This document shows positions 1 to 64,000 of a stretch of 64,000 bases of DNA, piece by piece; position 1 is the first letter of the stretch, and each line of letters starts with the position of its first letter. A model generated the notes under the pieces. It was not told the origin of the DNA. It saw only the letters and a list, made by a program, of their open reading frames with translations, and did no database searches. Origin of the DNA: Aridibacter famidurans. Its GTDB lineage: Bacteria; Acidobacteriota; Blastocatellia; Pyrinomonadales; Pyrinomonadaceae. Where the stretch lies: the NCBI GenBank assembly GCA_024103495.1, contig JAGFIQ010000149.1, positions 1-64,000 of the forward strand, in the 5' to 3' direction. The translations under genes and the position numbers were made by a program.

Positions 1-475
1 CGATCGCACACAACCTGCAAAGATACACTCTCGCCGTGACCGGCTAAGCAAAGATCTGTCCTCTTTTTTTCTCCGTGGCAAAACCACGAAAATCGTCGTT
101 CGGAGGCGTGCTTTTGGGACAGCCCCCGAAGAAGATCGGCCTGAAGAGTCGGCAAGCTGAACAAACCTGATCCATTCTTCGACTGCTGCCGTCATCTGGA
201 TCACGCTTTCGGGGGCTGGCGCGATGGATAGATCGTGGCGGGTGTTTGGGAGGATCCTCAGCGTCGGTCCCACTGTTACCAGGAGAAGAAGTACCGATTC
301 TCAAGAAGCCTGGAATACCAGCATTCGAACACGACCGGTTATATCGCTCAGGTCGAATTTCTTGTGTTTCTGAGGTTTAGGCAGTAAGTTCGCACAAATG
401 AAAAAATCCGCTGGGATTTAGGTCGCATAAAGGAAGCAAATAGAAAAGCCCAACGAATAACCGACCAGGCAGAAG
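1..475. other. Intergenic, no supported gene
   Basis: No convincing gene is visible here. An open frame on the minus strand (304 to 44) has a low-complexity, Arg/Pro/Ser-rich composition and no family resemblance. Around 200-245 there is a segment (a CGCTTTCGGGGGC core followed by GCGATGGAT and a GATCGTGG motif) that recurs near 2410-2455 and, more diverged, near 24490-24530, so part of this stretch is a dispersed repeat. A small hairpin (CGTGG and CCACG arms around CAAAA) lies at about 74-88 without a following T tract. Confidence 0.5.
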
Positions 476-1318
476 ATGTTGAACACAAGATGTGAGAAAA
501 CAGGAAACTCGTTTCTGGTAGTGTCGTTTGTATTGTCGATCCTTCTCGTGGTTATCCTCGGATGCTCCGGAGTAACCGATCTCATTGAAACCTCACAACC
601 CGATTCCAGTCCAAATCAAGCTGATGCGAATTCCTCGCCGGAAATGAATTCCGGGAACGGGATCGCAACGGTCGCCAAGTCGTCACCCTGCTTTCACAAG
701 TACTACCCGATCGATACAAAGACCGTTAGAAAATACGGGATCTTCAACGAACAGCAGGTGAGGGATAAGGAGTTCGGTGAACCTTCTTCGACATACGAGC
801 TCAGCCAGGACTACGACGGCGGAAAGACGTTTACGGATCTGAGCAAGTTCTCGACCGGGTTAACGCTTACGGTCCGTTGGGAATGTACGGCAGACGGATT
901 GAACAACAATCAGTTCGTAGGAGATCTTCAGCAGCAGGAAAATCCGCTGGATTTCAAACCGCTGAAAAGCGAGGGCGTATTTTTTCCAACCGAAGAATGG
1001 ACCGTGGGTAAGGAGTGGAAATATGAACTTACGGCTCTCATGGCAGAGAAGGGAACGGCGGATTCTGAAGGAACAGAAACCAATGTCGTGTCGACCGTCA
1101 AGGTGCTGGCGATCGACGAAGAGATCGAGGTGCCCGGCGGGACATTTTATGCCGCAAAGCTTGATATAAATACGAAGTTCAAGCTTGCATTTCCAAACGG
1201 ACGGACGACAAACGCTGACCTTAAAAGCACAGCCTGGTATTCACCGGAAGTCGGTCTTGTAATGATCTCCCAGGAAGGATTCGCGAAGCAGACGAGCGTT
1301 TATCTGGGTAATGAGTAA
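476..1318 (+). CDS. Putative lipoprotein, unknown function
   Basis: A 280-residue protein with a hydrophobic N-terminal segment (about residues 13-29) ending in a lipobox-like VILGC with Cys30, so it is probably a lipid-anchored envelope protein. A Ser/Asn/Pro-rich linker (about 35-60) follows, then a globular part of about 210 residues. The C-terminal half contains phrases such as EVPGGTFYAAKLD and AWYSPEVGLVM, which resemble the beta-rich DUF3108-like or lipid-carrier-type proteins of many Proteobacteria and Acidobacteria. That resemblance is from memory and weak. The Shine-Dalgarno sequence is poor (AGGCAGAAG directly before ATG). It is not obviously in an operon: the next gene starts 62 bases on with its own weak ribosome-binding site. 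Confidence 0.75.
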   Translation: MLNTRCEKTGNSFLVVSFVLSILLVVILGCSGVTDLIETSQPDSSPNQADANSSPEMNSGNGIATVAKSSPCFHKYYPIDTKTVRKYGIFNEQQVRDKEFGEPSSTYELSQDYDGGKTFTDLSKFSTGLTLTVRWECTADGLNNNQFVGDLQQQENPLDFKPLKSEGVFFPTEEWTVGKEWKYELTALMAEKGTADSEGTETNVVSTVKVLAIDEEIEVPGGTFYAAKLDINTKFKLAFPNGRTTNADLKSTAWYSPEVGLVMISQEGFAKQTSVYLGNE

Positions 1319-1380
1319 AACGCTTCTGATTAAATGGGTGCCCGCGGGATCCTGACTGCACAGAGAGATAGAATTAAAAA

Positions 1381-2160
1381 ATGGAATTGAAGACAGGCAT
1401 CGGAGCCGTCGCCAGTGCCGATATCGCCGTTCCCGAGCACGAGCGGGAGCTCGGTTTCTATTCGCGTGTACTCACAACCGGAGGAGATCCGCTTTGGCGT
1501 GAGGATCTTATGAACAACCTGGGTATGCCGGTCATCGGCCTGGGCGAACGTATCCCGGAGTATGAGAAATTTCCGCTCCAATGGATGCCGCACATACAGG
1601 TCGCCGACGTAGAGGCCAGCGCCGCGAGCGCGCTCGAGATGGGCGGGAGCGAGCTTATGCACGGCAAAGACGACGATGGAAACAGCCAGTGGGCGGTCCT
1701 TCTTGATCCGAACGGAGCGGCGTTCGGTATCGTCCCGGTCGTTCCTGCGGATCAGATTCCCCCAGCTGAAGGCGATGCCTCCGGCGGTGCGGGGTGCATC
1801 GCCTGGCTCGACCTGACGGTCCCTGACGCCTCGGCAACCCGAGACTTCTATCGAAAGGTCGTCGGCTGGACGGTGGAGGACGTCGATATGGAGGACGGAG
1901 GCGAGCGCTACGATGACTACAATATGTTAGGCGGCGATGGAAACCCGGCGGCCGGGATCTGTCACGCGCGCGGCGTGAACGTGGGGCTTCCCCCTGTCTG
2001 GATGATCTACCTTCCGGTCGGTGACCTCGCCGAGAGTCTCCGGTTCGTGCAAGAGGAAGGCGGTAAGGTCATCAAGGCGACGCGCGGGGCGGATGGGGAG
2101 TACGCGTATGCGGCTGTCGAGGATCCGGTCGGCGCGTGCCTGGCGCTGGCGGCCGGTTAG
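1381..2160 (+). CDS. Double-domain VOC (glyoxalase/bleomycin-resistance) protein
   Basis: A 259-residue cytoplasmic protein made of two vicinal-oxygen-chelate modules, roughly residues 5-120 and 135-258. Each has the beta-alpha-beta-beta-beta pattern; the second opens with WLDLTVPDASATRDFY and a VVGW turn, and both end with the DPxGA signature (LDPNGAAFGIV, EDPVGACLALA). This is the layout of the glyoxalase-like proteins often called CFP32 or 27-kDa antigen, which bind a metal or small ligand between paired modules. The substrate cannot be told from sequence. There is no signal peptide. A repeat-rich gap follows the gene. Confidence 0.85.
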   Translation: MELKTGIGAVASADIAVPEHERELGFYSRVLTTGGDPLWREDLMNNLGMPVIGLGERIPEYEKFPLQWMPHIQVADVEASAASALEMGGSELMHGKDDDGNSQWAVLLDPNGAAFGIVPVVPADQIPPAEGDASGGAGCIAWLDLTVPDASATRDFYRKVVGWTVEDVDMEDGGERYDDYNMLGGDGNPAAGICHARGVNVGLPPVWMIYLPVGDLAESLRFVQEEGGKVIKATRGADGEYAYAAVEDPVGACLALAAG

Positions 2161-2195
2161 AGAAGGGCGTGCTTCATCGTCCAATGTTCGAGGAT

Positions 2196-2465
2196 CAGGT
2201 TGTCCTTTGATCCCCCTGTTGAAACGGGGGCCAACTGATGGAGACGAAGCCCGCGAAATGCACCGCGCTCCGAAAGGAGCGCAATGTCTGTAGAAGCGGC
2301 CGACACAACAATATCGCGGCCCCTTTAGGAGCCGGAGAAGTTCAGCCTCGCTGGCTGAACGCGTTCGCATTCTTCCGGATCCATTCCTGGACCGCCGGTG
2401 CGGTTTGGAGCACGCTTTCGGGGGCAAGAGCGATGGATCGATCGTGGTGGGTGAGCTAGCCTCGA
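2196..2465. repeat. Intergenic stem-loop repeats (families A and B)
   Basis: This gap contains the family A hairpin (CCCCC...GGGGG followed by CCAACTGA, about 2211-2237), a family B hairpin (GCTCC GAAA GGAGC followed by GCAATGTCTGTAGAAGC, about 2267-2298), then a degenerate GCCCCTTTAGGAGC and a CGCTTTCGGGGGC segment (about 2410-2440) shared with position 205. The same modules recur in most other gaps of the window. Confidence 0.7.
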
Positions 2466-2532
2466 TCTTTGGTCCAGACTTAAAGTTGCAGGAATGCCCA
2501 GAACAATTAGATCTGGAACCTGCCGAAAACTC

Positions 2533-3525
2533 TCAGCCTTCGACTTCTACTACCACCCTGTCCCTTACCTCCCGGCCTTCGACCGCCTGATGAGCGCCAG
2601 CGATCTCTTCAAGCCCGAAACGGGCGCCGATGACGGGGCCGCTCCAGCCGTCAGCGAGTGCGTTGTTGATCGCGCGCGCTCCCGAGCCTTTTGCCTCACT
2701 CTCAAAGTCGTCGCTTCCAAGGAAATATACAGACACATTCTTGAAGACAAGCGGCCAGAACGGGACTTTCGGTTCGGGGACGCCGGAAGCGAAGGTCGCA
2801 ATCGAGCCTCCCTGACGAAGCAGTTTTTCGTCTGCTTCAATGTTTGTATGAAATGCCACCTCAACGATGTGGTCGACGCCTTCAGGACATAGCTCTCGGA
2901 CCGCGACAGACAGGTCTTCGCGGCTCATCGACCCTGTATCGAACACTTCATCAGCTCCGGCCAACTCTGCCTTTTCGACGTCGTCGTCCGAGCGGACGGT
3001 CGCGATCACAGTCGCTCCCAGGCTGTGCGCCAGCGCCACCGCGCACTGACCGACCGCCCCCGCTCCGCCCTGGACCAGGATCCTTCTTCCTTTTGGGTCA
3101 CCGGCGACCGTGACCGCCCGGTATGCCGTAAGCCCGGGAATGCCGAGACACGCTCCGACTTCGAAAGAGACGCCGGCGGGAAGTTTCACGGCCTGGTCCG
3201 AAGGCACGACGCAAAACTCCGCCGCGGTTCCAAAAGGTCTGTAGGACTGGGCTCCGTAACACCAGACCCGTTCTCCGATCCTCGTCTCCTCAACGCCCTG
3301 GCCTACCGAGTCGATAACGCCCGCTCCGTCGCTGTGGGGAATGATCCTCGGAAACGCCATCCCGACTCCGAAGGTATCCTGGCGTTTCTTCACGTCACCG
3401 GGATTGATTCCCGACGAGACTATCCGGATCCTGACTTCGCCTTCGCCTGGATCAGTGTCAGGGATCTCTCCGACCTTCAACACTTCACCGGGTGGGCCCG
3501 TCTGTTCGTACCAGGCAGCTTTCAT
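2533..3525 (-). CDS. NAD(P)H:quinone reductase-like MDR oxidoreductase
   Basis: A 330-residue medium-chain dehydrogenase/reductase without the structural zinc cysteines, as expected for the quinone oxidoreductase (QOR/zeta-crystallin) branch. The GroES-like N-terminal domain spans about 1-125 (GINPGDVKKRQ and PHSDGAGVI are typical). The Rossmann domain begins near residue 147 with the NADPH-binding GGAGAVGQ at 153-160. These enzymes reduce quinones or activated double bonds in the cytosol with NADPH; the actual substrate is unknown. The start is the first ATG, with a weak ribosome-binding site. Stem-loop repeats lie both upstream and downstream, so it is probably a single-gene transcript. Confidence 0.9.
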   Translation of the reverse strand: MKAAWYEQTGPPGEVLKVGEIPDTDPGEGEVRIRIVSSGINPGDVKKRQDTFGVGMAFPRIIPHSDGAGVIDSVGQGVEETRIGERVWCYGAQSYRPFGTAAEFCVVPSDQAVKLPAGVSFEVGACLGIPGLTAYRAVTVAGDPKGRRILVQGGAGAVGQCAVALAHSLGATVIATVRSDDDVEKAELAGADEVFDTGSMSREDLSVAVRELCPEGVDHIVEVAFHTNIEADEKLLRQGGSIATFASGVPEPKVPFWPLVFKNVSVYFLGSDDFESEAKGSGARAINNALADGWSGPVIGARFGLEEIAGAHQAVEGREVRDRVVVEVEG

Positions 3526-3689
3526 GACCGATATCGTAGCAGAGTTGATTCAGAAGGCAGGAGGTTATTGTCGCGGAAGCTGCCCGAATTGTTGCGGCAG
3601 TTCGATCCAACTCGGCTCCGACAAACTTTTCAAGAACCCAGGGCCACCATCGCGGTCGCCGTTTCCGCTGGGCAAAAACCGCAAGTGTG

Positions 3690-3905
3690 TTTCTTGACCT
3701 GCAGATCTTCCGGCTCCGTAGGAGCCAAATGTCAATAGCACGGCTTCGCCAAAGAAAAACCCAGCCCCATCGGGGCTGAATGTCGCATTTGTGAATTGCT
3801 CCAATACGAGGCTTTGGTCCCTACAAGAGCCGGCTGAAGCCGGCGGGTTGATTTATCGGCCCTTTCGAACCCGCCGCTGAAGCGAGGGGCAACTGATCAT
3901 TGTGC
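3690..3905. repeat. Intergenic stem-loop repeats (families B and A)
   Basis: Family B hairpin GGCTCCGTAGGAGCC (about 3710-3725), a CAGCCCCATCGGGGCTGAATG module (about 3765-3785), and the family A pair GCCGGCTGAAGCCGGC with CCGCTGAAGCGAGGGGCAACTGA (about 3832-3897). The order matches the composite repeats near 24.6-25.2 and 32.1 kb. Confidence 0.7.
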
Positions 3906-3963
3906 AATCTCCGCCCATGCAGACTCGCTGTAGACGCACTAGTTGCTGGCGCAATTTCTCGCA

Positions 3964-3995
3964 CAAAGAAAGAGGCCGCCTTTTCAGACAGCCTC
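3964..3995 (-). terminator. Rho-independent terminator of the DUF2911 gene
   Basis: Read on the minus strand, GAGGCTGTCTGAAAAGGCGGCCTC forms a stem of about ten pairs (two G-T) with a GAAA-type loop and is followed by TTTCTTTG. It lies about 50 bases past the stop of the DUF2911 gene. Confidence 0.7.
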
Positions 3996-4044
3996 ATTTC
4001 ATGTTCTTGACTACAACCAGGATCAAAGGCAGAGCGCTCCTGCC

Positions 4045-4644
4045 CTAATCTGCTTTCTTCGTTTCGACCTTGAAGGCCGCAACGCCCATCGCATTGTCCC
4101 ACGCGATGCCCAGTACGCCGCCGCTATCCGTGACGTCCATGAAGACGATCGTGAACTGATCGATGGAGTTCTGCAATGTCTCGACATTCATCGGCACCCG
4201 GATCACGTCCTTTGAGCTGTCATAATTGTAAGAACCCCAGATCCCGTCGCCCTGTTCGCGTCCCGAGTTCTTTGCCGCGTGATTCGAGAAGATCAGCGTC
4301 CAGCCGGATTGACCCAGCTCGGCGAACATGCTGTATTCCCCGGCGGGGAGTTTCTTGTCGCCGAACATCAGGTCGACCTCGGTGTTTATCCGCGTCGACT
4401 TGTTCGCGCCGAGCCGCCAGACAGGAGCTCCCGCGTACAATTTCTTTCCGTAATCCTCAGCCGCGGTGAATACCCCGCGGCGGCCCCGAAGGATCGGACG
4501 TCCGTAATCGACGACGATCCATTTGCCGCCGATCTGCGTCGACGCCTCCCCACGAGGCGACGCGGGCCGCTCGCCCTGAGCAAAAACGGCGCCTGCGCCG
4601 AGAACGAAGACCATCAGGATCAGTACTAGTTTGTTTATGCGCAT
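4045..4644 (-). CDS. DUF2911 domain exported protein
   Basis: A 199-residue protein with a clear signal peptide (residues 1-22, ending VFAQG). The rest matches the DUF2911 pattern: a polar start (RPASPRGEAS), WIVVDYGRPILRGR, VWRLGANKSTRI, LPAGEYSMFAEL, WTLIFSN and a C-terminal FTIVFMDV beta strand. DUF2911 proteins are exported beta-rich proteins of unknown role, common in Bacteroidetes and Acidobacteria. A good Shine-Dalgarno (AAGGGGGAAAAG) precedes ATG at 4644, and a hairpin terminator follows. The gene is transcribed alone. Confidence 0.88.
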   Translation of the reverse strand: MRINKLVLILMVFVLGAGAVFAQGERPASPRGEASTQIGGKWIVVDYGRPILRGRRGVFTAAEDYGKKLYAGAPVWRLGANKSTRINTEVDLMFGDKKLPAGEYSMFAELGQSGWTLIFSNHAAKNSGREQGDGIWGSYNYDSSKDVIRVPMNVETLQNSIDQFTIVFMDVTDSGGVLGIAWDNAMGVAAFKVETKKAD

Positions 4645-4780
4645 CTTTTCCCCCTTAGATTATTGAGTAAGGACAGTATAGCGATTGGCGCCGGCAATTT
4701 CACGAACCGGTTCTGTTTATCCGGAACTGAATCTGCTTGCGGACGAAGTGCGAACTCAACGCTTATATCAAGGATCCACT

Positions 4781-5458
4781 ATGAAACGCTTTATATTCCC
4801 GTTGATACTGCTGGCCTTTTCGTCGTTCGCGGCGGCTCAGGAGGCTAGTCCCTTTAAAGAAGAAAAGAATACCGTGCCGATCGTCAGTTCGTCTCCTGCG
4901 CCGGCCGCAGATAAATCCGATACTCCGAAAGCCGCCCGGTGTTCTGATCAAGGCCAAGAAGATCGCTGCTATGAATTTCCAAACAAGTCTAAGCGCTTCA
5001 AGCGGTACTTGAACCAGGCGTTTGGTCCGACGTCCTACATCGGTCCGGCGGTGGGCTCAACCCTTCAGACCTTCCGCGAGAACCCGCCCGAGTGGGAGAA
5101 GAACGGAAAAGGCTTCGCACGCCGGTTCGCCTCGAACGTGGCGGAGAATGTGATCGAAGAAAGCGTGATCTACGCGGGGTCTGAGATCCTGGAACAGGAT
5201 CCGAAGTATTACAAGAGCGAGAGCAAGAACATAGGAAAGCGGGCCTGGCACGCATTGAAGTCGGGATTCACGGCGAGGAACAGGAGCGGCAAAACGGTTT
5301 TCGCGCCGCAGAAGGTCGCCGCGCCGTTCGTTTCAAACGTGACTTCTACGACGGTCTGGTACCCGGACAGGTACAGCGCGCAGGACGGACTCCGGCAGGG
5401 AGGATACAGCCTGCTGTTCAGCGCCGGATTCAATCTTCTGAGGGAGTTCGTGTTTTAG
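4781..5458 (+). CDS. Exported conserved hypothetical protein
   Basis: A 225-residue protein. The start is placed at ATG 4781 because a signal peptide begins there (MKRFIFPLILLAF, cleavage near AAAQ, residue 20); the frame is open further upstream without coding character. A Pro/Ala/Ser linker (about 25-50) leads to a conserved-looking core (about 70-225) with FGPTSYIGPAVGS, PPEWEKNGKGFARRF, NVIEESVIYAG and EQDPKYY, ending in an amphipathic stretch and a terminal Phe (REFVF). A terminal Phe with alternating strands is common in outer-membrane proteins, so an envelope location is likely. Similar proteins are recalled as hypothetical proteins of Acidobacteria; no function is known. Confidence 0.8.
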   Translation: MKRFIFPLILLAFSSFAAAQEASPFKEEKNTVPIVSSSPAPAADKSDTPKAARCSDQGQEDRCYEFPNKSKRFKRYLNQAFGPTSYIGPAVGSTLQTFRENPPEWEKNGKGFARRFASNVAENVIEESVIYAGSEILEQDPKYYKSESKNIGKRAWHALKSGFTARNRSGKTVFAPQKVAAPFVSNVTSTTVWYPDRYSAQDGLRQGGYSLLFSAGFNLLREFVF

Positions 5459-6129
5459 GGATTGGACCGGCTGAAGCTCGACAGCGTTCAGTTGCCCCTC
5501 GCTTTAGCGTGGGGTCAACGGGTCTCGCAACGAATCTCGGGCCTTCAGCCCCGGAATAGCCGGCTGAAGCCGGCGAAATGATCTACAGGGCCTCACGGTC
5601 CCCCCGCTGAAGCGGGGGGCAACTGAGAAGAGAGGGATGTCCTACAGACCTTTGATCGATCGGAGGCTACCGGCTCAGTCGGAGCCAGATGTTATTAGCA
5701 AAGGCTTGAAAGAGAAACCCGGCCCAATGGGGGACGAAGGAGATACCAGAAAGCGATACGCGTTACAAGAGAAGAGAACAGGATAAACAGGATCTTCAGG
5801 ATGGCTGGTCAGAATTTGAAGCGTTGCGGTTTACCTTGCAACGTACCGTGTCGGTAGAAGCCATCTTTCCTATCTTGCCTATCCCGTCGTCTTCTTTGTT
5901 ATGCCTGTCGCTAGCGCTCCTGACGGAGCAGACGAGGATCAGCCTGCCAAGCGGAAAATCTCTTCGCACCGTGCCCTTCAGCGCTTCGATCTCCCCGGCT
6001 TCTCTTATCTCTTCAACGATCCAGGAGGGTGACCATTGCGGTCGCCCTTTTCTTATTCATAGTAAGAGTGGTGAGAATTGTGATGCACGTCTGGTATGGT
6101 TACGAGTTTCTCTGAATCGAAATTCAATT
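5459..6129. repeat. Long gap: stem-loop repeats plus a coding-like remnant
   Basis: Family A hairpins occupy about 5490-5635 (CCCCTCGCTTTAGCG, GCCGGCTGAAGCCGGCG, CCCCCGCTGAAGCGGGGGGCAACTGA) and a diverged family B module follows near 5665-5735. Around 5775-5810 lies the GATAAACAGGATCTTCAGGATG type of simple repeat found in many genomes. From about 6060 back to 5925 the minus strand reads as protein-like (PSWIVEEIREAGEIEALKG, then RRDFPLGRLILV) without a start or full domain, so it may be a gene remnant. Confidence 0.55.
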
Positions 6130-6747
6130 TCAAACAACGATCGCCATGCCGATCAACAATACTTCGATCGCCGTCGCACCAATTAGCGAATTCCGTGTAT
6201 TGATCGATCCTGATGATAATGGCACGACGGCCAGCACCACCAAAGCAATGGACGCGATGATTGCCGCACCGATACTCCAGACAAGCAGTTCCGCTATATA
6301 AGCTCCGGTGCTTGCCATCTCATCAGTCGGGATCGAGCTGTTTGGGCTAACCGCTTCGAGAACCAATAGGTGGGCTTTCCAATAGAGCCAAGTGGGAAGT
6401 AAACAGAGAACGCCGGCAGCCACAAAGAACCAGACCGGCGGCGGTGCAGTTTTGGTTGGAATAAAGGTCCGGCGCACCAGAACGACGACAACGACAAGTC
6501 CGCATACTATTGCCACATAAAGGAAACCGGTAGCAGCGAACGACGCACTGGTCATTACTTCCATGACCTGGTCGGTTCCTGCAGATTCATCCGCACTCAT
6601 CGCAACAAACATCTCCGATACGAGCATTGAACTCACGACCACACCGATTATCGGCAAGATGCAGGAGAGAGCTGCGAGCAGACGAATAGGAATCGAGACT
6701 CGTAAACGTGGCTCGGCTTCAGGTGCATTGAACAATGAAACGTCCAT
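6130..6747 (-). CDS. Multi-pass membrane protein, unknown function
   Basis: A 205-residue protein with about five hydrophobic segments: residues 23-48, 72-92, 104-128, 146-170 and a C-terminal stretch ending GMAIVV. The N-terminus (PEAEPRLRVSIPIRLL) is short and charged. A ribosome-binding site AAGGAAAGAG precedes the ATG at 6747. No family was recognised, and neither signature motifs nor a partner gene are evident. It is flanked by non-coding DNA on both sides, so it is probably monocistronic. Confidence 0.75.
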   Translation of the reverse strand: MDVSLFNAPEAEPRLRVSIPIRLLAALSCILPIIGVVVSSMLVSEMFVAMSADESAGTDQVMEVMTSASFAATGFLYVAIVCGLVVVVVLVRRTFIPTKTAPPPVWFFVAAGVLCLLPTWLYWKAHLLVLEAVSPNSSIPTDEMASTGAYIAELLVWSIGAAIIASIALVVLAVVPLSSGSINTRNSLIGATAIEVLLIGMAIVV

Positions 6748-6932
6748 GTGGCTCTTTCCTTAAAGCAAAGATCTGGTTCGGGTGGCTGACCTGACCTGCA
6801 CAATTGGTTCAACTTGAAAATTAGAATCTTCCGCAGTCATAAGGACTGGGATCAGGTATCAACGATCATGCCTCAATTCTCCGCGTCCGAATGAAGGAGG
6901 ACCGCTTGATTCCGAGGTAAGCGGGACTACCT

Positions 6933-7904
6933 TCACCCCAGATCGACCTCGGTTCCGATGGACCTTTCTCTCGCCCTTCGGTAGATCTCGTTTCCCACGG
7001 CAATGTCGAGAGCCGCGTTTCCGACCGACTTGAAGAACGTGATCTCTTCCTCGCTTTCCCGGCCCCCTTTCTTCCCGAGCACGATCTCGCCGATCTCGCA
7101 GTTGATATCGGATTCGACGATCAAGCCGGCGTCGATCGCCTGGATCAGCTCGCCCGCTTCCGTCATCGCTCCCGAAACGGAATCGACGACGATCTTCGAA
7201 CACCTCCCGATCGCTTCGAAACCGACCTCCCGCATTTCCGGCGTGAACGAGCCGATGCCGTTGATGTGCGTTCCGGGCTTGAGCCTGTTTCCTTCGAAAA
7301 CAGGCTCTGCAGATGTGGTTGCGCAGCAGACGATGTCCGAATTCGCGACGGCCTCATCTGCCGAACCCGCCCGCTCGATCGGGAACGCATCCCCGATCTC
7401 CGCTTCGAACCTTTCGAAAGCCGACGGATCGCTGTCGAACGCGTAGACCTTCTCGATCTTACGGACCGAGCAAACCGCGGGAACGATCGTCCTGCTTTGG
7501 GCGCCCAGCCCGATCATCGCCATCGCCGAAGAGTTTTCGCGCGAAAGAAGCTTTGTCGCCAGTCCGACCGAGGCGCCCGTCCTTAGAGCCGTCAGATACG
7601 CGCCTTCGATCACCGCCAAAGGCCGCCCGTCCTTGGGATCGAAGACGGTCACGATGCCGTAGATCGCGGGTTTTCCCTCCGACCGGTTTCCGGGGTAAAC
7701 AGAAACGGTCTTCACCGCCAGCGCTTCCTCGCCGGAAAGACGACCGGGCATCACGAGCGTCACTCCGTCCACCGTCCGCAACGCGATGCGGTCCGGAATA
7801 TTCGCCGTCCCGCCGGACAGCTCGGCATACGCCTTTGCAACGAACGGGATCGCTTCCCCGACCGGGAGCAACCTCTCCACTTCTTCTCTCGAAATTACAA
7901 GCAC
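6933..7904 (-). CDS. Ornithine cyclodeaminase / mu-crystallin family protein
   Basis: A 323-residue NAD(P)-dependent enzyme. Seen: substrate-site AVKTVSVYPGN with Lys65, the Arg-containing LTALRTGA (about 105-111), the Rossmann fingerprint MIGLGAQS (130-137) and the conserved C-terminal FKSVGNAALD. Members either deaminate and cyclise ornithine to proline or act as ketimine reductases, alanine dehydrogenases or siderophore amino-acid enzymes, so the substrate is uncertain. The start used is GTG at 7904; no clear Shine-Dalgarno is visible. The lipoprotein gene upstream in the same direction ends 95 bases before it, so the two may be co-transcribed. Confidence 0.88.
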   Translation of the reverse strand: MLVISREEVERLLPVGEAIPFVAKAYAELSGGTANIPDRIALRTVDGVTLVMPGRLSGEEALAVKTVSVYPGNRSEGKPAIYGIVTVFDPKDGRPLAVIEGAYLTALRTGASVGLATKLLSRENSSAMAMIGLGAQSRTIVPAVCSVRKIEKVYAFDSDPSAFERFEAEIGDAFPIERAGSADEAVANSDIVCCATTSAEPVFEGNRLKPGTHINGIGSFTPEMREVGFEAIGRCSKIVVDSVSGAMTEAGELIQAIDAGLIVESDINCEIGEIVLGKKGGRESEEEITFFKSVGNAALDIAVGNEIYRRARERSIGTEVDLG

Positions 7905-7999
7905 TCTATCTGATCAGGAACCCCTGCCGATCTCGTCTTCCGGGTCGATGACGAGCTCGTGCCTACCCGTGATGAAAGCGCGCCGTTCGGGCGGAGTCG

Positions 8000-8683
8000 C
8001 TATTCCTCCAGTTTTGGGTTCAGGACGATCTTCGAGATGAATGCGTCCGCAGCGTATTCTCTGGCGACTGAGCACTGCGCCGGATTGTCGTATTCGCAGT
8101 CCGGCACCGGCACGTAAGTTCCGGCGGTATCTTTCGTCTTTGAAGCAAAGATGAAATTCAGGCCGGGCGCTTCGGGGCCGTAAGGTCCCCACTCGGGCAG
8201 CTTGCTGAACCTGCCCGTTTCCCCGCGGCCTGGAATGTTGTACATCGACTCAAGCTTCCCGAAGACCTTCTCGGCATCCACGACGGTGGTTCCGACACCA
8301 ACACCGCCCTCGGTCCGAAAGGCCCCGTCGAGAACCACGATGAGGAAGATCTTGCCGTCTTCATCTATCGGATGAGTTGTCGCATCGGGATCATACTCGC
8401 CTTCAAAGGCCTTCAGGATCAGTTTCGTTTTGCCTTCCCTTCTTACCTCGACCACCAGGGGGTTCGGAAAGTCTTCGTTCAATGCGCGGACAAACTCCCA
8501 GTCTTCCGCTGCTTTCCTCGCTTCGCCGATGCTCATTCCGAGCTTGATCGGTCCGGCGGCTTCCGGTGTCAGCAAGTAGCTTTCCTGCTCCTGAACCGCG
8601 CTTCCCGCACCCGTACAGTTTGAGACAGCTACGAGAGCCGCCATCGCCGCAATTGCAGCCCATTCCCGCATTCCGTTTTTCAT
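8000..8683 (-). CDS. Putative lipoprotein with SmpA/BLIP-like modules
   Basis: A 227-residue protein. The start is set at ATG 8683 (AAAGG just upstream) because it yields a lipoprotein signal with Cys23 (VAVSNC); an earlier in-frame start at 8734 would add 17 residues. Two segments share the pattern of SmpA/OmlA/BLIP-fold proteins: PIKLGMSIGEARKAA near 55 and GVGVGTTVVDAEKVFG near 135. That fold usually serves protein-protein binding in the envelope; here it is an inference from pattern only. It sits upstream of the ornithine cyclodeaminase-like gene and is divergent from the exported protein at 9068. Confidence 0.75.
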   Translation of the reverse strand: MKNGMREWAAIAAMAALVAVSNCTGAGSAVQEQESYLLTPEAAGPIKLGMSIGEARKAAEDWEFVRALNEDFPNPLVVEVRREGKTKLILKAFEGEYDPDATTHPIDEDGKIFLIVVLDGAFRTEGGVGVGTTVVDAEKVFGKLESMYNIPGRGETGRFSKLPEWGPYGPEAPGLNFIFASKTKDTAGTYVPVPDCEYDNPAQCSVAREYAADAFISKIVLNPKLEE

Positions 8684-9067
8684 ACCTTTCAGCCTGTTCA
8701 GTTCGACGTCGGTGAATCCCTGATATCCCGGCATTACTTATACAGCAACAGCGCCATTTTCGTCATAGTCCAAAGCAATGTATACCGACGAGGCCAGAAC
8801 GTCGTCGAAGTTGGCCGCTTTGGAGATAGCGCCCCCCCCCCGATAAAACGCGGCCGGATCCCACTTATCCCGTTGAAAACACTGGCTAAACCGCGCCTCA
8901 GATCGAACTTAAAAATCATATTGCTTTGAGTGATTCACCGGTGCTAGACTGCTTCACCCTCACTTTCCAAAGTGACGTACGGGCATACATCCCGGGAACG
9001 TGATTTCGTCGACGGCCCGGACGAACTCGCGAAAGATCACACTGAAAATCCAGGAGCATTAAACAAA
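8684..9067. other. Divergent intergenic region with a C10 run
   Basis: This region separates two divergently read exported-protein genes, so both promoters should lie here, but no clear sigma-70 boxes were identified. A run of ten C residues occurs at about 8832-8841, a sequence type prone to slippage and assembly error. Confidence 0.45.
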
Positions 9068-10441
9068 ATGGTTCGTCTTTCTTGTGTCTGTCTTTGCGTC
9101 TTGTTGAGCGTTGGAATTCTCGTCGCACAAAACACGGAAAAATTCGATATCGTCAGCTACAAGCCCCCTTCGGGTTGGCAGAAAGAGGTGCAGACGCACG
9201 CTGTCCAGTACGGAGCCGAAAATTCAGACGGCGGGATCTGCATCATCACGATGTTCAAACCGGTTCCCGGCGGCGATAACCCGAGAGAGAATTTTAACGC
9301 CTCGTGGGAAGCGATAGTCAAAGAGGCCGTCACCGTTGAGGGCGCGCCGCAGATGGAGCCGGCCACGATCAAGAACGGCTGGACGGCCGAAACGGGAATT
9401 GCGATCTATGAGAACGATGGAAAGAAAGGCGCGGTGATGCTGGTGTCCATCAGCGGCGGCGGCAAGCTGGTGAACATCCTTGTTCTAATGAACAGCGAGT
9501 CCTTTCAGCAGAGTGTCGCGGAGTTTCTGGGTTCGATCGATCTGCCGGCAGTGAAAGCTCCGGACCGGACGACGGCTCAGAACACTTCAAAACAGCCGCC
9601 CAGGAAAAGCAGCTTCAAGTTCAACGAATCGAATTTTGACGACGGCTGGACAAGCACCGAACAGGAAGACTGGGTCGAGGTTGTAAAGGGGGATCTGAAG
9701 GTCCTGCTTCACTATCCGAAAGAGGGAACGATCTTCCCCGCCGACCCCGAGCCCCTTACAAACGCCGCATGGAACATCCTTGTGGCCCCTAGATACAGCA
9801 AGCTGAAAGACTACAGAACCGCCTACATCACCTCATATGACAGGCCCTACCTGGGGATGGGATACGCTACGGACAACGCTTCCGGGGATTCGAAATTCGT
9901 CGTCCTGTTTAGACAGGGCGACAGCGGATGGATCGAGTTTATCGCGCCCGACAAGAGCGGTTTTGTGAAGCAGTTCGGGTTCGATCCGGAGGCGATCAGG
10001 TGGGACAGCTCGAGCGATCTGATGGTCCCGCTTCGCAAGATGGCGACCTACAACAGATTCGCCATCGCCGCGAGCGATTTCAGCGGCACCTGGACGAGTG
10101 ATTTCACGGGCGTTCAGCAGCTTTATCACGTGTATACAGGAAACTACGCCGGGATGAACATCAACCAGTCGAAGGAAGAATTCGTGTTCGGCGCGGGCAA
10201 CAGCTACAGCTGGAAACTGCTGGTCGTGAACGGCATGGTCGGGAATATGAAGTATGCCAACGTAAGTTCGGCAGGGAAGTTTACCGTTCTCAACAACTGG
10301 CAGATCCGGTTCTCGAAGATCGAATCCGGCGCGAAGACCTATCACGCATTCTGGTCGTGTATCAAAGGCGCACGATTGCTGCACCTTTTGAACGCGAACA
10401 GCCCGGGCAGCGGGATCTACTCTGTCTACGGGAAGAAGTAA
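9068..10441 (+). CDS. Exported protein of unknown function with lipocalin-like C-terminus
   Basis: A 457-residue protein. ATG 9068 is chosen because it follows AGGAGC and begins a signal peptide (residues 1-20, GILVAQ). Three parts can be seen: residues 25-180 (SYKPPSGWQKEV, ICIITMFKPVPG, SWEAIVKEAV), a related-looking central part (about 205-330; DDGWTSTEQEDWVEVVKGDL), and a C-terminal beta-rich part of about 95 residues (FSGTWTSDF, YSWKLLVVNGMVG). The GTW start and alternating strands of the last part suggest a calycin/lipocalin-like barrel. This multi-part architecture is recalled from Acidobacteria and Bacteroidetes hypotheticals; no function is known. Confidence 0.8.
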   Translation: MVRLSCVCLCVLLSVGILVAQNTEKFDIVSYKPPSGWQKEVQTHAVQYGAENSDGGICIITMFKPVPGGDNPRENFNASWEAIVKEAVTVEGAPQMEPATIKNGWTAETGIAIYENDGKKGAVMLVSISGGGKLVNILVLMNSESFQQSVAEFLGSIDLPAVKAPDRTTAQNTSKQPPRKSSFKFNESNFDDGWTSTEQEDWVEVVKGDLKVLLHYPKEGTIFPADPEPLTNAAWNILVAPRYSKLKDYRTAYITSYDRPYLGMGYATDNASGDSKFVVLFRQGDSGWIEFIAPDKSGFVKQFGFDPEAIRWDSSSDLMVPLRKMATYNRFAIAASDFSGTWTSDFTGVQQLYHVYTGNYAGMNINQSKEEFVFGAGNSYSWKLLVVNGMVGNMKYANVSSAGKFTVLNNWQIRFSKIESGAKTYHAFWSCIKGARLLHLLNANSPGSGIYSVYGKK

Positions 10442-10494
10442 CGTAATCCAGCAGACGATCGTCCCGGAGTACTACCGGGAACCGATAAGGATCA

Positions 10495-11033
10495 AGTCCA
10501 TGAGAGTTCGAACCGCGTGGTTGCTCCCACGATCTACGGTTACGGGAAGTTTGTCGCCTTTGCGACGGCCGCGACGAATGCGGTTTCGGGTGATTCGAAA
10601 GGCCTTCAGGATATCTTCGTAGTCGAGATCGATTCGGGAAAGGTGATCCGCGCGAGCATCCGTGCGTATCGAGCAACTTCGGAGCGACAGTCGGTAAACC
10701 GGTGATCTCTCGCGAGGGGAACTATGTCGTTTTCGGAAGCAGTCGCAGGCTCGACGACCGGTTCAGTTCGTCCGGAATATTCGCGGTATTTACGGGGAGT
10801 ATCCGGTGATCTTGCTGCGGGATCACTTAAGACACGGGCGTTCCAATTCTTGAGAGCATCGCGGACCTTACACGGACCTTCATCCAAACGCGGGTGATCA
10901 AGACAGGTTTAACTTTGCAGGCACGGTTCCGCCCGCCGACAATCCGAAGTACTGCTCATCGGAAACATTTCCCAGGATTCCAGCAGGGTCTGAGAACACA
11001 AATCGTGCTGCCGCGGTGTTTAAGTCTATGTAG
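10495..11033 (+). pseudogene. Remnant of a PD40/TolB-type beta-propeller protein
   Basis: Three plus-strand pieces read as protein but are split by stops and frame changes. Near 10540-10660: YGKFVAFATAATNAVSGDSK, then LQDIFVVEIDSGKVIRAS. Near 10700-10785: PVISREGNYVVFGSSRR, then SSSGIFAV. Near 10900-11033: FNFAGTVPPADNPKYCSSE, ending at a TAG. The pattern (K-hydrophobic-VAF-A, GD, DIFV-D--G) is that of PD40/WD40-like blades in secreted calcium- or TolB-like propellers. No start and no continuous frame exist, so this is a decayed gene between the exported protein at 9068 and the hydrolase at 11085. Confidence 0.65.
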
Positions 11034-11084
11034 GCTCCAAACTCCACGTCCTTGTCAGCAATCAACCCCGCGAGGCCAGCAAGT

Positions 11085-12101
11085 ATGCGTATCCGACCTA
11101 CCTTTCAAGTCTTTCTATTCGTGCTCGCCCTTTCGCTTCCCGCTTCAGGCCAACACACGCAGGCGGAGATCGACGACTGGTACTTCCAAAGCGAAGACGG
11201 AGCGGCAAGGATCTATGTCAGGGAAATCGGCAAAGGAGAGACCTTCGTCGTGCTGCACGGCGGATTCGGCGCTGAACACAGCTACTTGCTCAAAGCCGTC
11301 GCCGGGCTCGAGAACCGGTTTCACTTCGTCTTTTACGACCAGAGGGGTTCCCTGCTATCGCCTGCGAAGAATGAGGACATCTCGGTCGCAAAACACGTCG
11401 ACGACCTGGAGTCACTGAGAAAAGCTCTGGACCTTGAACAACTGAACCTCCTCGGGCACTCGAACGGAACGCGGCTGGCGATGCTCTATCTTGAGAAGTA
11501 TCCGAAACGTGTCGGCAAGATCGTCATGGTCGGTTCTTTGTATCCGAAGGGAGGCGCCAGGCTTAGTGAAGAAGAACGCAGCCTTCGGAACGGATCGTAC
11601 AGTGCGTTTGCCCAGTTCATGAAACGTGAGGCTGTTTCTAAGGCATACGGTGAATTCGGAATGTCGGGAGCGGAAAAGCCTGCTTCCGAGAGGACCAGGC
11701 AAGAGTCGGAGTCGATGGCGCAGAACTGGCAGAAACTGACTGCCAAACAGAGGGCTCAACTCGACAAGATCAGCAACGCCGCGGCGAACGTTTACCATGT
11801 CGATCGATGGAGGATGATGAAGGCAGTCAAACCGCACTTCAATGAATCAGCTGGAAATGCGGCATTCAAGACTGTCGTGCAGGATTACGACTTCGTAAAG
11901 GTCCTGCGGGCTCATCCATTTCCGATCACGGTCATCAATGGGGATCACGAACAGCTCGATTTCGGAAACAAGCTTTGGCGTCACATCTCTCCGGAGCTTC
12001 CGAATGTCGAGATCCGAGTTATCGAAAAAGCAGGTCACAACATCTGGATCGACCAACCGGCCAGGTTTCAGGAAGAGCTTCGCAAAGCGCTGTCAAAGTA
12101 G
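11085..12101 (+). CDS. Exported alpha/beta hydrolase (proline-iminopeptidase-like)
   Basis: A 338-residue protein. The start at ATG 11085 follows GAGG at good spacing and opens a signal peptide (residues 1-22, LSLPASGQ). The alpha/beta-hydrolase hallmarks are the oxyanion-site LHGGFG (about 57-62), YDQRG (84-88), the nucleophile elbow GHSNG with Ser126, the acid in INGDHE and the catalytic His in KAGHNIW near the C-terminus. DQRG plus HGG is typical of the proline iminopeptidase/S33 branch, so it may cleave peptides or esters outside the cytoplasm. A strong terminator follows. Confidence 0.87.
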   Translation: MRIRPTFQVFLFVLALSLPASGQHTQAEIDDWYFQSEDGAARIYVREIGKGETFVVLHGGFGAEHSYLLKAVAGLENRFHFVFYDQRGSLLSPAKNEDISVAKHVDDLESLRKALDLEQLNLLGHSNGTRLAMLYLEKYPKRVGKIVMVGSLYPKGGARLSEEERSLRNGSYSAFAQFMKREAVSKAYGEFGMSGAEKPASERTRQESESMAQNWQKLTAKQRAQLDKISNAAANVYHVDRWRMMKAVKPHFNESAGNAAFKTVVQDYDFVKVLRAHPFPITVINGDHEQLDFGNKLWRHISPELPNVEIRVIEKAGHNIWIDQPARFQEELRKALSK

Positions 12102-12186
12102 AGTGCTTTCTGTGACGGTTTGAAGATGATTCGGGTTCGAAACTACGGCGCTGATTAAGGAGCGCAAACTGCGCAAAGGACATTCA

Positions 12187-12218
12187 GGGGCTGTCTCAAA
12201 AGACAGTCTCTTTTTTTG
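12187..12218 (+). terminator. Rho-independent terminator of the alpha/beta hydrolase
   Basis: The stem CTGTCT / AGACAG around CAAA, within a GGGGCTGTCTCAAAAGACAG segment, is followed by TCTCTTTTTTT. It lies about 90 bases after the stop codon at 12101. Confidence 0.8.
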
Positions 12219-12239
12219 ACAAGGCTCGAGAAATTCACC

Positions 12240-12480
12240 CGGCGGGTTCTGACAAGCTATCAGTTGCCCCCCGCTTCAGAGGGGAGTGCTGCGGAACGGT
12301 GTATATGGGGCTTTAGCCCCGAGTTAGCCGGCTGAAGCCCCCTTATTGGTTGTGTGCCCATCTGTAACCCCCCGCTAAAGCGAGGGCAACTGATGTTTCT
12401 CAGCAACGCGATTCTTAGTTGGAGACGACTGGGAATGGCTTCCAGCCCTATCTTTCAGACAGCCCCATTGGGACATTCGG
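12240..12480. repeat. Family A stem-loop repeats
   Basis: Two CAGTTGCCCC(C)GCTTCAG or CCCCGCTAAAGCGAGGGCAACTGA hairpins in opposite orientation flank a GCCGGCTGAAGCC module, followed by a tail sharing AGACAGCCCC with the terminator upstream. Confidence 0.65.
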
Positions 12481-12504
12481 TCGATACGATGTTTGCCGCC
12501 AACG

Positions 12505-13344
12505 TCAATCGCTATCAGGCACTCCGGCCCAAAGCACCTGTTCGATCATCCAACCGTCTCCGTTTCTGGACAGCAGCATATAGTCGACGCCCCAGTACGC
12601 CGTTACTTTGATCGCCGCGATGTGGTTCATCGCGTCCAGGATCTCTACTTTTCTGGGGGCATCCGCGCCCGGAAACGACTTCTTTTCCGCCACGCTCCTG
12701 GCGAATGCGATCGCCTGATCGAATGTCATTCGTGAACCCGGCCGATATGCTCGCAAGTCTTGGTTATAGCCGAACCCGAACTTGAACATCGCGGGCCGCA
12801 GACTCCCCGACAGCTTGGCTGTGTCGCCTTTGTAGAATCCGTCGATGTACAGATATCCCGTATTTCCGATCTTCTCCTGATCCGCCGGCGTCGGAGACGC
12901 TGTTTTTTTCGGGCCTTCCCATAGGATCTGGCGGATCTTCCACTGCCCGTCATTCTTTGCCAGCAGCATATAGTCGATGCCCCACCAGGCGACGACCTTT
13001 GTTATGGCGATCTTCTCTCCGATGTCCAGGACCTCCACGGATCTGGGGGCGTCAGGACCCGGAAACCTGCCGGACTTCTTTACGTCGGCCGCGTAAGCGA
13101 GCGCCTCTTCGTAGGTCATCTGCCCGGCATTCTCGTAAGTATCCGAGTCCTTTTCCTGCCAGAATCCGAACTTGTAGAGTTGCGCATCGAGTGCCTCGGT
13201 AAGTTTCCCGGGATCACCTTCATAGAACCCCTCTATGTATTGCATCGAAGCGCGTTCAACCGCTTCGCGGTCGCTTTGGGCGTGAGCGAGAACGGAGAAC
13301 GCGAACGTGACGATCATTGCTGCGAAGAGTGCTTTTATTTTCAT
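12505..13344 (-). CDS. Exported tandem lumazine-binding/NTF2-like protein
   Basis: A 279-residue protein with a signal peptide (MKIKALFAAMIVTFAF to AHAQ). The start is at ATG 13344, preceded by AAGGAAGC; the open frame extends further upstream without coding character. The mature part is a duplicated domain (about 25-150 and 160-279). Each copy has Y-(I)-(E/D)-GFY-GD--KL--AL---KFGF, an M(T)(Y/F)--A(L/I)AFA segment, APR-VE(I/V)LD and VDYMLL-(K/R)-(D)G-W-I. This is the pattern of putative lumazine-binding (PF12893-type) members of the NTF2-like superfamily. Both copies are complete. The function is unknown; two modules in one chain would mimic the usual NTF2 dimer. Confidence 0.85.
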   Translation of the reverse strand: MKIKALFAAMIVTFAFSVLAHAQSDREAVERASMQYIEGFYEGDPGKLTEALDAQLYKFGFWQEKDSDTYENAGQMTYEEALAYAADVKKSGRFPGPDAPRSVEVLDIGEKIAITKVVAWWGIDYMLLAKNDGQWKIRQILWEGPKKTASPTPADQEKIGNTGYLYIDGFYKGDTAKLSGSLRPAMFKFGFGYNQDLRAYRPGSRMTFDQAIAFARSVAEKKSFPGADAPRKVEILDAMNHIAAIKVTAYWGVDYMLLSRNGDGWMIEQVLWAGVPDSD

Positions 13345-13463
13345 TATTGCTTCCTTATATATGTATTGATCGGATCGCCTGCTTACAGGCCGACTGCAAA
13401 TCCTGCTGTTTCGCAATGTTCTCGCGAATTGAAAAACAGAGATCTTCACGCGGTGGCTGCCGG

Positions 13464-15005
13464 TCAACGACCGGCGACCTTCAGGAACTTGTCCTGTCCC
13501 TCGATCAGCGCAGTGACACCTTCGCGCTCGGTCGATTCGAAGGTCCAGGTCGTCGGGGAAAGAACCAGGAAATCAACTGCGAAAGAGTCCCCGGTCAGGT
13601 GAGTCAGCTTTGACGAATGACTCCCGATTCCCGCAAAAAGCGAGTTGTCTCTTAACGTGATCTCGATCTCGCCGAATTCATCGTTGCTGTAAACACCCAC
13701 GTAATTGCTCAAAGGGAAGCTCGGCTGTTTAATGGACGCCGGCTGCCCGGTCTCCGAATCGCTCGTGTTCGAATCCGAACGCCTCTGTTCCGTTCTTCTC
13801 AGGTAGTCATCGATCGCCGGATTTCCTTCGATGCTTAAGTCCCTTTTTCCCAACAGATAGTCGTAGATCTCATTCGCGACCAGGTCCGGAAGAAAGAAAC
13901 TCTCGACGCTTTCATTCACGAGCACGACCACGCCGATCTTGTGCTCAGGCATAAAGGACGTGTGCGGACGAAACCCTGCAAAGGTGCCGAATGAATGTAT
14001 GAACTCCTCGCCTTTGTACGTCGCCAGATTCCATCCAAGGCCGGCCGCGTAACGCCGGTATGTGTAAAAAGTGCGGTCCTGATTTATCTGCGGAGAGATG
14101 AGTTCCCGGACGACGCGCGGCGAAAAGACCTGCTCCCCTTTGTACTTTCCGGCATTCATCATCACGATAAGCCAATTCGCCAGATCCTCAGCGGACGAAA
14201 CGGTCCCGCCCGCGGCGTGCATCGTCTTGTCGTCTTTATACGGAAGTTCGACGAAGCCTCCGTCTTCATATCCGTAAGGCAGCGCGAAGTTTCCACTTGC
14301 TGTCGCTTTCGACGCGTACGACGAAGTGTTCCGCATGCCGATCGGCTCGAATATCAGACTCTGCGCCAGATCTTTCCAGGACTTGCCCGTCGCTTCCTCA
14401 AGCGCCAACCCCGTGACGATATAGCCCAGGTTCGTGTAACGGTATGCGGGCGAGGTGGCGTACCCGTACTTCGACAGATTTTCGATCAGAATGTCCTTGT
14501 CGTACTGGCCCGAAAAAGACGTCCTGAACCCGAGCCCGTTGCTCCTCAGTCCCCCGCGATGTGTGAGAAGGTCCCGCAACGAGATCTGCTCCTCGGAAAG
14601 CGGCGCCTTCAGCTTTAGGCCCGGGAGATAGGTGCTGATCGGTACATCAAGATCTATCTTGCCGTTCTCCGCCAGGATCTTTGCGGTCGCCGCGGTGAAA
14701 ACTTTTGTGCCCGATGCGATATAGAACTGGGTCTGGGCGTTTACGGGAAGTCCCCTGTCCAGGTTTCGATAGCCATAGCCTTTTGAAAAAACTATTCGAT
14801 CGTCCTTCACGATCGCGACCGCCATTCCGGGCGCGGTAGGGAACTTTTCCCTCAGATTCCTGATGTGACTATCCAGCTTCTCTGCATCGACCGCGCTCAA
14901 ATTCCTACCGCCATCTGCCCCCTGGCTTCTGACTTCGGAAGGCAAGAAAGTCGCGAGCCAAAGGGGCAGGATGGCGATAACCAGAAATGTGCGAACAATA
15001 CTCAT
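13464..15005 (-). CDS. Secreted beta-lactamase-family serine hydrolase
   Basis: A 513-residue class C beta-lactamase/PBP-fold protein with an N-terminal signal segment (about 1-28). Catalytic motifs: SxxK at Ser98-Lys101 (ASGTK), YxN at Tyr190-Asn192 (YTNLGY) and, in place of KTG, HSFG at 337-340. This motif set is usual for esterase/D-aminopeptidase-like members rather than true antibiotic-destroying enzymes. After the fold (to about 400) there is a linker rich in Arg, Ser and Asp and a C-terminal beta-rich domain of about 85 residues (SNYVGVYSNDEFGEIEI), as in Pab87- or DAP-like lipocalin domains. The substrate is unknown. A promoter candidate lies at 15079-15107. Confidence 0.9.
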   Translation of the reverse strand: MSIVRTFLVIAILPLWLATFLPSEVRSQGADGGRNLSAVDAEKLDSHIRNLREKFPTAPGMAVAIVKDDRIVFSKGYGYRNLDRGLPVNAQTQFYIASGTKVFTAATAKILAENGKIDLDVPISTYLPGLKLKAPLSEEQISLRDLLTHRGGLRSNGLGFRTSFSGQYDKDILIENLSKYGYATSPAYRYTNLGYIVTGLALEEATGKSWKDLAQSLIFEPIGMRNTSSYASKATASGNFALPYGYEDGGFVELPYKDDKTMHAAGGTVSSAEDLANWLIVMMNAGKYKGEQVFSPRVVRELISPQINQDRTFYTYRRYAAGLGWNLATYKGEEFIHSFGTFAGFRPHTSFMPEHKIGVVVLVNESVESFFLPDLVANEIYDYLLGKRDLSIEGNPAIDDYLRRTEQRRSDSNTSDSETGQPASIKQPSFPLSNYVGVYSNDEFGEIEITLRDNSLFAGIGSHSSKLTHLTGDSFAVDFLVLSPTTWTFESTEREGVTALIEGQDKFLKVAGR

Positions 15006-15072
15006 ATCAAAACCTCAAGGATATTTGGCTCAAACTTCTAAAGCTGAAAATGTATGGCTTGCTTATTCTCTC

Positions 15073-15107
15073 GGTATGACCATAATACCATATCAGTCAC
15101 AGGTCAA
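15073..15107 (-). promoter_or_regulatory. Candidate promoter and dyad of the serine hydrolase
   Basis: On the minus strand, TTGACC (15107-15102), a 17-base spacer and TATGGT (15084-15079) form a plausible sigma-70 promoter about 75 bases upstream of the start at 15005. The minus 10 box lies inside a dyad with GGTAT and ATACC arms (15073-15077 and 15085-15089) that could bind a repressor. The dyad differs from the BlaI operator at 20291. Confidence 0.5.
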
Positions 15108-15345
15108 CGGGTTTATGATGGGTCTGTAAGGGGCTTGTAGTTTCCATCGGCCGGGTCGCGGGACATTGAAGAAGATTCGGCGGAGTGGCCGGCGGGTGAA
15201 TGACCGGGCAAAGGAACTCTTTCGCTCACGCATTAGGTGACGGATCGAAACATTGCGAGGAAAAACAGATGCAGGTTCACGAAAAGAATCGTATCGAGTG
15301 TCTGCACCGAGGAACTCTCAAGCCGGACGAATCTTGTATCGCAGG

Positions 15346-18132
15346 TCACTTCTCACCCGGCACCTTCGAAACGAACAGATCCAGATCTCCGGCGCTGTTT
15401 ACCGTGGTGTGACCCGTTACGACACATCCTCCGTCGGATGTCGGCGAAACGGTGTATCCGAAACTTTGTCCGGCCTGTGTCGGCAAGATGTTTGTCACCT
15501 TCCTAAGATTTCCATTTGCGTCCGCCTTGAGCAGGATGGCTGCGGTCCCGTAGACGTTCCGGTTTACGGAAAAGCCGGTCAGGCACAAGTTGCCGTCAGT
15601 CGTTTCCGTACCTGTGATGGTCCGGTTGTGCCCCTCCATCTTCAGGACACTTGTCCAGATCGTCTTGCCCCTGGCGTCGACCTTGACCAGGTACGGGTCA
15701 TCGGCGTCCTCGGCGAAACTTGTCGTATATCCGGTCACGAGGAAGCCGCCGTCCTTGAGCCTGGTGACGGAGTGTCCGACGTCAGACGCATCGCCTCCGA
15801 ACGAACGGGACCAGATCAGTTTACCTTCCGAGTCGGTCTTCAGGACATACATATCCCTGTCACCTGCGCCGTAGGTGTAAGTTTGCCCGGCAATGACGTA
15901 ACCGTCGTCGTCATCCGGAACGATCGAGAAACAGCGGTCGCCTTTCTCTCCGCCGAATGTCCGGGACCACTTCTCAACTCCCTGATCATCGGTTTTGATC
16001 AGGAGGCAATCCGGTTCTCCTTCAGGCAATGCACCGGTTGTTTCGCCAATCAGAACAAAACCTCCGTCAACGGAACGCGCCAGTCCCCAGGTCCGTTCGT
16101 CTCCCTTTCCTCCGTATGTCTTCTGCCAGATCAGCTTGCCCTTCAGATCGGTCTTGATCAGCAGAGAATCGAATCCACCGGCTCCGAAACTTTTTGTGAA
16201 GCCGCCAATGACAAAGCCGTCTGACACCTCAAGCACAGACCATCCCGCGTCCTCTTCGGCACCGCCGAACGAGGCCGACCATTCTTGAGTTCCATTGGCG
16301 TTGATCTTGACAACGTAAACGTCATCCCCGCCATTTCCCTGACTCTGAGTCGCTCCAACTGAAAGGAAGCCTCCATCGGTTGTTTGAATCATAAACACTC
16401 CCCTGTCCTGAGCCTTGCCTCCCAGTACGACCTCAAATTTGTCCCCGGATTGATTGGCCGAAACCCTTCTGAAATTGCTTTCGATCACTTCCGCGAGTTC
16501 CGCGTCTCCGCTTTCATTAGCTTTCCTAAAGCCCGTCTCGTAGCTCTGCCTCGCGAGTTCTAACTTGCCCGCGGTCTCATACGCCTCTCCCAGGCTGTCG
16601 TATGGATTCGCCCGTTCCGGATAGTACTCGGTGTTGAGCTTGAACACTGATATCGCGTCCCTGACCTTCTTCTCCGAAAGAAACTGATAGCCAAGTTCGT
16701 TGACGAACTCCTCGGAATCGACATACTTGTTCTTCTTGTCCGCCTTGAACCGCCGAAATAACTTGATCGCCGGCGCCAGGCCATCTTTAGCGATCGTGCT
16801 CTTGATCAGGTCATCCAGTGGGGGCTCGTCCGAGAAGTTCAGAATTGCCTCCATCGCCGGATCGATCCCTTTTCTGTAATTCTCTGACGTTAGTTCGGCA
16901 GCGATCTCGGGGGCGGTCCACTTTCGCGTGTCCCAAGGCCCCATCTGCTCGAACCTTACGAACGAGGCCCGCACGGTGATCCCGCTGTTCGGAAGCACTA
17001 TCTTGTAGTTGTCGCCGTACGGATTCACGTGCGAGGCGGTCGGTTCTCCGACCACGATCGCGTTCGTGTACATCTCCATCTCGTTGACGAAGTACTGAGC
17101 GGCGGAGAAGGTCCTTCGGCCCGTGATCAAGAACAGCTTGCCACGCTTGTCGAGTTTCGACCTGATGATCCCGAGGAGCAGCGGACGAGAACGCAGATTG
17201 CTGCCGCCACGGTTCCAGCGAACGTCGACGACCATCCGTGCCACATCGTTCTTTTCGATGAACTTGAACATACGGTCCGCGAATTCCCGGATGCTTTCAT
17301 CCTCCTTGTCCTGAACCTCGTTGTATCTGAAGTACAACGTCTTTGACTCCGGGAGGTACTCGAACCAGTAGCTGTCCTCCGGATCCCCTTTCTGCCAAAG
17401 CGGAGTCGTAACCGACGGGTCGCGCGCATCGACGAAACTGATCCCGTCGATCCCCTTCTCGGTCTGTGCGTGCCCCTCGAGCAGTAGTTTGCCTTTCGGC
17501 TTCAAAGTTATGGTTGCCCGCTTCCCGTCTTTCTCCAGTTCGAATGTTGCGGAACTGGCGTCGTCGGTGACCCGCAGAGAATGAAGGATCTCCGGCGTGG
17601 TCAAAAAATAGGGCGCGTAAAACCTGGCCCACATCTCGTTGTCCCTTGAGATAAGGGGTGTAACCGCATCGATCGCTTCGGCGGCAGGCAGCTTTCCGAT
17701 CCTTATCACACGTGCGCCGGCGAATTCCGCGAACTCCTTCTCGATCTTCTGAACGAACAGGCCGTCCTCGTAAAGGTACAGCCGAATCGGCAGCGAGCTG
17801 AACGCGATCTTCGGATCGGAATACAAACGGATCCCCGAATGCCCATCGCCGATCAGCGCCGTGATTCGCGACAGCTCGACCGCCACCTCATGGTCTTCGA
17901 GGCTCGGCAATCCTTCGGAAAGCTTGTCGAACGCCTTTTCAAAATCTCCTTTCGGGGTCGTGTGGTACAGGTTCAGGTGTCGCTTTGGAAGTTCGGCCCG
18001 CAGGAACTCGATGTCCTCGCGCCATCGATCCGTAGTCAGCCTTTGCTGTGCGAACACTGCGGATTGAAGCAGGATCAGGCAAATGAACGCCATCAATAAC
18101 CGGTTAGCGGCATACATCTGTTTAGTCTTCAT
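15346..18132 (-). CDS. Secreted S41 peptidase fused to TPR and seven-blade repeat domain
   Basis: A 928-residue protein with a signal peptide (to about residue 28, AVFAQQ) and AAGGAACGG before the ATG. Residues 30-420 resemble S41 (C-terminal-processing/tricorn-like) peptidases: an N-terminal helical part, DARDPSV, RMVVDVRWNRGGSN, and the likely nucleophile Ser343 in RRTFSAAQYF, followed by VVGEPTASHVNPYG. Residues about 465-545 contain TPR-like helices (NPYDSLGEAYETAGKLELA). Residues 565-925 hold seven repeats of about 50 residues with the pattern DGG(F/Y)---G-T----G--D--L(I/V)K-D--G---W---(F/Y)GG, the secreted-propeller pattern usually found alone. It sits between the serine hydrolase gene and blaR1/blaI-like genes on the same strand. 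Confidence 0.87.
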   Translation of the reverse strand: MKTKQMYAANRLLMAFICLILLQSAVFAQQRLTTDRWREDIEFLRAELPKRHLNLYHTTPKGDFEKAFDKLSEGLPSLEDHEVAVELSRITALIGDGHSGIRLYSDPKIAFSSLPIRLYLYEDGLFVQKIEKEFAEFAGARVIRIGKLPAAEAIDAVTPLISRDNEMWARFYAPYFLTTPEILHSLRVTDDASSATFELEKDGKRATITLKPKGKLLLEGHAQTEKGIDGISFVDARDPSVTTPLWQKGDPEDSYWFEYLPESKTLYFRYNEVQDKEDESIREFADRMFKFIEKNDVARMVVDVRWNRGGSNLRSRPLLLGIIRSKLDKRGKLFLITGRRTFSAAQYFVNEMEMYTNAIVVGEPTASHVNPYGDNYKIVLPNSGITVRASFVRFEQMGPWDTRKWTAPEIAAELTSENYRKGIDPAMEAILNFSDEPPLDDLIKSTIAKDGLAPAIKLFRRFKADKKNKYVDSEEFVNELGYQFLSEKKVRDAISVFKLNTEYYPERANPYDSLGEAYETAGKLELARQSYETGFRKANESGDAELAEVIESNFRRVSANQSGDKFEVVLGGKAQDRGVFMIQTTDGGFLSVGATQSQGNGGDDVYVVKINANGTQEWSASFGGAEEDAGWSVLEVSDGFVIGGFTKSFGAGGFDSLLIKTDLKGKLIWQKTYGGKGDERTWGLARSVDGGFVLIGETTGALPEGEPDCLLIKTDDQGVEKWSRTFGGEKGDRCFSIVPDDDDGYVIAGQTYTYGAGDRDMYVLKTDSEGKLIWSRSFGGDASDVGHSVTRLKDGGFLVTGYTTSFAEDADDPYLVKVDARGKTIWTSVLKMEGHNRTITGTETTDGNLCLTGFSVNRNVYGTAAILLKADANGNLRKVTNILPTQAGQSFGYTVSPTSDGGCVVTGHTTVNSAGDLDLFVSKVPGEK

Positions 18133-18252
18133 AACCGTTCCTTATCTCTCGCAGCGGGCAGACTCCGTCCAGGCCGATACGAATGCATCGACAGGTTCAG
18201 GCAGCCATTGACCAAGATATCGGGAATTAAGGACGCTGCCGTATCCGGGGAC

Positions 18253-19863
18253 CTATTCGCGGGCGCCGATCGATTCAAGATAGGCGGCGACGTCCGAGCG
18301 TCCGCCCTTGCGAGCCATTCCGAGCGCCGTTCTCCATTCGGTCTCGCCCGTCTTGTTCGACAGATGCACTTCGAAACGCGCGTTTATATCCGCTCCGCGC
18401 GCAACGAGCAGTTTCACAACGCCGAGCTTGCCGGCTCCGCTGGCTGAGATGAGCGCGTTCTCGTCGCCCGGCACATAGAGATCGACGTTCGCTCCGCGGT
18501 CCAGAAGAATTTCGACGATCTTCAAATGCCCTTCGCGCGCTGCCGCGATCAAGGCGCTGCCGTCGCCTTTAACCGCCATATTTACGTCCGCTCCACGGTT
18601 GAGCAATAAAGTCACAGCATTCGTGTTACCGTTCCGGGAAGCGCCGATCAGAGGGCTTCCGTCGCCGTCGAGCTTGCAGTTGATATCCGCTCCCGCGGCA
18701 AGCAGTTTTTTGATCTCGTCTGTCAGGCCCTCTTCGGCAGCCTCGAAGAGCGCGCGATCCAGCGGCGAATCCTTCTCAGCGGTCGTCTCTGCACTTTCAT
18801 CGTTGAACCCAAGAGCTGTCGAGGTCACCGATTGAGCGACCGCGTGAAGAGGTCCGACCGAGAATACGAGAGCCGTTGCGATGGCAACTGAAGCCGCGGC
18901 CGCAAGAAACCCGGCTCTTCCGCGCCTCTGCCCGGAGTCGAGCAACGCGGTCACGCGCCTCGAAAGGTCGCTTCTCGATGCCATGTTGAGAATCGGTCGT
19001 GTCCGCGTTTCGGAGAGCTGTTGCGACAGGGTCACGAGCTGATCCGCATATTCGATATGTTCCGAGTTCTGAACCACAGCGTCATCGCATGCGCGCTCGG
19101 CCTCGAGGCAGAGCTTTCGCCAGGCCATCCAGACCAAGGGATGAAACCAGTAAAAAGCGCAGGCGGCGCGGGCAGCCAGCTGTGTGGCCCAGTCGCCGCG
19201 CTTTATGTGTTCAAGCTCGTGTACGATCGCGCGGCGAAGATCTGCTTCGGCCCATTCCCTTGAATCGATCGGCATCATTACCACTGGTCGGAGCAGTCCA
19301 TATGTGACCGGCGAGCGTATTTCCTCGTGCAAGAGCACTTCGACCGGCCTATGCAAACCGTTCTCGGAGGCGATCCTTTCGGTCAGGTCTTTCATTTTCT
19401 TGTGCGGCAAACCGTTCCGCCTGAGAGCGCGGACACGCCAGAGATCCAAAGCCACCGAACCGATCAGAAGAAGGCTTCCGACGACCCAGACACCGCGAAG
19501 TACAAAGGCCGCCGAAATCGAGGACGAACTTTGCGAAGCCTCGGATTTGGAGATCGTGCTGGTGGCCGGAGTATTCACACCCGGGGCTGAGGCAGCTTCA
19601 GTGGTGCCGGGAGCAGGTTGTGCAACGGTTTGGGCTGAAGGGATCTCGATACTGAGATATGGAAAAGTAGCGACGATCATCGGCAGCGAGAGCAGCGAGA
19701 GAAGCGTGGTCGCCACGATCAAATGACGCGTCGACGCCTTCGATCTAACTGCCAGGGTTGCGATCGCCAGGCCGAGAACCAGCAGAAGGGTAGATTTCGT
19801 CAGTATCGAAAGTTCGAACGACTGACTCACAAAAAGCGCCAGTTCCGTGATCATTGAGTTCAT
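18253..19863 (-). CDS. BlaR1-like M56 metalloprotease with ankyrin-repeat C-terminus
   Basis: A 536-residue membrane protease. Transmembrane segments lie at about 24-40, 47-70 and 121-142, with a fourth at about 317-345. The zinc site is HELEH at 215-219, and the third ligand is probably Glu254 in CLEAERACDDAV, the usual M56 pattern. In BlaR1/MecR1 the fourth helix leads to a penicillin-binding sensor domain. Here residues 367-535 are instead about five ankyrin repeats (DEIKKLLAAGADIN, TNAVTLLLNRGADVN, LKIVEILLDRGANVD, LGVVKLLVARGADIN). The start codon overlaps the stop of the BlaI-like gene by four bases, so the pair is translationally coupled. The inferred role is a signal-activated protease that inactivates its repressor partner. 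Confidence 0.9.
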   Translation of the reverse strand: MNSMITELALFVSQSFELSILTKSTLLLVLGLAIATLAVRSKASTRHLIVATTLLSLLSLPMIVATFPYLSIEIPSAQTVAQPAPGTTEAASAPGVNTPATSTISKSEASQSSSSISAAFVLRGVWVVGSLLLIGSVALDLWRVRALRRNGLPHKKMKDLTERIASENGLHRPVEVLLHEEIRSPVTYGLLRPVVMMPIDSREWAEADLRRAIVHELEHIKRGDWATQLAARAACAFYWFHPLVWMAWRKLCLEAERACDDAVVQNSEHIEYADQLVTLSQQLSETRTRPILNMASRSDLSRRVTALLDSGQRRGRAGFLAAAASVAIATALVFSVGPLHAVAQSVTSTALGFNDESAETTAEKDSPLDRALFEAAEEGLTDEIKKLLAAGADINCKLDGDGSPLIGASRNGNTNAVTLLLNRGADVNMAVKGDGSALIAAAREGHLKIVEILLDRGANVDLYVPGDENALISASGAGKLGVVKLLVARGADINARFEVHLSNKTGETEWRTALGMARKGGRSDVAAYLESIGARE

Positions 19864-20252
19864 TGCTTACTCCTTTCCTTGCGGACCGCGTCGATCTTTG
19901 CGCGAAGTTCGTCCAGTTCTTCGTCGGTCCAGTCTTCCTGCTTCAGCAACGCCGTCGCCGTGTCTCCCGGGGAACCGCCAAAAAAGACCCTGACGATCTC
20001 ATCGAGGGCGTTCCGTTGTGCTTTCTGTCGCGGGATCGTCGGGACATAAACATATTTGAGGCCTTCTTCGTGATGAAGAACGTAGCCTTTCGACTCCAGC
20101 TTGACGAGCATCGCCCGCACGGCGGAATAGCTTGGCGGGTCCGTAAGCAGCTGGCGGACGTCCTCAACGGATGCGCGATCCCCGATCGAATAGAGCGCGT
20201 TCATTATCTCGCGCTCCCTGCGTGAAAGGTTCTCTATTGGCGGCAGGCTCAT
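19860..20252 (-). CDS. BlaI/MecI-type transcriptional repressor
   Basis: A 130-residue winged-helix protein of the BlaI/MecI/CopY family. The N-terminal DNA-binding domain is about 1-75 (LSRREREIMNALYSIG, VEDVRQLL, SAVRAMLVKLESKGYV), and the C-terminal dimerisation helices end in ELRAKIDAVRKE. Family members are dimeric repressors cleaved or displaced through the M56 sensor protease encoded next to them. The ATG at 20252 follows AGGAGAAAAT. Its own promoter contains perfect palindromes (20282-20306), so autorepression of the blaI-blaR1 pair is likely. No matching palindrome was found before the beta-lactamase-family genes of this window, so additional targets are unknown. Confidence 0.93.
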   Translation of the reverse strand: MSLPPIENLSRREREIMNALYSIGDRASVEDVRQLLTDPPSYSAVRAMLVKLESKGYVLHHEEGLKYVYVPTIPRQKAQRNALDEIVRVFFGGSPGDTATALLKQEDWTDEELDELRAKIDAVRKERSKQ

Positions 20253-20281
20253 GATTTTCTCCTTCCTAGTGTGCTATGAAA

Positions 20282-20312
20282 GTAGCATAGTGCTACATTT
20301 GTAGCATGTCAA
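20282..20312 (-). promoter_or_regulatory. BlaI promoter with operator in the spacer
   Basis: On the minus strand TTGACA (20312-20307) and TATGCT (20289-20284) are 17 bases apart. The spacer is almost wholly the perfect palindrome TGCTACATTTGTAGCA (20291-20306, plus-strand reading), which contains the TACA...TGTA core expected of BlaI/MecI operators. A second dyad, GTAGCA and TGCTAC around TAG (20282-20296), overlaps it and the minus 10 box. The predicted 5-prime leader is about 25 bases. Confidence 0.85.
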
Positions 20313-20452
20313 GAAGAATATTTTTTACCGGGCGATTGATGTAGCAGGCAGGTACTTAAAAGCGAACTGCCGATCAAAGAGAATCGCGCCTGCTTAAGCT
20401 CAAAACCGAAAATTAACTACAGAGATCAAGCATCTGCAAATTTTACAATCTC

Positions 20453-20482
20453 TTAACAAACATACAAGCGTGTATGTATATA
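20453..20482 (+). promoter_or_regulatory. TetR-operator promoter, probably giving a leaderless mRNA
   Basis: TTAACA (20453-20458) and TATATA (20477-20482) are 18 bases apart. Between them is a perfect inverted repeat with ACATACA (20460-20466) and TGTATGT (20471-20477) arms around AGCG. The arms match the ACATACA/TGTATGT type recalled for AcrR-like TetR repressors, and a TetR gene ends this gene group. Transcription should start near 20489, only a few bases before the ATG at 20492, and no Shine-Dalgarno is present. Confidence 0.75.
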
Positions 20483-20491
20483 GTGTGATCT

Positions 20492-21046
20492 ATGAAATAC
20501 ATACTTATGTTCATACTCGTCTGCGCCTTTGCCGGATTTATGGGTCCGGCGGAAGCCTACGCGATACCAAACGACAATCAGTCCGGCACCGATCTTATGA
20601 AGAAGATGATCGGCGACTGGGTTATCGAGGGGAGGATCCGGCAGGGCCCGAGTTCCGAATTCAGCAGCTTGAACGGCAAATCGTCGATCCGCCAGCACTA
20701 TTCCGAAGGCCAGCTAAGGGAGGAATTCGTATTAGGGGGCCAATACAAGGGCGAGATCTTTATGAACTTCTCGGAAGCGCACAAGCGGTTCGAACTGTTC
20801 CAGATCGACGGCAACTCTTCACGGGCAAGCGCCCTGTTCCTGACAGGCGAGTTCGCTGACTCGCGCCTGAAATTCAAGGGAATGGACGGCTATCCCCAGT
20901 GGGGGATAGGACCGAGCCTCGATATCAGATGGGAATATGTTTTCTTTGAGGATGGGACCTATAAGCACGAGATCTACCTGAAGGATCCGAAGGGCGACTA
21001 TTTTCTGCAGTCCGACTACCTCTATAGGAAGGCCGGGAAGAAATAG
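20492..21046 (+). CDS. Exported DUF1579-like protein
   Basis: A 184-residue protein with a signal peptide (residues 1-23, PAEAYA). The mature part begins with the DUF1579-like phrase MKKMIGDWVIEGRI, followed by IRQHYSEGQLREEFVLGGQYKGE and FELFQID, and ends with strands of a calycin-like barrel. DUF1579 proteins are exported and of unknown function, thought to bind small hydrophobic ligands. It is the first gene behind the palindrome-containing promoter and is followed after 42 bases by the S41 peptidase, so the two are probably co-transcribed. The lack of a ribosome-binding site fits leaderless translation. Confidence 0.82.
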   Translation: MKYILMFILVCAFAGFMGPAEAYAIPNDNQSGTDLMKKMIGDWVIEGRIRQGPSSEFSSLNGKSSIRQHYSEGQLREEFVLGGQYKGEIFMNFSEAHKRFELFQIDGNSSRASALFLTGEFADSRLKFKGMDGYPQWGIGPSLDIRWEYVFFEDGTYKHEIYLKDPKGDYFLQSDYLYRKAGKK

Positions 21047-21088
21047 TTTTTGCTTCCGGGAGGAAGCAGAGACACAAGGAGAAACGCA

Positions 21089-22237
21089 ATGCGATCCATT
21101 GATTTGAAAGTCCTGAAACTGGCGCACGCAGGCATATTGCCGAGCCGGAGCCGGACCGCAATACACATACAAGTACTTATTCTGCTCGCGATGATGGTCT
21201 TTCTAAGCACCGAAGCGAGTGCCCAGGGGATAATGTCCGGAATGCCGACGAAGGGAGAGGCCGAGGTAGTGAAGATCTCGGATGATCAGAAACGGGCGGT
21301 CATCGAAAAGCTCAAGGAAAGTATTCTGGAAGGTTACATCCTCCGGGACAAAGCCAAGGGAGCGGCAGACCGGATCGGGGAAAAGTTCTCGTCCGGCGCA
21401 TACAAGGAAACGGGCGACGCCTATGCGTTCGGCAGAGCCTTGACGATGGACCTGCGGGCCATTACAAACGACCCCCATTTCAATGTGCTGTACCATCCCT
21501 TGCTGTTTCAAAGGCTGGAACAGATGGCGAGCGCCGCTGCCGCCAACGGCGCCGGTTCGGGCGGAGGCCAAGGCGGCTCTTCCGCGCAGCCTCCTCCGAG
21601 CACCGACAGCAAGAAGAACTTCTTCTTCAGAAAGCTGGAGGTTCTCGAAGGGAACGTGGGGTACCTGAAGCTCGAACTGATCCCGCAGATCAACGAGGCG
21701 AAGCCCACCCTCGACTCGGCGATGGGGTTCCTCGGGAACACCGATGCGATGATCATCGACCTGCGCGACAATCCGGGGGGCTTTGGAGGTTTCATCTCGT
21801 ATTTCATGAGCTACTTCTTCCCCGCGGAGAAGATGCTCCTGTTCAAGAGGGAACTTAGCATTGCGGATTCGCAAGAGTTCTACGTCGAGACCGATCTCCC
21901 GAACAAGCGACTGGACAAGATCCCTGTCTACATCCTGATCAACCAGAGAACCGGTTCCGCGGCGACCAACTTCTCGTACACGATGCAGAAGCACGGCCGC
22001 GCGACCGTGGTCGGCCAGACGACCGGCGCCGGAAGCCTGGGTGCGCATTCCGCCTCGCCGTTCACTCTTGCAGGGGGCTTTGTCGCCACGATCCCGATCG
22101 GCCGTGTGGTCCACCCGAAGACGAATTCCAACTGGAACATGACGGGTGTTGTCCCCGACATTCCTACCGAGGGCGATGCGTTGGAGGCCGCTCACGACGC
22201 GGCTCTGGAGAAGCTCGGAGTGAAAAAGCCTTCGTAG
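21089..22237 (+). CDS. Exported S41 peptidase, IRBP-like
   Basis: A 382-residue protein. The start is ATG 21089, preceded by AAGGAGA. The N-terminus is a long signal sequence or anchor (hydrophobic core about 33-47, LILLAMMVFL). Residues about 65-135 match the helical N-terminal domain of IRBP-like S41 peptidases (AVIEKLKESILEGYI, ALTMDLRAITNDPHFNVLY). A Gly/Ser/Gln/Pro linker is near 150-170. The S41 core has MIIDLRDNPGGFGG and the nucleophile Ser290 in RTGSAATNF, followed by VVGQTTGAGSLG. Function is inferred as extracytoplasmic peptide hydrolysis. It lies in an apparent operon after the DUF1579 gene and before the TetR gene (69 bases). Confidence 0.88.
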   Translation: MRSIDLKVLKLAHAGILPSRSRTAIHIQVLILLAMMVFLSTEASAQGIMSGMPTKGEAEVVKISDDQKRAVIEKLKESILEGYILRDKAKGAADRIGEKFSSGAYKETGDAYAFGRALTMDLRAITNDPHFNVLYHPLLFQRLEQMASAAAANGAGSGGGQGGSSAQPPPSTDSKKNFFFRKLEVLEGNVGYLKLELIPQINEAKPTLDSAMGFLGNTDAMIIDLRDNPGGFGGFISYFMSYFFPAEKMLLFKRELSIADSQEFYVETDLPNKRLDKIPVYILINQRTGSAATNFSYTMQKHGRATVVGQTTGAGSLGAHSASPFTLAGGFVATIPIGRVVHPKTNSNWNMTGVVPDIPTEGDALEAAHDAALEKLGVKKPS

Positions 22238-22306
22238 GGCGTCTCTGCGAAGCCGGACTCCCATTGATCTGAAAGCAGGCCAGTCACCTGATCCGCCGAG
22301 GACCAA

Positions 22307-22909
22307 ATGCGAAGGACAAAAGAAGAGGCGATCGAAACAAGGGAAAAGCTGCTGGACGCGGCGCTGGATGTCTTCCTTTCCAAGGGATATTCGGCGGCCA
22401 CCCTGCAGGACATAGCCGAATATGCGGGACTGACGCGCGGCGCGGTCTATTGGCATTTCAAGGGGAAAGAGGATATTTACCGGGAGCTCTACGAACGTGT
22501 CCACAGGCTGGATATGGCCGTGTTTGATGAGGTCGCAGACCTCGGGCTCGCTCCGTTCGAAAAGCTAAGGGAGCTGGTTCACTCGATCATCAGGAATATC
22601 TATCTCAACCAGCGGTACAGCGATTACCTGGAGCTCACGACGTTCAAGATAGAGTATGCCGAGTTCGAGGCTATAAACGCTGAAAAGACAGACACTTACG
22701 GCTACGCGGTGGTTGTGATGGAGTCTCTCGCCCAAGGGGCGATCGAAGAGGGGGTCATCGCCGACAAGGTCCCTCCAGCACAAGTCGCGAAGACCCTCCT
22801 TCTTTTTATAATCGGAGTTTGCCGCCTGAAGTTCACTGCCCCGGACCTCTACGGCGAGGCCGACGACACCCTTGCAATTGTCGACAACTATCTGGATTCG
22901 CTTACGTAG
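22307..22909 (+). CDS. TetR/AcrR-family repressor (TtgR/AcrR-like)
   Basis: A 200-residue regulator. The N-terminal TetR helix-turn-helix (about 10-58) shows TREKLLDAALDVFLSKGYSA, LQDIAEYAGLTRGAVYWHFK and KEDIY. The C-terminal ligand domain resembles the TetR_C_2 type of AcrR and TtgR, which repress efflux operons and release DNA on binding a drug or lipid. Here the genes upstream in the same direction are a DUF1579 protein and a peptidase, not a pump. The ACATACA/TGTATGT palindrome in the promoter at 20453 is the natural candidate operator. GAGGACC precedes the ATG. Confidence 0.9.
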   Translation: MRRTKEEAIETREKLLDAALDVFLSKGYSAATLQDIAEYAGLTRGAVYWHFKGKEDIYRELYERVHRLDMAVFDEVADLGLAPFEKLRELVHSIIRNIYLNQRYSDYLELTTFKIEYAEFEAINAEKTDTYGYAVVVMESLAQGAIEEGVIADKVPPAQVAKTLLLFIIGVCRLKFTAPDLYGEADDTLAIVDNYLDSLT

Positions 22910-22974
22910 GAACTCCCGCCAGACTTATGCTTCCCAATGTCGTGCGAGATCAGTGCGCCGCGGCTTCGCAGCGG

Positions 22975-23205
22975 CTGCGCAAGGAATTTCAGTTGGCCCC
23001 CGCTTCAGCGGGGGGGGGTTAGAGGGTCTCGCAAAGGACATAGGGACTTTAGCCTCGAGTTGGCCGGCTGAAGCCGGCGAAGAATGTGAGGATTCGTTCT
23101 TGATCCCCCCGTTAAATCGGGGGGCAACTCATGGGCTAAAGCCCCTGTGTTGTTTTGGTCGCCGTTACCACCCCGCTAAAACGGGGGCAACTGAGAAGCA
23201 GTACA
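22975..23205. repeat. Family A stem-loop repeats
   Basis: At least three CCCCGCTNNAGCGGGG or CCCCGTTAAATCGGGG hairpins, each joined to CAACT(GA), with a GCCGGCTGAAGCCGGCGAA module between them. The gap lies between the convergent TetR and D-amino-acid lyase genes. Confidence 0.7.
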
Positions 23206-23209
23206 AAGC

Positions 23210-24337
23210 TCACCAGCCGCGGTGGATCTCCCAGCGGCCGACGATCGAATCGGCTTCCATCACGTCGTAGTGATCGAACTGCGCCGCCGTCAGACAGGAG
23301 TGATTCGCAAGGATCCTCACTTTCGTGCCGACCTTCAGCTTGTCGAGAAGATCCTGGTCTTCGACCTCGATCTCGCCGTGCTCCTGCGACAGAGAGCCGA
23401 CGCGCAGGCCCGTTTCTTCGCCCGCAAGATCCAGAACCCTTCCGTAACCGCAGCCGCCATCGAGACCGACCGGGCCCCTGTCCTTCGAAAGCGCGATCGA
23501 ACCCGCGTCGACGATCACCTTCTTGTTCGAGAAGCTTCGATGGACAACAGACGCAAGCACGGTTATCGCGCAGTCTTCGAACCCGCAGCTTCCGAGCGTC
23601 GCCTGGAAGGCGTCGAAGAACACGTAGTTTCCGGGCCGGATCTCGTCGATGCCTTCCAGGTGATCGACGTGCGTCATCGTGGGCGTCGATCCGATGCTTA
23701 CGACCGGCACCGGAATTCCGCCGGACCTTAGGCCGTCCGCGAACTCGCACATGACGTCGCGCTCGGCGCGTGCGATCCCGGCGATCTCCTCTTCTGATTT
23801 ACCGTGATACGAATGCCCCGCGTGCGTGAGAATGCCGGCGAAGTTCACACCCGAAGCGTCCGAGATCCCCCGGACGGTCTGTAAAGCTTCCTTCGATCCC
23901 GGTTCGACCCCGCAGCGGTGGTAGCCGCAATCAACTTCCAGGAAGACGTCCAGCTCGACTCCCGCGGTCCTCGCCGCTTTGTCGAGCTCGGCGGGCATAT
24001 CGGGATCGTCGGTCAGAAGGTTCACTTTTGTTCCGCTGGTGAGCAAGCGGATGATCCTGGGGAGCTTCGCGGGAACGATCGGGACCGCGTACGTGAAGTC
24101 GTCGAACCCGTGAGCCGCGAACGCCTCGATCTCGGCGATGGTTGAAGCCGTTAAAGCCCCGGAATGCCCTTCGGTAGAGATCCTCGCGACCTCAACGCAC
24201 TTGTGGGTCTTGATATGCGGCCGAAGACTGACGCCGCTATCGATCGCGAGCGCGGACATACGCTCCGCGTTGCGGCGGACGCGCGTCACATCCATCAACA
24301 GAGAAGGGGTTGAAAGCTCTTCTAGCGGTTTCGTCAT
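23210..24337 (-). CDS. D-threonine aldolase / D-serine dehydratase-like PLP enzyme
   Basis: A 375-residue fold-type III (alanine-racemase-like) PLP enzyme. The family N-terminus LSTPSLLMDVTRVRRNA is followed by the PLP-lysine motif RPHIKTHK (residues 39-46). DVFLEVDCGYHRCGV and LTHAGHSYHG are conserved barrel segments. Near the C-terminus NHSCLT supplies the His and Cys that bind the second metal in D-serine dehydratase and D-threonine aldolase. The likely reaction is cleavage of D-3-hydroxy-amino acids or deamination of D-serine in the cytosol. The start is set at ATG 24337 because homology begins there; a GTG at 24412 would add 25 uncharacteristic residues. It is flanked by repeats. Confidence 0.88.
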   Translation of the reverse strand: MTKPLEELSTPSLLMDVTRVRRNAERMSALAIDSGVSLRPHIKTHKCVEVARISTEGHSGALTASTIAEIEAFAAHGFDDFTYAVPIVPAKLPRIIRLLTSGTKVNLLTDDPDMPAELDKAARTAGVELDVFLEVDCGYHRCGVEPGSKEALQTVRGISDASGVNFAGILTHAGHSYHGKSEEEIAGIARAERDVMCEFADGLRSGGIPVPVVSIGSTPTMTHVDHLEGIDEIRPGNYVFFDAFQATLGSCGFEDCAITVLASVVHRSFSNKKVIVDAGSIALSKDRGPVGLDGGCGYGRVLDLAGEETGLRVGSLSQEHGEIEVEDQDLLDKLKVGTKVRILANHSCLTAAQFDHYDVMEADSIVGRWEIHRGW

Positions 24338-24479
24338 CTTGGTTCGCGGTTTCGCCACGCCATCCTCTTGATTGTGATCCCGCTTGTCTGATTGAGGATG
24401 GAGATCCGGCACGAGTCGACCAACGCATTATACGCTGAAGTGTTCAGTCCCCTCATTCTCTCGTTCACTTCCAAATAGC

Positions 24480-25200
24480 TGATTCGATCTGGAGCGTGCT
24501 TTGGGGGCGATGGAAATGTCGTGGCGGTTGGTCTGATCGGGCAATGAGCGCGGGGCAACTGAAAGTGAGGGGCGGATAGAAGTTGGTCGACGGAAGTTTA
24601 CCGGCTCCGTATGAGCCCGATGTCTGTAGCACCGATTCATGAACGTTGACCGCAGCCCCATAGGGGCTGAATGCTGTTTGCGCAGATTGCGCTCCTAACG
24701 GAGCGTGGCTCATTGCCGGGGCGTTTTGCTATTAACATTAGGCTCCTGACGGAACCGAAGATCGTCCTCACAAGTCGAGATCCTTCTGGGATCGCTTCGC
24801 CGAAGTGAACCGGCTCCGTGGGAGCCCAATGTCTGTAGCACCGGTTCGTGAACGATGACCCCGGCCCCGCAGGGGCTGAATGCTCCATAAGAAGATTGCG
24901 CTCCTACGGAGCGCGGATCGATCTTTGGAATGTCCTGCTACAGACATCGGGCTCCTACGGAGCCGAAGAAGAGTTTCTTCAAAGCAAGTACTCGGCAGGA
25001 CACAAGGGCCACCTGAGAGGAAAACGTCTATCTCTAAGACAGGCTCATCAGATTGGACCCAAGAGTTGTGCGGGCTTCAGTCGGTGGATTTTGGGGCTGA
25101 AGCCCCATGAATTTTTCCCCCCTTTAACCCCCGTTGAATCGGGGGGCAACTGATAAGCAGTGGTAACTGATAATCGGGGGTCAACTGACGGGCTTCAGCC
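24480..25200. repeat. Composite array of stem-loop repeats, no gene
   Basis: A roughly 900-base gap packed with repeats. Three successive family B composites run about 24595-24700, 24805-24910 and 24940-24975: CCGGCTCCGT..GGAGCCC, GATGTCTGTAGCACCG, GGGGCTGAATGC and GATTGCGCTCCTACGGAGCG. Family A hairpins end the gap (about 25085-25200; CCCCCCTTTAAC..., CCGTTGAATCGGGGGGCAACTGA and TAATCGGGGGTCAACTGA). Open frames here are short and lack domain signatures. Confidence 0.7.
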
Positions 25201-25248
25201 AACGATCCGGAACGAGTGTTTGTTTCCCGCGGCTTTCCCCGGATTTAC

Positions 25249-26163
25249 TTACGAGCTGCCATTCCGCGCTCTGTCGAAAACCGTTTTCACCGCGTTGACC
25301 ACAGCTTCGGGCTTATCCAACTGGATGAAGTGCCCGCAGTCATCTACGGCCACGGTCTTTCCGTTCCTGGAAATTTCACCGAGTTCGGTGTGAAGTCGTT
25401 TATTGATCTTGAGGTAAGGATCTTCAGGATCCGATCCTTTGGGTCGGGCGCTCAGAACTATCAGGGGCAAGTCGCTTCGAAGGGGCTTCAAAGCGGCTAC
25501 TTCTTCGGCGCTCTTCAACAGGTTCAGACGTTCGCCGTTCTTGCCGCCTTCGTGCTCCAGGTATCTGGTTCTCTCCTTTCCTTTCTTGAGATCGGCGTAA
25601 AGCCGGTATTGCCTCTCGTGCGAGGGATCAACCAATACCAGACCGGAGATCCGGTCGGGATATTTCGCCGCGAAGTATCGGGCGCTGAGTCCGCCGAACG
25701 AATGACCGACCAGAATGATCTTGCCGTCGATTCCGGCTGCTTTCAGAAGCCTGGCCAGGTCCTCGGCTACGTCTTCTGTCGTTCTTGAAGATCCGGCCAA
25801 TTTGCTGGACATTCCAAGACCGAGTCGTTCATATGTGCAGGAGCGTGCGAATTTGGCAGTCTCGTCCGGGACCTTCCCCCAGGATTCGATGGTCTGGTTA
25901 AGGCCTTCCTCGTAAATTATCGTGGGTCCGTCCCCGGAGCCCTCGCATTCGATGTGGAGCCTATAGCCGCCCACTTCAGGAAGTCTTCCGGTCGCTATCA
26001 GATAGGCTTTGTGCACCACGATTCGGGCGCGGTTCTGGTATTTCTCCGGAGTCAGGCTAAGACCGGTGACAGGAATCCAGAAGAGAACCGCTGCGATCAT
26101 TGCGAAAAGGCGATTCTCCTTAATCAGCTTATTGCGCCATTCCTTCAAACTGGTCGATCTCAT
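25249..26163 (-). CDS. Exported alpha/beta hydrolase
   Basis: A 304-residue protein with an uncleaved-looking N-terminal hydrophobic helix (about 19-38) that would anchor it outside the cytoplasm. The fold markers are GGYRLHIECEG, the nucleophile elbow VGHSFGG with Ser155, LVDPSHE and the catalytic His in DDCGHFIQLDKPE. Catalytic acid candidates are in LIVLSARPKG and the following loop. A second hydrolase at 32382 shares the same GGYKLHI and VFLDPSHP landmarks, so the two are probably paralogues. The substrate is unknown. Nothing suggests an operon: about 490 bases separate it from the next gene on the same strand. Confidence 0.88.
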   Translation of the reverse strand: MRSTSLKEWRNKLIKENRLFAMIAAVLFWIPVTGLSLTPEKYQNRARIVVHKAYLIATGRLPEVGGYRLHIECEGSGDGPTIIYEEGLNQTIESWGKVPDETAKFARSCTYERLGLGMSSKLAGSSRTTEDVAEDLARLLKAAGIDGKIILVGHSFGGLSARYFAAKYPDRISGLVLVDPSHERQYRLYADLKKGKERTRYLEHEGGKNGERLNLLKSAEEVAALKPLRSDLPLIVLSARPKGSDPEDPYLKINKRLHTELGEISRNGKTVAVDDCGHFIQLDKPEAVVNAVKTVFDRARNGSS

Positions 26164-26650
26164 ATCTGATCAAACACGGTGACCCGACCGCCCCAAACGT
26201 ACCCAGTTTTGGGATCGCCGGCAGTTTGCTCGGGGTCAATGCGCCCCCAAACCGAAGATCAGTTCAGTCCGCAATGAAAGCCACGAAGAGAACCATGAAA
26301 ACAGTCGGCCGAGACTATACCTTACGATGCAGCATTTAGCATAGTCCGAATTGCCCGGGAATTCCGCAGGCAACAGGTGGGAGTGAGGTATGTCTCGATA
26401 TTCTTCAGCGTGAACCACGCGTTTTTGAATCTTCTCTTCATGTACAGCTTCGCAAGTCCATATGGCGAGGGGGCTTCGGGCAGGAGTTGGCTCGGAAGGG
26501 AGTGAAAGGAGAGGTTTTCCGACTTCGGGAGATCTAAAGGCCGGTAGATTCGAAAAAAAGGCCGCCTTCCGTTCGGGAACGGAAGACGGCGTTACGTCTC
26601 TTGGAAGGTTAACGTCGAGGGGTTTCAGCAACGGCGCAATGCTCGCCGGC
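26164..26650. other. Gap, only a terminator recognised
   Basis: Apart from the terminator at 26553-26590 no gene was recognised. An open minus-strand frame (26631 to 26236) has no domain character and overlaps the terminator, so it was not accepted. Confidence 0.5.
26553..26590 (-). terminator. Rho-independent terminator of the hemopexin/tectonin gene
   Basis: On the minus strand, GCCGTCTTCCGTTC and GAACGGAAGGCGGC form a long stem with a short CCC-type loop, followed by CTTTTTTT. It lies about 60 bases past the stop at 26651. Confidence 0.85.
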
Positions 26651-29600
26651 CTAGAACGCCCTTGAGAAGACCTGGCCGTTCAGGTTCACACCCCAGACCA
26701 GGCTGTTGTCCGCCACCGAGATGCTGCTCAAACCTCCGGGTATCGTCTCCCAGGAATTGCCCGTCCACCTCAAGATCTCGTTGTTAGGGGTCAATCCCCA
26801 GACGCTGCCATCGCTACCGACGGAAACCTGTTTGAGGCTTCCGGGAACCAGGGTCCACGTCTTTCCGGTCCATCGGAATATCTCGTTCGAGTCATTGACG
26901 CCCCAGACATTGTCGGCGTTTCCGACCGATATCTGGTTCAGACCTCCCGGTACCTTGACGGGAGATCCTCCCGAAAGGCTCACCGCGCCCTTGATCGGCA
27001 CGTCCCAGCGGTAGATGTTGTCGGCTGCATCTACCGCCCAAAGCTGTCCGTCGCTTCCGACCGATATCTGTTTCATATCGGGAACCGCGAGTCGGCTCCA
27101 GTGACCGGCCAGATATCTGTACACGTGGCCCTGCGGATTTACGCCGTAAACGTAGTATTCGCTTCCGACGGATATCTGTTTTAGCTTGCCCGGTATCCCG
27201 TTCCATCCTCCCGACCCCAGCTGTCTTCCTGTCCACTGGTAAATGTTATTGTCCTTGTCTATCGCCCACGCCGTGCCGTCGTTGGCGACGGACACCTGAA
27301 CGAGGCTGCCGGCCATAAGGTCCCACCTCGTTCCCGAGGGAGAAGGCGCGTTTCCGCCGTCGATCCGCACGACCCTCGGGAACGGAGTTCCGCCGGGAGG
27401 CGGGCACATCGGCTGAGAATACGCATTGATAGTCGCGAGGAATCCGGGATCGCCGAGAATGCCGGTTCCGAACGCCCCAATGGTCATCACGAGCTTTCCG
27501 ATCCTCCAGCCGTCCGACTCCAGGATCGCTCCCAGATGATGCAAGGCGTAGTACCGTTTTATGTATCTTTGCGTGTTGTGATCGAACTGGCTTCGAATTC
27601 GGCTATCGACCGCCAGCGATGTGTTACTTGCAAAGTTCGCTTCGTATTCGTCGGTCCATTTCTCTATCTCGTCGCGAAGGCCCTGGCCGATGTTCGCGAG
27701 ATCAAGGGAGGTTCCCGTTGCGTCTACCACTTTCTCTATCCCTCCGAGGGCATCGAGTGCTTTCAGTTCGTCAAGCAGCTTCGCCCATTTCGGTGTTCCA
27801 TCAAGTGCAAGCTCCGCAAGACCGCCGGCCGCGGCGCTGGCGCCGGCCTTTCCCGCTTTGGCGGCCGTATCCGCTGCGGCCTTGACCTTGGCCGAAATTC
27901 CCATCGTGACCAGGCCGACGGCAAGGTTGAACGGGGCCAAAACCATGTCAGAGATCGCGATTGCACAGGCTTCCTCGCCTTTGGCGCATCCAACGCCGCC
28001 GCACTCCCAGATCTGTGCGCCGCTGCACTGCTGCCAGCAAACAGGTCCTACGGCCCCGTATCCTGAAGGACAGTTCTGATAGCAAAGTCCGGCCTGTTCC
28101 TGCATTCCCGGAGCGCATATCATCGGCGTACTTGCACGGTCGTAAGCAGGCTTGGTGCAGCCCGTCCCGGTGTCCGGCCATCCTGCCGGGCATGCCGCTG
28201 CGCAGATCGTTACTGCGCCCCCTTCTTTGTATCCCGCCCTGCACTTGGGATATGCGGCCGAACCCTTTATTTCACAATTGCCTGTCCCGTATTTCGCTTC
28301 ACAGGCTCTTGTCATTGCCGCAAACGCTCCCTGTTCGGGGAGTGGCGGATATCCAGGCCGCCACGGGAAAGTTTCCCTTTGGTAATCACTGTTCTTTTGG
28401 CAGAAAAGGCCAATATCGGTGAAGCCCTGCGGACAAACTCCCCTGCATTGAGGACCATTTCCGGCAAAGCCTGCGCGGCAATTCGGATAACACAGAAGCC
28501 CGTTCCTTTCGGTTCCGGCCGGACAGTTCGTCAGCGGAGTCCCGACTCCCCTGCCGATCGTGTTCTTGTAGCAGTAGTCAAGTTTGCTGTTCGAGGTTTC
28601 CTTCGAGATCCACGCCATGATCTTCTGGATATCGCCGGGTCTGAAGGGATCCCTTAGATCTTCGTCGGCGACAACTTCAAACGTGGCGGTATCGCGGATC
28701 GCCTGGGAACTGACAAGTCTGCCATTCTCCGATCGACTTACATTGTCGACATCTAGCAGGATCTCGATCTGATAGGAATCGTCCGCACACGACAACTTTA
28801 TGTTGCTTGCTCCCCGTCCGGTCTCGAAGCACTTCGAAAGAAGTTCGCTGGCGGCGCGGTCTCCCTTCCTGTGCTCCCAGGCTCGAATGCCGACCTGTCT
28901 GTAAAGTGCCCACTCAGGTGTTTGAGCCTGTGATTGAGGAACGATCGCCAGGACCTCTGTGATCTTCGTGGCGTTCGGGTCGACCGGCGCAAACGATGAA
29001 GCAGACCTGATCCCGACCCAACTGGGGAAAATCGGATTCAGCTGTCGCGGCTCCTTCGTGAAGGATATGGCCCTCGAAAACATATTTCCGGAGAAGAAGT
29101 AGTTCCTTCCGTTCGAGTACTTGAATGCCGCGTTGACCATTCCCGCTCCGGTCAGATCGCTTGCCGAGAAATCTTCGACACGCACAAAAGATTCGTTCTT
29201 GACGATCGCGCGCCTGTTTCCCTTGATGAAGACCACGGCGCCGTCTTCGTCTATCGCCGCATCCAGATCGTTTGAAAACTCGGCAGGCAATCCCCGCCAG
29301 CCTCCCGGAAGGGTGACTTCCGAGTAACCCGGATAAGCGGTCTTAGTGTCCGTTTTGAAAGCCGAATACTTGTTGCCCTTGAAGAAGTAGAGGTTTCCGG
29401 AAGAAGGATCGATGACGGCCGCATCGATCCCGGAATGAAAGCTCGCCGGCAGACCCTTGAAATCGCCCGGCAGCTTCTTCGGAAAGCCGTCATCCACCTT
29501 TGTTCCGGTCAGGCGATAGTAATGGTCTCCCTGAAAGAAATAAGAAGCATTCTCGCCGGGATGGTAGAACGCAGCGTCGATCTCGGCCGCCTGCTGGGGA

Positions 29601-29824
29601 ACAGTGGCTTCGTCGGCTGCCTGCTGAGGTTCCGGGGCAACGTCGGCTGCGGGCTGCGGTGCTTCCGCTACTTCTTCGGCCGCCGGCAGGGGTTTCGGGT
29701 CCTCCGCCTTTGCGACCGAGGAGACCGATACGATCGGGCCCAGGATCAACAGAAGGTTTAGGGCCATTGCGGCGACGGTCCTGGGAAACTGGAAATTGCT
29801 GGATGACGAGTGTTCTTTTTTCAT
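26651..29824 (-). CDS. Large exported hemopexin / Cys-rich / tectonin-propeller protein
   Basis: A 1,057-residue protein with an N-terminal signal segment (about 15-40), then a low-complexity Glu/Ala/Pro/Gln linker (45-80). Residues 81 to about 270 are four hemopexin-type repeats (IDAAFYHP..YFFQGDHYYRL, IDAAVIDP..LYFFKGNKYSAF, LDAAIDED, NAAFKYSNGRNYFFSGNMFSR). Residues about 430-640 are rich in Cys-Pro and Gly (NCRAGFAGNGPQCRGVCPQG). A helical, Ala/Lys-rich section follows (640-830). Residues about 850-1057 are six tectonin-like repeats (W--(I/V)PG-L-Q(I/V)SVG-D--(V/L)WG(V/L)---N-I-RW), enough for one closed propeller. Both propeller types bind ligands, so an adhesion or binding role is inferred. 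GGAGACC precedes the start and a strong terminator follows. Confidence 0.88.
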   Translation of the reverse strand: MKKEHSSSSNFQFPRTVAAMALNLLLILGPIVSVSSVAKAEDPKPLPAAEEVAEAPQPAADVAPEPQQAADEATVPQQAAEIDAAFYHPGENASYFFQGDHYYRLTGTKVDDGFPKKLPGDFKGLPASFHSGIDAAVIDPSSGNLYFFKGNKYSAFKTDTKTAYPGYSEVTLPGGWRGLPAEFSNDLDAAIDEDGAVVFIKGNRRAIVKNESFVRVEDFSASDLTGAGMVNAAFKYSNGRNYFFSGNMFSRAISFTKEPRQLNPIFPSWVGIRSASSFAPVDPNATKITEVLAIVPQSQAQTPEWALYRQVGIRAWEHRKGDRAASELLSKCFETGRGASNIKLSCADDSYQIEILLDVDNVSRSENGRLVSSQAIRDTATFEVVADEDLRDPFRPGDIQKIMAWISKETSNSKLDYCYKNTIGRGVGTPLTNCPAGTERNGLLCYPNCRAGFAGNGPQCRGVCPQGFTDIGLFCQKNSDYQRETFPWRPGYPPLPEQGAFAAMTRACEAKYGTGNCEIKGSAAYPKCRAGYKEGGAVTICAAACPAGWPDTGTGCTKPAYDRASTPMICAPGMQEQAGLCYQNCPSGYGAVGPVCWQQCSGAQIWECGGVGCAKGEEACAIAISDMVLAPFNLAVGLVTMGISAKVKAAADTAAKAGKAGASAAAGGLAELALDGTPKWAKLLDELKALDALGGIEKVVDATGTSLDLANIGQGLRDEIEKWTDEYEANFASNTSLAVDSRIRSQFDHNTQRYIKRYYALHHLGAILESDGWRIGKLVMTIGAFGTGILGDPGFLATINAYSQPMCPPPGGTPFPRVVRIDGGNAPSPSGTRWDLMAGSLVQVSVANDGTAWAIDKDNNIYQWTGRQLGSGGWNGIPGKLKQISVGSEYYVYGVNPQGHVYRYLAGHWSRLAVPDMKQISVGSDGQLWAVDAADNIYRWDVPIKGAVSLSGGSPVKVPGGLNQISVGNADNVWGVNDSNEIFRWTGKTWTLVPGSLKQVSVGSDGSVWGLTPNNEILRWTGNSWETIPGGLSSISVADNSLVWGVNLNGQVFSRAF

Positions 29825-29929
29825 TTGGTCTCCTTCTGTCGGGCCTGAGTGGATTGAATCCGTCAGGTCTTGTAGAGGGCACAGCCTCCGTTACCTTTCA
29901 CTTGTTCTGGTTCCGATCAACGCGGACCA

Positions 29930-30772
29930 TTACTTCTTTCCTTCAACCGATGGACCGACCGGCCCGGAGTTCTGCTCGGCCTTGGCCCTCGCGATCGCGA
30001 TGAATGTCTTCAGCGACTCGAGGTCAAGCGCGCCCGGGATCATCTGATCACCGACGATGTATGCCGGAGTGCCGTTGATCGAAAGCGAAGCGGCAAGCTG
30101 CAGGTTTCGTCTGATCTGATCCGAAAGTTCCGGATCGGCCATGTCCTTCTGCAGCCTTTCGAAGTCGAGTCCGAGCCTTTGGGAGATCTGCCTGATACTG
30201 CCTTCGCCGGTCGAATCCGTTGTCAGCAATTCGTTGTGGAAATCGAGATATTTGCCTTGCCGCTTTGCGGCCAGCGCGGCGAGCGCTGCGGTATGCGACT
30301 GCATTCCGAGGATGGGGAATTCCTTGAAGATGATCCGGACGCCGGGATCCGAGTCGGCAATGCTCTGCAGATGGGGAAGCGTGCTTCGGCAGTAGCCGCA
30401 GTTGTAGTCAAGGAAAACCACGACCGAAACGTCTCCGGCCGCATTCCCGGCGACCGGCGAGTCAGGATCGGCGTAAAGCTGTTGCCGGTTCGCTTTCAGG
30501 CTCTCCGAGATCCTCAACTCTTTCTCGCGTTGTTCCTGAATCTCGAGGGCCTGCATCGCGTCGCGTATTACGGAGGGGTTCCTGACAAGGTAGTCGCTGA
30601 CGATCTTCTCGATCGCCGACCTTTCCATTCCTGAAAATACGTCCGGACCCCTGCCAGGCTGATCTTCGATAGTTGCCGAGACGGGCTGTTGTCCGAAGGC
30701 ACTGCCGAATGCCGCTAACGCAATGACGAAGACGAAGAAGAAACGACGACTGATTACCGATAGTGGTTTCAT
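29930..30772 (-). CDS. DsbA-family thiol oxidoreductase, ScsC-like
   Basis: A 280-residue periplasmic protein with a signal peptide (about 1-27, AFGQQ). An ScsC/DsbA-type N-terminal helical region (about 48-100; IEKIVSDYLVRNPSVIRDAM) precedes the thioredoxin fold. The redox site is Cys125-Gly-Tyr-Cys128 (DYNCGYCRS), and the cis-Pro loop is INGTPAYIVG. Such proteins catalyse disulfide formation or isomerisation, the ScsC branch often as oligomers built through the N-terminal helix. AAGGAGTCTGAG precedes ATG 30772. Its neighbour downstream (26651) is a Cys-rich exported protein about 105 bases away on the same strand, a plausible client and operon partner. Confidence 0.92.
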   Translation of the reverse strand: MKPLSVISRRFFFVFVIALAAFGSAFGQQPVSATIEDQPGRGPDVFSGMERSAIEKIVSDYLVRNPSVIRDAMQALEIQEQREKELRISESLKANRQQLYADPDSPVAGNAAGDVSVVVFLDYNCGYCRSTLPHLQSIADSDPGVRIIFKEFPILGMQSHTAALAALAAKRQGKYLDFHNELLTTDSTGEGSIRQISQRLGLDFERLQKDMADPELSDQIRRNLQLAASLSINGTPAYIVGDQMIPGALDLESLKTFIAIARAKAEQNSGPVGPSVEGKK

Positions 30773-30951
30773 AAGCTCAGACTCCTTTTGACCGCTGACA
30801 AGCGCTGCTTATCCGGCTGTCCCGCCGGGATCAACGCCGCCGTTGGTTTTTGCTGCTCTACCTCACTCAACGACGTTTGCCGGAAAAAAGGACCATTTTC
30901 GTGTGAAAAACTGAGGCTGGACTCCGCACGCGCGTCAGCGAAAGGGCGAGG

Positions 30952-31131
30952 CAGAAACGCGACCGTCAGGGAGCGTGCCGGTCTTCGAGTTCCAGGTTCC
31001 AGGTTCAAGGTTCAAAGATGAGCGGCGGAACCCCGAGCGTAAGCGAGGGGGGCAGCGAGTGTTCGAAGAATCGTTGAATCTTGGCGCTGCATCGGTCGAG
31101 CGCTCCCGGCTCCGTAGGAGCCGAAGAAGAT
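30952..31131. repeat. Composite repeat, copy 1 of a near-identical pair
   Basis: This segment of about 175-180 bases begins CAGAAACGCGACCGTCAGG, continues with GGTTCCAGGTTCAAGG-type microrepeats and the ACCCCGAGCGTAAGCGAGG hairpin, and ends in GGCTCCGTAGGAGCC. It is nearly identical to 31972-32149 (a few differences near the GAATCGTT stretch). Both copies are in the same orientation and flank the small membrane-protein gene at 31293. Confidence 0.85.
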
Positions 31132-31292
31132 CAGCGTCGAATAGTAAGACGAGGCATCATTTGGAAGATCCAAGTCAAGAGCCCGACTTCTCTCGACAGC
31201 CTCCAGCTGGGCTCGCACCACAAAGGGGAATTGAGGCCCATCCGCATTATTCCGAGCCCGAATGATGTGACCCGAACGAAGCGGAGGTTATA

Positions 31293-31808
31293 ATGTCGCC
31301 GATGTTATTCGAGACCGAATCCGAGGCAGCAGGTCACACGGCTTCACGCTTGTCGGCAAGTGCCCTTGGCATTTACCTTGTCGTGATCTCAATGCTGCAA
31401 ATGACCCGGTATGCATATCTTTTATCTGGATGGGCCGGAGAGTCGAATTGGCTGATTTATGAGGTCCTAGATCCGAGGGTTTTCTGGAATATCATCGACC
31501 ATTCGTTCAGGGGATATGAACTGAATCAACTGGGTCTTGTCGGACTTCTTTCTTGTATTTGGCTCTTGGCGATCGGAATCTCGTTTGTATTGGGCAGGTT
31601 GCCGCTCGTCACATACATTACTTCCGAGATCCTTCTGGGAACGCCACAGGTGCTGCTGTCGATTCCGTGGGGACTCCTGATGATTTCAGAGGGCGAAGGC
31701 GTCCTCACAAGTATCGCGCCGATATCATTAGCTTTCTTATTTACACTGATTCCCATTCCTTGGGCACTCTACTTGGCTATCCAAATCAGATCCGAAAAAC
31801 ATAACTGA
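31293..31808 (+). CDS. Small multi-pass membrane protein, unknown function
   Basis: A 171-residue protein with about four hydrophobic segments (about 22-48, 82-104, 105-130 and 137-160). No family was recognised. ATG 31293 is preceded by GGAGG at good spacing. Codon use looks less GC-rich than in neighbouring genes (many TTA, ATA and TTT codons in the middle). The gene lies between two near-identical direct repeats (30952 and 31972), which could have brought it in or could allow its loss by recombination. Confidence 0.75.
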   Translation: MSPMLFETESEAAGHTASRLSASALGIYLVVISMLQMTRYAYLLSGWAGESNWLIYEVLDPRVFWNIIDHSFRGYELNQLGLVGLLSCIWLLAIGISFVLGRLPLVTYITSEILLGTPQVLLSIPWGLLMISEGEGVLTSIAPISLAFLFTLIPIPWALYLAIQIRSEKHN

Positions 31809-31849
31809 ACTCTACGTTTGTCCGCCTGACTTGCACGTTCAGACTGAAG

Positions 31850-32260
31850 CCCCAAGGAGTTTCTTCAGGCTCTACAATCCCCCGGAAAAACGGGGGGCAA
31901 TTGAAGGACTTCGTCCTGCGATCCGGACTTCAGTCCCCATCAGTTACCCCCGCTTCAGCGGGGGGACAGGACAGAAACGCGACCGTCAGGGAGCGTGCCG
32001 GTCTTCGAGTTCCAGGTTCCAGGTTCAAGGTTCAAAGATGAGCGGCGGAACCCCGAGCGTAAGCGAGGGGGCAGCGAGTGTTCGAAATCGTTGATTTTCG
32101 GCGCTGCATCGGTCGAGCGCTCCCGGCTCCGTAGGAGCCCGATGTCTGTAGTTATGGTTCACGAATGATCACCCCAGCCCCTTAGGGGCTGAATGCTTCT
32201 TGAGCAGATTGCGCTCCTACGGAGCAGGACCCGATAGCGCTTGAAGATCATCCCTCGCCC
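31850..32260. repeat. Family A hairpins, repeat copy 2, family B composite
   Basis: Family A modules (CCCCCGGAAAAACGGGGGGCAATTGA; CCCCCGCTTCAGCGGGGG) lie at about 31868-31965. Copy 2 of the 175-base direct repeat is at 31972-32149. A family B composite (GATGTCTGTAG, AGCCCCTTAGGGGCTGAATGC, GATTGCGCTCCTACGGAGC) runs to about 32225. The stretch to 32381 upstream of the hydrolase holds nothing recognisable except its ribosome-binding site. Confidence 0.75.
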
Positions 32261-32381
32261 GTTGTATCTTCTTGTCGGCGAATCCCCCCTTTTTAATCTC
32301 CACCAGATGCTCAAGTTCCGGGCCTGAAGTCCCCGGACGGCACCTTTCCGTGGCAAGGCGAAACCCAAAGAGGAAGGAAAC

Positions 32382-33443
32382 ATGAAACTGTTCAAGAAGA
32401 TACTCAAGATCGCGGGGATCTCACTGCTTCTGATCATCACCGTGCCGATCCTGATCGGCCTGGTCCTCAAGTTCTTCGCAAATGCAGAGCCGCCGCCGGG
32501 TAAGCTTGTGGACGTCGGAGGCTACAAGCTGCACATCAACTGCGTAGGGCCGACACAGCCTACCGACGAGGATCTTCCGACCGTAGTCATCGAGGCCGGC
32601 GCCGGGACCGCGTCCCCGAACTACTATCTGATCCTGAATGGCGTCGCGGAGAAGACGAAGGTTTGCATTTATGACCGTGCGGGTCTCGCCTGGAGCGAAG
32701 AAAGCAACCTGCCACGGGACGCCAAGACCATCTCGAACGCGCTTCGCGCGCTGCTGGATAAAGAAGGCATCGAGCGGCCGTTCGTTTTCGCCGGCCATTC
32801 GATCGCGGGTCTTTACATGCGCGACTACGTGGAGCGTTACCCCGAAGACGTCGCCGGGCTGGTGTTTCTCGATCCGAGCCATCCCGATCAGCTCGCGCGC
32901 GGGGGAGTGTCCAAAGCGCAGACGGAGGAAATGATCGCGTCGGCAAAGACGATGATCTCGATAGTGCAGTGGCTGAACACGCTGGGCCTGACCGAGTTAT
33001 ACAACCCGGTCGTCCAGATGAGCCCCGACTACGCTGCTGCCCCCGAAGACATTCAAAGACAGCTGGATTACCTGTCTAAACGGCCGACGGCCTTCGACGC
33101 GGGATTCGCGGAACTGGACGGGTTTGACGCGGCCGGGAAGCAGGCGGCGTTGAACAAGAGTCTCGGCGACAGGCCGGTCATCGTGATCTCCGCGACTCAG
33201 CCTTTGCCGGACGGGATTCTTCCGGAAGGTGTCTCGAAAGAGAAGTTCCAATCGGAGTTCGTGAAGCTCCACGAAGAGATCACCGCGCTGTCCACACGCG
33301 GCGAGCACATCAAGATCGACTCCGCAGATCATATGGGCCTGATCACGAACAAGGACAACGCGGCGAAGGCAGTGCCCTACATCATCAAGGTCGCAAGGGA
33401 ATCGAAAAAGAGAACGGAGCCGCCGGCAGAGCCCGAAAAGTAA
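32382..33443 (+). CDS. Membrane-anchored alpha/beta hydrolase
   Basis: A 353-residue protein beginning with a hydrophobic helix (about 10-30) that probably anchors it in the membrane with the enzyme outside. Landmarks: VGGYKLHINCVG, the oxyanion region VVIEAGAGTASPN, IYDRAGLAWS, the nucleophile elbow AGHSIAG with Ser140, LVFLDPSHP and a His in SADHMGLITN. It is similar in layout to the hydrolase at 25249. AGGAAGGAAAC precedes the ATG. The gene is followed after 47 bases by the beta-lactamase/VanX fusion, so the two may form an operon acting on extracytoplasmic substrates. Confidence 0.88.
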   Translation: MKLFKKILKIAGISLLLIITVPILIGLVLKFFANAEPPPGKLVDVGGYKLHINCVGPTQPTDEDLPTVVIEAGAGTASPNYYLILNGVAEKTKVCIYDRAGLAWSEESNLPRDAKTISNALRALLDKEGIERPFVFAGHSIAGLYMRDYVERYPEDVAGLVFLDPSHPDQLARGGVSKAQTEEMIASAKTMISIVQWLNTLGLTELYNPVVQMSPDYAAAPEDIQRQLDYLSKRPTAFDAGFAELDGFDAAGKQAALNKSLGDRPVIVISATQPLPDGILPEGVSKEKFQSEFVKLHEEITALSTRGEHIKIDSADHMGLITNKDNAAKAVPYIIKVARESKKRTEPPAEPEK

Positions 33444-33490
33444 CGAGACGAAGGCCGGACAGAAGGATCCAGCATTAAAGGAGATCTGTT

Positions 33491-35872
33491 GTGAGGAATT
33501 TGAAAGCTCGAGCGCGCGGTCTGACCGGACTGTGGGTGTTGATCGCTTTGCTGTGCGGCAGCATTGTATATGTCCGCGGGACGGCTCTCGTATCCGCCCG
33601 GTCAGCCGAAAGCAAATACCCGAAGACCGTCGCGATGCTCGACGCCTTCGCACAGAGGGAGCTGAAGGACAAGGACCTTCCGGGGCTCGCGATCGTACTT
33701 GTCGATGGTCAGGAGATAGTCTGGCAGAAGGGATTCGGATACTCGGATCCCGAGGCGAAGAAGCCCGTTACTAACGACACGATATTTCGCGTCGGCTCGG
33801 TCTCCAAGCTGTTCACGGACATCGCGGTGATGAAGCTTGTCGAAGAAGGGAAACTGGATCTCGACGCGCCTGTCTCGACTTATCTTCCCGATTTCAAGCC
33901 GCGAAATCCCTATGAAAAGGCCATCACTTTGCGCCAGCTTATGTCGCATCGCGCTGGGCTCGTTCGCGAGCCGCCTGCCGGGCATTACTTCGACGATAGC
34001 GGGACGAGCCTTCGCGAAACTGTCGAGAGCCTGAATCGAACCGCGCTCGTTTACGAGCCCGAAACTCGTCTGAAGTATTCAAATGCAGGGATCGCTGTCG
34101 TGGGATACGTGCTCGAGAAGACTCAGAACGAACCGTTCGCAAAGTATCTCGAAAGTGCGCTTCTCGGACCTCTGGGAATGAAGAACACAAGCTTCGAACC
34201 CACGCCGGAGATCGAAAGGCACCTGGCGAAGGCGCGTATGACTACGGTCTTCGGCAAGTCGTTCGACGCTCCGACCTTCGAACTCGGGATGGCACCGGCG
34301 GGAAGTATGTACACGACGACCGGGGACCTTGCGAAGTTCGCGAGCGCGATCTTCGCCGCGGGCGATGACTCGTTCCTGAAGAAAGAAACACTCGGGAAGA
34401 TGTGGGAGCCGCAGTTCGCAAAGCCCGGAACAAAGGCCGGCGGCGGGATCGGGTTTTTCATCTCCGATCTGGAAGGGCACCGAAGAGTCGGCCACGGAGG
34501 CGCCATCTACGGTTTCTCGACGGAGTTCTCGGTCCTTCCGGATGAAAAGCTCGGCGTTGTCGTGGTCTCGACCGAAGACGTCTCGAACGGAGTGACAAGC
34601 CGGATCGCCGACCTTGCGCTGCAATCGATGCTCAGCGAGCGTGCCGGCAAGCCGGTCCCGACGCCCGAACTGACTACGGCCGTCGACCCGGCGTTCGCGA
34701 TGTCGATCGCAGGAAGATACTCGGACGGCAAATCTGCCGTCGACCTGATCGAACGCGGCGGGAAGCTTTGGATGATCCAGGCTGACGGCGGGGTCGAGTT
34801 GCGGCTTCGATCTATCGGCGATGAGCTTGTCGTCGACGACAAGCTGGGCTTCGGGATGCGGGTAGAAACGAACCGCACGGACGATTCGATCACGATCGGA
34901 GAAAAGACCTACAAACGCGTTCCGCAGGGAAAGCCTTCGCCGGCGCCGGCGGGCTTTGCAGGGCTGATAGGCGAATACGGCCCGGACTGGAACACCTCGT
35001 ACGTCTTTGAAAGGGACGGAAAGCTCTGGCTGCTCATCGAGCAGATCGAGTTCGATCAGCTGAAACAGGTCTCCGAGGACGTGTTCGAATTCCCCGACGG
35101 AGGTCTCTATCACGGAGAGAAGGTCGTCTTCAAACGGGACAGCAAGGGCCGCGCAACCGAGATGATCGCCGCGGGCGTCTCGTTCAAACGCCGTAATATA
35201 GGCCCCGACGAGGGCGCCGAACAGTTGCTCGTGAAGGTGGTTCGCCCGGTTCCGGACCTCGTAAAGGAAGCGCTCGAGGCTAAGCCGCCTGTCGAGACCG
35301 GAGACTTCCTCGGGACCGATCTGGTCGAGCTCGCAAAGCTCGATCCGACGATCAAACTCGACGTGCGGTACGCGACGACGAACAATCTTTTCGGTTCCGT
35401 CTTCTACTCCCAGCCGAGGGCGTTTATGCAGCGCCCGGCCGCGGAAGCCGTCGCGCGGATCAGCCAAAGGCTGAAAAAACAAGGGTATGGGCTTCTTGTC
35501 CACGACGCGTACAGACCCTGGTATGTGACCAAGGTATTCTGGGACGCCACCCCGCAGGACCTGAAGATCTTCGTCGCCGATCCTTCACAGGGTTCGCGTC
35601 ATAACCGCGGTGCCGCGGTCGATCTGACGCTCTACGACCTGAAGACGGGCGAGCCTGTGAAGATGGTTGGGACCTACGACGAAACGACCGACCGTTCGTA
35701 TCCCTATTATCCGGGAGGGACTTCGCTCGAGCGCTGGCACAGGGACCTTCTGATGGACGCGATGGAAGCGGACGGGTTCACGGTCTACGAGGCGGAGTGG
35801 TGGCACTTCGACTACAACGACTGGCGGAAATACCGGATCGGCAACGAGCGCTTCGAAGAGATCGGGCGGTAG
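33491..35872 (+). CDS. Fusion of beta-lactamase-family hydrolase and VanX-like D-Ala-D-Ala dipeptidase
   Basis: A 793-residue exported protein (GTG start with AAGGAGA six bases upstream; hydrophobic segment 12-30). Residues 45-390 are a class C beta-lactamase/PBP fold with SxxK at Ser103-Lys106 (GSVSK), a KYSNAG Tyr-x-Asn motif and a GHGGAIYGF third motif. Residues 400-560 form beta-rich accessory sequence. Residues about 605-790 match M15D dipeptidases (VanX/DdpX): LDVRYATTNNLFG, the zinc motif SRHNRGAAVD (His704, Asp711), and EWWHF with catalytic Glu769 and zinc ligand His772. VanX-type enzymes split D-Ala-D-Ala. Joining the two activities suggests handling of peptidoglycan-derived D-amino-acid peptides, which is inferred. 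Confidence 0.92.
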   Translation: MRNLKARARGLTGLWVLIALLCGSIVYVRGTALVSARSAESKYPKTVAMLDAFAQRELKDKDLPGLAIVLVDGQEIVWQKGFGYSDPEAKKPVTNDTIFRVGSVSKLFTDIAVMKLVEEGKLDLDAPVSTYLPDFKPRNPYEKAITLRQLMSHRAGLVREPPAGHYFDDSGTSLRETVESLNRTALVYEPETRLKYSNAGIAVVGYVLEKTQNEPFAKYLESALLGPLGMKNTSFEPTPEIERHLAKARMTTVFGKSFDAPTFELGMAPAGSMYTTTGDLAKFASAIFAAGDDSFLKKETLGKMWEPQFAKPGTKAGGGIGFFISDLEGHRRVGHGGAIYGFSTEFSVLPDEKLGVVVVSTEDVSNGVTSRIADLALQSMLSERAGKPVPTPELTTAVDPAFAMSIAGRYSDGKSAVDLIERGGKLWMIQADGGVELRLRSIGDELVVDDKLGFGMRVETNRTDDSITIGEKTYKRVPQGKPSPAPAGFAGLIGEYGPDWNTSYVFERDGKLWLLIEQIEFDQLKQVSEDVFEFPDGGLYHGEKVVFKRDSKGRATEMIAAGVSFKRRNIGPDEGAEQLLVKVVRPVPDLVKEALEAKPPVETGDFLGTDLVELAKLDPTIKLDVRYATTNNLFGSVFYSQPRAFMQRPAAEAVARISQRLKKQGYGLLVHDAYRPWYVTKVFWDATPQDLKIFVADPSQGSRHNRGAAVDLTLYDLKTGEPVKMVGTYDETTDRSYPYYPGGTSLERWHRDLLMDAMEADGFTVYEAEWWHFDYNDWRKYRIGNERFEEIGR

Positions 35873-35963
35873 GTACGCGCGACACGCAGACCGGCGCACA
35901 AGTGCGCCGGCTAAACGTTTAGCGTGTGCACTTGTGCGCACGAAATGCCGAGAGAACAAAATT

Positions 35964-37328
35964 ATGAAACGATTCGCACTACTTACACTAATACTTCTCC
36001 TCCCGGTCTTCGCATTCGGGCAGGACATCGAAGCGATTCTGAAGAACCGGCTGACGGAAGAGCCCGTCGGTTCTGCCATTTCGGCTGTGGTTGTCGACAA
36101 AGACGGCGCGACGTTTTACAACGTCGGCACTTTGTCGAAGGAACCGAACGCGAAGCCGGCGGACAAGGATACTGTCTACGAGATCGGCTCGATCACGAAG
36201 GTCTTCACGGGAATCCTGCTTGCCGAAGCCATCAAGCGCGGCGAGGTGAAGCTCGACGATCCGCTCTCGAAGTTCCTTCCGTCTTCGATCGCCCCTTTGA
36301 AGTACGGCGAGAGGGAGATCACGTTAAAGGATCTCACCACGCACGGATCCGCTCTTCCCAGCCTTCCGGACGATTTCAAGCCTAAGGACCCGCAGAACCC
36401 GTACGCGGATTACACGGTCGAGCAGCTCTACGCTTTTCTCGGAAGGTACAAGCTGACGCGGGAGATCGGCTCGCAGTTCGAGTATTCGAATCTTGCCGTG
36501 GGCCTGCTCGGGCACATCCTCGCAAAGCAGGCGAAGATGGATTACGAAGAGCTTGTAAAGAAGCGGATCCTTGAGCCGCTCGGGATGAAGGATACGGCGA
36601 TCACATTCACGCCGTCGATGAAGGAACACCTGGCGATCGGGCACGATTCAAGCGGAAAGGCGACCTCCAACTGGGACCTGCCGACCTTCGCGGGTGCGGG
36701 AGCGCTGCGCTCGACCGCAAAGGACATGGCGAAATTCCTGGCGGCGAATCTTGGTTTGACAAAAACCTCGATCAGCGATTCGCTTGCGAAGGCGCAGGAG
36801 CTTCTTCGGACATACGAACGTGAGAACGCGCCGACATTCCGGGTCGGATACAACTGGATTACCACGAAGCCGGGCGACATCGACATCCAGTGGCACAACG
36901 GGGGCACAGGGGGTTACAGGACGTTCGCCGGTCTGGATCACGGCAAGAAGCGCGGCGTGTTTGTCGCTACGAACGGATCGGCGAGCGCCGACGACATCGG
37001 CTTCCACATCCTCGATCCGAAGGCGAAACTGCGCGAGATCGAACCTCCGAAAGAGGAGGTAGCATTGAGCGAAGAGACACTCGAACAGTACGTGGGAAAA
37101 TACGAACTTGCTCCGACTTTCTCAATCGTCATCACCCGCGAGGGAAAGCAGCTGTTCCTTCAGGCGACAGACCAGCCTCGTTTCCCTGTGTTTGCTGAAA
37201 CAGAGGACGAGTTCTTCCTGAAAGTGGTCGAGGCAAGCATTTCTTTCACGAGAGGCGAGGACGGAAAGGTAAACGGGCTTGTCCTTCACCAGGGCGGCGC
37301 GAACACTCCGGGGAAGAAGGTTGAGTAG
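35964..37328 (+). CDS. Exported beta-lactamase-family serine hydrolase
   Basis: A 454-residue protein. The start is ATG 35964, where a signal peptide begins (residues 1-19, PVFAFGQ). Motifs: SxxK at Ser76-Lys79 (EIGSITK), YSN in SQFEYSNLAVGLLG and WHNGGTGGYRTF as the third motif. The fold ends near residue 350, followed by a C-terminal domain of about 90 residues (LEQYVGKYELAPTFSIVITREG), a beta-rich extension common in AmpH- or LACTB-like esterases. It follows the beta-lactamase/VanX fusion by 91 bases on the same strand, with no terminator between, so co-transcription is possible. The substrate is unknown. Confidence 0.9.
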   Translation: MKRFALLTLILLLPVFAFGQDIEAILKNRLTEEPVGSAISAVVVDKDGATFYNVGTLSKEPNAKPADKDTVYEIGSITKVFTGILLAEAIKRGEVKLDDPLSKFLPSSIAPLKYGEREITLKDLTTHGSALPSLPDDFKPKDPQNPYADYTVEQLYAFLGRYKLTREIGSQFEYSNLAVGLLGHILAKQAKMDYEELVKKRILEPLGMKDTAITFTPSMKEHLAIGHDSSGKATSNWDLPTFAGAGALRSTAKDMAKFLAANLGLTKTSISDSLAKAQELLRTYERENAPTFRVGYNWITTKPGDIDIQWHNGGTGGYRTFAGLDHGKKRGVFVATNGSASADDIGFHILDPKAKLREIEPPKEEVALSEETLEQYVGKYELAPTFSIVITREGKQLFLQATDQPRFPVFAETEDEFFLKVVEASISFTRGEDGKVNGLVLHQGGANTPGKKVE

Positions 37329-37395
37329 GCGGCACGGGAAGTTCAAGGTTCAAAGTTCCAGGTAAGGCGGCAGAAACCCGAGCGTTCGGTTGCAT

Positions 37396-37525
37396 CCGTT
37401 TAGAGGAGCGCTTTGCGCTGCATTTGTACCCGTTTAGAGGAGCGCTTTGCGCTGCATTTGTACCCGTTTAGAGCAGCGCTCTGCGCTGAATTTGTACCCG
37501 TTTAGAGCAGCGCTCTGCGCTGCAT
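37396..37525. repeat. 34-bp tandem repeat, four copies
   Basis: The unit opens CCGTTTAGAG and contains a GAGCGCTTTGCGCTGCATTT-like core (itself a hairpin, AGCGC/GCGCT). Copies start at 37396, 37430, 37464 and 37498; the first two are identical, the third and fourth carry GCAGCGCTCTGCGCTG. There are no unique spacers, so it is not CRISPR. Family C sequence (GAAACGCGACCGTCAGGGAG, then CCCCGCGCGTGAGCGAGGGGG) follows to about 37640. Confidence 0.85.
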
Positions 37526-37659
37526 CGAGCGCGAAGCGCGAGTAGCAGGGAAGAAACGCGACCGTCAGGGAGCGTGCGGACCGGAAGTACTGAGTGACGA
37601 GGACTGAGTGGCGGAACCCCGCGCGTGAGCGAGGGGGCAGGGCACGACCCCACATTCAC

Positions 37660-37983
37660 CTACCTCGACTTCTTGAAATCAATCACGTTCTTATTCTTCC
37701 CGGACACGGCCTTCTCCGCGTTTGCGTCCCGAAGAAATCCCGGCGCCACATTCCAGCGATATCCATCGTCCGTGATCACCGTGACTGTCTTCTTGTTGAA
37801 CTTTGTCAGCGTGCCCGTCACCGTCTGCCGGTCGCCGGGATCGAATGACACCTTCTGTCCGATCCTGAATCTCATCATCGCTTTGTGAGCGCGCGTCTGC
37901 TTCAAGAATCGGAGCCGTTCCACGATCAGATGGTTCAGTTCGACAAGTTCTTCTTCCGTCAGATTTTCAAGATCTATATTCAT
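37660..37983 (-). CDS. Small protein with SH3/KOW-like core
   Basis: A 107-residue protein. Residues 1-40 are an acidic-to-basic helix (LENLTEEELVELNHLIVERL). Residues about 43-85 (RIGQKVSF..GTLTKFNKKTVTVITDDGYRWNVAP) read as a small SH3/KOW-like beta barrel, and the basic C-terminus ends FKKSR. A nucleic-acid-binding role is plausible from the KOW-like pattern. No Shine-Dalgarno is obvious before ATG 37983. It begins a run of small genes on this strand (37660-39220). Confidence 0.75.
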   Translation of the reverse strand: MNIDLENLTEEELVELNHLIVERLRFLKQTRAHKAMMRFRIGQKVSFDPGDRQTVTGTLTKFNKKTVTVITDDGYRWNVAPGFLRDANAEKAVSGKNKNVIDFKKSR

Positions 37984-38063
37984 TTCGGTCGATGCCCGGG
38001 GACTTAGTCTTCGTCAAGAGATCATTCGGTTATCCGATCAACTGCAAACTCTTGCCGGTGATT

Positions 38064-38579
38064 TCATTCAACTGATTCGACGATCCTTGCCAATTCGTCG
38101 ATCGGGAACCGGTAGTCAATCCCTTTCATCGGCATACGGTTCAGCCTGCGGATGATCTGAGGAACCATAGGGCTGTGAATGCCTCCTTCTTCCGTGACCA
38201 GGAATTTATAGTGAAACGCGAGGTCGTTGCAAGCGCCCAAAACACTTCGGTCCGACGACTTCGCAAACCTAATCTCGTCGTACTCAGCCAGAATACGCTC
38301 ACGAACTAAAGCGGGAACAGCTTCTTCTGCGAGGACGCAGGAAAGCCAAAGTCTAAAGTGTTTCGGCAAGTCCCGTATCTCCGCTCTCGCCAGGCCCGGG
38401 ACGATAAAGTTGATCAAAGTCCGGTCGTTGACGAACAGAACGGTTTTTCGGCGATCGATGTAGATAAGGTTCGCGTGCCACTGGCCGAGGAGCGAGGCCG
38501 GCGAACTGTTCTCTTGAAGTTCTCCGGCCTTCAAACCCATCTCCTTGAGCAGTTTGGCTGTGCACCTGATCAATTGCAT
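38064..38579 (-). CDS. DUF6933-like protein, unknown function
   Basis: A 171-residue cytoplasmic protein. Key phrases: LIRCTAKLLKEMG at the N-terminus, LGQWHANLIYIDRRKTVLFV and NDRTLINFIVPG, then a helical C-terminal half (RERILAEYDEIRFAKSSDRS, LGACNDLAFHYKF). The N-terminal pattern matches what is recalled for DUF6933 proteins, conserved single-domain proteins in many bacteria. The name is from memory. No ribosome-binding site is evident. It is in the same direction as the small gene at 37660, 80 bases away. Confidence 0.75.
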   Translation of the reverse strand: MQLIRCTAKLLKEMGLKAGELQENSSPASLLGQWHANLIYIDRRKTVLFVNDRTLINFIVPGLARAEIRDLPKHFRLWLSCVLAEEAVPALVRERILAEYDEIRFAKSSDRSVLGACNDLAFHYKFLVTEEGGIHSPMVPQIIRRLNRMPMKGIDYRFPIDELARIVESVE

Positions 38580-38827
38580 TGTTCAAAGTATCTCTTGCGC
38601 CGCGACGGGGATTATCCGACAGAGACTCTCGCATTGTGCCCTACAATGGCCGATCAGCGGCGATCCGATCGGGACAGTTAGCGAGATTCCCGACATCCAT
38701 TTCGTACCGTTCATCTCTCACCTCTGGCACGGCCACAGTCCTCGAACGCAACCCTACCAGCGATGCGATATGAGCTTTTGGAGCTGGCAGGCACCTTGGG
38801 AGACTTAAACCGCGGGGGCGGCTTCCG

Positions 38828-39220
38828 CTAATGAACAAGATCCCCGGTCCACCGATCGCGATTCGCCCAGAACGGACACTGCGGACACGCTTCGCCCTCC
38901 GGGTAGTCCGTCCCTTCCTCGTGAGGACATCCGATGATGCGGTCAACCGTAAGTACGCTCTTGGTGCCGAGTTCCTTTGCAATCTCAGCGATCCGCTTTA
39001 GGGTATCGTCGGTTCGTATGTCGGTCGAATCATCTTTGCTGAAGAGCCGCTCAACTATCTCGGGATCCTCGTTCTCGGAACTCGCGAACCCGATAGCGAT
39101 CTTCGTTGCGAGCTTGTCGTTGGGTCCGTAGTGTGCCAACGTGACAATCGGGTAGCCCCGAAACCCTTGCCTTTGCTTCTTCGACAGCCAATTGCGCTTT
39201 AGTTGGTCTGACAGCGTCAT
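38828..39220 (-). CDS. Conserved small protein with C-terminal zinc-like CPHEEG..CPQCPFW motif
   Basis: A 130-residue protein. ATG 39220 is chosen because the conserved-looking sequence begins there (MTLSDQLKRNWLSKKQRQGF); the frame stays open 17 codons further. The middle (FRGYPIVTLAHYGPNDKLATKIAI) is beta-rich. The C-terminus has GCPHEEGTDYPEGEACPQCP followed by FWANRDRWTGD, with Cys-His...Cys..Cys spacing suited to one zinc ion. Proteins with this ending are recalled as uncharacterised but widespread. The length and motif argue for a real gene despite the missing ribosome-binding site. Confidence 0.75.
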   Translation of the reverse strand: MTLSDQLKRNWLSKKQRQGFRGYPIVTLAHYGPNDKLATKIAIGFASSENEDPEIVERLFSKDDSTDIRTDDTLKRIAEIAKELGTKSVLTVDRIIGCPHEEGTDYPEGEACPQCPFWANRDRWTGDLVH

Positions 39221-39624
39221 AGTAATCGAGCAGTAGCGGTTACTCAAGAGGCCTGCGGCCATCAGATCCACAGCTTGACCGGCCGAGGCTTTCCACGCGT
39301 AGAAGAGATCTCGAATTTCAGATCCTGCGCGGATACTACCATGCGAATTAGCGATTGTTCATCGGGATTCTAAATAGCGCCGGCTGCCATCAACCCCCCT
39401 GGTTTTGTTTTCCATACACCGCGCGATACTCGAAGGGCAAAGAAGCCGGACTAGTTTTTCCTGAGCCGGTCGTTGCGCAGGCCTTCTTCTGGCTTGCGCC
39501 GGAGAAGCATCCATTGAAGCTGTTGTCTTTCGAAGTGATCTGTTGATTGCCGTCGTTGGAAGATTGTTGTTTGCAGGGTTAAGAAAAATAGGGTAGTTTT
39601 TCTTAAAAAGCAGGAGTGATTCTA
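39221..39624. other. Intergenic region upstream of the AbiE pair
   Basis: The region lies between divergent genes, so it should carry promoters both ways. The only clear element is the perfect inverted repeat at 39579-39606. A short open frame (39355-39546, plus strand) has no recognisable family and no ribosome-binding site. Confidence 0.5.
39579..39606 (+). promoter_or_regulatory. Perfect 10-bp inverted repeat before abiEi, likely operator
   Basis: TTAAGAAAAA (39579-39588) and TTTTTCTTAA (39597-39606) flank TAGGGTAG, itself partly symmetric. It ends 18 bases before the antitoxin ATG. A TTGCAG (39571-39576) 17 bases from TAGTTT (39594-39599) would place the repeat on the promoter. AbiEi antitoxins are known to repress their own operon by binding inverted repeats at the promoter. 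Confidence 0.75.
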
Positions 39625-40257
39625 ATGTCGCAAAGCATTGTAGAACAAGTAATTACCAGAATTTATGGGAAAGGAAGGGGTTGGGCCTTTTCTCCAAGAG
39701 ATTTTACGGATCTGGGGAGCAGGAGTTCGGTGGACGTGGCACTCTTCAAATTGCACGAACAAGACAAGATCAGGAGAGTGATACGAGGTATCTACGATTA
39801 CCCAAGGTACAGCAAGCTCCTGGAAAGGCGTTCGGAACCGGACATCAATCAGGTAGCGAACGCGCTGGCACGAAAGTTCGGATGGCGGATTCAGCCCGGT
39901 GGGGCGGCCTCCTTGAACCTGATCGGCTTGTCCGCGCAGGTCCCGGGTAGATACTTGTTTTACAGCAACGGTCCGGCGAGAAGATACCAACTCGAGAATC
40001 TTACGATCGAATTCACAAAGAGAGCACCGAAGAACACGGGTTTCAAGTATCCGGAAAGCGGAGTTATCGTAAGCGCCTTGCATGCGCTGGGCAGGGAAAG
40101 GATCGATGAAACTACGATCCTCATAATAAGAGAATGGATTCCGGAAAAGAAGAGAAAGCGCATCCTTAGAGACACGAAAGGCGTTACTGACTGGACCTAT
40201 GAAGTTATAAAGAAGATTTGCGACGGGAGCAGAAATGGACAGGATCGCAAATCTTAG
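39625..40257 (+). CDS. AbiEi-type antitoxin (DUF6088 family)
   Basis: A 210-residue protein with an N-terminal winged-helix region (about 1-55; VEQVITRIYGKGRGWAFSP, SSVDVALFKLHEQDKIRRV, GIYDYPRY) followed by the conserved antitoxin core (NALARKFGWRIQPGGAASLN, LFYSNGPARRYQ, IEFTKRAP). This is the DUF6088 pattern. AbiEi is the antitoxin and autorepressor of the type IV AbiE toxin-antitoxin system, which can act as phage abortive infection. AGGAG lies eight bases before ATG 39625. The 3-prime end overlaps the toxin gene by 23 bases, implying coupled translation. Confidence 0.9.
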   Translation: MSQSIVEQVITRIYGKGRGWAFSPRDFTDLGSRSSVDVALFKLHEQDKIRRVIRGIYDYPRYSKLLERRSEPDINQVANALARKFGWRIQPGGAASLNLIGLSAQVPGRYLFYSNGPARRYQLENLTIEFTKRAPKNTGFKYPESGVIVSALHALGRERIDETTILIIREWIPEKKRKRILRDTKGVTDWTYEVIKKICDGSRNGQDRKS

Positions 40258-41230
40258 CGCCGCCGAACGAAGGGATCTCTTTCAGGCGACTTCGGGAAGG
40301 ACCGGAATTCACGCGGCGATCATCGAGAAAGATTTCTGGGTTTGTTGGGCTCTCGGAAGGATCTTCGCGGATGAGGCATTGAGAGACGATGTTGTCTTCA
40401 AAGGCGGAACCTCATTGTCGAAGGCCTACAGTGCGATCGATAGGTTCTCGGAGGACATAGACCTGGTTGTCAACTGGGAATTGATTGGATACGGTGCGCG
40501 CGGTCTTGATCCTTGGGAAGACCTCCCATCAAGATCGAAACTCAATCGTTTTCTGGAAGAATTCGGCGAGCGCGCGGAAGGATTTGTGAAAGGAGAATTC
40601 TGTGAACAGGTCAAGGAAGCCTTTGCGATCTGTCCAGGCGTTATTGTCCGGGCCGCCGATTCAGAAGTTCAAGTGATTGATGTTACGTATCCTGCGGCCT
40701 TCGCGTTGGAAGCTCTCCGTCCCGCAATCAAACTGGAGATAGGCCCGCTTGCTTCCTGGGTGCCCAGTTCGAAACGATCCATCTCAAGCTATTCAGCGAT
40801 CGAATTTCCGGAATTGTTTACATCCGGGAATTGTGAGGTAGTTGTCACTGATGCTGAAAGGACGTTCTGGGAGAAAGCGACGATACTGCACGAAGTTGCT
40901 CATAGAGAAAAGAGTGTACCCAGGAACTACTCTCGACACTACTATGACGTGTTTAAACTTTGCCGAGGTCCTATCAAGGAATCAGCACTTTCGGACCTGG
41001 ACTTGCTCCGCGAAGTCGTGAGGTTCAAAGAGAGATTCTATCCGTCAAACAGAGCCAGATACGATCTGGCGAAACCAGGCTCGTTTCGACTCATACCCAA
41101 TGAAGAGGTCAGTCGTGAGTTGGAAAATGACTACAGTGCGATGCGAGAGATGATCTTCGGACCTGTTCCCGGGTGGGACGAGATCATGGCTGAATTGAAA
41201 TCACTGGAAATCGGGATCAATGAGAAGTAA
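40235..41230 (+). CDS. AbiEii-type nucleotidyltransferase toxin
   Basis: A 331-residue protein of the AbiEii/DUF1814 nucleotidyltransferase family. The nucleotidyltransferase core is intact: FKGGTSLSKAY (GGTS at 57-60) and SEDIDL with metal ligands Asp74 and Asp76; further conserved elements are IKLEIG and ERTFWEKATILHE (a third motif) with RHYYDVFKL. AbiEii toxins transfer nucleotides, for related toxins onto tRNA acceptor ends, and stop growth when not antagonised by AbiEi. All motif residues are present, so the toxin should be active. It overlaps the antitoxin gene upstream. Confidence 0.92.
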   Translation: MDRIANLSAAERRDLFQATSGRTGIHAAIIEKDFWVCWALGRIFADEALRDDVVFKGGTSLSKAYSAIDRFSEDIDLVVNWELIGYGARGLDPWEDLPSRSKLNRFLEEFGERAEGFVKGEFCEQVKEAFAICPGVIVRAADSEVQVIDVTYPAAFALEALRPAIKLEIGPLASWVPSSKRSISSYSAIEFPELFTSGNCEVVVTDAERTFWEKATILHEVAHREKSVPRNYSRHYYDVFKLCRGPIKESALSDLDLLREVVRFKERFYPSNRARYDLAKPGSFRLIPNEEVSRELENDYSAMREMIFGPVPGWDEIMAELKSLEIGINEK

Positions 41231-41443
41231 GGGCCCAGAGATGCGGCGATTTGGGAATGATGCGTATTGTCACTCCGGATGACTTATCCCCGGACTAAGT
41301 CACAACCCTGCGAAAACTGCGACATATTCTCTTGGGTTGTCACTTCGGACCGGCGAGCTGATCCTGCCCGACTTTGACCACCCCGGTTTCCGGAGTCGTC
41401 GGCGATTGGAGGCGTAATCATCCCTCGCTGATTGAGCTGACGG
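41231..41443. other. Gap with an imperfect 11-bp dyad
   Basis: AGTCACAACCC (41298-41308) and GGGTTGTCACT (41334-41344) form a 10 of 11 inverted repeat around a segment containing GCGAAAACTGCGACAT. It may be an insertion-sequence end remnant or a weak hairpin after the toxin gene. Nothing else was recognised. Confidence 0.4.
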
Positions 41444-41911
41444 ATGTCTTTAGCGAATATTCCGACACTGATCTTCCTCGATTTTGACGGAGTTCTTCGA
41501 AGGAACACGAGCCCGCTCTACGAGCTGGAGCCGGTCCTTGTCCGCAATCTTGAGAATGCGGTGCTGCCGTATACGGATCTGAAGGTCGTGATCACATCCA
41601 GCTGGAGGGAGGCGTACTCGACGAAGAGGCTTCGAAACCTCTTTTCGGCGAAGTTCGCTGAAAGGATCGAGGGCGCGACGCCGATCTCGAACGAGCGGTC
41701 CGAACATTACCGCTACCGTGAGATCCTTGCGTATCTGCAGAGATATCACGAAGCCGGCGCGGACTGGGTCGCGATCGACGACGACCCGCTCCATTTTCCT
41801 GTTGATTCGCCATTGATCCTCACCGATCCCTCGGAAGGATTCACGCAGGAAAAAGCGAACGAGCTGGACGATGTTCTGCGTGCCTTCGGGGAAGGTCCGG
41901 AACGGCGGTAG
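41444..41911 (+). CDS. HAD-superfamily protein (Swiss-army-knife HAD type)
   Basis: A 155-residue protein with the HAD motif I FLDFDGVL (nucleophile Asp13, general acid Asp15), motif II VITSSWRE, and a late acidic motif AIDDDPLHF. The short cap-less layout and the TSSWR motif match the HAD domain described in Swiss-army-knife RNA-repair-type proteins, a group often found near conflict or repair genes. It would act as a small phosphatase; the substrate is unknown. It lies downstream of the AbiE pair in the same direction but 213 bases away, so linkage in one transcript is uncertain. The ribosome-binding site is weak. Confidence 0.85.
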   Translation: MSLANIPTLIFLDFDGVLRRNTSPLYELEPVLVRNLENAVLPYTDLKVVITSSWREAYSTKRLRNLFSAKFAERIEGATPISNERSEHYRYREILAYLQRYHEAGADWVAIDDDPLHFPVDSPLILTDPSEGFTQEKANELDDVLRAFGEGPERR

Positions 41912-42208
41912 CAAACCCGAAGAGAATTCAATAGTATGCACCAGGCTTTCCAGCCTCTTTCACTCCATGTGCTGATTCCCGGAACGCTGCACGCGAGACG
42001 CGTGTGTTCCGTTCGGCCGGACCTCCCGCGGGCCGCCGTCCCCGCCTGTCGGCGGACGACAAGCTGAAGCTTATCGGACAACATCTCGCGCTTCGCGATC
42101 GATGCACCCGGGACGCGTGTGTACCCCGCAAAAAACCAAACTCTTCCTTGTGAAATCGGCGTAGAATAGCGCCGGATACGATCCTTCTGATCATAAGGGA
42201 GAAACCAA
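41912..42208. other. Gap with GC-rich repeats
   Basis: Two related segments (ACGCGAGACGCGTGTGTTCC near 41990 and CCCGGGACGCGTGTGTACCC near 42108) and a GACAAGCTGAAGCTTATCGG dyad-like segment near 42058 are present. No gene was recognised. Confidence 0.45.
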
Positions 42209-42679
42209 ATGGCAAAGAGTTGGACTGGCGCGATGCTCGCGCTGATGATCGTGCTTTGGACAGGTCTGGCCTGCGGTCTTGATGCCGACGAAAGCAGTTC
42301 GTCAGGCAACGACAAGGGAACGCAGACGGAGAACGCGTCGCTGCCGAAGAAGCTCGATTCCTACGAACTGAAGGGGATCAAGTTCGCCTACTACCTGATC
42401 CCGGCGGGCCTCGAAACGGACGAGCTTGTGAAGACGGCGAAGGAGATCCACGAGTCGGAAAACGACACTCAGCTGATACTCGTGGATGACGATTCGAAGA
42501 TCGATGAATATATCAAATACGTGAAAGCGATCAGCGGTATCGGAGAACTCGAGGATCCGATGCCGCAGGAATGGGCGGACAAGCACATCGTTGCGAACGT
42601 GCAGAAGCACATGAACGGCAGGTGGGTACTCTACAAGTCTTATGGCTTCGAGGAGATCGCGGAACTGGAAGGGGAGTAA
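42209..42679 (+). CDS. Small putative lipoprotein
   Basis: A 156-residue protein with a lipoprotein signal (hydrophobic 8-20, lipobox TGLAC with Cys22) and a Ser/Glu/Asn linker. The mature region (about 45-156; SYELKGIKFAYYLIPAGLET, LVKTAKEIHESENDTQLILV, DDDSKIDEYIKYVK) looks like an alpha/beta domain of unknown type. AAGGGAGAAACC precedes the ATG. No family was recognised. Tandem repeats follow directly after the stop. Confidence 0.75.
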   Translation: MAKSWTGAMLALMIVLWTGLACGLDADESSSSGNDKGTQTENASLPKKLDSYELKGIKFAYYLIPAGLETDELVKTAKEIHESENDTQLILVDDDSKIDEYIKYVKAISGIGELEDPMPQEWADKHIVANVQKHMNGRWVLYKSYGFEEIAELEGE

Positions 42680-42711
42680 AGATCAGGGACCGGGGACCAG
42701 AATTCAATTAC

Positions 42712-42823
42712 CAATGGTCAACGGTCAATGATTCCCGGTCCCTGGTCAATGGTCAACGGTCAATGATTCCCGGTCCCTGATCAATGGTCCTTGGTCAATG
42801 ACTCCCGGTCCCTGGTCATTGCT
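42712..42823. repeat. 35-bp tandem repeat, about three copies
   Basis: The unit begins CAATGGTCAACGGTCAATGA and continues TTCCCGGTCCCTGGT. Copies start at 42712, 42747 and 42782 with a partial one after. Within the unit, GGTCAA/TGGTCAACGGTCAATG microrepeats occur. There is no spacer-repeat structure. Confidence 0.85.
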
Positions 42824-42913
42824 AGATGAGCACGGTAGCCCTTCCTAGCGGTCGGGCCTTTAAGACTCAGTACTCAAACTCATCCCTCAGTACTCCCCCT
42901 TCCGCGCCGGAGC

Positions 42914-44227
<1,314 letters not shown>

Positions 44228-44315
44228 GATATTCCTCCTGAAAACAAACCGCGATCGACGCGGATCCGGTCTGGTGTGTGGGCCACGGCGGCTTTGAGCC
44301 GCCCTTCAAGATCCG

Positions 44316-45896
44316 TTAAACGGGATCGAACCTTCCCTCGGTGATCATCTCTTCGCTGATTCGCCTTGCTTCTGTATACCTCGCGGCTTCTTCGCCATTC
44401 GTCTCCTCGGGCAAGCCGTTTAGGATCTTCTGCAGCTCTTCGTCGAATATCCGCGTAATCAGCTCCGGTGTGTGTTTCACTTCATCGCCGTCTTCGTTCA
44501 CGATCCTTACCGAATCGCGATGCTTCATTCGCTGAGCGATCATCAGCCTGTATATGCGGTCGGTCGCGAGGTCTTCCATGTAGCCGTCAAGCAGCGAAGC
44601 TCCTCGTCCGCTCAGAACACCGTGGCGGTACCGGATCACGGTGCGAACGGCGGCGCGCGTACCTTTGAGGCTGCGTTTTCCGACGTTCTCGGGCACGGGC
44701 CGCAGATCGGGACGGGTGACATTGCCGCTCGTCACGTACGAGACCTGGTTGGGAACCGGGAACTGCGCTACGGCGATCTTGTTCTGGTCCGGATGCCCCG
44801 TCCACGCGCCGTCCATCCCCACATCCGATTCGTTCTTCTTGTCAGCCTCGAGAACCTTCAACGCGCGGGCGTTCAGTTCGGAATCGACGCGGCTCGGGTA
44901 GAGCGCCGTCATTCCGCCGATCGCAAGAAGTCCGTGCTTGTGGCAAACATCGACCATCTTCAGGCGCAGGTTCTGGAAAAAAGGCACATCCGAGGGGATC
45001 GTGTTGCGGTCGGGCAGCACCCAGTCCTTGTCTTCCAGATTGAAGTGGATAAGGCTCGCCATGTAATCCCAGCGGCCGAGGTTCAAACCGAGGATGTGGT
45101 CCCGCAGGTTGTAAATGAACTCTTCAGTCTGGAACGCAAGCGGATGCGATTCGACAAGCGCCATGCATTTGATATAGCCCTTGTCCCAGCCGAGCCTGCT
45201 TTCGACCGCTTCGAACAGATCGCGCCAAAACAGAGCCTCTTCGGCGGATTCCGACTTCGGTATGTAGAAACACAGGTTGTGTTTGAGGTTCGACGTGTCG
45301 ACGCCGAACGCGATCCGTGCAACGTCGTAAACCGACGCCGACACGAGCCTGTCCGGATGAATGCCCGCCTGGTTCAGATGAAGCCCGCGGACGCGCGTCC
45401 AGATCACCGTGCCGGACTCCCTGATCGATACCTCCCCGCCGCGTTTCTGGTCGAAATAGGTCAGCTCGCCGTGCAAAGCTTCGAGCGTGTTCCGGATCCC
45501 GAGCTCGAGGTTCTCCCACGTGTTCGCCATCGAATCTTCAAGGTCGATCATCACGCCGGGCGCGCCGGAATTGAGCATCTTGACGACCAGCGCGGCATCG
45601 TCTGCGGGCCCCGTCATCTGGTTTCTTTGGTCGCTGCACCAGTCGGGCAGAGCGATCTTCCATTCGCCGGTTACCTCCGGGTCCTCGGGAAGGTAGTCAG
45701 GCAGATCGCCTTTGTGGGCTGCGCTCAGGACCTGCGTGCGTTTCCGGGCCAGCTCCTTCTGCCGGGGAGTGAATTCGTCGTGCAGGACCTTCAGGAACCC
45801 TGCGAACCCTTCCGGGAGGTCTCGATCGATATCGAGATCCGCCGGTGCGTGGTTGATCCGCTTGTCGTACTTCATTGCTGAAGTGGTTTGAGTCAT
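44316..45896 (-). CDS. aceB: Malate synthase A
   Basis: A 526-residue enzyme condensing glyoxylate and acetyl-CoA to malate. Family elements: TPRQKELARKRTQVL, the magnesium-region LEDSMANTWENL, VIWTRVRGLHL, the Glu/Asp region LGLNLGRWDYMASLIH, and the catalytic-loop segment GMDGAWTGHPDQNKIA. ATG 45896 is used because it follows GGAGAAG and starts the family region; the frame remains open 60 codons further through the operator region, which is not expected to be translated. It is the first gene of the aceBA operon. A candidate promoter (TTTACA, 17 bases, TAAAGT, 45986 to 45958) lies upstream and a palindrome at 45914-45931 sits in the leader. Confidence 0.97.
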   Translation of the reverse strand: MTQTTSAMKYDKRINHAPADLDIDRDLPEGFAGFLKVLHDEFTPRQKELARKRTQVLSAAHKGDLPDYLPEDPEVTGEWKIALPDWCSDQRNQMTGPADDAALVVKMLNSGAPGVMIDLEDSMANTWENLELGIRNTLEALHGELTYFDQKRGGEVSIRESGTVIWTRVRGLHLNQAGIHPDRLVSASVYDVARIAFGVDTSNLKHNLCFYIPKSESAEEALFWRDLFEAVESRLGWDKGYIKCMALVESHPLAFQTEEFIYNLRDHILGLNLGRWDYMASLIHFNLEDKDWVLPDRNTIPSDVPFFQNLRLKMVDVCHKHGLLAIGGMTALYPSRVDSELNARALKVLEADKKNESDVGMDGAWTGHPDQNKIAVAQFPVPNQVSYVTSGNVTRPDLRPVPENVGKRSLKGTRAAVRTVIRYRHGVLSGRGASLLDGYMEDLATDRIYRLMIAQRMKHRDSVRIVNEDGDEVKHTPELITRIFDEELQKILNGLPEETNGEEAARYTEARRISEEMITEGRFDPV

Positions 45897-45913
45897 ATAC
45901 TTCTCCGTTGGAA

Positions 45914-45931
45914 TGTTCAAAATACTGAACA
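45914..45931. promoter_or_regulatory. Operator-like palindrome O1 in the aceB leader
   Basis: TGTTCA and TGAACA arms around AAATAC, 18 bases before the malate synthase start. The spacer is identical to that of the second palindrome at 46001-46020, with centres 88 bases apart. A repressor here would sit just downstream of the candidate aceB promoter. Confidence 0.8.
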
Positions 45932-45957
45932 GCCGTTCTGATTGTAATTCGGTTGGA

Positions 45958-45986
45958 ACTTTAAGTGGGTATGCGCTATTTGTAAA
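45958..45986 (-). promoter_or_regulatory. Candidate aceB promoter
   Basis: On the minus strand TTTACA (45986-45981), 17 bases, TAAAGT (45963-45958). It lies between the two palindromes, so both could contribute to repression. Confidence 0.5.
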
Positions 45987-46000
45987 CAGAAAAGTTCGCC

Positions 46001-46020
46001 GTGTTCGAAATACCGAACAC
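46001..46020. promoter_or_regulatory. Operator-like palindrome O2 between aceB and the IclR gene
   Basis: GTGTTCG and CGAACAC arms, a perfect 7-base match, around the same AAATAC spacer as O1. It lies 90 bases before the IclR-type start, where an autoregulatory site would be expected. Confidence 0.8.
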
Positions 46021-46109
46021 AATTTCACATATCGGAATGCGAGTGCTAGAATGCCGCGTGCCTGCTGAAAAGGCATTTCAAGGATCGAGGGAGGAATTAG
46101 AAAGCTGGA

Positions 46110-46907
46110 ATGGCGAAGTCAGAAAAAGGAAGTTCGTCGGAGAACACGACCTCACGCGCGGTAGACCGGGCATTGTCGATGCTGGAGCTGATCGGCGACA
46201 GCAAGACGGGATTGTCGAATGCGGACCTGAGCCGCCGGCTTAAGATACCGAAGAGCTCGGCAAGCTATATCCTGCGGGTCCTCGAGAACCGGGCCTACCT
46301 CAGGCGCGGCGACGACGGAAAGTACGTGCTCGGGATGAAACTGATGAGCCTCGCCGGCGACAATCTTTCGCACATGGACGTGCGCGAGGTTGCGAAGCCG
46401 GAGCTTGAGGCGTTCCTGCGGCGGTCCCGCCTGCCCGAAGCCCATCTGGCGGTTCTGGACAACGGCCGGGCGGTCTATATCGACAAGGTCGAATCTCCGG
46501 ACAGTTTTATCAAGATGGACATATGGGTCGGGCACCGGCTTCCCGTCCATACCACGGCGATCGGAAAGGTCCTTGTGGCGTCGCTTCCGGAAGAGAAGAT
46601 CCTCGAGATCCTGAAGCAGCGCGGGATGGAGACAAAGACCCAACGGTCCATCAGAACGCCGCAAGGTTTCCTACGCGAGGCCAAGAAGATCAAGAAGTAC
46701 GGATTCGCCGTGGATAATGAAGAGAATTCGCCCGGGGTCCGGTGCATCGCCGCGCCTATCAGGGACGCAAACGGAAACGTCATCGCGGCGCTCGGTACTT
46801 CAAGCACGATCCTGGAGATCGATACGGAACATCTGCCTCGATATGTCGAGCTTGTGAAAGAGGCCGCTTTGAAGGTATCAAGACAGCTCGGATACACGGA
46901 GCCCTGA
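46110..46907 (+). CDS. IclR-family regulator of the glyoxylate operon
   Basis: A 265-residue regulator: N-terminal winged helix (about 12-72; AVDRALSMLELIGDSK, LSNADLSRRLKIPKSSASYI, LRVLENRAYL) and C-terminal GAF-like effector domain (about 85-262; HLAVLDNGRAVYIDKVESPD, GHRLPVHTTAIGKVLVASLP, DNEENSPGVRCIAAPI). IclR of enteric bacteria represses the ace genes and responds to glyoxylate and pyruvate. The divergent position next to aceBA and the paired palindromes between them make the same role likely here, though operator sequence differs from the enteric one. The Shine-Dalgarno is weak at ATG 46110; a GGAGG lies farther up at 46089. Confidence 0.9.
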   Translation: MAKSEKGSSSENTTSRAVDRALSMLELIGDSKTGLSNADLSRRLKIPKSSASYILRVLENRAYLRRGDDGKYVLGMKLMSLAGDNLSHMDVREVAKPELEAFLRRSRLPEAHLAVLDNGRAVYIDKVESPDSFIKMDIWVGHRLPVHTTAIGKVLVASLPEEKILEILKQRGMETKTQRSIRTPQGFLREAKKIKKYGFAVDNEENSPGVRCIAAPIRDANGNVIAALGTSSTILEIDTEHLPRYVELVKEAALKVSRQLGYTEP

Positions 46908-47101
46908 AACTGCCCTTTTCGGCCGCTGCTCGTCAACTGCTGAAAGAAGGCGCGGTGACTGAAGACGAACTGTAATTCTATCGCCCGCGCCGGATGACAA
47001 ACGTAATCCCACCGCGTATTGCGCGAAAAGCGCCGCTCCGGATTGCCGACCGAGGTCGATCCAGAGCAGCGCTTCTCGCTGTGACAAAGCCAGGAGGGAG
47101 A

Positions 47102-47899
47102 TCAGAACGTCAGATAATACATCGACTGGTTCGCCCGAGGATCATCCACCCGCCGGAACTTGGTCCGTTCGAGATTCTCCGCTTCGCACGGAAGCGGGTC
47201 GTATTGCGAGCTTCCGTCCTGCTTGAATTGCAGGATGTTGAACGCCTTGTTCTTGTTGATGCACAGATTGTAATCGCCTTCGCCGCCGGTCCAGTACAAA
47301 GGCTTGTCTCCGTAAGTCCTCGCGTAATAGTAGGTCCTCGGGAAGGTTCCGTACGGAATGTTCTTCTTCTCCTTCAGCCTTTGACTCACGGGGATCGTCT
47401 TGCATTCTCCTTTCTTGACATTCCACCAGCCTTCGGTCCAGAAGCCGTAATTTGTCTCGTATCCGAGGGAGAAGTAGACCTCGTCGTCAAATCTCTCGTT
47501 GCAGACCCTCAGGCTGTATTTGGTGCGGATGTTCTTGAAACGGGAAAAGCCGAACCGTCCGCCTGTGCCGATAATGATCTTGCCCGTGTCGGCCGGGAGG
47601 TCCCGGGCATAGAGGTACTTATCGAGGATCGTCCGTTTCTCATAGACTTTGACCTTGAACGGAGTGAACACGCCTTCCCTGTTCCAGAAGATGTTCTCCC
47701 CGCTCTTCAGATCGACACAGCCGATAGCGAACAAGGTGATCGTCTTATCCTTGTGCATGCAGATCTTTCTGGTTTCGCCCGAATTGTTCTTGATCTCGAC
47801 CGGTGGGTTGTTCGCGAGGCTTTGAGCCTCGACGCTGTTTGTGAAAAATATGAGTGCGGCCGCAGATAGCAGCATTGATGAAGCAATCGTCCTGATCAT
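47102..47899 (-). CDS. Exported DUF1036-containing protein
   Basis: A 265-residue protein with a signal peptide (about 1-25, SVEAQ). The central to C-terminal part matches DUF1036: YSLRVCNERFDDEVYFSLGY, WTEGWWNVKKGECKTI, TYYYARTYGDKPLYW and YNLCINKNKAFNI, with cysteines spaced as in the family. The N-terminal half (IKNNSGETRKICMHKDKTIT, LFAIGCVDLKSGENIFWNRE) resembles a second, degenerate copy of a similar beta domain. DUF1036 proteins are exported and of unknown function. GGGAGAAACGG precedes the ATG. It is convergent with the IclR gene. Confidence 0.82.
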   Translation of the reverse strand: MIRTIASSMLLSAAALIFFTNSVEAQSLANNPPVEIKNNSGETRKICMHKDKTITLFAIGCVDLKSGENIFWNREGVFTPFKVKVYEKRTILDKYLYARDLPADTGKIIIGTGGRFGFSRFKNIRTKYSLRVCNERFDDEVYFSLGYETNYGFWTEGWWNVKKGECKTIPVSQRLKEKKNIPYGTFPRTYYYARTYGDKPLYWTGGEGDYNLCINKNKAFNILQFKQDGSSQYDPLPCEAENLERTKFRRVDDPRANQSMYYLTF

Positions 47900-48170
47900 T
47901 CCGTTTCTCCCGTTGTTGGTTGAAGTGATGAATCGCTTTGAGTATAGAACACTCGTAAATCACCCTTCGAACGGTTCACGAGTTTATCTTGCAGAAGCGC
48001 GGGAAATTCTCTTCATCTCTTTGTATAGTCTGCCGGCCGGGGAGTCAAAGTTCTTGCGTGACAGGATCCGAGCCTTCCGCAATTGAGAAAGTATAGAGCG
48101 TCGTGTCCGGTGTCCGTTTCAACAGCCGAGATCCCAATACCAAGACAAAGCAATGGAGTAGAATTAACAT

Positions 48171-48791
48171 ATGAAACCAAGAATGCTCTTCACCTCGTTG
48201 TTCGCTATCGCGATACTCGTTTCCGCCGCCTTCGCAGATTCGCCGATCACCTCGACGGATTTTGCGAAGGCTTACCAGGACGAGCCGATAGTCGTTACCG
48301 CAAAAGACGCGAAAGGCGTCATCAACGACCGGCTGATGGAGTATCTCGTCAATGAGTACAACCCGATCGATGTGAAGATGGCGGTCATCAACCAGATCGG
48401 CTGGCAGATCAGCGGAAGAAAGAATTCTCAGCTGTTTCTCGAATATTTGGCCAAGAACCGCGGGTATTCCGACGCTGAAAGGCTCTACAAGAAAGGCGAG
48501 GACTTTGAGCTGCTTTCGTACGCCTACCTCAAGGCGATGGACAACTACTTCGAGGTTGACGAGGCGCTCCGGTTCGCCGAGCGGGCCTTAAAGGAGAACA
48601 AGGAAAGAAGCCGGACTTTCCACCTGATCGCGGGGCTGATCAGGTCTCAGAAGATGATGGACGAAAGCTTCTGCGCGGTGTACCGGATCACGGACGGGAT
48701 TCGGAAGAACGAGAAGCTGATGAACGACATGAGGACGAAGGCAGTCGGGATCATCTACGAGTACATGGATATCTATGGGGACTCGTGCTGA
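48171..48791 (+). CDS. Exported helical-repeat protein, unknown function
   Basis: A 206-residue protein with a signal peptide (about 1-22, SAAFAD). The mature part is mostly helical with TPR-like alternation (DFELLSYAYLKAMDNYFEVD, EALRFAERALKENKERSRTF, HLIAGLIRSQKMMDESF). GGAG lies a little far (about 13 bases) upstream of the ATG. No family was recognised. Repeats begin within about 10 bases after the stop. Confidence 0.75.
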   Translation: MKPRMLFTSLFAIAILVSAAFADSPITSTDFAKAYQDEPIVVTAKDAKGVINDRLMEYLVNEYNPIDVKMAVINQIGWQISGRKNSQLFLEYLAKNRGYSDAERLYKKGEDFELLSYAYLKAMDNYFEVDEALRFAERALKENKERSRTFHLIAGLIRSQKMMDESFCAVYRITDGIRKNEKLMNDMRTKAVGIIYEYMDIYGDSC

Positions 48792-48794
48792 CGT

Positions 48795-49030
48795 CAGTTC
48801 AAGGTTCCAGGTTCCAGGATAGGCGGCGGAACCCCGCGCGTAAGCGAGGGGGCTGATCTGAGTTCCAGGTTCCAAGTTCCAGGTTCAAAGATAATTAGCG
48901 GAACCCCGCGCGCAAGCGAGGGGGCGGGGCAGAAACGCGACCGTCAGGGAGCGTGCCGATGCGAGTTCCAGGTTCCAAGATAAATAGCGGAACCCCGCGC
49001 GTAAGCGAGGGGGCGCACCCGCGTTCGAGG
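48795..49030. repeat. Family C repeats (four hairpins) with microrepeats
   Basis: Four copies of the GGAACCCCGCGCGTAAGCGA / GGGGGC hairpin module (about 48826, 48898, 48988 and related) alternate with GTTCCAGGTTCCAGGTTC-type microrepeats and one GAAACGCGACCGTCAGGGAG segment (about 48932). Confidence 0.75.
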
Positions 49031-49059
49031 TTCCAGGCTTCTGGTTCCTGGCTGGGCGG

Positions 49060-49365
49060 CTGCCCACGCGTGGCTTGTTTACCGGTGAATGGGCTGGACG
49101 CTTACAAGGAGAATCTAACCACAGAGTTCACAGAGGTTTTCACGGAGAGCTCTGAGATTCTTGGCTCTCCGCATACCGATTTCAGTCTCCGCGGCTCGGC
49201 GCTTTCGCCAGAGTGGACTTATCTGAGAGATCTCTTTCCGGCGCTTGTTTTAACGCGAAGGCCGCAAAGGCCGTCAAGGTTACGGAACCTCTCCGTGTCC
49301 ACCGTGAGAACCTCTGTGGCCTTTGCGGTCAAAACCTCCCCGCCTGCGACCGGACACTCGAGCGG
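49060..49365. repeat. Element E copy 1, about 300 bp, left of the helicase gene
   Basis: This element is highly similar (most positions identical by eye) to 52300-52612 in the same orientation. Its ends are imperfect inverted repeats (CCACAGAG...CACAGAGGTTTTCACGG on the left; GTGAGAACCTCTGTGG on the right). The interior includes GGCGCTTGTTTTAACGCGAA and GGCCGCAAAGGCCG. It has no coding potential. It looks like a non-autonomous mobile or dispersed repeat. Confidence 0.75.
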
Positions 49366-49485
49366 CCTATAAGCCGCTGCGTTCATCGATCGTTGGGCAT
49401 TGCCCAATGTCCATTGAATCTGTGCTCAGTCCTTCACTTACAGTACCTGAAGAATCGATAGCTGCTGACGATGCAGTCCTTCCTT

Positions 49486-52191
49486 TCATTGCCATCTGTC
49501 CTGCCTCTCGATCTCGTTTCTGAACGTCGATGAAAATGCCTTCATTCTTGCTTTCAGCAATTCCCTGCGGCCTTCGGGTGTGCGGGTGTAGAGAAGTTCC
49601 GACGAACTGACGTATTTGAGCCAGGCTTCGTGAAAGATCGAGGCCGTCTCTTTCCTCGCCGCGAATTTCATCGGTACGGCGTGATAATCGGTCCTTTCGC
49701 GGCCAAAAAACTCGCCTTCGCGAACGACCAGGTATCTGGGGTTGTCGATCGGGGCCAGTATCTCGGCCACAAGGTCCGCAAACAGGGAAGACTCGTAAAA
49801 GGTGCAGCCCGACAACGAAACGTAGAACGTACCGTCAAGATTCTGCGTAACATTGACCCTCATTCTCCTAATCGACGTCTCGATAAAACCGGTGCGGCAC
49901 ATCGACTCCGCCAGAGCCCTTCCTATCTGCTTCAAGGACCCGTCGATGGGCAGAAACCGGAAGACTGTCTTGATCACCGCGATCGTCTTGGGAAGTGTGT
50001 AGATCAGCGCGCCCACGATGCCTAACAAAAGTATCAGAAGGAAGTTGGAGGTCAGCCTCGGCCGGGAATAGAGGATTGCCACGACTACTGCAGCGAGTGC
50101 CGCCGTCACCTGGCCCAGGATATATGCGAACGAATGCCTGAGCAGATATCGACTCAGTTGGGGTGCTCTTTCAGCCTTGACCGAAGGAATGATCCTTGCG
50201 GATTCGTCCAGCGTCAAAGCCTCACTCCACCGAATGGCAACCGTCTCGAGTTCTTCGAACCGGCGCCGCATCTGCCGGTTGTTGGCTGAGATTGCGACTG
50301 ATTCTCCGAACTCAAGTCCGGACTGAAGAACCTTTGCGTTCATTCTGGCGAACCCGCTCTCTATCGTAAGCTCTTTTTCTGAAAGCCCTACGAAGGTATC
50401 GAAGCGTTTCGTGAGGTTGTAAAAGTCGCTCCAGCCGGCATATGAGCTCGGATTGATGGCCGTCAGGTGCCAGATCGAGCTTATCTTCCCGGGGTCTTCC
50501 GGGTTTATTCTGATAGCCCGGCCCCGCATCTGATTCGTCAGCATGAACGAGCCGACGGAACTTGCGAGAACCAGCGAGTTGACCGCCGGGGCATCCCATC
50601 CCTCGCCCAGAAGCGAGCGCGTGCCGACCAAAACCTTTATCTCGCCTTCCATCAGGAGCGCCGTGAATGCTCCCGTCAGCTGATTCAGCGGTCCGGAGAT
50701 CTTGTGATATTTTCCATCGCTTCCCATCGGAACGGCCTTTATCTGATCGCGATCGACGAACCTGAGCAGCGAATCCAGCCTGTCCGAAGGGATGATGCTG
50801 ATACGGCCCGTAAGTAAAGCGACCTGATCGGGGATGGGAGTGGACGAAGCGAGCGCCTTGAACACAGGCCAGGCCCCAAGATTGATCTCGCCCGTTTTCA
50901 GCTTCGAAGTAAGCTCCTCGTCCCGAATGTAATCGGTCAGGATCACCTGTCGAAGTCCTTCGCCGCGGGTCCGATGCTCTAGCTGATGGATCGCCACGCA
51001 GGCATCCACCTTTGAGGAGCTTAAGGAAAGCGAGCGTTCAAGTCTCCGAGACCTCTCAAGTGAGAGCTCTCTCTTGTGCAGAAGCTCAGAGGCCCTGAGC
51101 TGTTTCTTCAAGTTCGTGACGAAGATCTCCTGCTCTTCATCATGCTCAAAGATCCTGGAAAACAGGACCGTTTCCACCAGTTTCTGCCACCAGTGCCGAC
51201 CCAGTTCCGGAATGTCCTCATTCGAAAGGTCCAGGAGGGCCATAAGCTCTTCATTGTCCGGCAGCCCCCTCGATTTTATGAAGCTCAAGATGGCGATCGC
51301 GATCTCCGGGTCCCTGATCACGTCCTGCTCTATATCCGTTGAATGCAGCCAGGGATGCGAGAGGACGATCGCTTCAAACTCCCTGTTTTCGAACAATGTA
51401 TTGCAGAGCGTAGAAACCCGTCTATCGTATTCCTCTATTTGCTTCTTTTCAGATGCAGTGGCGTTGCAGGCCCAGAGAAAATCCTGATGGGCGCATAGTG
51501 TGCCCGCCTTTACCAGTTCGGGTACTGAGATCTCTTCATCGATCGGCCCGCAAAGCTGTTCGTACCTTGCCCACTCGTGTCCCTGGGAATCGTACGGAGG
51601 TGTGGCCGTAAGCGAAACAAGTGTCAGGTCGGGAAATCGGTCGCAGACCCTTTCGAGGGCCCGCCACCATTCGGCCCGCAGGTGATGCGCTTCGTCGAGG
51701 ATCAGCACTTGAAAGTCATGATCTTCAAGTGTCTTCAGAAAGCTGTTTACTTCCTCTTCCTTCAGTCCCTGATCCTCTTCAAGAAGCAGAATCTCTTCTT
51801 CAGGATCCGCGCTCAGCTCTTCGGCAAATTTCGCGTGCAGAGCCTGGTACGTGATCGAGGTCAGCAGTCTCGGCTCTTTGATCGTGTTACTCACCCAGTC
51901 GGGCTGTCGGCCATCGTCCGCTTCAAGGAAGTCTTTCAGTCGATCGATCCACTGGTCTCTGATAACCCTTGTGGGTGAAAGAACCAGTGTCGGTTTTCCA
52001 AGGATCCGGAACACCTCGAGACCGAGAATGGTCTTGCCGGCTCCGGGAGCAGCGACGAGGTGAATACGCTTGTCGCTTAGGTGATCTTCGACGGCGTCCA
52101 GGACGCGCTTCTGGTAGGGGCGCCAGGGATGGCGGAACCTGAGGCTTTCGAATGGCCTGTCAGCAGGAGTTTCCATTACTGGTCTGGACAA
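49486..52191 (-). CDS. SF2 DEAD/DEAH helicase with internal transmembrane pair
   Basis: A 901-residue protein. Motif I AAPGAGKT (47-54), motif II DEAH (166-169), motif III SLTATPP (about 194), and helicase C-terminal motifs VLVGTRSLLGEGWDAPAVN and NQMRGRAIRINPE (about 525-570) form a complete SF2 core, preceded by the WRPYQ Q-like motif. After the helicase, residues about 690-735 hold two hydrophobic helices (LGQVTAALAAVVVAILY; NFLLILLLGIVGALIYTL), then a 150-residue domain (NVTQNLDGTFYVSLSGCTFY) of unknown type. Membrane attachment of an SF2 helicase is unusual. The start is TTG 52191 or ATG 52176. It lies between two direct repeats and has no partner gene. Confidence 0.88.
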   Translation of the reverse strand: MSRPVMETPADRPFESLRFRHPWRPYQKRVLDAVEDHLSDKRIHLVAAPGAGKTILGLEVFRILGKPTLVLSPTRVIRDQWIDRLKDFLEADDGRQPDWVSNTIKEPRLLTSITYQALHAKFAEELSADPEEEILLLEEDQGLKEEEVNSFLKTLEDHDFQVLILDEAHHLRAEWWRALERVCDRFPDLTLVSLTATPPYDSQGHEWARYEQLCGPIDEEISVPELVKAGTLCAHQDFLWACNATASEKKQIEEYDRRVSTLCNTLFENREFEAIVLSHPWLHSTDIEQDVIRDPEIAIAILSFIKSRGLPDNEELMALLDLSNEDIPELGRHWWQKLVETVLFSRIFEHDEEQEIFVTNLKKQLRASELLHKRELSLERSRRLERSLSLSSSKVDACVAIHQLEHRTRGEGLRQVILTDYIRDEELTSKLKTGEINLGAWPVFKALASSTPIPDQVALLTGRISIIPSDRLDSLLRFVDRDQIKAVPMGSDGKYHKISGPLNQLTGAFTALLMEGEIKVLVGTRSLLGEGWDAPAVNSLVLASSVGSFMLTNQMRGRAIRINPEDPGKISSIWHLTAINPSSYAGWSDFYNLTKRFDTFVGLSEKELTIESGFARMNAKVLQSGLEFGESVAISANNRQMRRRFEELETVAIRWSEALTLDESARIIPSVKAERAPQLSRYLLRHSFAYILGQVTAALAAVVVAILYSRPRLTSNFLLILLLGIVGALIYTLPKTIAVIKTVFRFLPIDGSLKQIGRALAESMCRTGFIETSIRRMRVNVTQNLDGTFYVSLSGCTFYESSLFADLVAEILAPIDNPRYLVVREGEFFGRERTDYHAVPMKFAARKETASIFHEAWLKYVSSSELLYTRTPEGRRELLKARMKAFSSTFRNEIERQDRWQ

Positions 52192-52204
52192 TATCCGTCC
52201 GTGA

Positions 52205-52265
52205 TCTTGGGAAAGGGCGGAACCCCGTGTGTCAGATAGGGGGCAGACTTTAGTTCAAGGTTAAG
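52205..52265. repeat. Degenerate family C repeat
   Basis: GCGGAACCCCGTGTGTCAGA-TAGGGGGC followed by GTTCAAGGTT, a worn copy of the 48.8-49.0 kb modules. Confidence 0.55.
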
Positions 52266-52299
52266 AGTCCCACGTTCTTATTCTGGCGGCAGCCCCCGG

Positions 52300-52612
52300 C
52301 GTTCAACCGTCTATGGGTGGCTTGTATTCCCGTGCACGGGCTGGAAGCTCAGCCGCAGTATCTAACCACAGAGGTCACGAAGGGTTTCACGAAGAGCACT
52401 GAGATTCTTGGCTCTCCGTATACCGATTTCAGTCTTCGCGGCTCGGCGCTTTCGCCAGAGTGGACTTATCTGAGCGATCTCTTTCCGGCGCTTGTTTTAG
52501 CGCGAAGGCCGCAAAGGCCGCTAAAGTTACGAGTCCTCTCCGTGTCCACTGTGAGAACCTCTGTGGCCTTTGCGGTCAAAACCTCCCCGCCTGCGACCGG
52601 ACACCCGGATGG
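52300..52612. repeat. Element E copy 2, right of the helicase gene
   Basis: Direct repeat of 49060-49365 (shared blocks include GATTCTTGGCTCTCCG, TTTCGCCAGAGTGGACTTAT and CGCCTGCGACCGGACAC). The remaining gap to 52753 has no recognisable gene. Confidence 0.75.
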
Positions 52613-52753
52613 GACATAGGCCGGCGCTTTTTTCTCAGTACTTGCGAGGCGCAGTACCGTCTGCGGTCCAGTCAGCGAGGCCTGAAAACGTCGTGAGACG
52701 ACTCACCCAGATTCTCATTACTCATCTCTCAGTACTGTCGAAACCCTCAGTCC

Positions 52754-53854
52754 TCACCTGCCGGGTTCGGTGCCTGACTTGCGCTCAGGATCGAAAATGA
52801 TCTCCGCGATCCAGGACGCAGTTTCACCGGTGTTCTCGGTTTCGATGTTGCTCAGTATGACGATCAAAACATCGTCGTCCGGAAAGCGTGCGATGTGGGC
52901 TGAAAAACCGTGAGTCACACCGGTGTGATTGTACAGCCGTTTGCCGCCCCTGCTAGTCACTTTCCATCCGAAACCGTACTCGTTCTTGTATGCCGTGAAC
53001 ATTCGGTCAAGTGACTTCGTTGAAAGCAGCTTGCCTGAAAAGAGTGCCCTGTCCAGCAGGAACAGGTCCTCTGCCGTTGATAGCAATCCGCCTGCAGAAT
53101 ACCCGGCCGGGTCCGTAAGTTTGTCGTTGACGAGCTGGCCATCCTTCCGGACATATCCCTGCGCCCTTTCCTTGATGACCGGTCGCGGGTCGTCATAAAG
53201 CGTTCCGCGCATTCCGAGAGGGCTGACAATGCTTTCAGTGAGGAACGGCGTGTACAGTTTTCCCGAGGCTTTCTCAATGACGTACCCGAGAAGGCAGTAG
53301 CCGAAGTTGCTGTACTTGTATTCTTCGCCGGGCTGATCTTGTAACTGCCTGCTCTTAAGTGACTTAATGACGCGGTCTATCTCGTCCGACGTATTCTCGA
53401 CCGGTACAGCATCCATAGCGCCGAAGAGGTCGGGGATCCCGGATGTGTGCGTGAGCAGATGCTTGATCCTGACGCCTTGCCACTCGGCAGGACAGTCGGA
53501 GATAAACCTGCAGATGCTGTCCTCGATATCCAGCTTTCCGGTCTCCTGAAGTTTCATCACGGCGATCGCGGTAAAGGGCTTGGTCACGGAACCGATTCGA
53601 AATCTCGTACGCGGCGTGTTCGGGACGGAATATTCGTGGTCAGCCAGTCCGTAAGCATTCTGAACAACTACTTTTCCGTCCAGTGCCACGAGGACGACGC
53701 CGCTAAATTCCAGCCCCTTCTCCCTGCTGCTTACGTAGCTGTCGATCTGTTGAGAGAGCGACTGACCGTAAACCGACGGGCAGATAGCCAAGAGGACGGC
53801 TATCAACAAAGGTACGATCCGAATTGGGGCGGTCTGTGTATTCCTGGTTCGCAT
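52754..53854 (-). CDS. Exported beta-lactamase-family serine hydrolase
   Basis: A 366-residue protein with a signal peptide (about 1-30, SVYGQ). Motifs: SxxK at Ser89-Lys92 (GSVTK), YSNFGY, and YNHTGVTHGFS as the HTG third motif. HTG is close to the KTG of true beta-lactamases and DD-peptidases, but the class (LACTB/esterase-like, D-aminopeptidase-like) is not decided by sequence. The length equals the single catalytic domain, with no C-terminal extension. AGGAG lies about 12 bases before the ATG. It is alone on its strand between repeats and the small DUF1801-like gene. Confidence 0.9.
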   Translation of the reverse strand: MRTRNTQTAPIRIVPLLIAVLLAICPSVYGQSLSQQIDSYVSSREKGLEFSGVVLVALDGKVVVQNAYGLADHEYSVPNTPRTRFRIGSVTKPFTAIAVMKLQETGKLDIEDSICRFISDCPAEWQGVRIKHLLTHTSGIPDLFGAMDAVPVENTSDEIDRVIKSLKSRQLQDQPGEEYKYSNFGYCLLGYVIEKASGKLYTPFLTESIVSPLGMRGTLYDDPRPVIKERAQGYVRKDGQLVNDKLTDPAGYSAGGLLSTAEDLFLLDRALFSGKLLSTKSLDRMFTAYKNEYGFGWKVTSRGGKRLYNHTGVTHGFSAHIARFPDDDVLIVILSNIETENTGETASWIAEIIFDPERKSGTEPGR

Positions 53855-54020
53855 TGGTATTCGAAACTCCTAGGGTTTCAGCCGTCGACCGAAGACGTGC
53901 AATTTCGCACTTGGGTGCGCGACGGACGCCGGACTCTGCATTCAGGGAAAGCGATGAATCGAAAACTGGGAGTCCGGAGATGGAACCCCACTCAGTCCTC
54001 AGTCCTTTCTTCTCAGCCCT

Positions 54021-54428
54021 TCAACCGAAGGTGTCCGCTCCGTTTCTCGCTTTCATATCCTCATAAGCCGCGCGGATCAGGTCTTCAAGCGCTTCCTCGT
54101 CGATTCCGGATCCGGGCCGGATCTTTACGTGCCTCATAAACCTGCCCGAGCCCTCGAGCAGACCACAAGGGTCGGGCAACACTGCGCCGAGGAAGAATCC
54201 GACGTTGACGTGAGCTTTGAAGGAATCAACATAGCCGAACGCCGCGTCGCCTAAGCACGCGGTCGGCTGGCCGTCGTGAAGAAGTTCAAACACGTCGTTT
54301 CCGGAGGCGCGTATCACTTCGAACCAGCGTTTTGCGATTCGCCCAAGGGGATCCGGCCGCGCGTCGAACCAAGCCTCGACCGCCGGATCGCGGCGGGCTC
54401 CGCCGGGGAATCGCAGAATTCGTTCCAT
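54021..54428 (-). CDS. DUF1801-domain protein
   Basis: A 135-residue cytoplasmic protein with the DUF1801 signature: a short basic start, then VFELLHDGQPTACLGDAAFG, AHVNVGFFLGAVLPDP, GLLEGSGRFMRHVKIRPG and a helical C-terminus. DUF1801 proteins (YdhG/YdeI-like fold) are small, widespread and of uncertain function. The gene is on the same strand as the lipoprotein gene at 54476 and follows it after 47 bases, so co-transcription is possible. Confidence 0.88.
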   Translation of the reverse strand: MERILRFPGGARRDPAVEAWFDARPDPLGRIAKRWFEVIRASGNDVFELLHDGQPTACLGDAAFGYVDSFKAHVNVGFFLGAVLPDPCGLLEGSGRFMRHVKIRPGSGIDEEALEDLIRAAYEDMKARNGADTFG

Positions 54429-54475
54429 CAGAAATTATGCGCGGGCGGTATCGCCTCAGTCGGTCGAGACGGCTT

Positions 54476-55069
54476 TCAGAACATCATCGAGCGCGCGGCT
54501 TCCGTCTTCTCATCGACTTCCGCGGGTTTCTCAAACGAAGCGCCGTAACGCATCAGCGCGCTGTTCACCGTACCGTCCTTGCCGATCGTAACTACATATA
54601 GCCGATCGTATTCGCCCTTTTCATCGATCGCCGTTCCGGGATTGCCCCCGAGCAGTTTCGTAAGTTCGGGTGTCGTGTTGCTGTGCCCGATCACAAGATG
54701 TCGGCCGCCCGTTTCCTTCAGCTTCTTCGCGAATCCCGCGAGGTCCTTCGGGTCGTATTTCTCGACCTCAACCCTTTCTTCCTTTGCTATGGGAGCCGCC
54801 GTGTCGCGGGTGCGTATGAAATCGGTAGAGTGGATGTGTTCGATGTCCGCGTTCTTTAGCGCCCGGGCGAGTTCTTCAGCGCGCTTCTTGCCTTCCTCGG
54901 AAAGCTGCGGATCTTTTCCGTCATCGGTCTTCTCGGCGTGGCGTACCAGGAATACCACGAGCGGTTTCTGCTCAGCGGCAGGAGGCGGAGGCTGATCGGT
55001 CGGTTCTGTCGGACAGCCGGAGAGAACGAACGCTGCAAGGATCAATAATAAAAAGTATGTCGTTTTCAT
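54476..55069 (-). CDS. Histidine-phosphatase lipoprotein (SixA/PGAM-like)
   Basis: A 197-residue lipoprotein (lipobox VLSGC, Cys19) with a Pro-rich spacer. The catalytic RHxE motif is Arg43-His44-Ala-Glu46 (VRHAEK), and the second His is in VIGHSNTTPELTKLLGG. The short phosphatase length and lipid anchor suggest an extracytoplasmic SixA/phosphoglycerate-mutase-like phosphatase; the substrate is unknown. It starts a two-gene run with the DUF1801 gene. Confidence 0.88.
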   Translation of the reverse strand: MKTTYFLLLILAAFVLSGCPTEPTDQPPPPAAEQKPLVVFLVRHAEKTDDGKDPQLSEEGKKRAEELARALKNADIEHIHSTDFIRTRDTAAPIAKEERVEVEKYDPKDLAGFAKKLKETGGRHLVIGHSNTTPELTKLLGGNPGTAIDEKGEYDRLYVVTIGKDGTVNSALMRYGASFEKPAEVDEKTEAARSMMF

Positions 55070-55105
55070 GGGAGAGAATTTACCCTAGAAGGAGGCGATA
55101 GGGAA

Positions 55106-55680
<575 letters not shown>

Positions 55681-55732
55681 AGCGCGGCTCTTCATAGTTC
55701 GATCAAACGAACGTACGGAAACAACGGATCGG

Positions 55733-56605
55733 TCACTTGGCCTCGACACGGACAAAAACGCCCTTTTCCCATTTCAAGGAGTAGAGATGGTCTCCGAGAT
55801 CGAGTCTCTGGTATCCCTCTTCATCTTCCTTCCAGACCTTCGCGAGCACACGCATCGTCGTACCGTTCCGGGGAAGCTCGTAATGAACCTCTTCACTGAA
55901 GTCCGGTACGACGGTCTCAGATACGTTCACCCAGACCGAATCCTTGAATTCTAGAAAGACCGCAGATGACTCACCTTCCACAGTGACGGAGATCCCAACG
56001 AGGTGTGATCCGTCTGACTTTCGAAAGATCGCCATCTCCAGGCAGTTCTGAGCTCCGTCGCAGCCCGCCTTCAGATAGCCGTTTTTCGGATCGTCAACCT
56101 CAAGGAAGTCACGCAGGTAGTCTTTCTTCGCCTGTTCGCAGTCCTGGTCGGTCTCCCACTGACAGCCTTCCAATACGAAGTACTCGTCAGTCAAAAGCAT
56201 AAAGTAATCTTTGACGGTCTTCGGGGACAGGAAATCGGGACGCTTTGCTTCACCGACGCTGATGGAGAAAGTCTCGGCGAAAGCTCTTTGGGGATCGCCC
56301 GCCATACCGGAAACCCTGACTTCAGCAGTGCCTTTCGCCAGCCCCTTGATCCTTAGAAAATTGCCCTTGAGCGAGGCATCGACTATCCCTTTCGGAGTGA
56401 CGCTGACCTCAACGGCGTTCTCGTCGAAATCGTACTCTGACAACATGAAGCCGATACTCCTGCCTGTATCGACCTTTCCGGAGTGCCTTTCCTGCGCGGT
56501 TGCTATAGATCCAAGTGACAAAATAATGACTGCGGCGAATAGTCCGGCTGGATAGAAACTATATGCTCCCGGCCGCCTGACAGGTAAGTAGCTGTTCATC
56601 TTCAC
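55733..56605 (-). CDS. Exported protein of unknown function
   Basis: A 290-residue protein with a signal segment (about 17-38, SIATAQE) and AGGAGAAAG before the ATG. Residues about 45-115 read like a small Ig-like or pilus-assembly-type beta domain (EVSVTPKGIVDASLKGNFLR, GTAEVRVSGMAGDPQ). The rest includes a Cys-containing helical hairpin (EGCQWETDQDCEQAKKDYLR, AGCDGAQNCLEMAIF) and strands. No family was recognised. It is transcribed alone, between repeat family D and the iron-sulfur gene. Confidence 0.75.
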   Translation of the reverse strand: MKMNSYLPVRRPGAYSFYPAGLFAAVIILSLGSIATAQERHSGKVDTGRSIGFMLSEYDFDENAVEVSVTPKGIVDASLKGNFLRIKGLAKGTAEVRVSGMAGDPQRAFAETFSISVGEAKRPDFLSPKTVKDYFMLLTDEYFVLEGCQWETDQDCEQAKKDYLRDFLEVDDPKNGYLKAGCDGAQNCLEMAIFRKSDGSHLVGISVTVEGESSAVFLEFKDSVWVNVSETVVPDFSEEVHYELPRNGTTMRVLAKVWKEDEEGYQRLDLGDHLYSLKWEKGVFVRVEAK

Positions 56606-56867
56606 TTTCTCCTGGCGATCAAACTGAGAAACAGAGCACTGAGCTCACCCGCAGACGAGCAAATGCGAACGTATTGCTAGTTCAACGGAGACTTTTTTTG
56701 CCTGAATGGATCTTGACGCCGGATGGTAAGAGCCGACGGTTGTCTTGCGAGAGAAAACCAACTAGTTGGATCCGTGTGAATTCGTGTCGGTCCCGGATTG
56801 CAGAGACCTGACTACTTCCCTTTCTGAGCACAAGAAGCGGACAGAACGCCGACCGCCCAAAAAGGAT

Positions 56868-58739
56868 CTATCGGAACGCCGGGTCCATGTTTCCTGCGAT
56901 CTCGAAGTGCCTTTCCGCGAGCGAGTTCATCCCGACGTTCTTCAACCTTTGTCCCAGCATCCAGTGGAAAACTGCGTTCCTGGGAATGTGCTGCGAAGCC
57001 CGGCGCTCGTACGCGGCTGCCGAATCAGTGTCCCCAACCCCTTCGGCAGCGCCGGCAAGGAACAGACTTGCCAAAGCTAGTCTTTCGTTGGCAGCGACGG
57101 CTTTGTTCCATTCCGAAACTGCTTCCTCTTTTCGTCCCATTTGCCAGAGGGCTTCTCCTTTTTCGACGCGCGCGAGAATGAGTTGTGGGCTCTCCTCCAG
57201 CGCACGGTCCAGACTCGCGATCGCTTTTTCGTGATCACCGGTGCGGTTCAGGATCGCGCCCCGGTAGTAGAGGCTAAGCGCCCGCGGTTCGCCTTCCTGG
57301 CTCGCCGCGGCTTCCGACAGAAGCTCGGCGGAACGGTTCGCATCGCCCGAGAGAAACTCCATCCAGGCCAGTTTCGGCAATGCGGTCGTGTTCTCAAAAA
57401 GAGAAACGGAACGAGCGCGGTCCAGATGGTGCTTGCTTTCGCCAATGTTCTGCCTGTCGGCGGGCGTCAGCCACCGACCCGGATCAGCCTGCGCCAGCGC
57501 GAGTTCGTCCGGAAGTCTCACACTTTCGTAAGCGCGCGTCCCTTGAGCTTCGTGATACCGGACCCAGCCGCTGTGCGCGTTCAGCCCGATCCACAGGACA
57601 GCGACGCCAAGAAAAGCGACCCCCGCGGTCCTTATCTTCCCCGTGCTCTTCAGATCGAACTTGTAGAACGAGAGATCTTTCGACCGGATCAGCTTCCAGG
57701 ACCTCATCGCGAGGAAGGTCGTCACCGTCGCGATCCCAAGCGCCATGAGCATCGGAACCAGCTGATAGACGTCCCAGACCGCTATGAAACTCGCGAAGAA
57801 AACTCCCGCGGCTGCGATCTCCTCGGGCCACGACAGCGAGAAGGTCCTTGGAATCGAGCTCTTGACGGACGAGGCGGGCTTGCCGAACCCATAATACAGA
57901 GCGTCTTTCGGGCACACGCTGACGCAGTCCATGCACTTCATGCAGCCCGGATCGACGACCATCCCGTGCTCTTTTACTTCCTTGTGCACAAGCACGTTCG
58001 AGGTGCAGGTGGCGGTGCAGTGTCCGCACTGTTCGCAGTCGTCCGTCACGCGTATCCGCCCGGGCGCGACCTTGTCGGCGACGCCGAAGAAGCCTCCGTA
58101 CGGGCAGGCGTAAGTGCAGAATCCCTTCTGGCCGAGAAAATATACGGTCAGAAACCCGCATATAAAGAGGAAAGGAATGGCGACCGCGACCGGCGGGAAC
58201 GTGGCCCAGAAATCGGCGGTTATCAAGTGGTTTGTGAAACCGGGGATCAGAGGCTCGTTCGCGGGTTTGACGAACCACCTGTAAACCGTCGGCCACACGA
58301 ACATATAAAGCGCGACGATCAACGGCACGAACACAAGCAGCCTCGAACGGAATGGCCGCGGCTTCAGGCCGATCTTCTTGAGCATCCAGCCGCACAGGTC
58401 CTGCAATGCCACGATGTGGCATCCCCATCCGCAAACGAACCTGCCGAAGATAAGCGTTGCGAGTATCGCCAGCGTGAAGAAGATGAAGCCGGCATTCACC
58501 GCGCCGTTCTGGATCGTGAACATCGCCTCGGAGGGTTCGATCGGCGAGACCGTTTCGCCCATGATCTGCCACTGGATGATATGAGCGATCATCAGCAGAT
58601 TGAGCGTGATCAGGGCCGCCGCACGCCAGCGCGCCGTCCCCGACTTCCGGATCGCCCCATTGGCTGCTTGTCCGTTAAGGACCGGCAGCTCTATCGACCT
58701 GCCTTTCTTGCTCTGTTTTGGTGTGCAGTCTTTTGCCAT
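56868..58739 (-). CDS. NapH/CcoG-like 4Fe-4S membrane protein with TPR domain
   Basis: A 623-residue membrane protein. Transmembrane segments lie at about 37-55, 75-98, 130-150, 190-215, and two near 310-345, with another near 380-400. Cysteine motifs FVCGWGCHIVALQD and FCTYACPYGG match NosR/NapH/CcoG-type loops, and the ferredoxin pair CEQCGHCTATC and CMKCMDCVSVCP would bind two 4Fe-4S clusters. Residues about 430-623 are a TPR domain (ALSLYYRGAILNRTGDHEKA, ILARVEKGEALWQMGRKEEA). NapH and NosR relay electrons from quinol to periplasmic reductases. The TPR extension suggests a partner protein outside the membrane. No reductase gene is adjacent, so the electron acceptor is unknown. Confidence 0.88.
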   Translation of the reverse strand: MAKDCTPKQSKKGRSIELPVLNGQAANGAIRKSGTARWRAAALITLNLLMIAHIIQWQIMGETVSPIEPSEAMFTIQNGAVNAGFIFFTLAILATLIFGRFVCGWGCHIVALQDLCGWMLKKIGLKPRPFRSRLLVFVPLIVALYMFVWPTVYRWFVKPANEPLIPGFTNHLITADFWATFPPVAVAIPFLFICGFLTVYFLGQKGFCTYACPYGGFFGVADKVAPGRIRVTDDCEQCGHCTATCTSNVLVHKEVKEHGMVVDPGCMKCMDCVSVCPKDALYYGFGKPASSVKSSIPRTFSLSWPEEIAAAGVFFASFIAVWDVYQLVPMLMALGIATVTTFLAMRSWKLIRSKDLSFYKFDLKSTGKIRTAGVAFLGVAVLWIGLNAHSGWVRYHEAQGTRAYESVRLPDELALAQADPGRWLTPADRQNIGESKHHLDRARSVSLFENTTALPKLAWMEFLSGDANRSAELLSEAAASQEGEPRALSLYYRGAILNRTGDHEKAIASLDRALEESPQLILARVEKGEALWQMGRKEEAVSEWNKAVAANERLALASLFLAGAAEGVGDTDSAAAYERRASQHIPRNAVFHWMLGQRLKNVGMNSLAERHFEIAGNMDPAFR

Positions 58740-59009
58740 CAGCTGATCTCGGGTCTCCGCAGGAACGAACGACGGAAAGCATGGAGGACACAGGGAATTT
58801 CAGGCTGCATCCGCCATTTTGGCCCGTTGTGTACCGTGCTATCTGTGGGCTATGTGGAGAATTCTCTGATCCGGAATCCGAATTCTCAATTCTATATCTT
58901 CCTTGAACAAATGCACTAAAGTGGTGTAAAAAAGTAGAACCCTTCCGTAAACCGTTACAAATCAGGGATCAAGAAACAACAGAACGCCCGGGCGGCGAAG
59001 ACTCAGACT

Positions 59010-61115
59010 ATGTTTAAGACAATTTCAGCAATATCACTCGCAGCATTCTTGCCTATCGTTGCGCTGATCGGTTTCATTGGTGATTCCTCTACCAGCGCGC
59101 AGAAGGCGGAAACCGGCACGCTTGAACGGCTTATCGTTTCAAGCGGTACCGTTTCTATGAAACTTGACCTGGGCCGCCTTAACGGTGATCGGAAGGGCGC
59201 AGGCGGAATGAGCGAGCTGCGCTTCGATGCAGATAAGAACGCGTTGTTTGCGATCGTCGTGTTCGAGGACGAGCTTCGCGGACCTGTTCCGGGCGAATTG
59301 CCGATCACGCCGAATGGAAGCGCGGAACTCCCCGGCAAGCTGGGCACCGGTTTTGAACACCTGATGGTCGAGAGAAGCGCTCCCGGTTCCGCGTATGAGT
59401 TCGTCGTTCGCGACAGAAGGACCTGGTATCCGTTCTTCAACATTGAAGGCCAGCAGATCAAGTACGACAACGGATCAAGGCTTCTCAATATCGAAGGCGG
59501 AAGAATGCTCGTAACCGATCGCTTCGCAAACGATCTTGGCCGAAAGGCCATTGCAGGAACGGTTGTGGGCGAATTCTCGCTTTCGGCGCGGATGCGGCAG
59601 GTCGAAGTGACCGAGCTCGCAGATGGCGAAATAATCACGAACGTGCTTCCTTCCCAAAAGGCTCCGGAAGCCGGGACAAGGCCGGGCCCCGATGTCGTGG
59701 TCGGCGATGTTTACGGTCTTGCGCAGTTCGGAGGAAGTAGCGGTTCGCAAGTCGGACTCGCACTGGGAACCGTTTCCTGCAACTACGGTGAAGAAAATCT
59801 GAACTGGTTCGCGTTACCGAACAATGATCATCCGGTGATCCCCCAGAACCTGTACAGAATGAGCGGCGGAACCTCGAACGACGAACGTTTCGAACAGATC
59901 GGCCAGTCGCACGTCAAGCACGCTTTCACGGCACTTACGCAAAACATATGCGGCCTGGGATGCAACGGCGTCGGCGGCAGCAGGCTCGGGTCGGGATGTT
60001 CGGATCCTTATTCTGCAAGCCTGAATTCCGGACCAAACCTCGGATCGAAAGCGTGGATAAACCCGTTCACGGGCGATTACCCGCGCGGCGATTCCGCTAC
60101 ACCGCCTAACAACCATTCGGGACACTCTCACGTGGGTCCTTCGCACAGAATACTTACTGAGATCAGCGATCTGAGCACGTCGCAGAATCCCGGAGCGACC
60201 TACTACGCAGAAGGACAGTACGTCACACCGCACGAGTACCAGTGGTGCCAGTCGAATCCGGGCGAGTGCAACATGTACAACAATGTGTCGTACCGCCAGT
60301 ACTCGGTATCGGGGACCGGAAGCCCGTTCTCATTTAGCGCCGTCGGTTCGACAGTACGTGAAAAGGCCGCGGTTGAAGGATGGCCGGGCGCCACGGTCAC
60401 CCGGATCGAACCGGATCCGGGCAACGACGGCATCGGAATGGTGGCGTACAAGGTCACGAACACATCTCCTGGCGTGTGGCACTACGAGTACGCGGTCTAT
60501 AACCAGAACCTTGACCGTGCGATCCAGTCTTTCAGCGTACCGCTCGGGGACGGCGTTTCGATCAACAATATTGATTTCCACGCTCCCCCGCAGCACCCCG
60601 GCTGGAGCAATGACGGCACCGTAGGCGGAACCGGATTCAGCAGCGCGGACTGGACCGAGACCCAGACAACTTCAGAAATGAAATGGAGTTCCGAGACGTT
60701 CGGCCAGAATGCGAATGCGAACGCGATACGCTGGGGAACGATGTACAACTTCCGTTTCGATTCCACCAGCCCGCCCGAAGTAAGGAACGCTACGGTAGGT
60801 TTCTTCAAGACCGGCGCGCCGATCACTGTCGAAGTGCTCGCGCCGGCCGGAGCCGTGACGGTCTCCTACACGATCGGCGGCCGCGTGACGGATTCCGGAG
60901 GACGCCCGATCAAGTTCGCGTACGTGATCCTGTTGGATTCCGGCGGCGAGATCGGCTGGGCCGTTTCGAACAACCTGGGCTATTACCAGATCACGGGAGT
61001 CGCACCGGGAACCGGTTATACGATCGGAGCTAAGGCGAAGAACTACTCGTTCAACGACTTTGAGATCGATGTCAACGACAACGTCACGGGCGTGAATCTT
61101 GTGGCGAATCCGTGA
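59010..61115 (+). CDS. Exported protein with C-terminal carboxypeptidase-regulatory domain
   Basis: A 701-residue protein with a signal peptide (about 1-30, STSAQ). Residues 35-620 are a large beta-rich region with no recognised family; it contains Cys pairs (NICGLGCNGVGGSRLG) and a His/Ser-rich segment (NHSGHSHVGPSHRI). Residues about 627-701 are a carboxypeptidase-regulatory/CnaB-like domain (TIGGRVTDSGGRPIKFAYVI, LGYYQITGVAPGTGYTIGA). Such C-terminal domains are common on secreted proteins of Acidobacteria and Bacteroidetes. No Shine-Dalgarno is obvious. A strong terminator follows. Confidence 0.85.
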   Translation: MFKTISAISLAAFLPIVALIGFIGDSSTSAQKAETGTLERLIVSSGTVSMKLDLGRLNGDRKGAGGMSELRFDADKNALFAIVVFEDELRGPVPGELPITPNGSAELPGKLGTGFEHLMVERSAPGSAYEFVVRDRRTWYPFFNIEGQQIKYDNGSRLLNIEGGRMLVTDRFANDLGRKAIAGTVVGEFSLSARMRQVEVTELADGEIITNVLPSQKAPEAGTRPGPDVVVGDVYGLAQFGGSSGSQVGLALGTVSCNYGEENLNWFALPNNDHPVIPQNLYRMSGGTSNDERFEQIGQSHVKHAFTALTQNICGLGCNGVGGSRLGSGCSDPYSASLNSGPNLGSKAWINPFTGDYPRGDSATPPNNHSGHSHVGPSHRILTEISDLSTSQNPGATYYAEGQYVTPHEYQWCQSNPGECNMYNNVSYRQYSVSGTGSPFSFSAVGSTVREKAAVEGWPGATVTRIEPDPGNDGIGMVAYKVTNTSPGVWHYEYAVYNQNLDRAIQSFSVPLGDGVSINNIDFHAPPQHPGWSNDGTVGGTGFSSADWTETQTTSEMKWSSETFGQNANANAIRWGTMYNFRFDSTSPPEVRNATVGFFKTGAPITVEVLAPAGAVTVSYTIGGRVTDSGGRPIKFAYVILLDSGGEIGWAVSNNLGYYQITGVAPGTGYTIGAKAKNYSFNDFEIDVNDNVTGVNLVANP

Positions 61116-61147
61116 CCGTTTCAGTAATTACCTGATACAAATTTTAC

Positions 61148-61178
61148 CGGGCGGCCAAATTGGCCGCCCGATTTTCTT
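61148..61178 (+). terminator. Rho-independent terminator after the 701-residue protein
   Basis: CGGGCGGCCAA and TTGGCCGCCCG form an eleven-pair GC-rich stem, followed by ATTTTCTT. It lies 33 bases after the stop and is convergent with the D-aminopeptidase gene. Confidence 0.9.
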
Positions 61179-61206
61179 GGAGTGGGTTGAACCGACAGGT
61201 GGGCTA

Positions 61207-62106
61207 TCAGGGTTCCAGACCCGGCTCGTAGGTGAGTATGAATTCCATAAACTTCGAAGCCTCGATCATATCCTTTCCGCTGAACCTTATGCTGTGCGAA
61301 TCGGTCCGCTCGACGATCGAAAGATAGCTGAGGAGTTCGGAAGGCCTGTAGCTCTTGAAGCGGACATCGAGCTTAACCGGCGTGCTGACCTTGTAAGGTT
61401 TGAGTTCGCCGATCCGGCTCATCGCCTTCCTGACCTTCTCGCGGATCAGGGAATAGGCCGCTTCGGGCATCATTGTCCGGGCCGAATGGAATCCGTAATT
61501 CCACTTCACAACCGCGCCTTCGATGTCACCCACCACGCCCGTCACTTCCTTTACCGCTGCGTCGTCGCCCGAGATCATTATCACCGGTACACCGAAATGC
61601 CCTGCGATCGCCGCATTGAACGAGCCTTCGCTCATCGTCACGTCGTTCAGCCGGATGTCGGATAGCCTGGCGCTCGACATCGTGTGCGCCCGGACCCCTT
61701 TGGGATTCGCGGTGCTCGAGTGATAGCCGATAAAGATCACCCCGTCGAATGTCTCGTCGATCCCCTCCATCATCATCAGAGGACGCGGAAAACCGCGGAC
61801 AAGCAGAATGTCCTTCGGAAGCTTGTCGATCAGAAGGTTCTGCGCGTTTCCGTGGGAGTCGCTGACGACGATCTCGGTCGCTCCGGCCTCGCGGGCGGCC
61901 TCGATCGCTGCATTGACCTCCGCCGTCATAAACTCCCGGAACTTCTGGTACTCGAATCCTCCGGGGCCGAGCTGGTCCGAGGACACGGCCCCGACAACTC
62001 CTTCCATATCTGCTGAAATGTATATTTTCATCTTTTTCTGCTGTGCCTCCGCGGCAGAGAATGCCGCGAGCACGAGTATCACAAATCCAATCAATTGAGA
62101 TTTCAT
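61207..62106 (-). CDS. M55 D-aminopeptidase (DppA-like), exported
   Basis: A 299-residue protein of the DppA family, which forms a zinc-containing ring and cleaves D-Ala-containing dipeptides and amides. Seen: SADMEGVVG near the N-terminus (zinc ligands Asp33 and Glu35), VVSDSHGNAQN (a conserved His), GYHSSTANPKGVRAHTMS and the Glu in MSEGSFNAAIAG, plus VIMISGDDAA. It differs from cytoplasmic DppA by having a signal peptide (residues 1-22, AFSAAEAQ). GGGAGAATAC precedes ATG 62106, and the ORF upstream of it lacks coding character. Its neighbours are not peptidoglycan genes, but a VanX-like domain occurs at 33491. Confidence 0.92.
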   Translation of the reverse strand: MKSQLIGFVILVLAAFSAAEAQQKKMKIYISADMEGVVGAVSSDQLGPGGFEYQKFREFMTAEVNAAIEAAREAGATEIVVSDSHGNAQNLLIDKLPKDILLVRGFPRPLMMMEGIDETFDGVIFIGYHSSTANPKGVRAHTMSSARLSDIRLNDVTMSEGSFNAAIAGHFGVPVIMISGDDAAVKEVTGVVGDIEGAVVKWNYGFHSARTMMPEAAYSLIREKVRKAMSRIGELKPYKVSTPVKLDVRFKSYRPSELLSYLSIVERTDSHSIRFSGKDMIEASKFMEFILTYEPGLEP

Positions 62107-62149
62107 TGTATTCTCCCGCTGTCTGATCTGATCGGGCACTGACTATATC

Positions 62150-62465
62150 AGAAGTCAGGAGACGGGAGACAGTGATCGGAACCCGGAGAGCAAGCGACGG
62201 GCAGAACCATCGGAACCCGGAGCGCAATCGACGGGCAGAACCATCGGAACCCGGAGTGTTAGCGACGGGCATAACTTCGACCGCGTAGCGGTCATATGCA
62301 TTTAGCCGTGGGTAATCCCGAAGGGCGCCACCCACGGTAAGGAGGCGCCCCGAAATATCCAGCCGCGTCAGCGGCAATCGGAACCCGGAGCGCAAGCGAC
62401 GGGCATAGCAGAAGTCAGAATACAAGTATCCTCGTTCTTGAACTTTGAACCTTGAACCTTGATCC
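62150..62465. repeat. Diverged family D repeat and related hairpins
   Basis: Three GGAACCCGGAG(C/T)GNNAGCGACGGGC-type modules (about 62178-62280) are followed by one diverged family D unit (ACCGCGTAGCGGTCATATGC, TTTAGCCGTGGGTAATCCCG, GCGCCACCCACGG; about 62280-62345) and another CCCGGAGCGCAAGCGACGGG module to 62410, then microrepeats of the CTTTGAACCTTGAACCTTG type. Confidence 0.75.
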
Positions 62466-62482
62466 CTGACCCTCGTCCCCGG

Positions 62483-63496
62483 TCAGGGGGCCGGATCATA
62501 CAAATATCCGAGCGAGAATCTCCGTGCGAAGTATTTCTTCTGCCAGCCCGGCCTGATCCGGTCGAGCAAGAGTCCTTCGGCGGCCCCGACAGGATAAAAG
62601 AGGACCCGTTCGTAGTTTGCTATCGTTCCCGTGCGGAGCTCGTTCCTTATAAGCTTCCTTCGATCCTCCGCGACATCCGCGAACGAATCGAAATCGGGCA
62701 GCGCCTGGAAGGCAGGCGACGGTTCGTAGTTCCTGGCTGCGATCTCGGCGACCCTGTGTTCCGTGTATCGGGCTATTCCTTCCTTCCAGACTTGAAACTC
62801 GAAGTACCGGAAGTCCTCATCGCTCAGCCGGTTCTTCAGCGTCTGCCTCGCCTTTCGATAATCGCTCGCGATTCGGTTGATGTCCGCTTCTTTCTTTTCG
62901 TCCAGCGAGCGCAAAAGCAATGACGTCATTTCCGAAAAGGCCTCCTCCACCGCCTTGTTCTGATAGGGGAACTTGTAATTGATCATCCACATCCCGGTCT
63001 GGTCCCCTCCCGACAGGCCGAGGGCGTTCACCTCGCTGTAGTAATCATCGCCGGACTCCTGCATCTGGTGGAAGTGTTCGTGAAGGACCGTCACGACCCA
63101 GGAACCGGATGTCTTTACAGCCGTGTTCTCGGCCCGGCCGATCAGGATCGTCGACACGCCGGCCACGGCGGGAAACGTGGCAAGAAAGTTGGTTGGGAAT
63201 TGACGCTTTCTGTAGAAGACCTCGCTGCCGAGCAGCTCGTCGCGCCCGATGGAAACAAAGTCGTCTGACGGCCTGGGATGGCGGACCAGGAATTCGTGTT
63301 CCTCGGTCACAAGGATCAAAGCGAACGGGGCTTTGCTCCAGCCCGGCCAGATCTCGTCCGACACTGCATCAGCAAGCCGGAACGCTTCGGCCAGGCGGAC
63401 CCGGTCCGTATGGCTTATCGAAGGCGACCCGCCTGCGGCAGCGATCGAGGCGATTACAAGAAGGAAGAAAGCGATACCGAAAGATCTGAGTCTCAT
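62483..63496 (-). CDS. Exported HExxH putative metallopeptidase
   Basis: A 337-residue protein with a signal segment (about 5-22, SIAAAGG). The zinc-binding-type motif HEHFH (139-143) lies in a helix (SGSWVVTVLHEHFHQMQESG). Later segments (VEEAFSEMTSLLLRSLDEKK, YFEFQVWKEGIARYTEHRVA) contain conserved-looking Glu residues that could be the third ligand, as in gluzincins. No peptidase family was named with confidence. Start ATG 63496 follows CAGGTA and opens the signal sequence. Confidence 0.78.
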   Translation of the reverse strand: MRLRSFGIAFFLLVIASIAAAGGSPSISHTDRVRLAEAFRLADAVSDEIWPGWSKAPFALILVTEEHEFLVRHPRPSDDFVSIGRDELLGSEVFYRKRQFPTNFLATFPAVAGVSTILIGRAENTAVKTSGSWVVTVLHEHFHQMQESGDDYYSEVNALGLSGGDQTGMWMINYKFPYQNKAVEEAFSEMTSLLLRSLDEKKEADINRIASDYRKARQTLKNRLSDEDFRYFEFQVWKEGIARYTEHRVAEIAARNYEPSPAFQALPDFDSFADVAEDRRKLIRNELRTGTIANYERVLFYPVGAAEGLLLDRIRPGWQKKYFARRFSLGYLYDPAP

Positions 63497-63889
63497 TTCT
63501 ATACCTGTTACAGAGTCAGTTGAAGATACGCGCATCTCGCGCGATGCGAAGAAAGATTCCGGACCTGTCGATCATATAGACGAAATTGCGGAATCAGAAA
63601 GGACAAAACTAGGCCCCCTTTGAGGGCTTGCATCCTCGTTTGCGGTCATAAGAGCGGTTTCGGATGCTCTACCTGGACCTCGGTTCGGCACGCTCCCTGA
63701 CGGTCGCGTTTCTGCCTTGCTCACTCCGTTCGCCGCCCCCTCGCTCACGCGCGGGGTTCTGCCTCGTGATCGGCACGCTCCCTGACGGTCGCGTTTCTGC
63801 CTCTTCTCTTTGAACCTGGAACCTGGAACTTTGAACCATCCGACCGCTCCCTGCGTATTCACCGAAATTCGCTTGGAGGTCTTCAACTT
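63497..63889. repeat. Family C repeats in reverse orientation
   Basis: Two GCACGCTCCCTGACGGTCGC modules (about 63688 and 63774) flank the CCCCCTCGCTCACGCGCGGG hairpin (about 63737-63760), followed by AACCTGGAACCTGGAAC microrepeats to about 63835. No gene was seen. Confidence 0.7.
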
Positions 63890-64000
63890 ATGAAAGTGAT
63901 CCTAGGTTCGTTCCCGATCCGGTTCTTCGCATTCGCCATTTTTCTGTCGTTGTTTGGTACCGTCGCAACAGGGTCCGTTCTCGCCTCCGGAGGTCAGACC
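63890..64000 (+). CDS. 5-prime part of an exported protein (cut by window end)
   Basis: ATG 63890 is preceded by GGAGGT at about ten bases. The first 37 codons encode a signal peptide (MKVILGSFPIRFFAFAIFLS, then SVLASGG), so this is an exported protein. The remainder lies outside the window, so no function can be given. Confidence 0.7.
   Translation, partial: MKVILGSFPIRFFAFAIFLSLFGTVATGSVLASGGQT

Follow-up and report, generated by a model that had tools for sequence, protein, structure and literature searches.

A probable BlaI/BlaR1-type switch with a predicted extracytoplasmic ankyrin sensor in Aridibacter famidurans

To our knowledge, nearly everything learnt about BlaR1 signalling comes from the sensing of beta-lactams, and the coupling of its sensor to its protease is still debated. 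The locus analysed here, part of a 64,000-nucleotide stretch of Aridibacter famidurans DNA (the window), raises the question of what such a system might report when its M56 protease, m56-ank, carries ankyrin repeats in the place of the penicillin sensor. With a probability of roughly three in four, we interpret blaI and m56-ank as an autoregulated proteolytic switch of the BlaI/BlaR1 type with an extracytoplasmic ankyrin sensor (Table 1). The anatomy of this circuit is well supported by computation, from its genes, catalytic residues and topology signals to its operators, single-site regulon and conservation. In the absence of a signal, BlaI dimers would occupy a tandem pair of operators that covers the -35/-10 region and thus keep blaI and m56-ank, and probably also a downstream S41/TPR gene, at a low level. 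Once a protein or peptide of the periplasm bound in the ankyrin groove, the membrane part would change, in analogy to BlaR1, and this change would switch on the cytosolic gluzincin protease, which would cut BlaI near residue 100 and derepress the operon. Because protein-binding ankyrins outside the membrane would replace the penicillin sensor, it is reasonable to infer that the signal is probably an envelope protein or peptide and not penicillin.

Table 1. Features of the switch and its operon, in window positions (residues are those of m56-ank)
Feature	Position	Strand	Basis and details
-35 element TTGACA of the blaI promoter	20307..20312	-	Consensus scan; shared by 6 related genomes
Operator 1, the perfect palindrome TGCTACAAATGTAGCA, which takes up most of the 17-bp spacer	20291..20306	-	Conserved across families
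-10 element TATGCT	20284..20289	-	Consensus scan
Operator 2, the imperfect palindrome TGCTACTTTCATAGCA, which overlaps the -10 element	20272..20287	-	19 bp from operator 1
blaI, BlaI/MecI-type winged-helix repressor, 130 aa	19860..20252	-	Pfam PF03965; PDB match to BlaI DNA-binding domain 1p6r
m56-ank, 536-aa M56 protease of the BlaR1 type, ending in an ankyrin domain	18253..19863	-	Pfam; PDB match to BlaR1 8exs/8exp
Cytosolic zinc-protease part, residues 140-314	18922..19446	-	H215ELEH, D224, E256xxxD260, Y272, R303
Fourth membrane helix, residues 316-345	18829..18918	-	Hydropathy 2.1; K/R 4 before, 0 after
Five ankyrin repeats, predicted extracytoplasmic sensor, residues 367-536	18256..18765	-	Pfam, AlphaFold, VIA-align, dN/dS
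Secreted S41-peptidase-like/TPR/beta-propeller protein, third operon gene, probable regulated output	15346..18132	-	Pfam S41, 34 bits

The blaI and m56-ank genes and their products

The earlier note had described a full M56 protease with a HELEH motif at residues 215-219 and four helices, coupled to a BlaI repressor by a four-base overlap and with about five ankyrin repeats in the place of BlaR1's penicillin-binding domain, and each part of this description stands. The m56-ank reading frame is intact, and its product, the sole M56 protein found by a search of the 4.38-Mb genome, matches Pfam PF05569 (M56) over residues 56-307 with 121 bits (cut-off 31), has HELEH at the position given and contains four hydrophobic helices by hydropathy (residues about 16-38, 46-68, 117-140 and 316-345). 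It is joined to blaI by an ATGA overlap at 19860-19863, and BlaI, the only BlaI/MecI-type repressor found in the genome, belongs to the winged-helix Penicillinase_R family (PF03965; 83 bits, cut-off 22.6). No Rfam RNA was found in the window.

Across an alignment of 92 M56 proteins, residues H215, E216, H219, D224, E256, D260, Y272 and R303 are invariant. Their counterparts in BlaR1 are H201EXXH, D210, E242XXXD, Y261 and R294 (PMC9834060), matched through an alignment with BlaR1 of Priestia megaterium in which Y272 and R303 were assigned by alignment position. Every residue known as critical in BlaR1 is present in m56-ank and invariant among its relatives, so that an active protease is to be expected. 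On the side of the predicted substrate, the scissile region ATAL of BlaI aligns with LVQF of Priestia BlaI, and the residue after the predicted cut is Leu in all aligned Acidobacteriota BlaI sequences, the window's included, and Phe in that of Priestia. Phe is near-invariant at the classical BlaI cleavage site, where it is a typical trait and no strict requirement.

The C-terminal part of m56-ank consists of tandem 33-residue helix-turn-helix repeats with an ankyrin fold. Pfam gives ankyrin matches from residue 372 onward, among them Ank_2 over residues 372-461 with 92 bits; the AlphaFold model folds the C-terminal 170 residues into five helix pairs (pLDDT mostly 80-94); and VIA-align superposes this part on an ankyrin repeat protein with a Z of 25.8 over 160 residues. 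For its M56 part the model has low confidence, with a shallow alignment of four sequences, and this poor quality made a structure search uninformative for that region; the match list is taken up by the ankyrin part, to which PADLOC matches are limited as well. Only ankyrin families match the C-terminus, which has no SxxK motif and no penicillin-binding (class D-like transpeptidase) domain, and the NCBIfam model blaR1_generic reaches 99 bits (cut-off 400) in a match that stops at residue 356.

Promoter, operators and regulated genes

A consensus scan gave four promoter-like sites, the best of which is the blaI promoter (TTGACA-17-TATGCT, 20312-20284). An operator does lie inside it, as had been noted earlier, though its palindrome spans 20291-20306 and not the claimed 20282-20306, and a second operator over the -10 element had gone unmentioned. 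Both operators have a BlaI-type core, TACANNTGTA in operator 1, which places predicted operators of the BlaI/MecI kind in the repressor's own promoter. The same layout is found upstream of blaI in the related genomes G002, G087, G345, G386, G006 and G451 (in the last with the second site 22 bp away), and the block TTGACATGCTACAAATGTAGCAnTATGCTA recurs with hardly a change before blaI in relatives that belong to four families, and practically only there. A pattern search of eight genomes for the 30-bp promoter-operator block, run at up to 3 mismatches alongside a reversed control pattern, found it at blaI with 0-2 mismatches in seven of them; the operators of G341 are degenerate. Away from blaI there was one unrelated 3-mismatch match in G087, and the reversed control matched once, in G386. 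On this comparative evidence the palindrome is not a product of chance, because the whole block is conserved across families. Homology, phylogenetic footprinting and selection together support the M56-ankyrin fusion, its coupling to BlaI and the autoregulation claimed earlier.

A search of the genome for further regulon sites, which the earlier note had proposed as a check, located the full site only at the switch's own promoter. Pattern searches returned no further site within 2 mismatches of TGCTACANNTGTAGCA in the 4.38-Mb genome, and relaxed operator scans of the same genome gave no second full site, the other matches having 1-2 mismatches and lacking the promoter block, on which grounds a wider regulon was rejected. 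With the block essentially confined to blaI promoters, the predicted regulon is therefore the switch's own operon.

The operon order blaI, m56-ank, S41/TPR gene is kept in G002, where the orthologue of the third gene (80% identity over 535 aa) has 588 aa compared with 928 in the window; gene lists place a divergent TetR-S41 pair on the other side of the switch in both. Neither a terminator nor a promoter on the operon strand was found in the 120-bp gap before the S41/TPR gene, which is probably co-regulated as the output of the operon. The downstream genes of other families encode DUF4932, CBM9/DUF5916 or amidohydrolase proteins, and since they vary in this way the output would be no fixed part of the system. 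As separate observations, the C-terminal beta-propeller (delta-60/SBBP-like) encoded at 15346-18132 is apparently missing from the G002 orthologue; the protein encoded at 12505-13467, where the possible operon ends, has two Lumazine_bd_2 (NTF2-like) domains in tandem; and positions 24593-24965 hold a 105-nt direct repeat (83%) along with an inverted copy of 30 nt, which may represent a small element of mobile or palindromic type.

This neighbourhood also bears on the nature of the signal. In a variant of our explanation that differs from it in the signal and that we consider unlikely, the switch would respond indirectly to beta-lactams or cell-wall damage, with the ankyrins binding a penicillin-binding or S12 beta-lactamase-fold protein of the envelope and the operon serving resistance or the repair of the cell wall. 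Two genes downstream there is indeed a gene of the S12 beta-lactamase fold (13464-15005; PF00144, 197 bits), after 340 bp and possibly with its own promoter, and a free secreted ankyrin homologue in G006 is encoded beside another S12 gene, so that the two neighbourhoods give a weak hint of S12-type hydrolases as partners. Against this variant stand the missing transpeptidase sensor and SxxK motif, the lack of any matched S12 gene near the G002 switch and the fact that many S12 proteins are no beta-lactamases.

Constraint, ancestry and topology of the ankyrin module

The window and G002 share 84% identity in the ankyrin part, with a dN/dS of 0.12, compared with 76% and 0.19 for the stretch from TM3 through the protease to TM4, 52% and 0.32 for loop 2 and 14% identity for the linker. 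The comparison with G087 ranks these parts in the same way (58% for the ankyrin part, 47% for the protease part and 22% for loop 2), and the ankyrin part is the most conserved within the whole protein. Its low dN/dS therefore suggests a constraint at least as strong as that on the protease and favours a binding function. The residues invariant among five orthologues of the clade include the hairpin tips GDG (400-402 and 433-435) and DEN (467-469), which we regard as candidate ligand contacts.

Within Acidobacteriota, to which our survey was directed, full-length M56-ankyrin proteins are encoded in G002 (74% identity), G087 (46%), G345 (49%), G386 and G341 (with ten repeats). A phylogeny of M56 proteins with C-terminal ankyrins, likewise suggested earlier, resolved one main clade of fusions, with others on two separate lineages. 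The tree, built from 92 M56 domains, groups these proteins and that of the window (100/84) with a protein with a Lys-rich tail from G006 and one with two SLBB domains from G451. G462, whose gene is a frameshifted M56-ankyrin fusion, is sister to this clade (85/92), giving six intact fusions and one frameshifted in one small M56 clade, and ankyrins also occur on two further M56 lineages (L085 in G262 and L109 in G233). The simplest reading of the tree would be one old fusion with two sensor replacements since. The G462 gene (L091, 1473-2950) has its frameshift around helix 4 and a later in-frame stop, and is either decayed or an assembly error. In the G451 protein (L083 / L114:8891-10651) the two SLBB domains form the C-terminus, and its blaI is preceded by the same operator block.

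The fusion is rare in Blastocatellia, occurring in three of 162 genomes, with a fourth match, in G006, lacking ankyrins; a scan of genome contigs yielded two ankyrin fusions and two M56 proteins without ankyrins. No relative was found on viral contigs, and matches on plasmids were ankyrin-only or M56-only, none covering 80% of the query. Among the C-termini of 90 Acidobacteriota M56 proteins we counted polysaccharide deacetylase (18), HEAT (11), TonB_C (9), ankyrin (8), PepSY (6) and transpeptidase (4) domains, among others, and the beta-lactam sensor is therefore the exception in this set. Judged by their domain matches, exchanged sensors are common on Acidobacteriota M56 proteins, and the ankyrin version adds another variant. 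Two further C-termini (L011:508-1425 and L024:2221-3174) consist of an unrecognised repeat, NLSxxELxxLKxxGVTPxYIxxLRxAGY, without a Pfam match and possibly another sensor type.

That two members of the clade have other C-termini, Lys-rich or SLBB, under an unchanged operator block would suit an improbable alternative in which the ankyrins are a tether or a dimerisation or stability module, the C-terminus is exchangeable ballast and the signal is read by the membrane part or by the extracytoplasmic loop between helices 2 and 3. However, it is the ankyrin part that is most constrained and loop 2 that is poorly conserved by the values given above, and SLBB is itself a ligand-binding fold.

A sensor facing the envelope requires that the ankyrins lie outside the cytoplasm, as the earlier note had proposed, and several lines of prediction support this placement. 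BlaR1 itself has an N-out/C-out topology (PMC9834060). Four helices, a cytosolic protease and an extracytoplasmic C-terminus are predicted for m56-ank from hydropathy and charge bias; more K/R residues stand before the last helix than after it in 78 of the 92 M56 proteins, the window's among them, while the charges flanking helix 4 in G087 (L019) break the positive-inside rule. In addition, G006, a genome of the same genus whose own M56 relative has no ankyrins, encodes a free ankyrin protein that is 41% identical and carries a clear N-terminal signal peptide, which is independent support for this ankyrin module working outside the cytoplasm. This protein is encoded at L128 1362-3400 (G006:C8 near 740491) and directly followed by the gene of the secreted S12 beta-lactamase-fold hydrolase. 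It is quite doubtful that the ankyrin domain instead lies in the cytoplasm, or is cleaved off behind helix 4 and then acts elsewhere as a binding protein of its own: although in both the window and G002 helix 4 resembles a signal peptide (RRGRA, a hydrophobic stretch and AVA-QS), the AxA site is missing from relatives (AVR in L012, AVS in L019, AVG in L081), so that release by signal peptidase was rejected for want of a conserved cleavage site, and BlaR1 homology together with the charge bias places the C-terminus outside. The earlier remark that such a location is unusual for ankyrins needs to be softened, since a periplasmic ankyrin-like protein, AnkB, is known according to a citation in PMC10294975 and sensors are so commonly exchanged on Acidobacteriota M56 proteins.

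Comparison with known systems

Beyond this locus, we lean towards a broader view in which Acidobacteriota would combine a conserved BlaI-M56 chassis and a fixed tandem-operator promoter with exchangeable extracytoplasmic protein-binding modules (ankyrin, SLBB and others) and thereby use BlaR1-type proteolysis for reporting envelope proteins and not antibiotics. On this view the beta-lactam switch would be one specialised form within a wider family of envelope-sensing systems. A clade in which the same protease and promoter come with an ankyrin, SLBB or Lys-rich tail makes the sensor-dependent steps of signalling testable and provides a naturally occurring scaffold on which ankyrin-based transmembrane biosensors could be built. 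Our literature search, which covered 5.39 million papers, found no mention of BlaR1 together with ankyrin, and M56-ankyrin architectures may be present in databases and unpublished.

The closest known systems, BlaR1/BlaI and MecR1/MecI of Staphylococcus and Bacillus, share with the window the four-helix M56 gluzincin with all catalytic residues, a C-terminal domain after helix 4, the link to a BlaI-type repressor and operators with the TACANNTGTA core over the repressor promoter. In contrast to them, the window has no penicillin-binding sensor, has blaI as the first gene of the operon and overlapping the protease gene, carries Leu in place of Phe at the predicted cleavage site of BlaI and shows no other full operator in its genome. 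By homology, the system should work like BlaR1/BlaI, but m56-ank is no BlaR1, because the defining penicillin-binding domain is absent. Ankyrin repeats outside the cytoplasm are shared with AnkB of Pseudomonas aeruginosa, which supports catalase and, as it is cited in PMC10294975, is a free protein that is not fused to a protease or regulator. An exchanged sensor and the pairing with BlaI are shared with Acidobacteriota M56 proteins that lack the penicillin-binding sensor (those with TonB_C, HEAT, PepSY, SLBB and others), and the M56-BlaI pairing also with the BlaR1 homologue of M. tuberculosis, in which the sensor is missing (PMC9834060). Compared with these sensor-less or exchanged systems, the window is distinguished by its ankyrin sensor and its conserved tandem-operator promoter.
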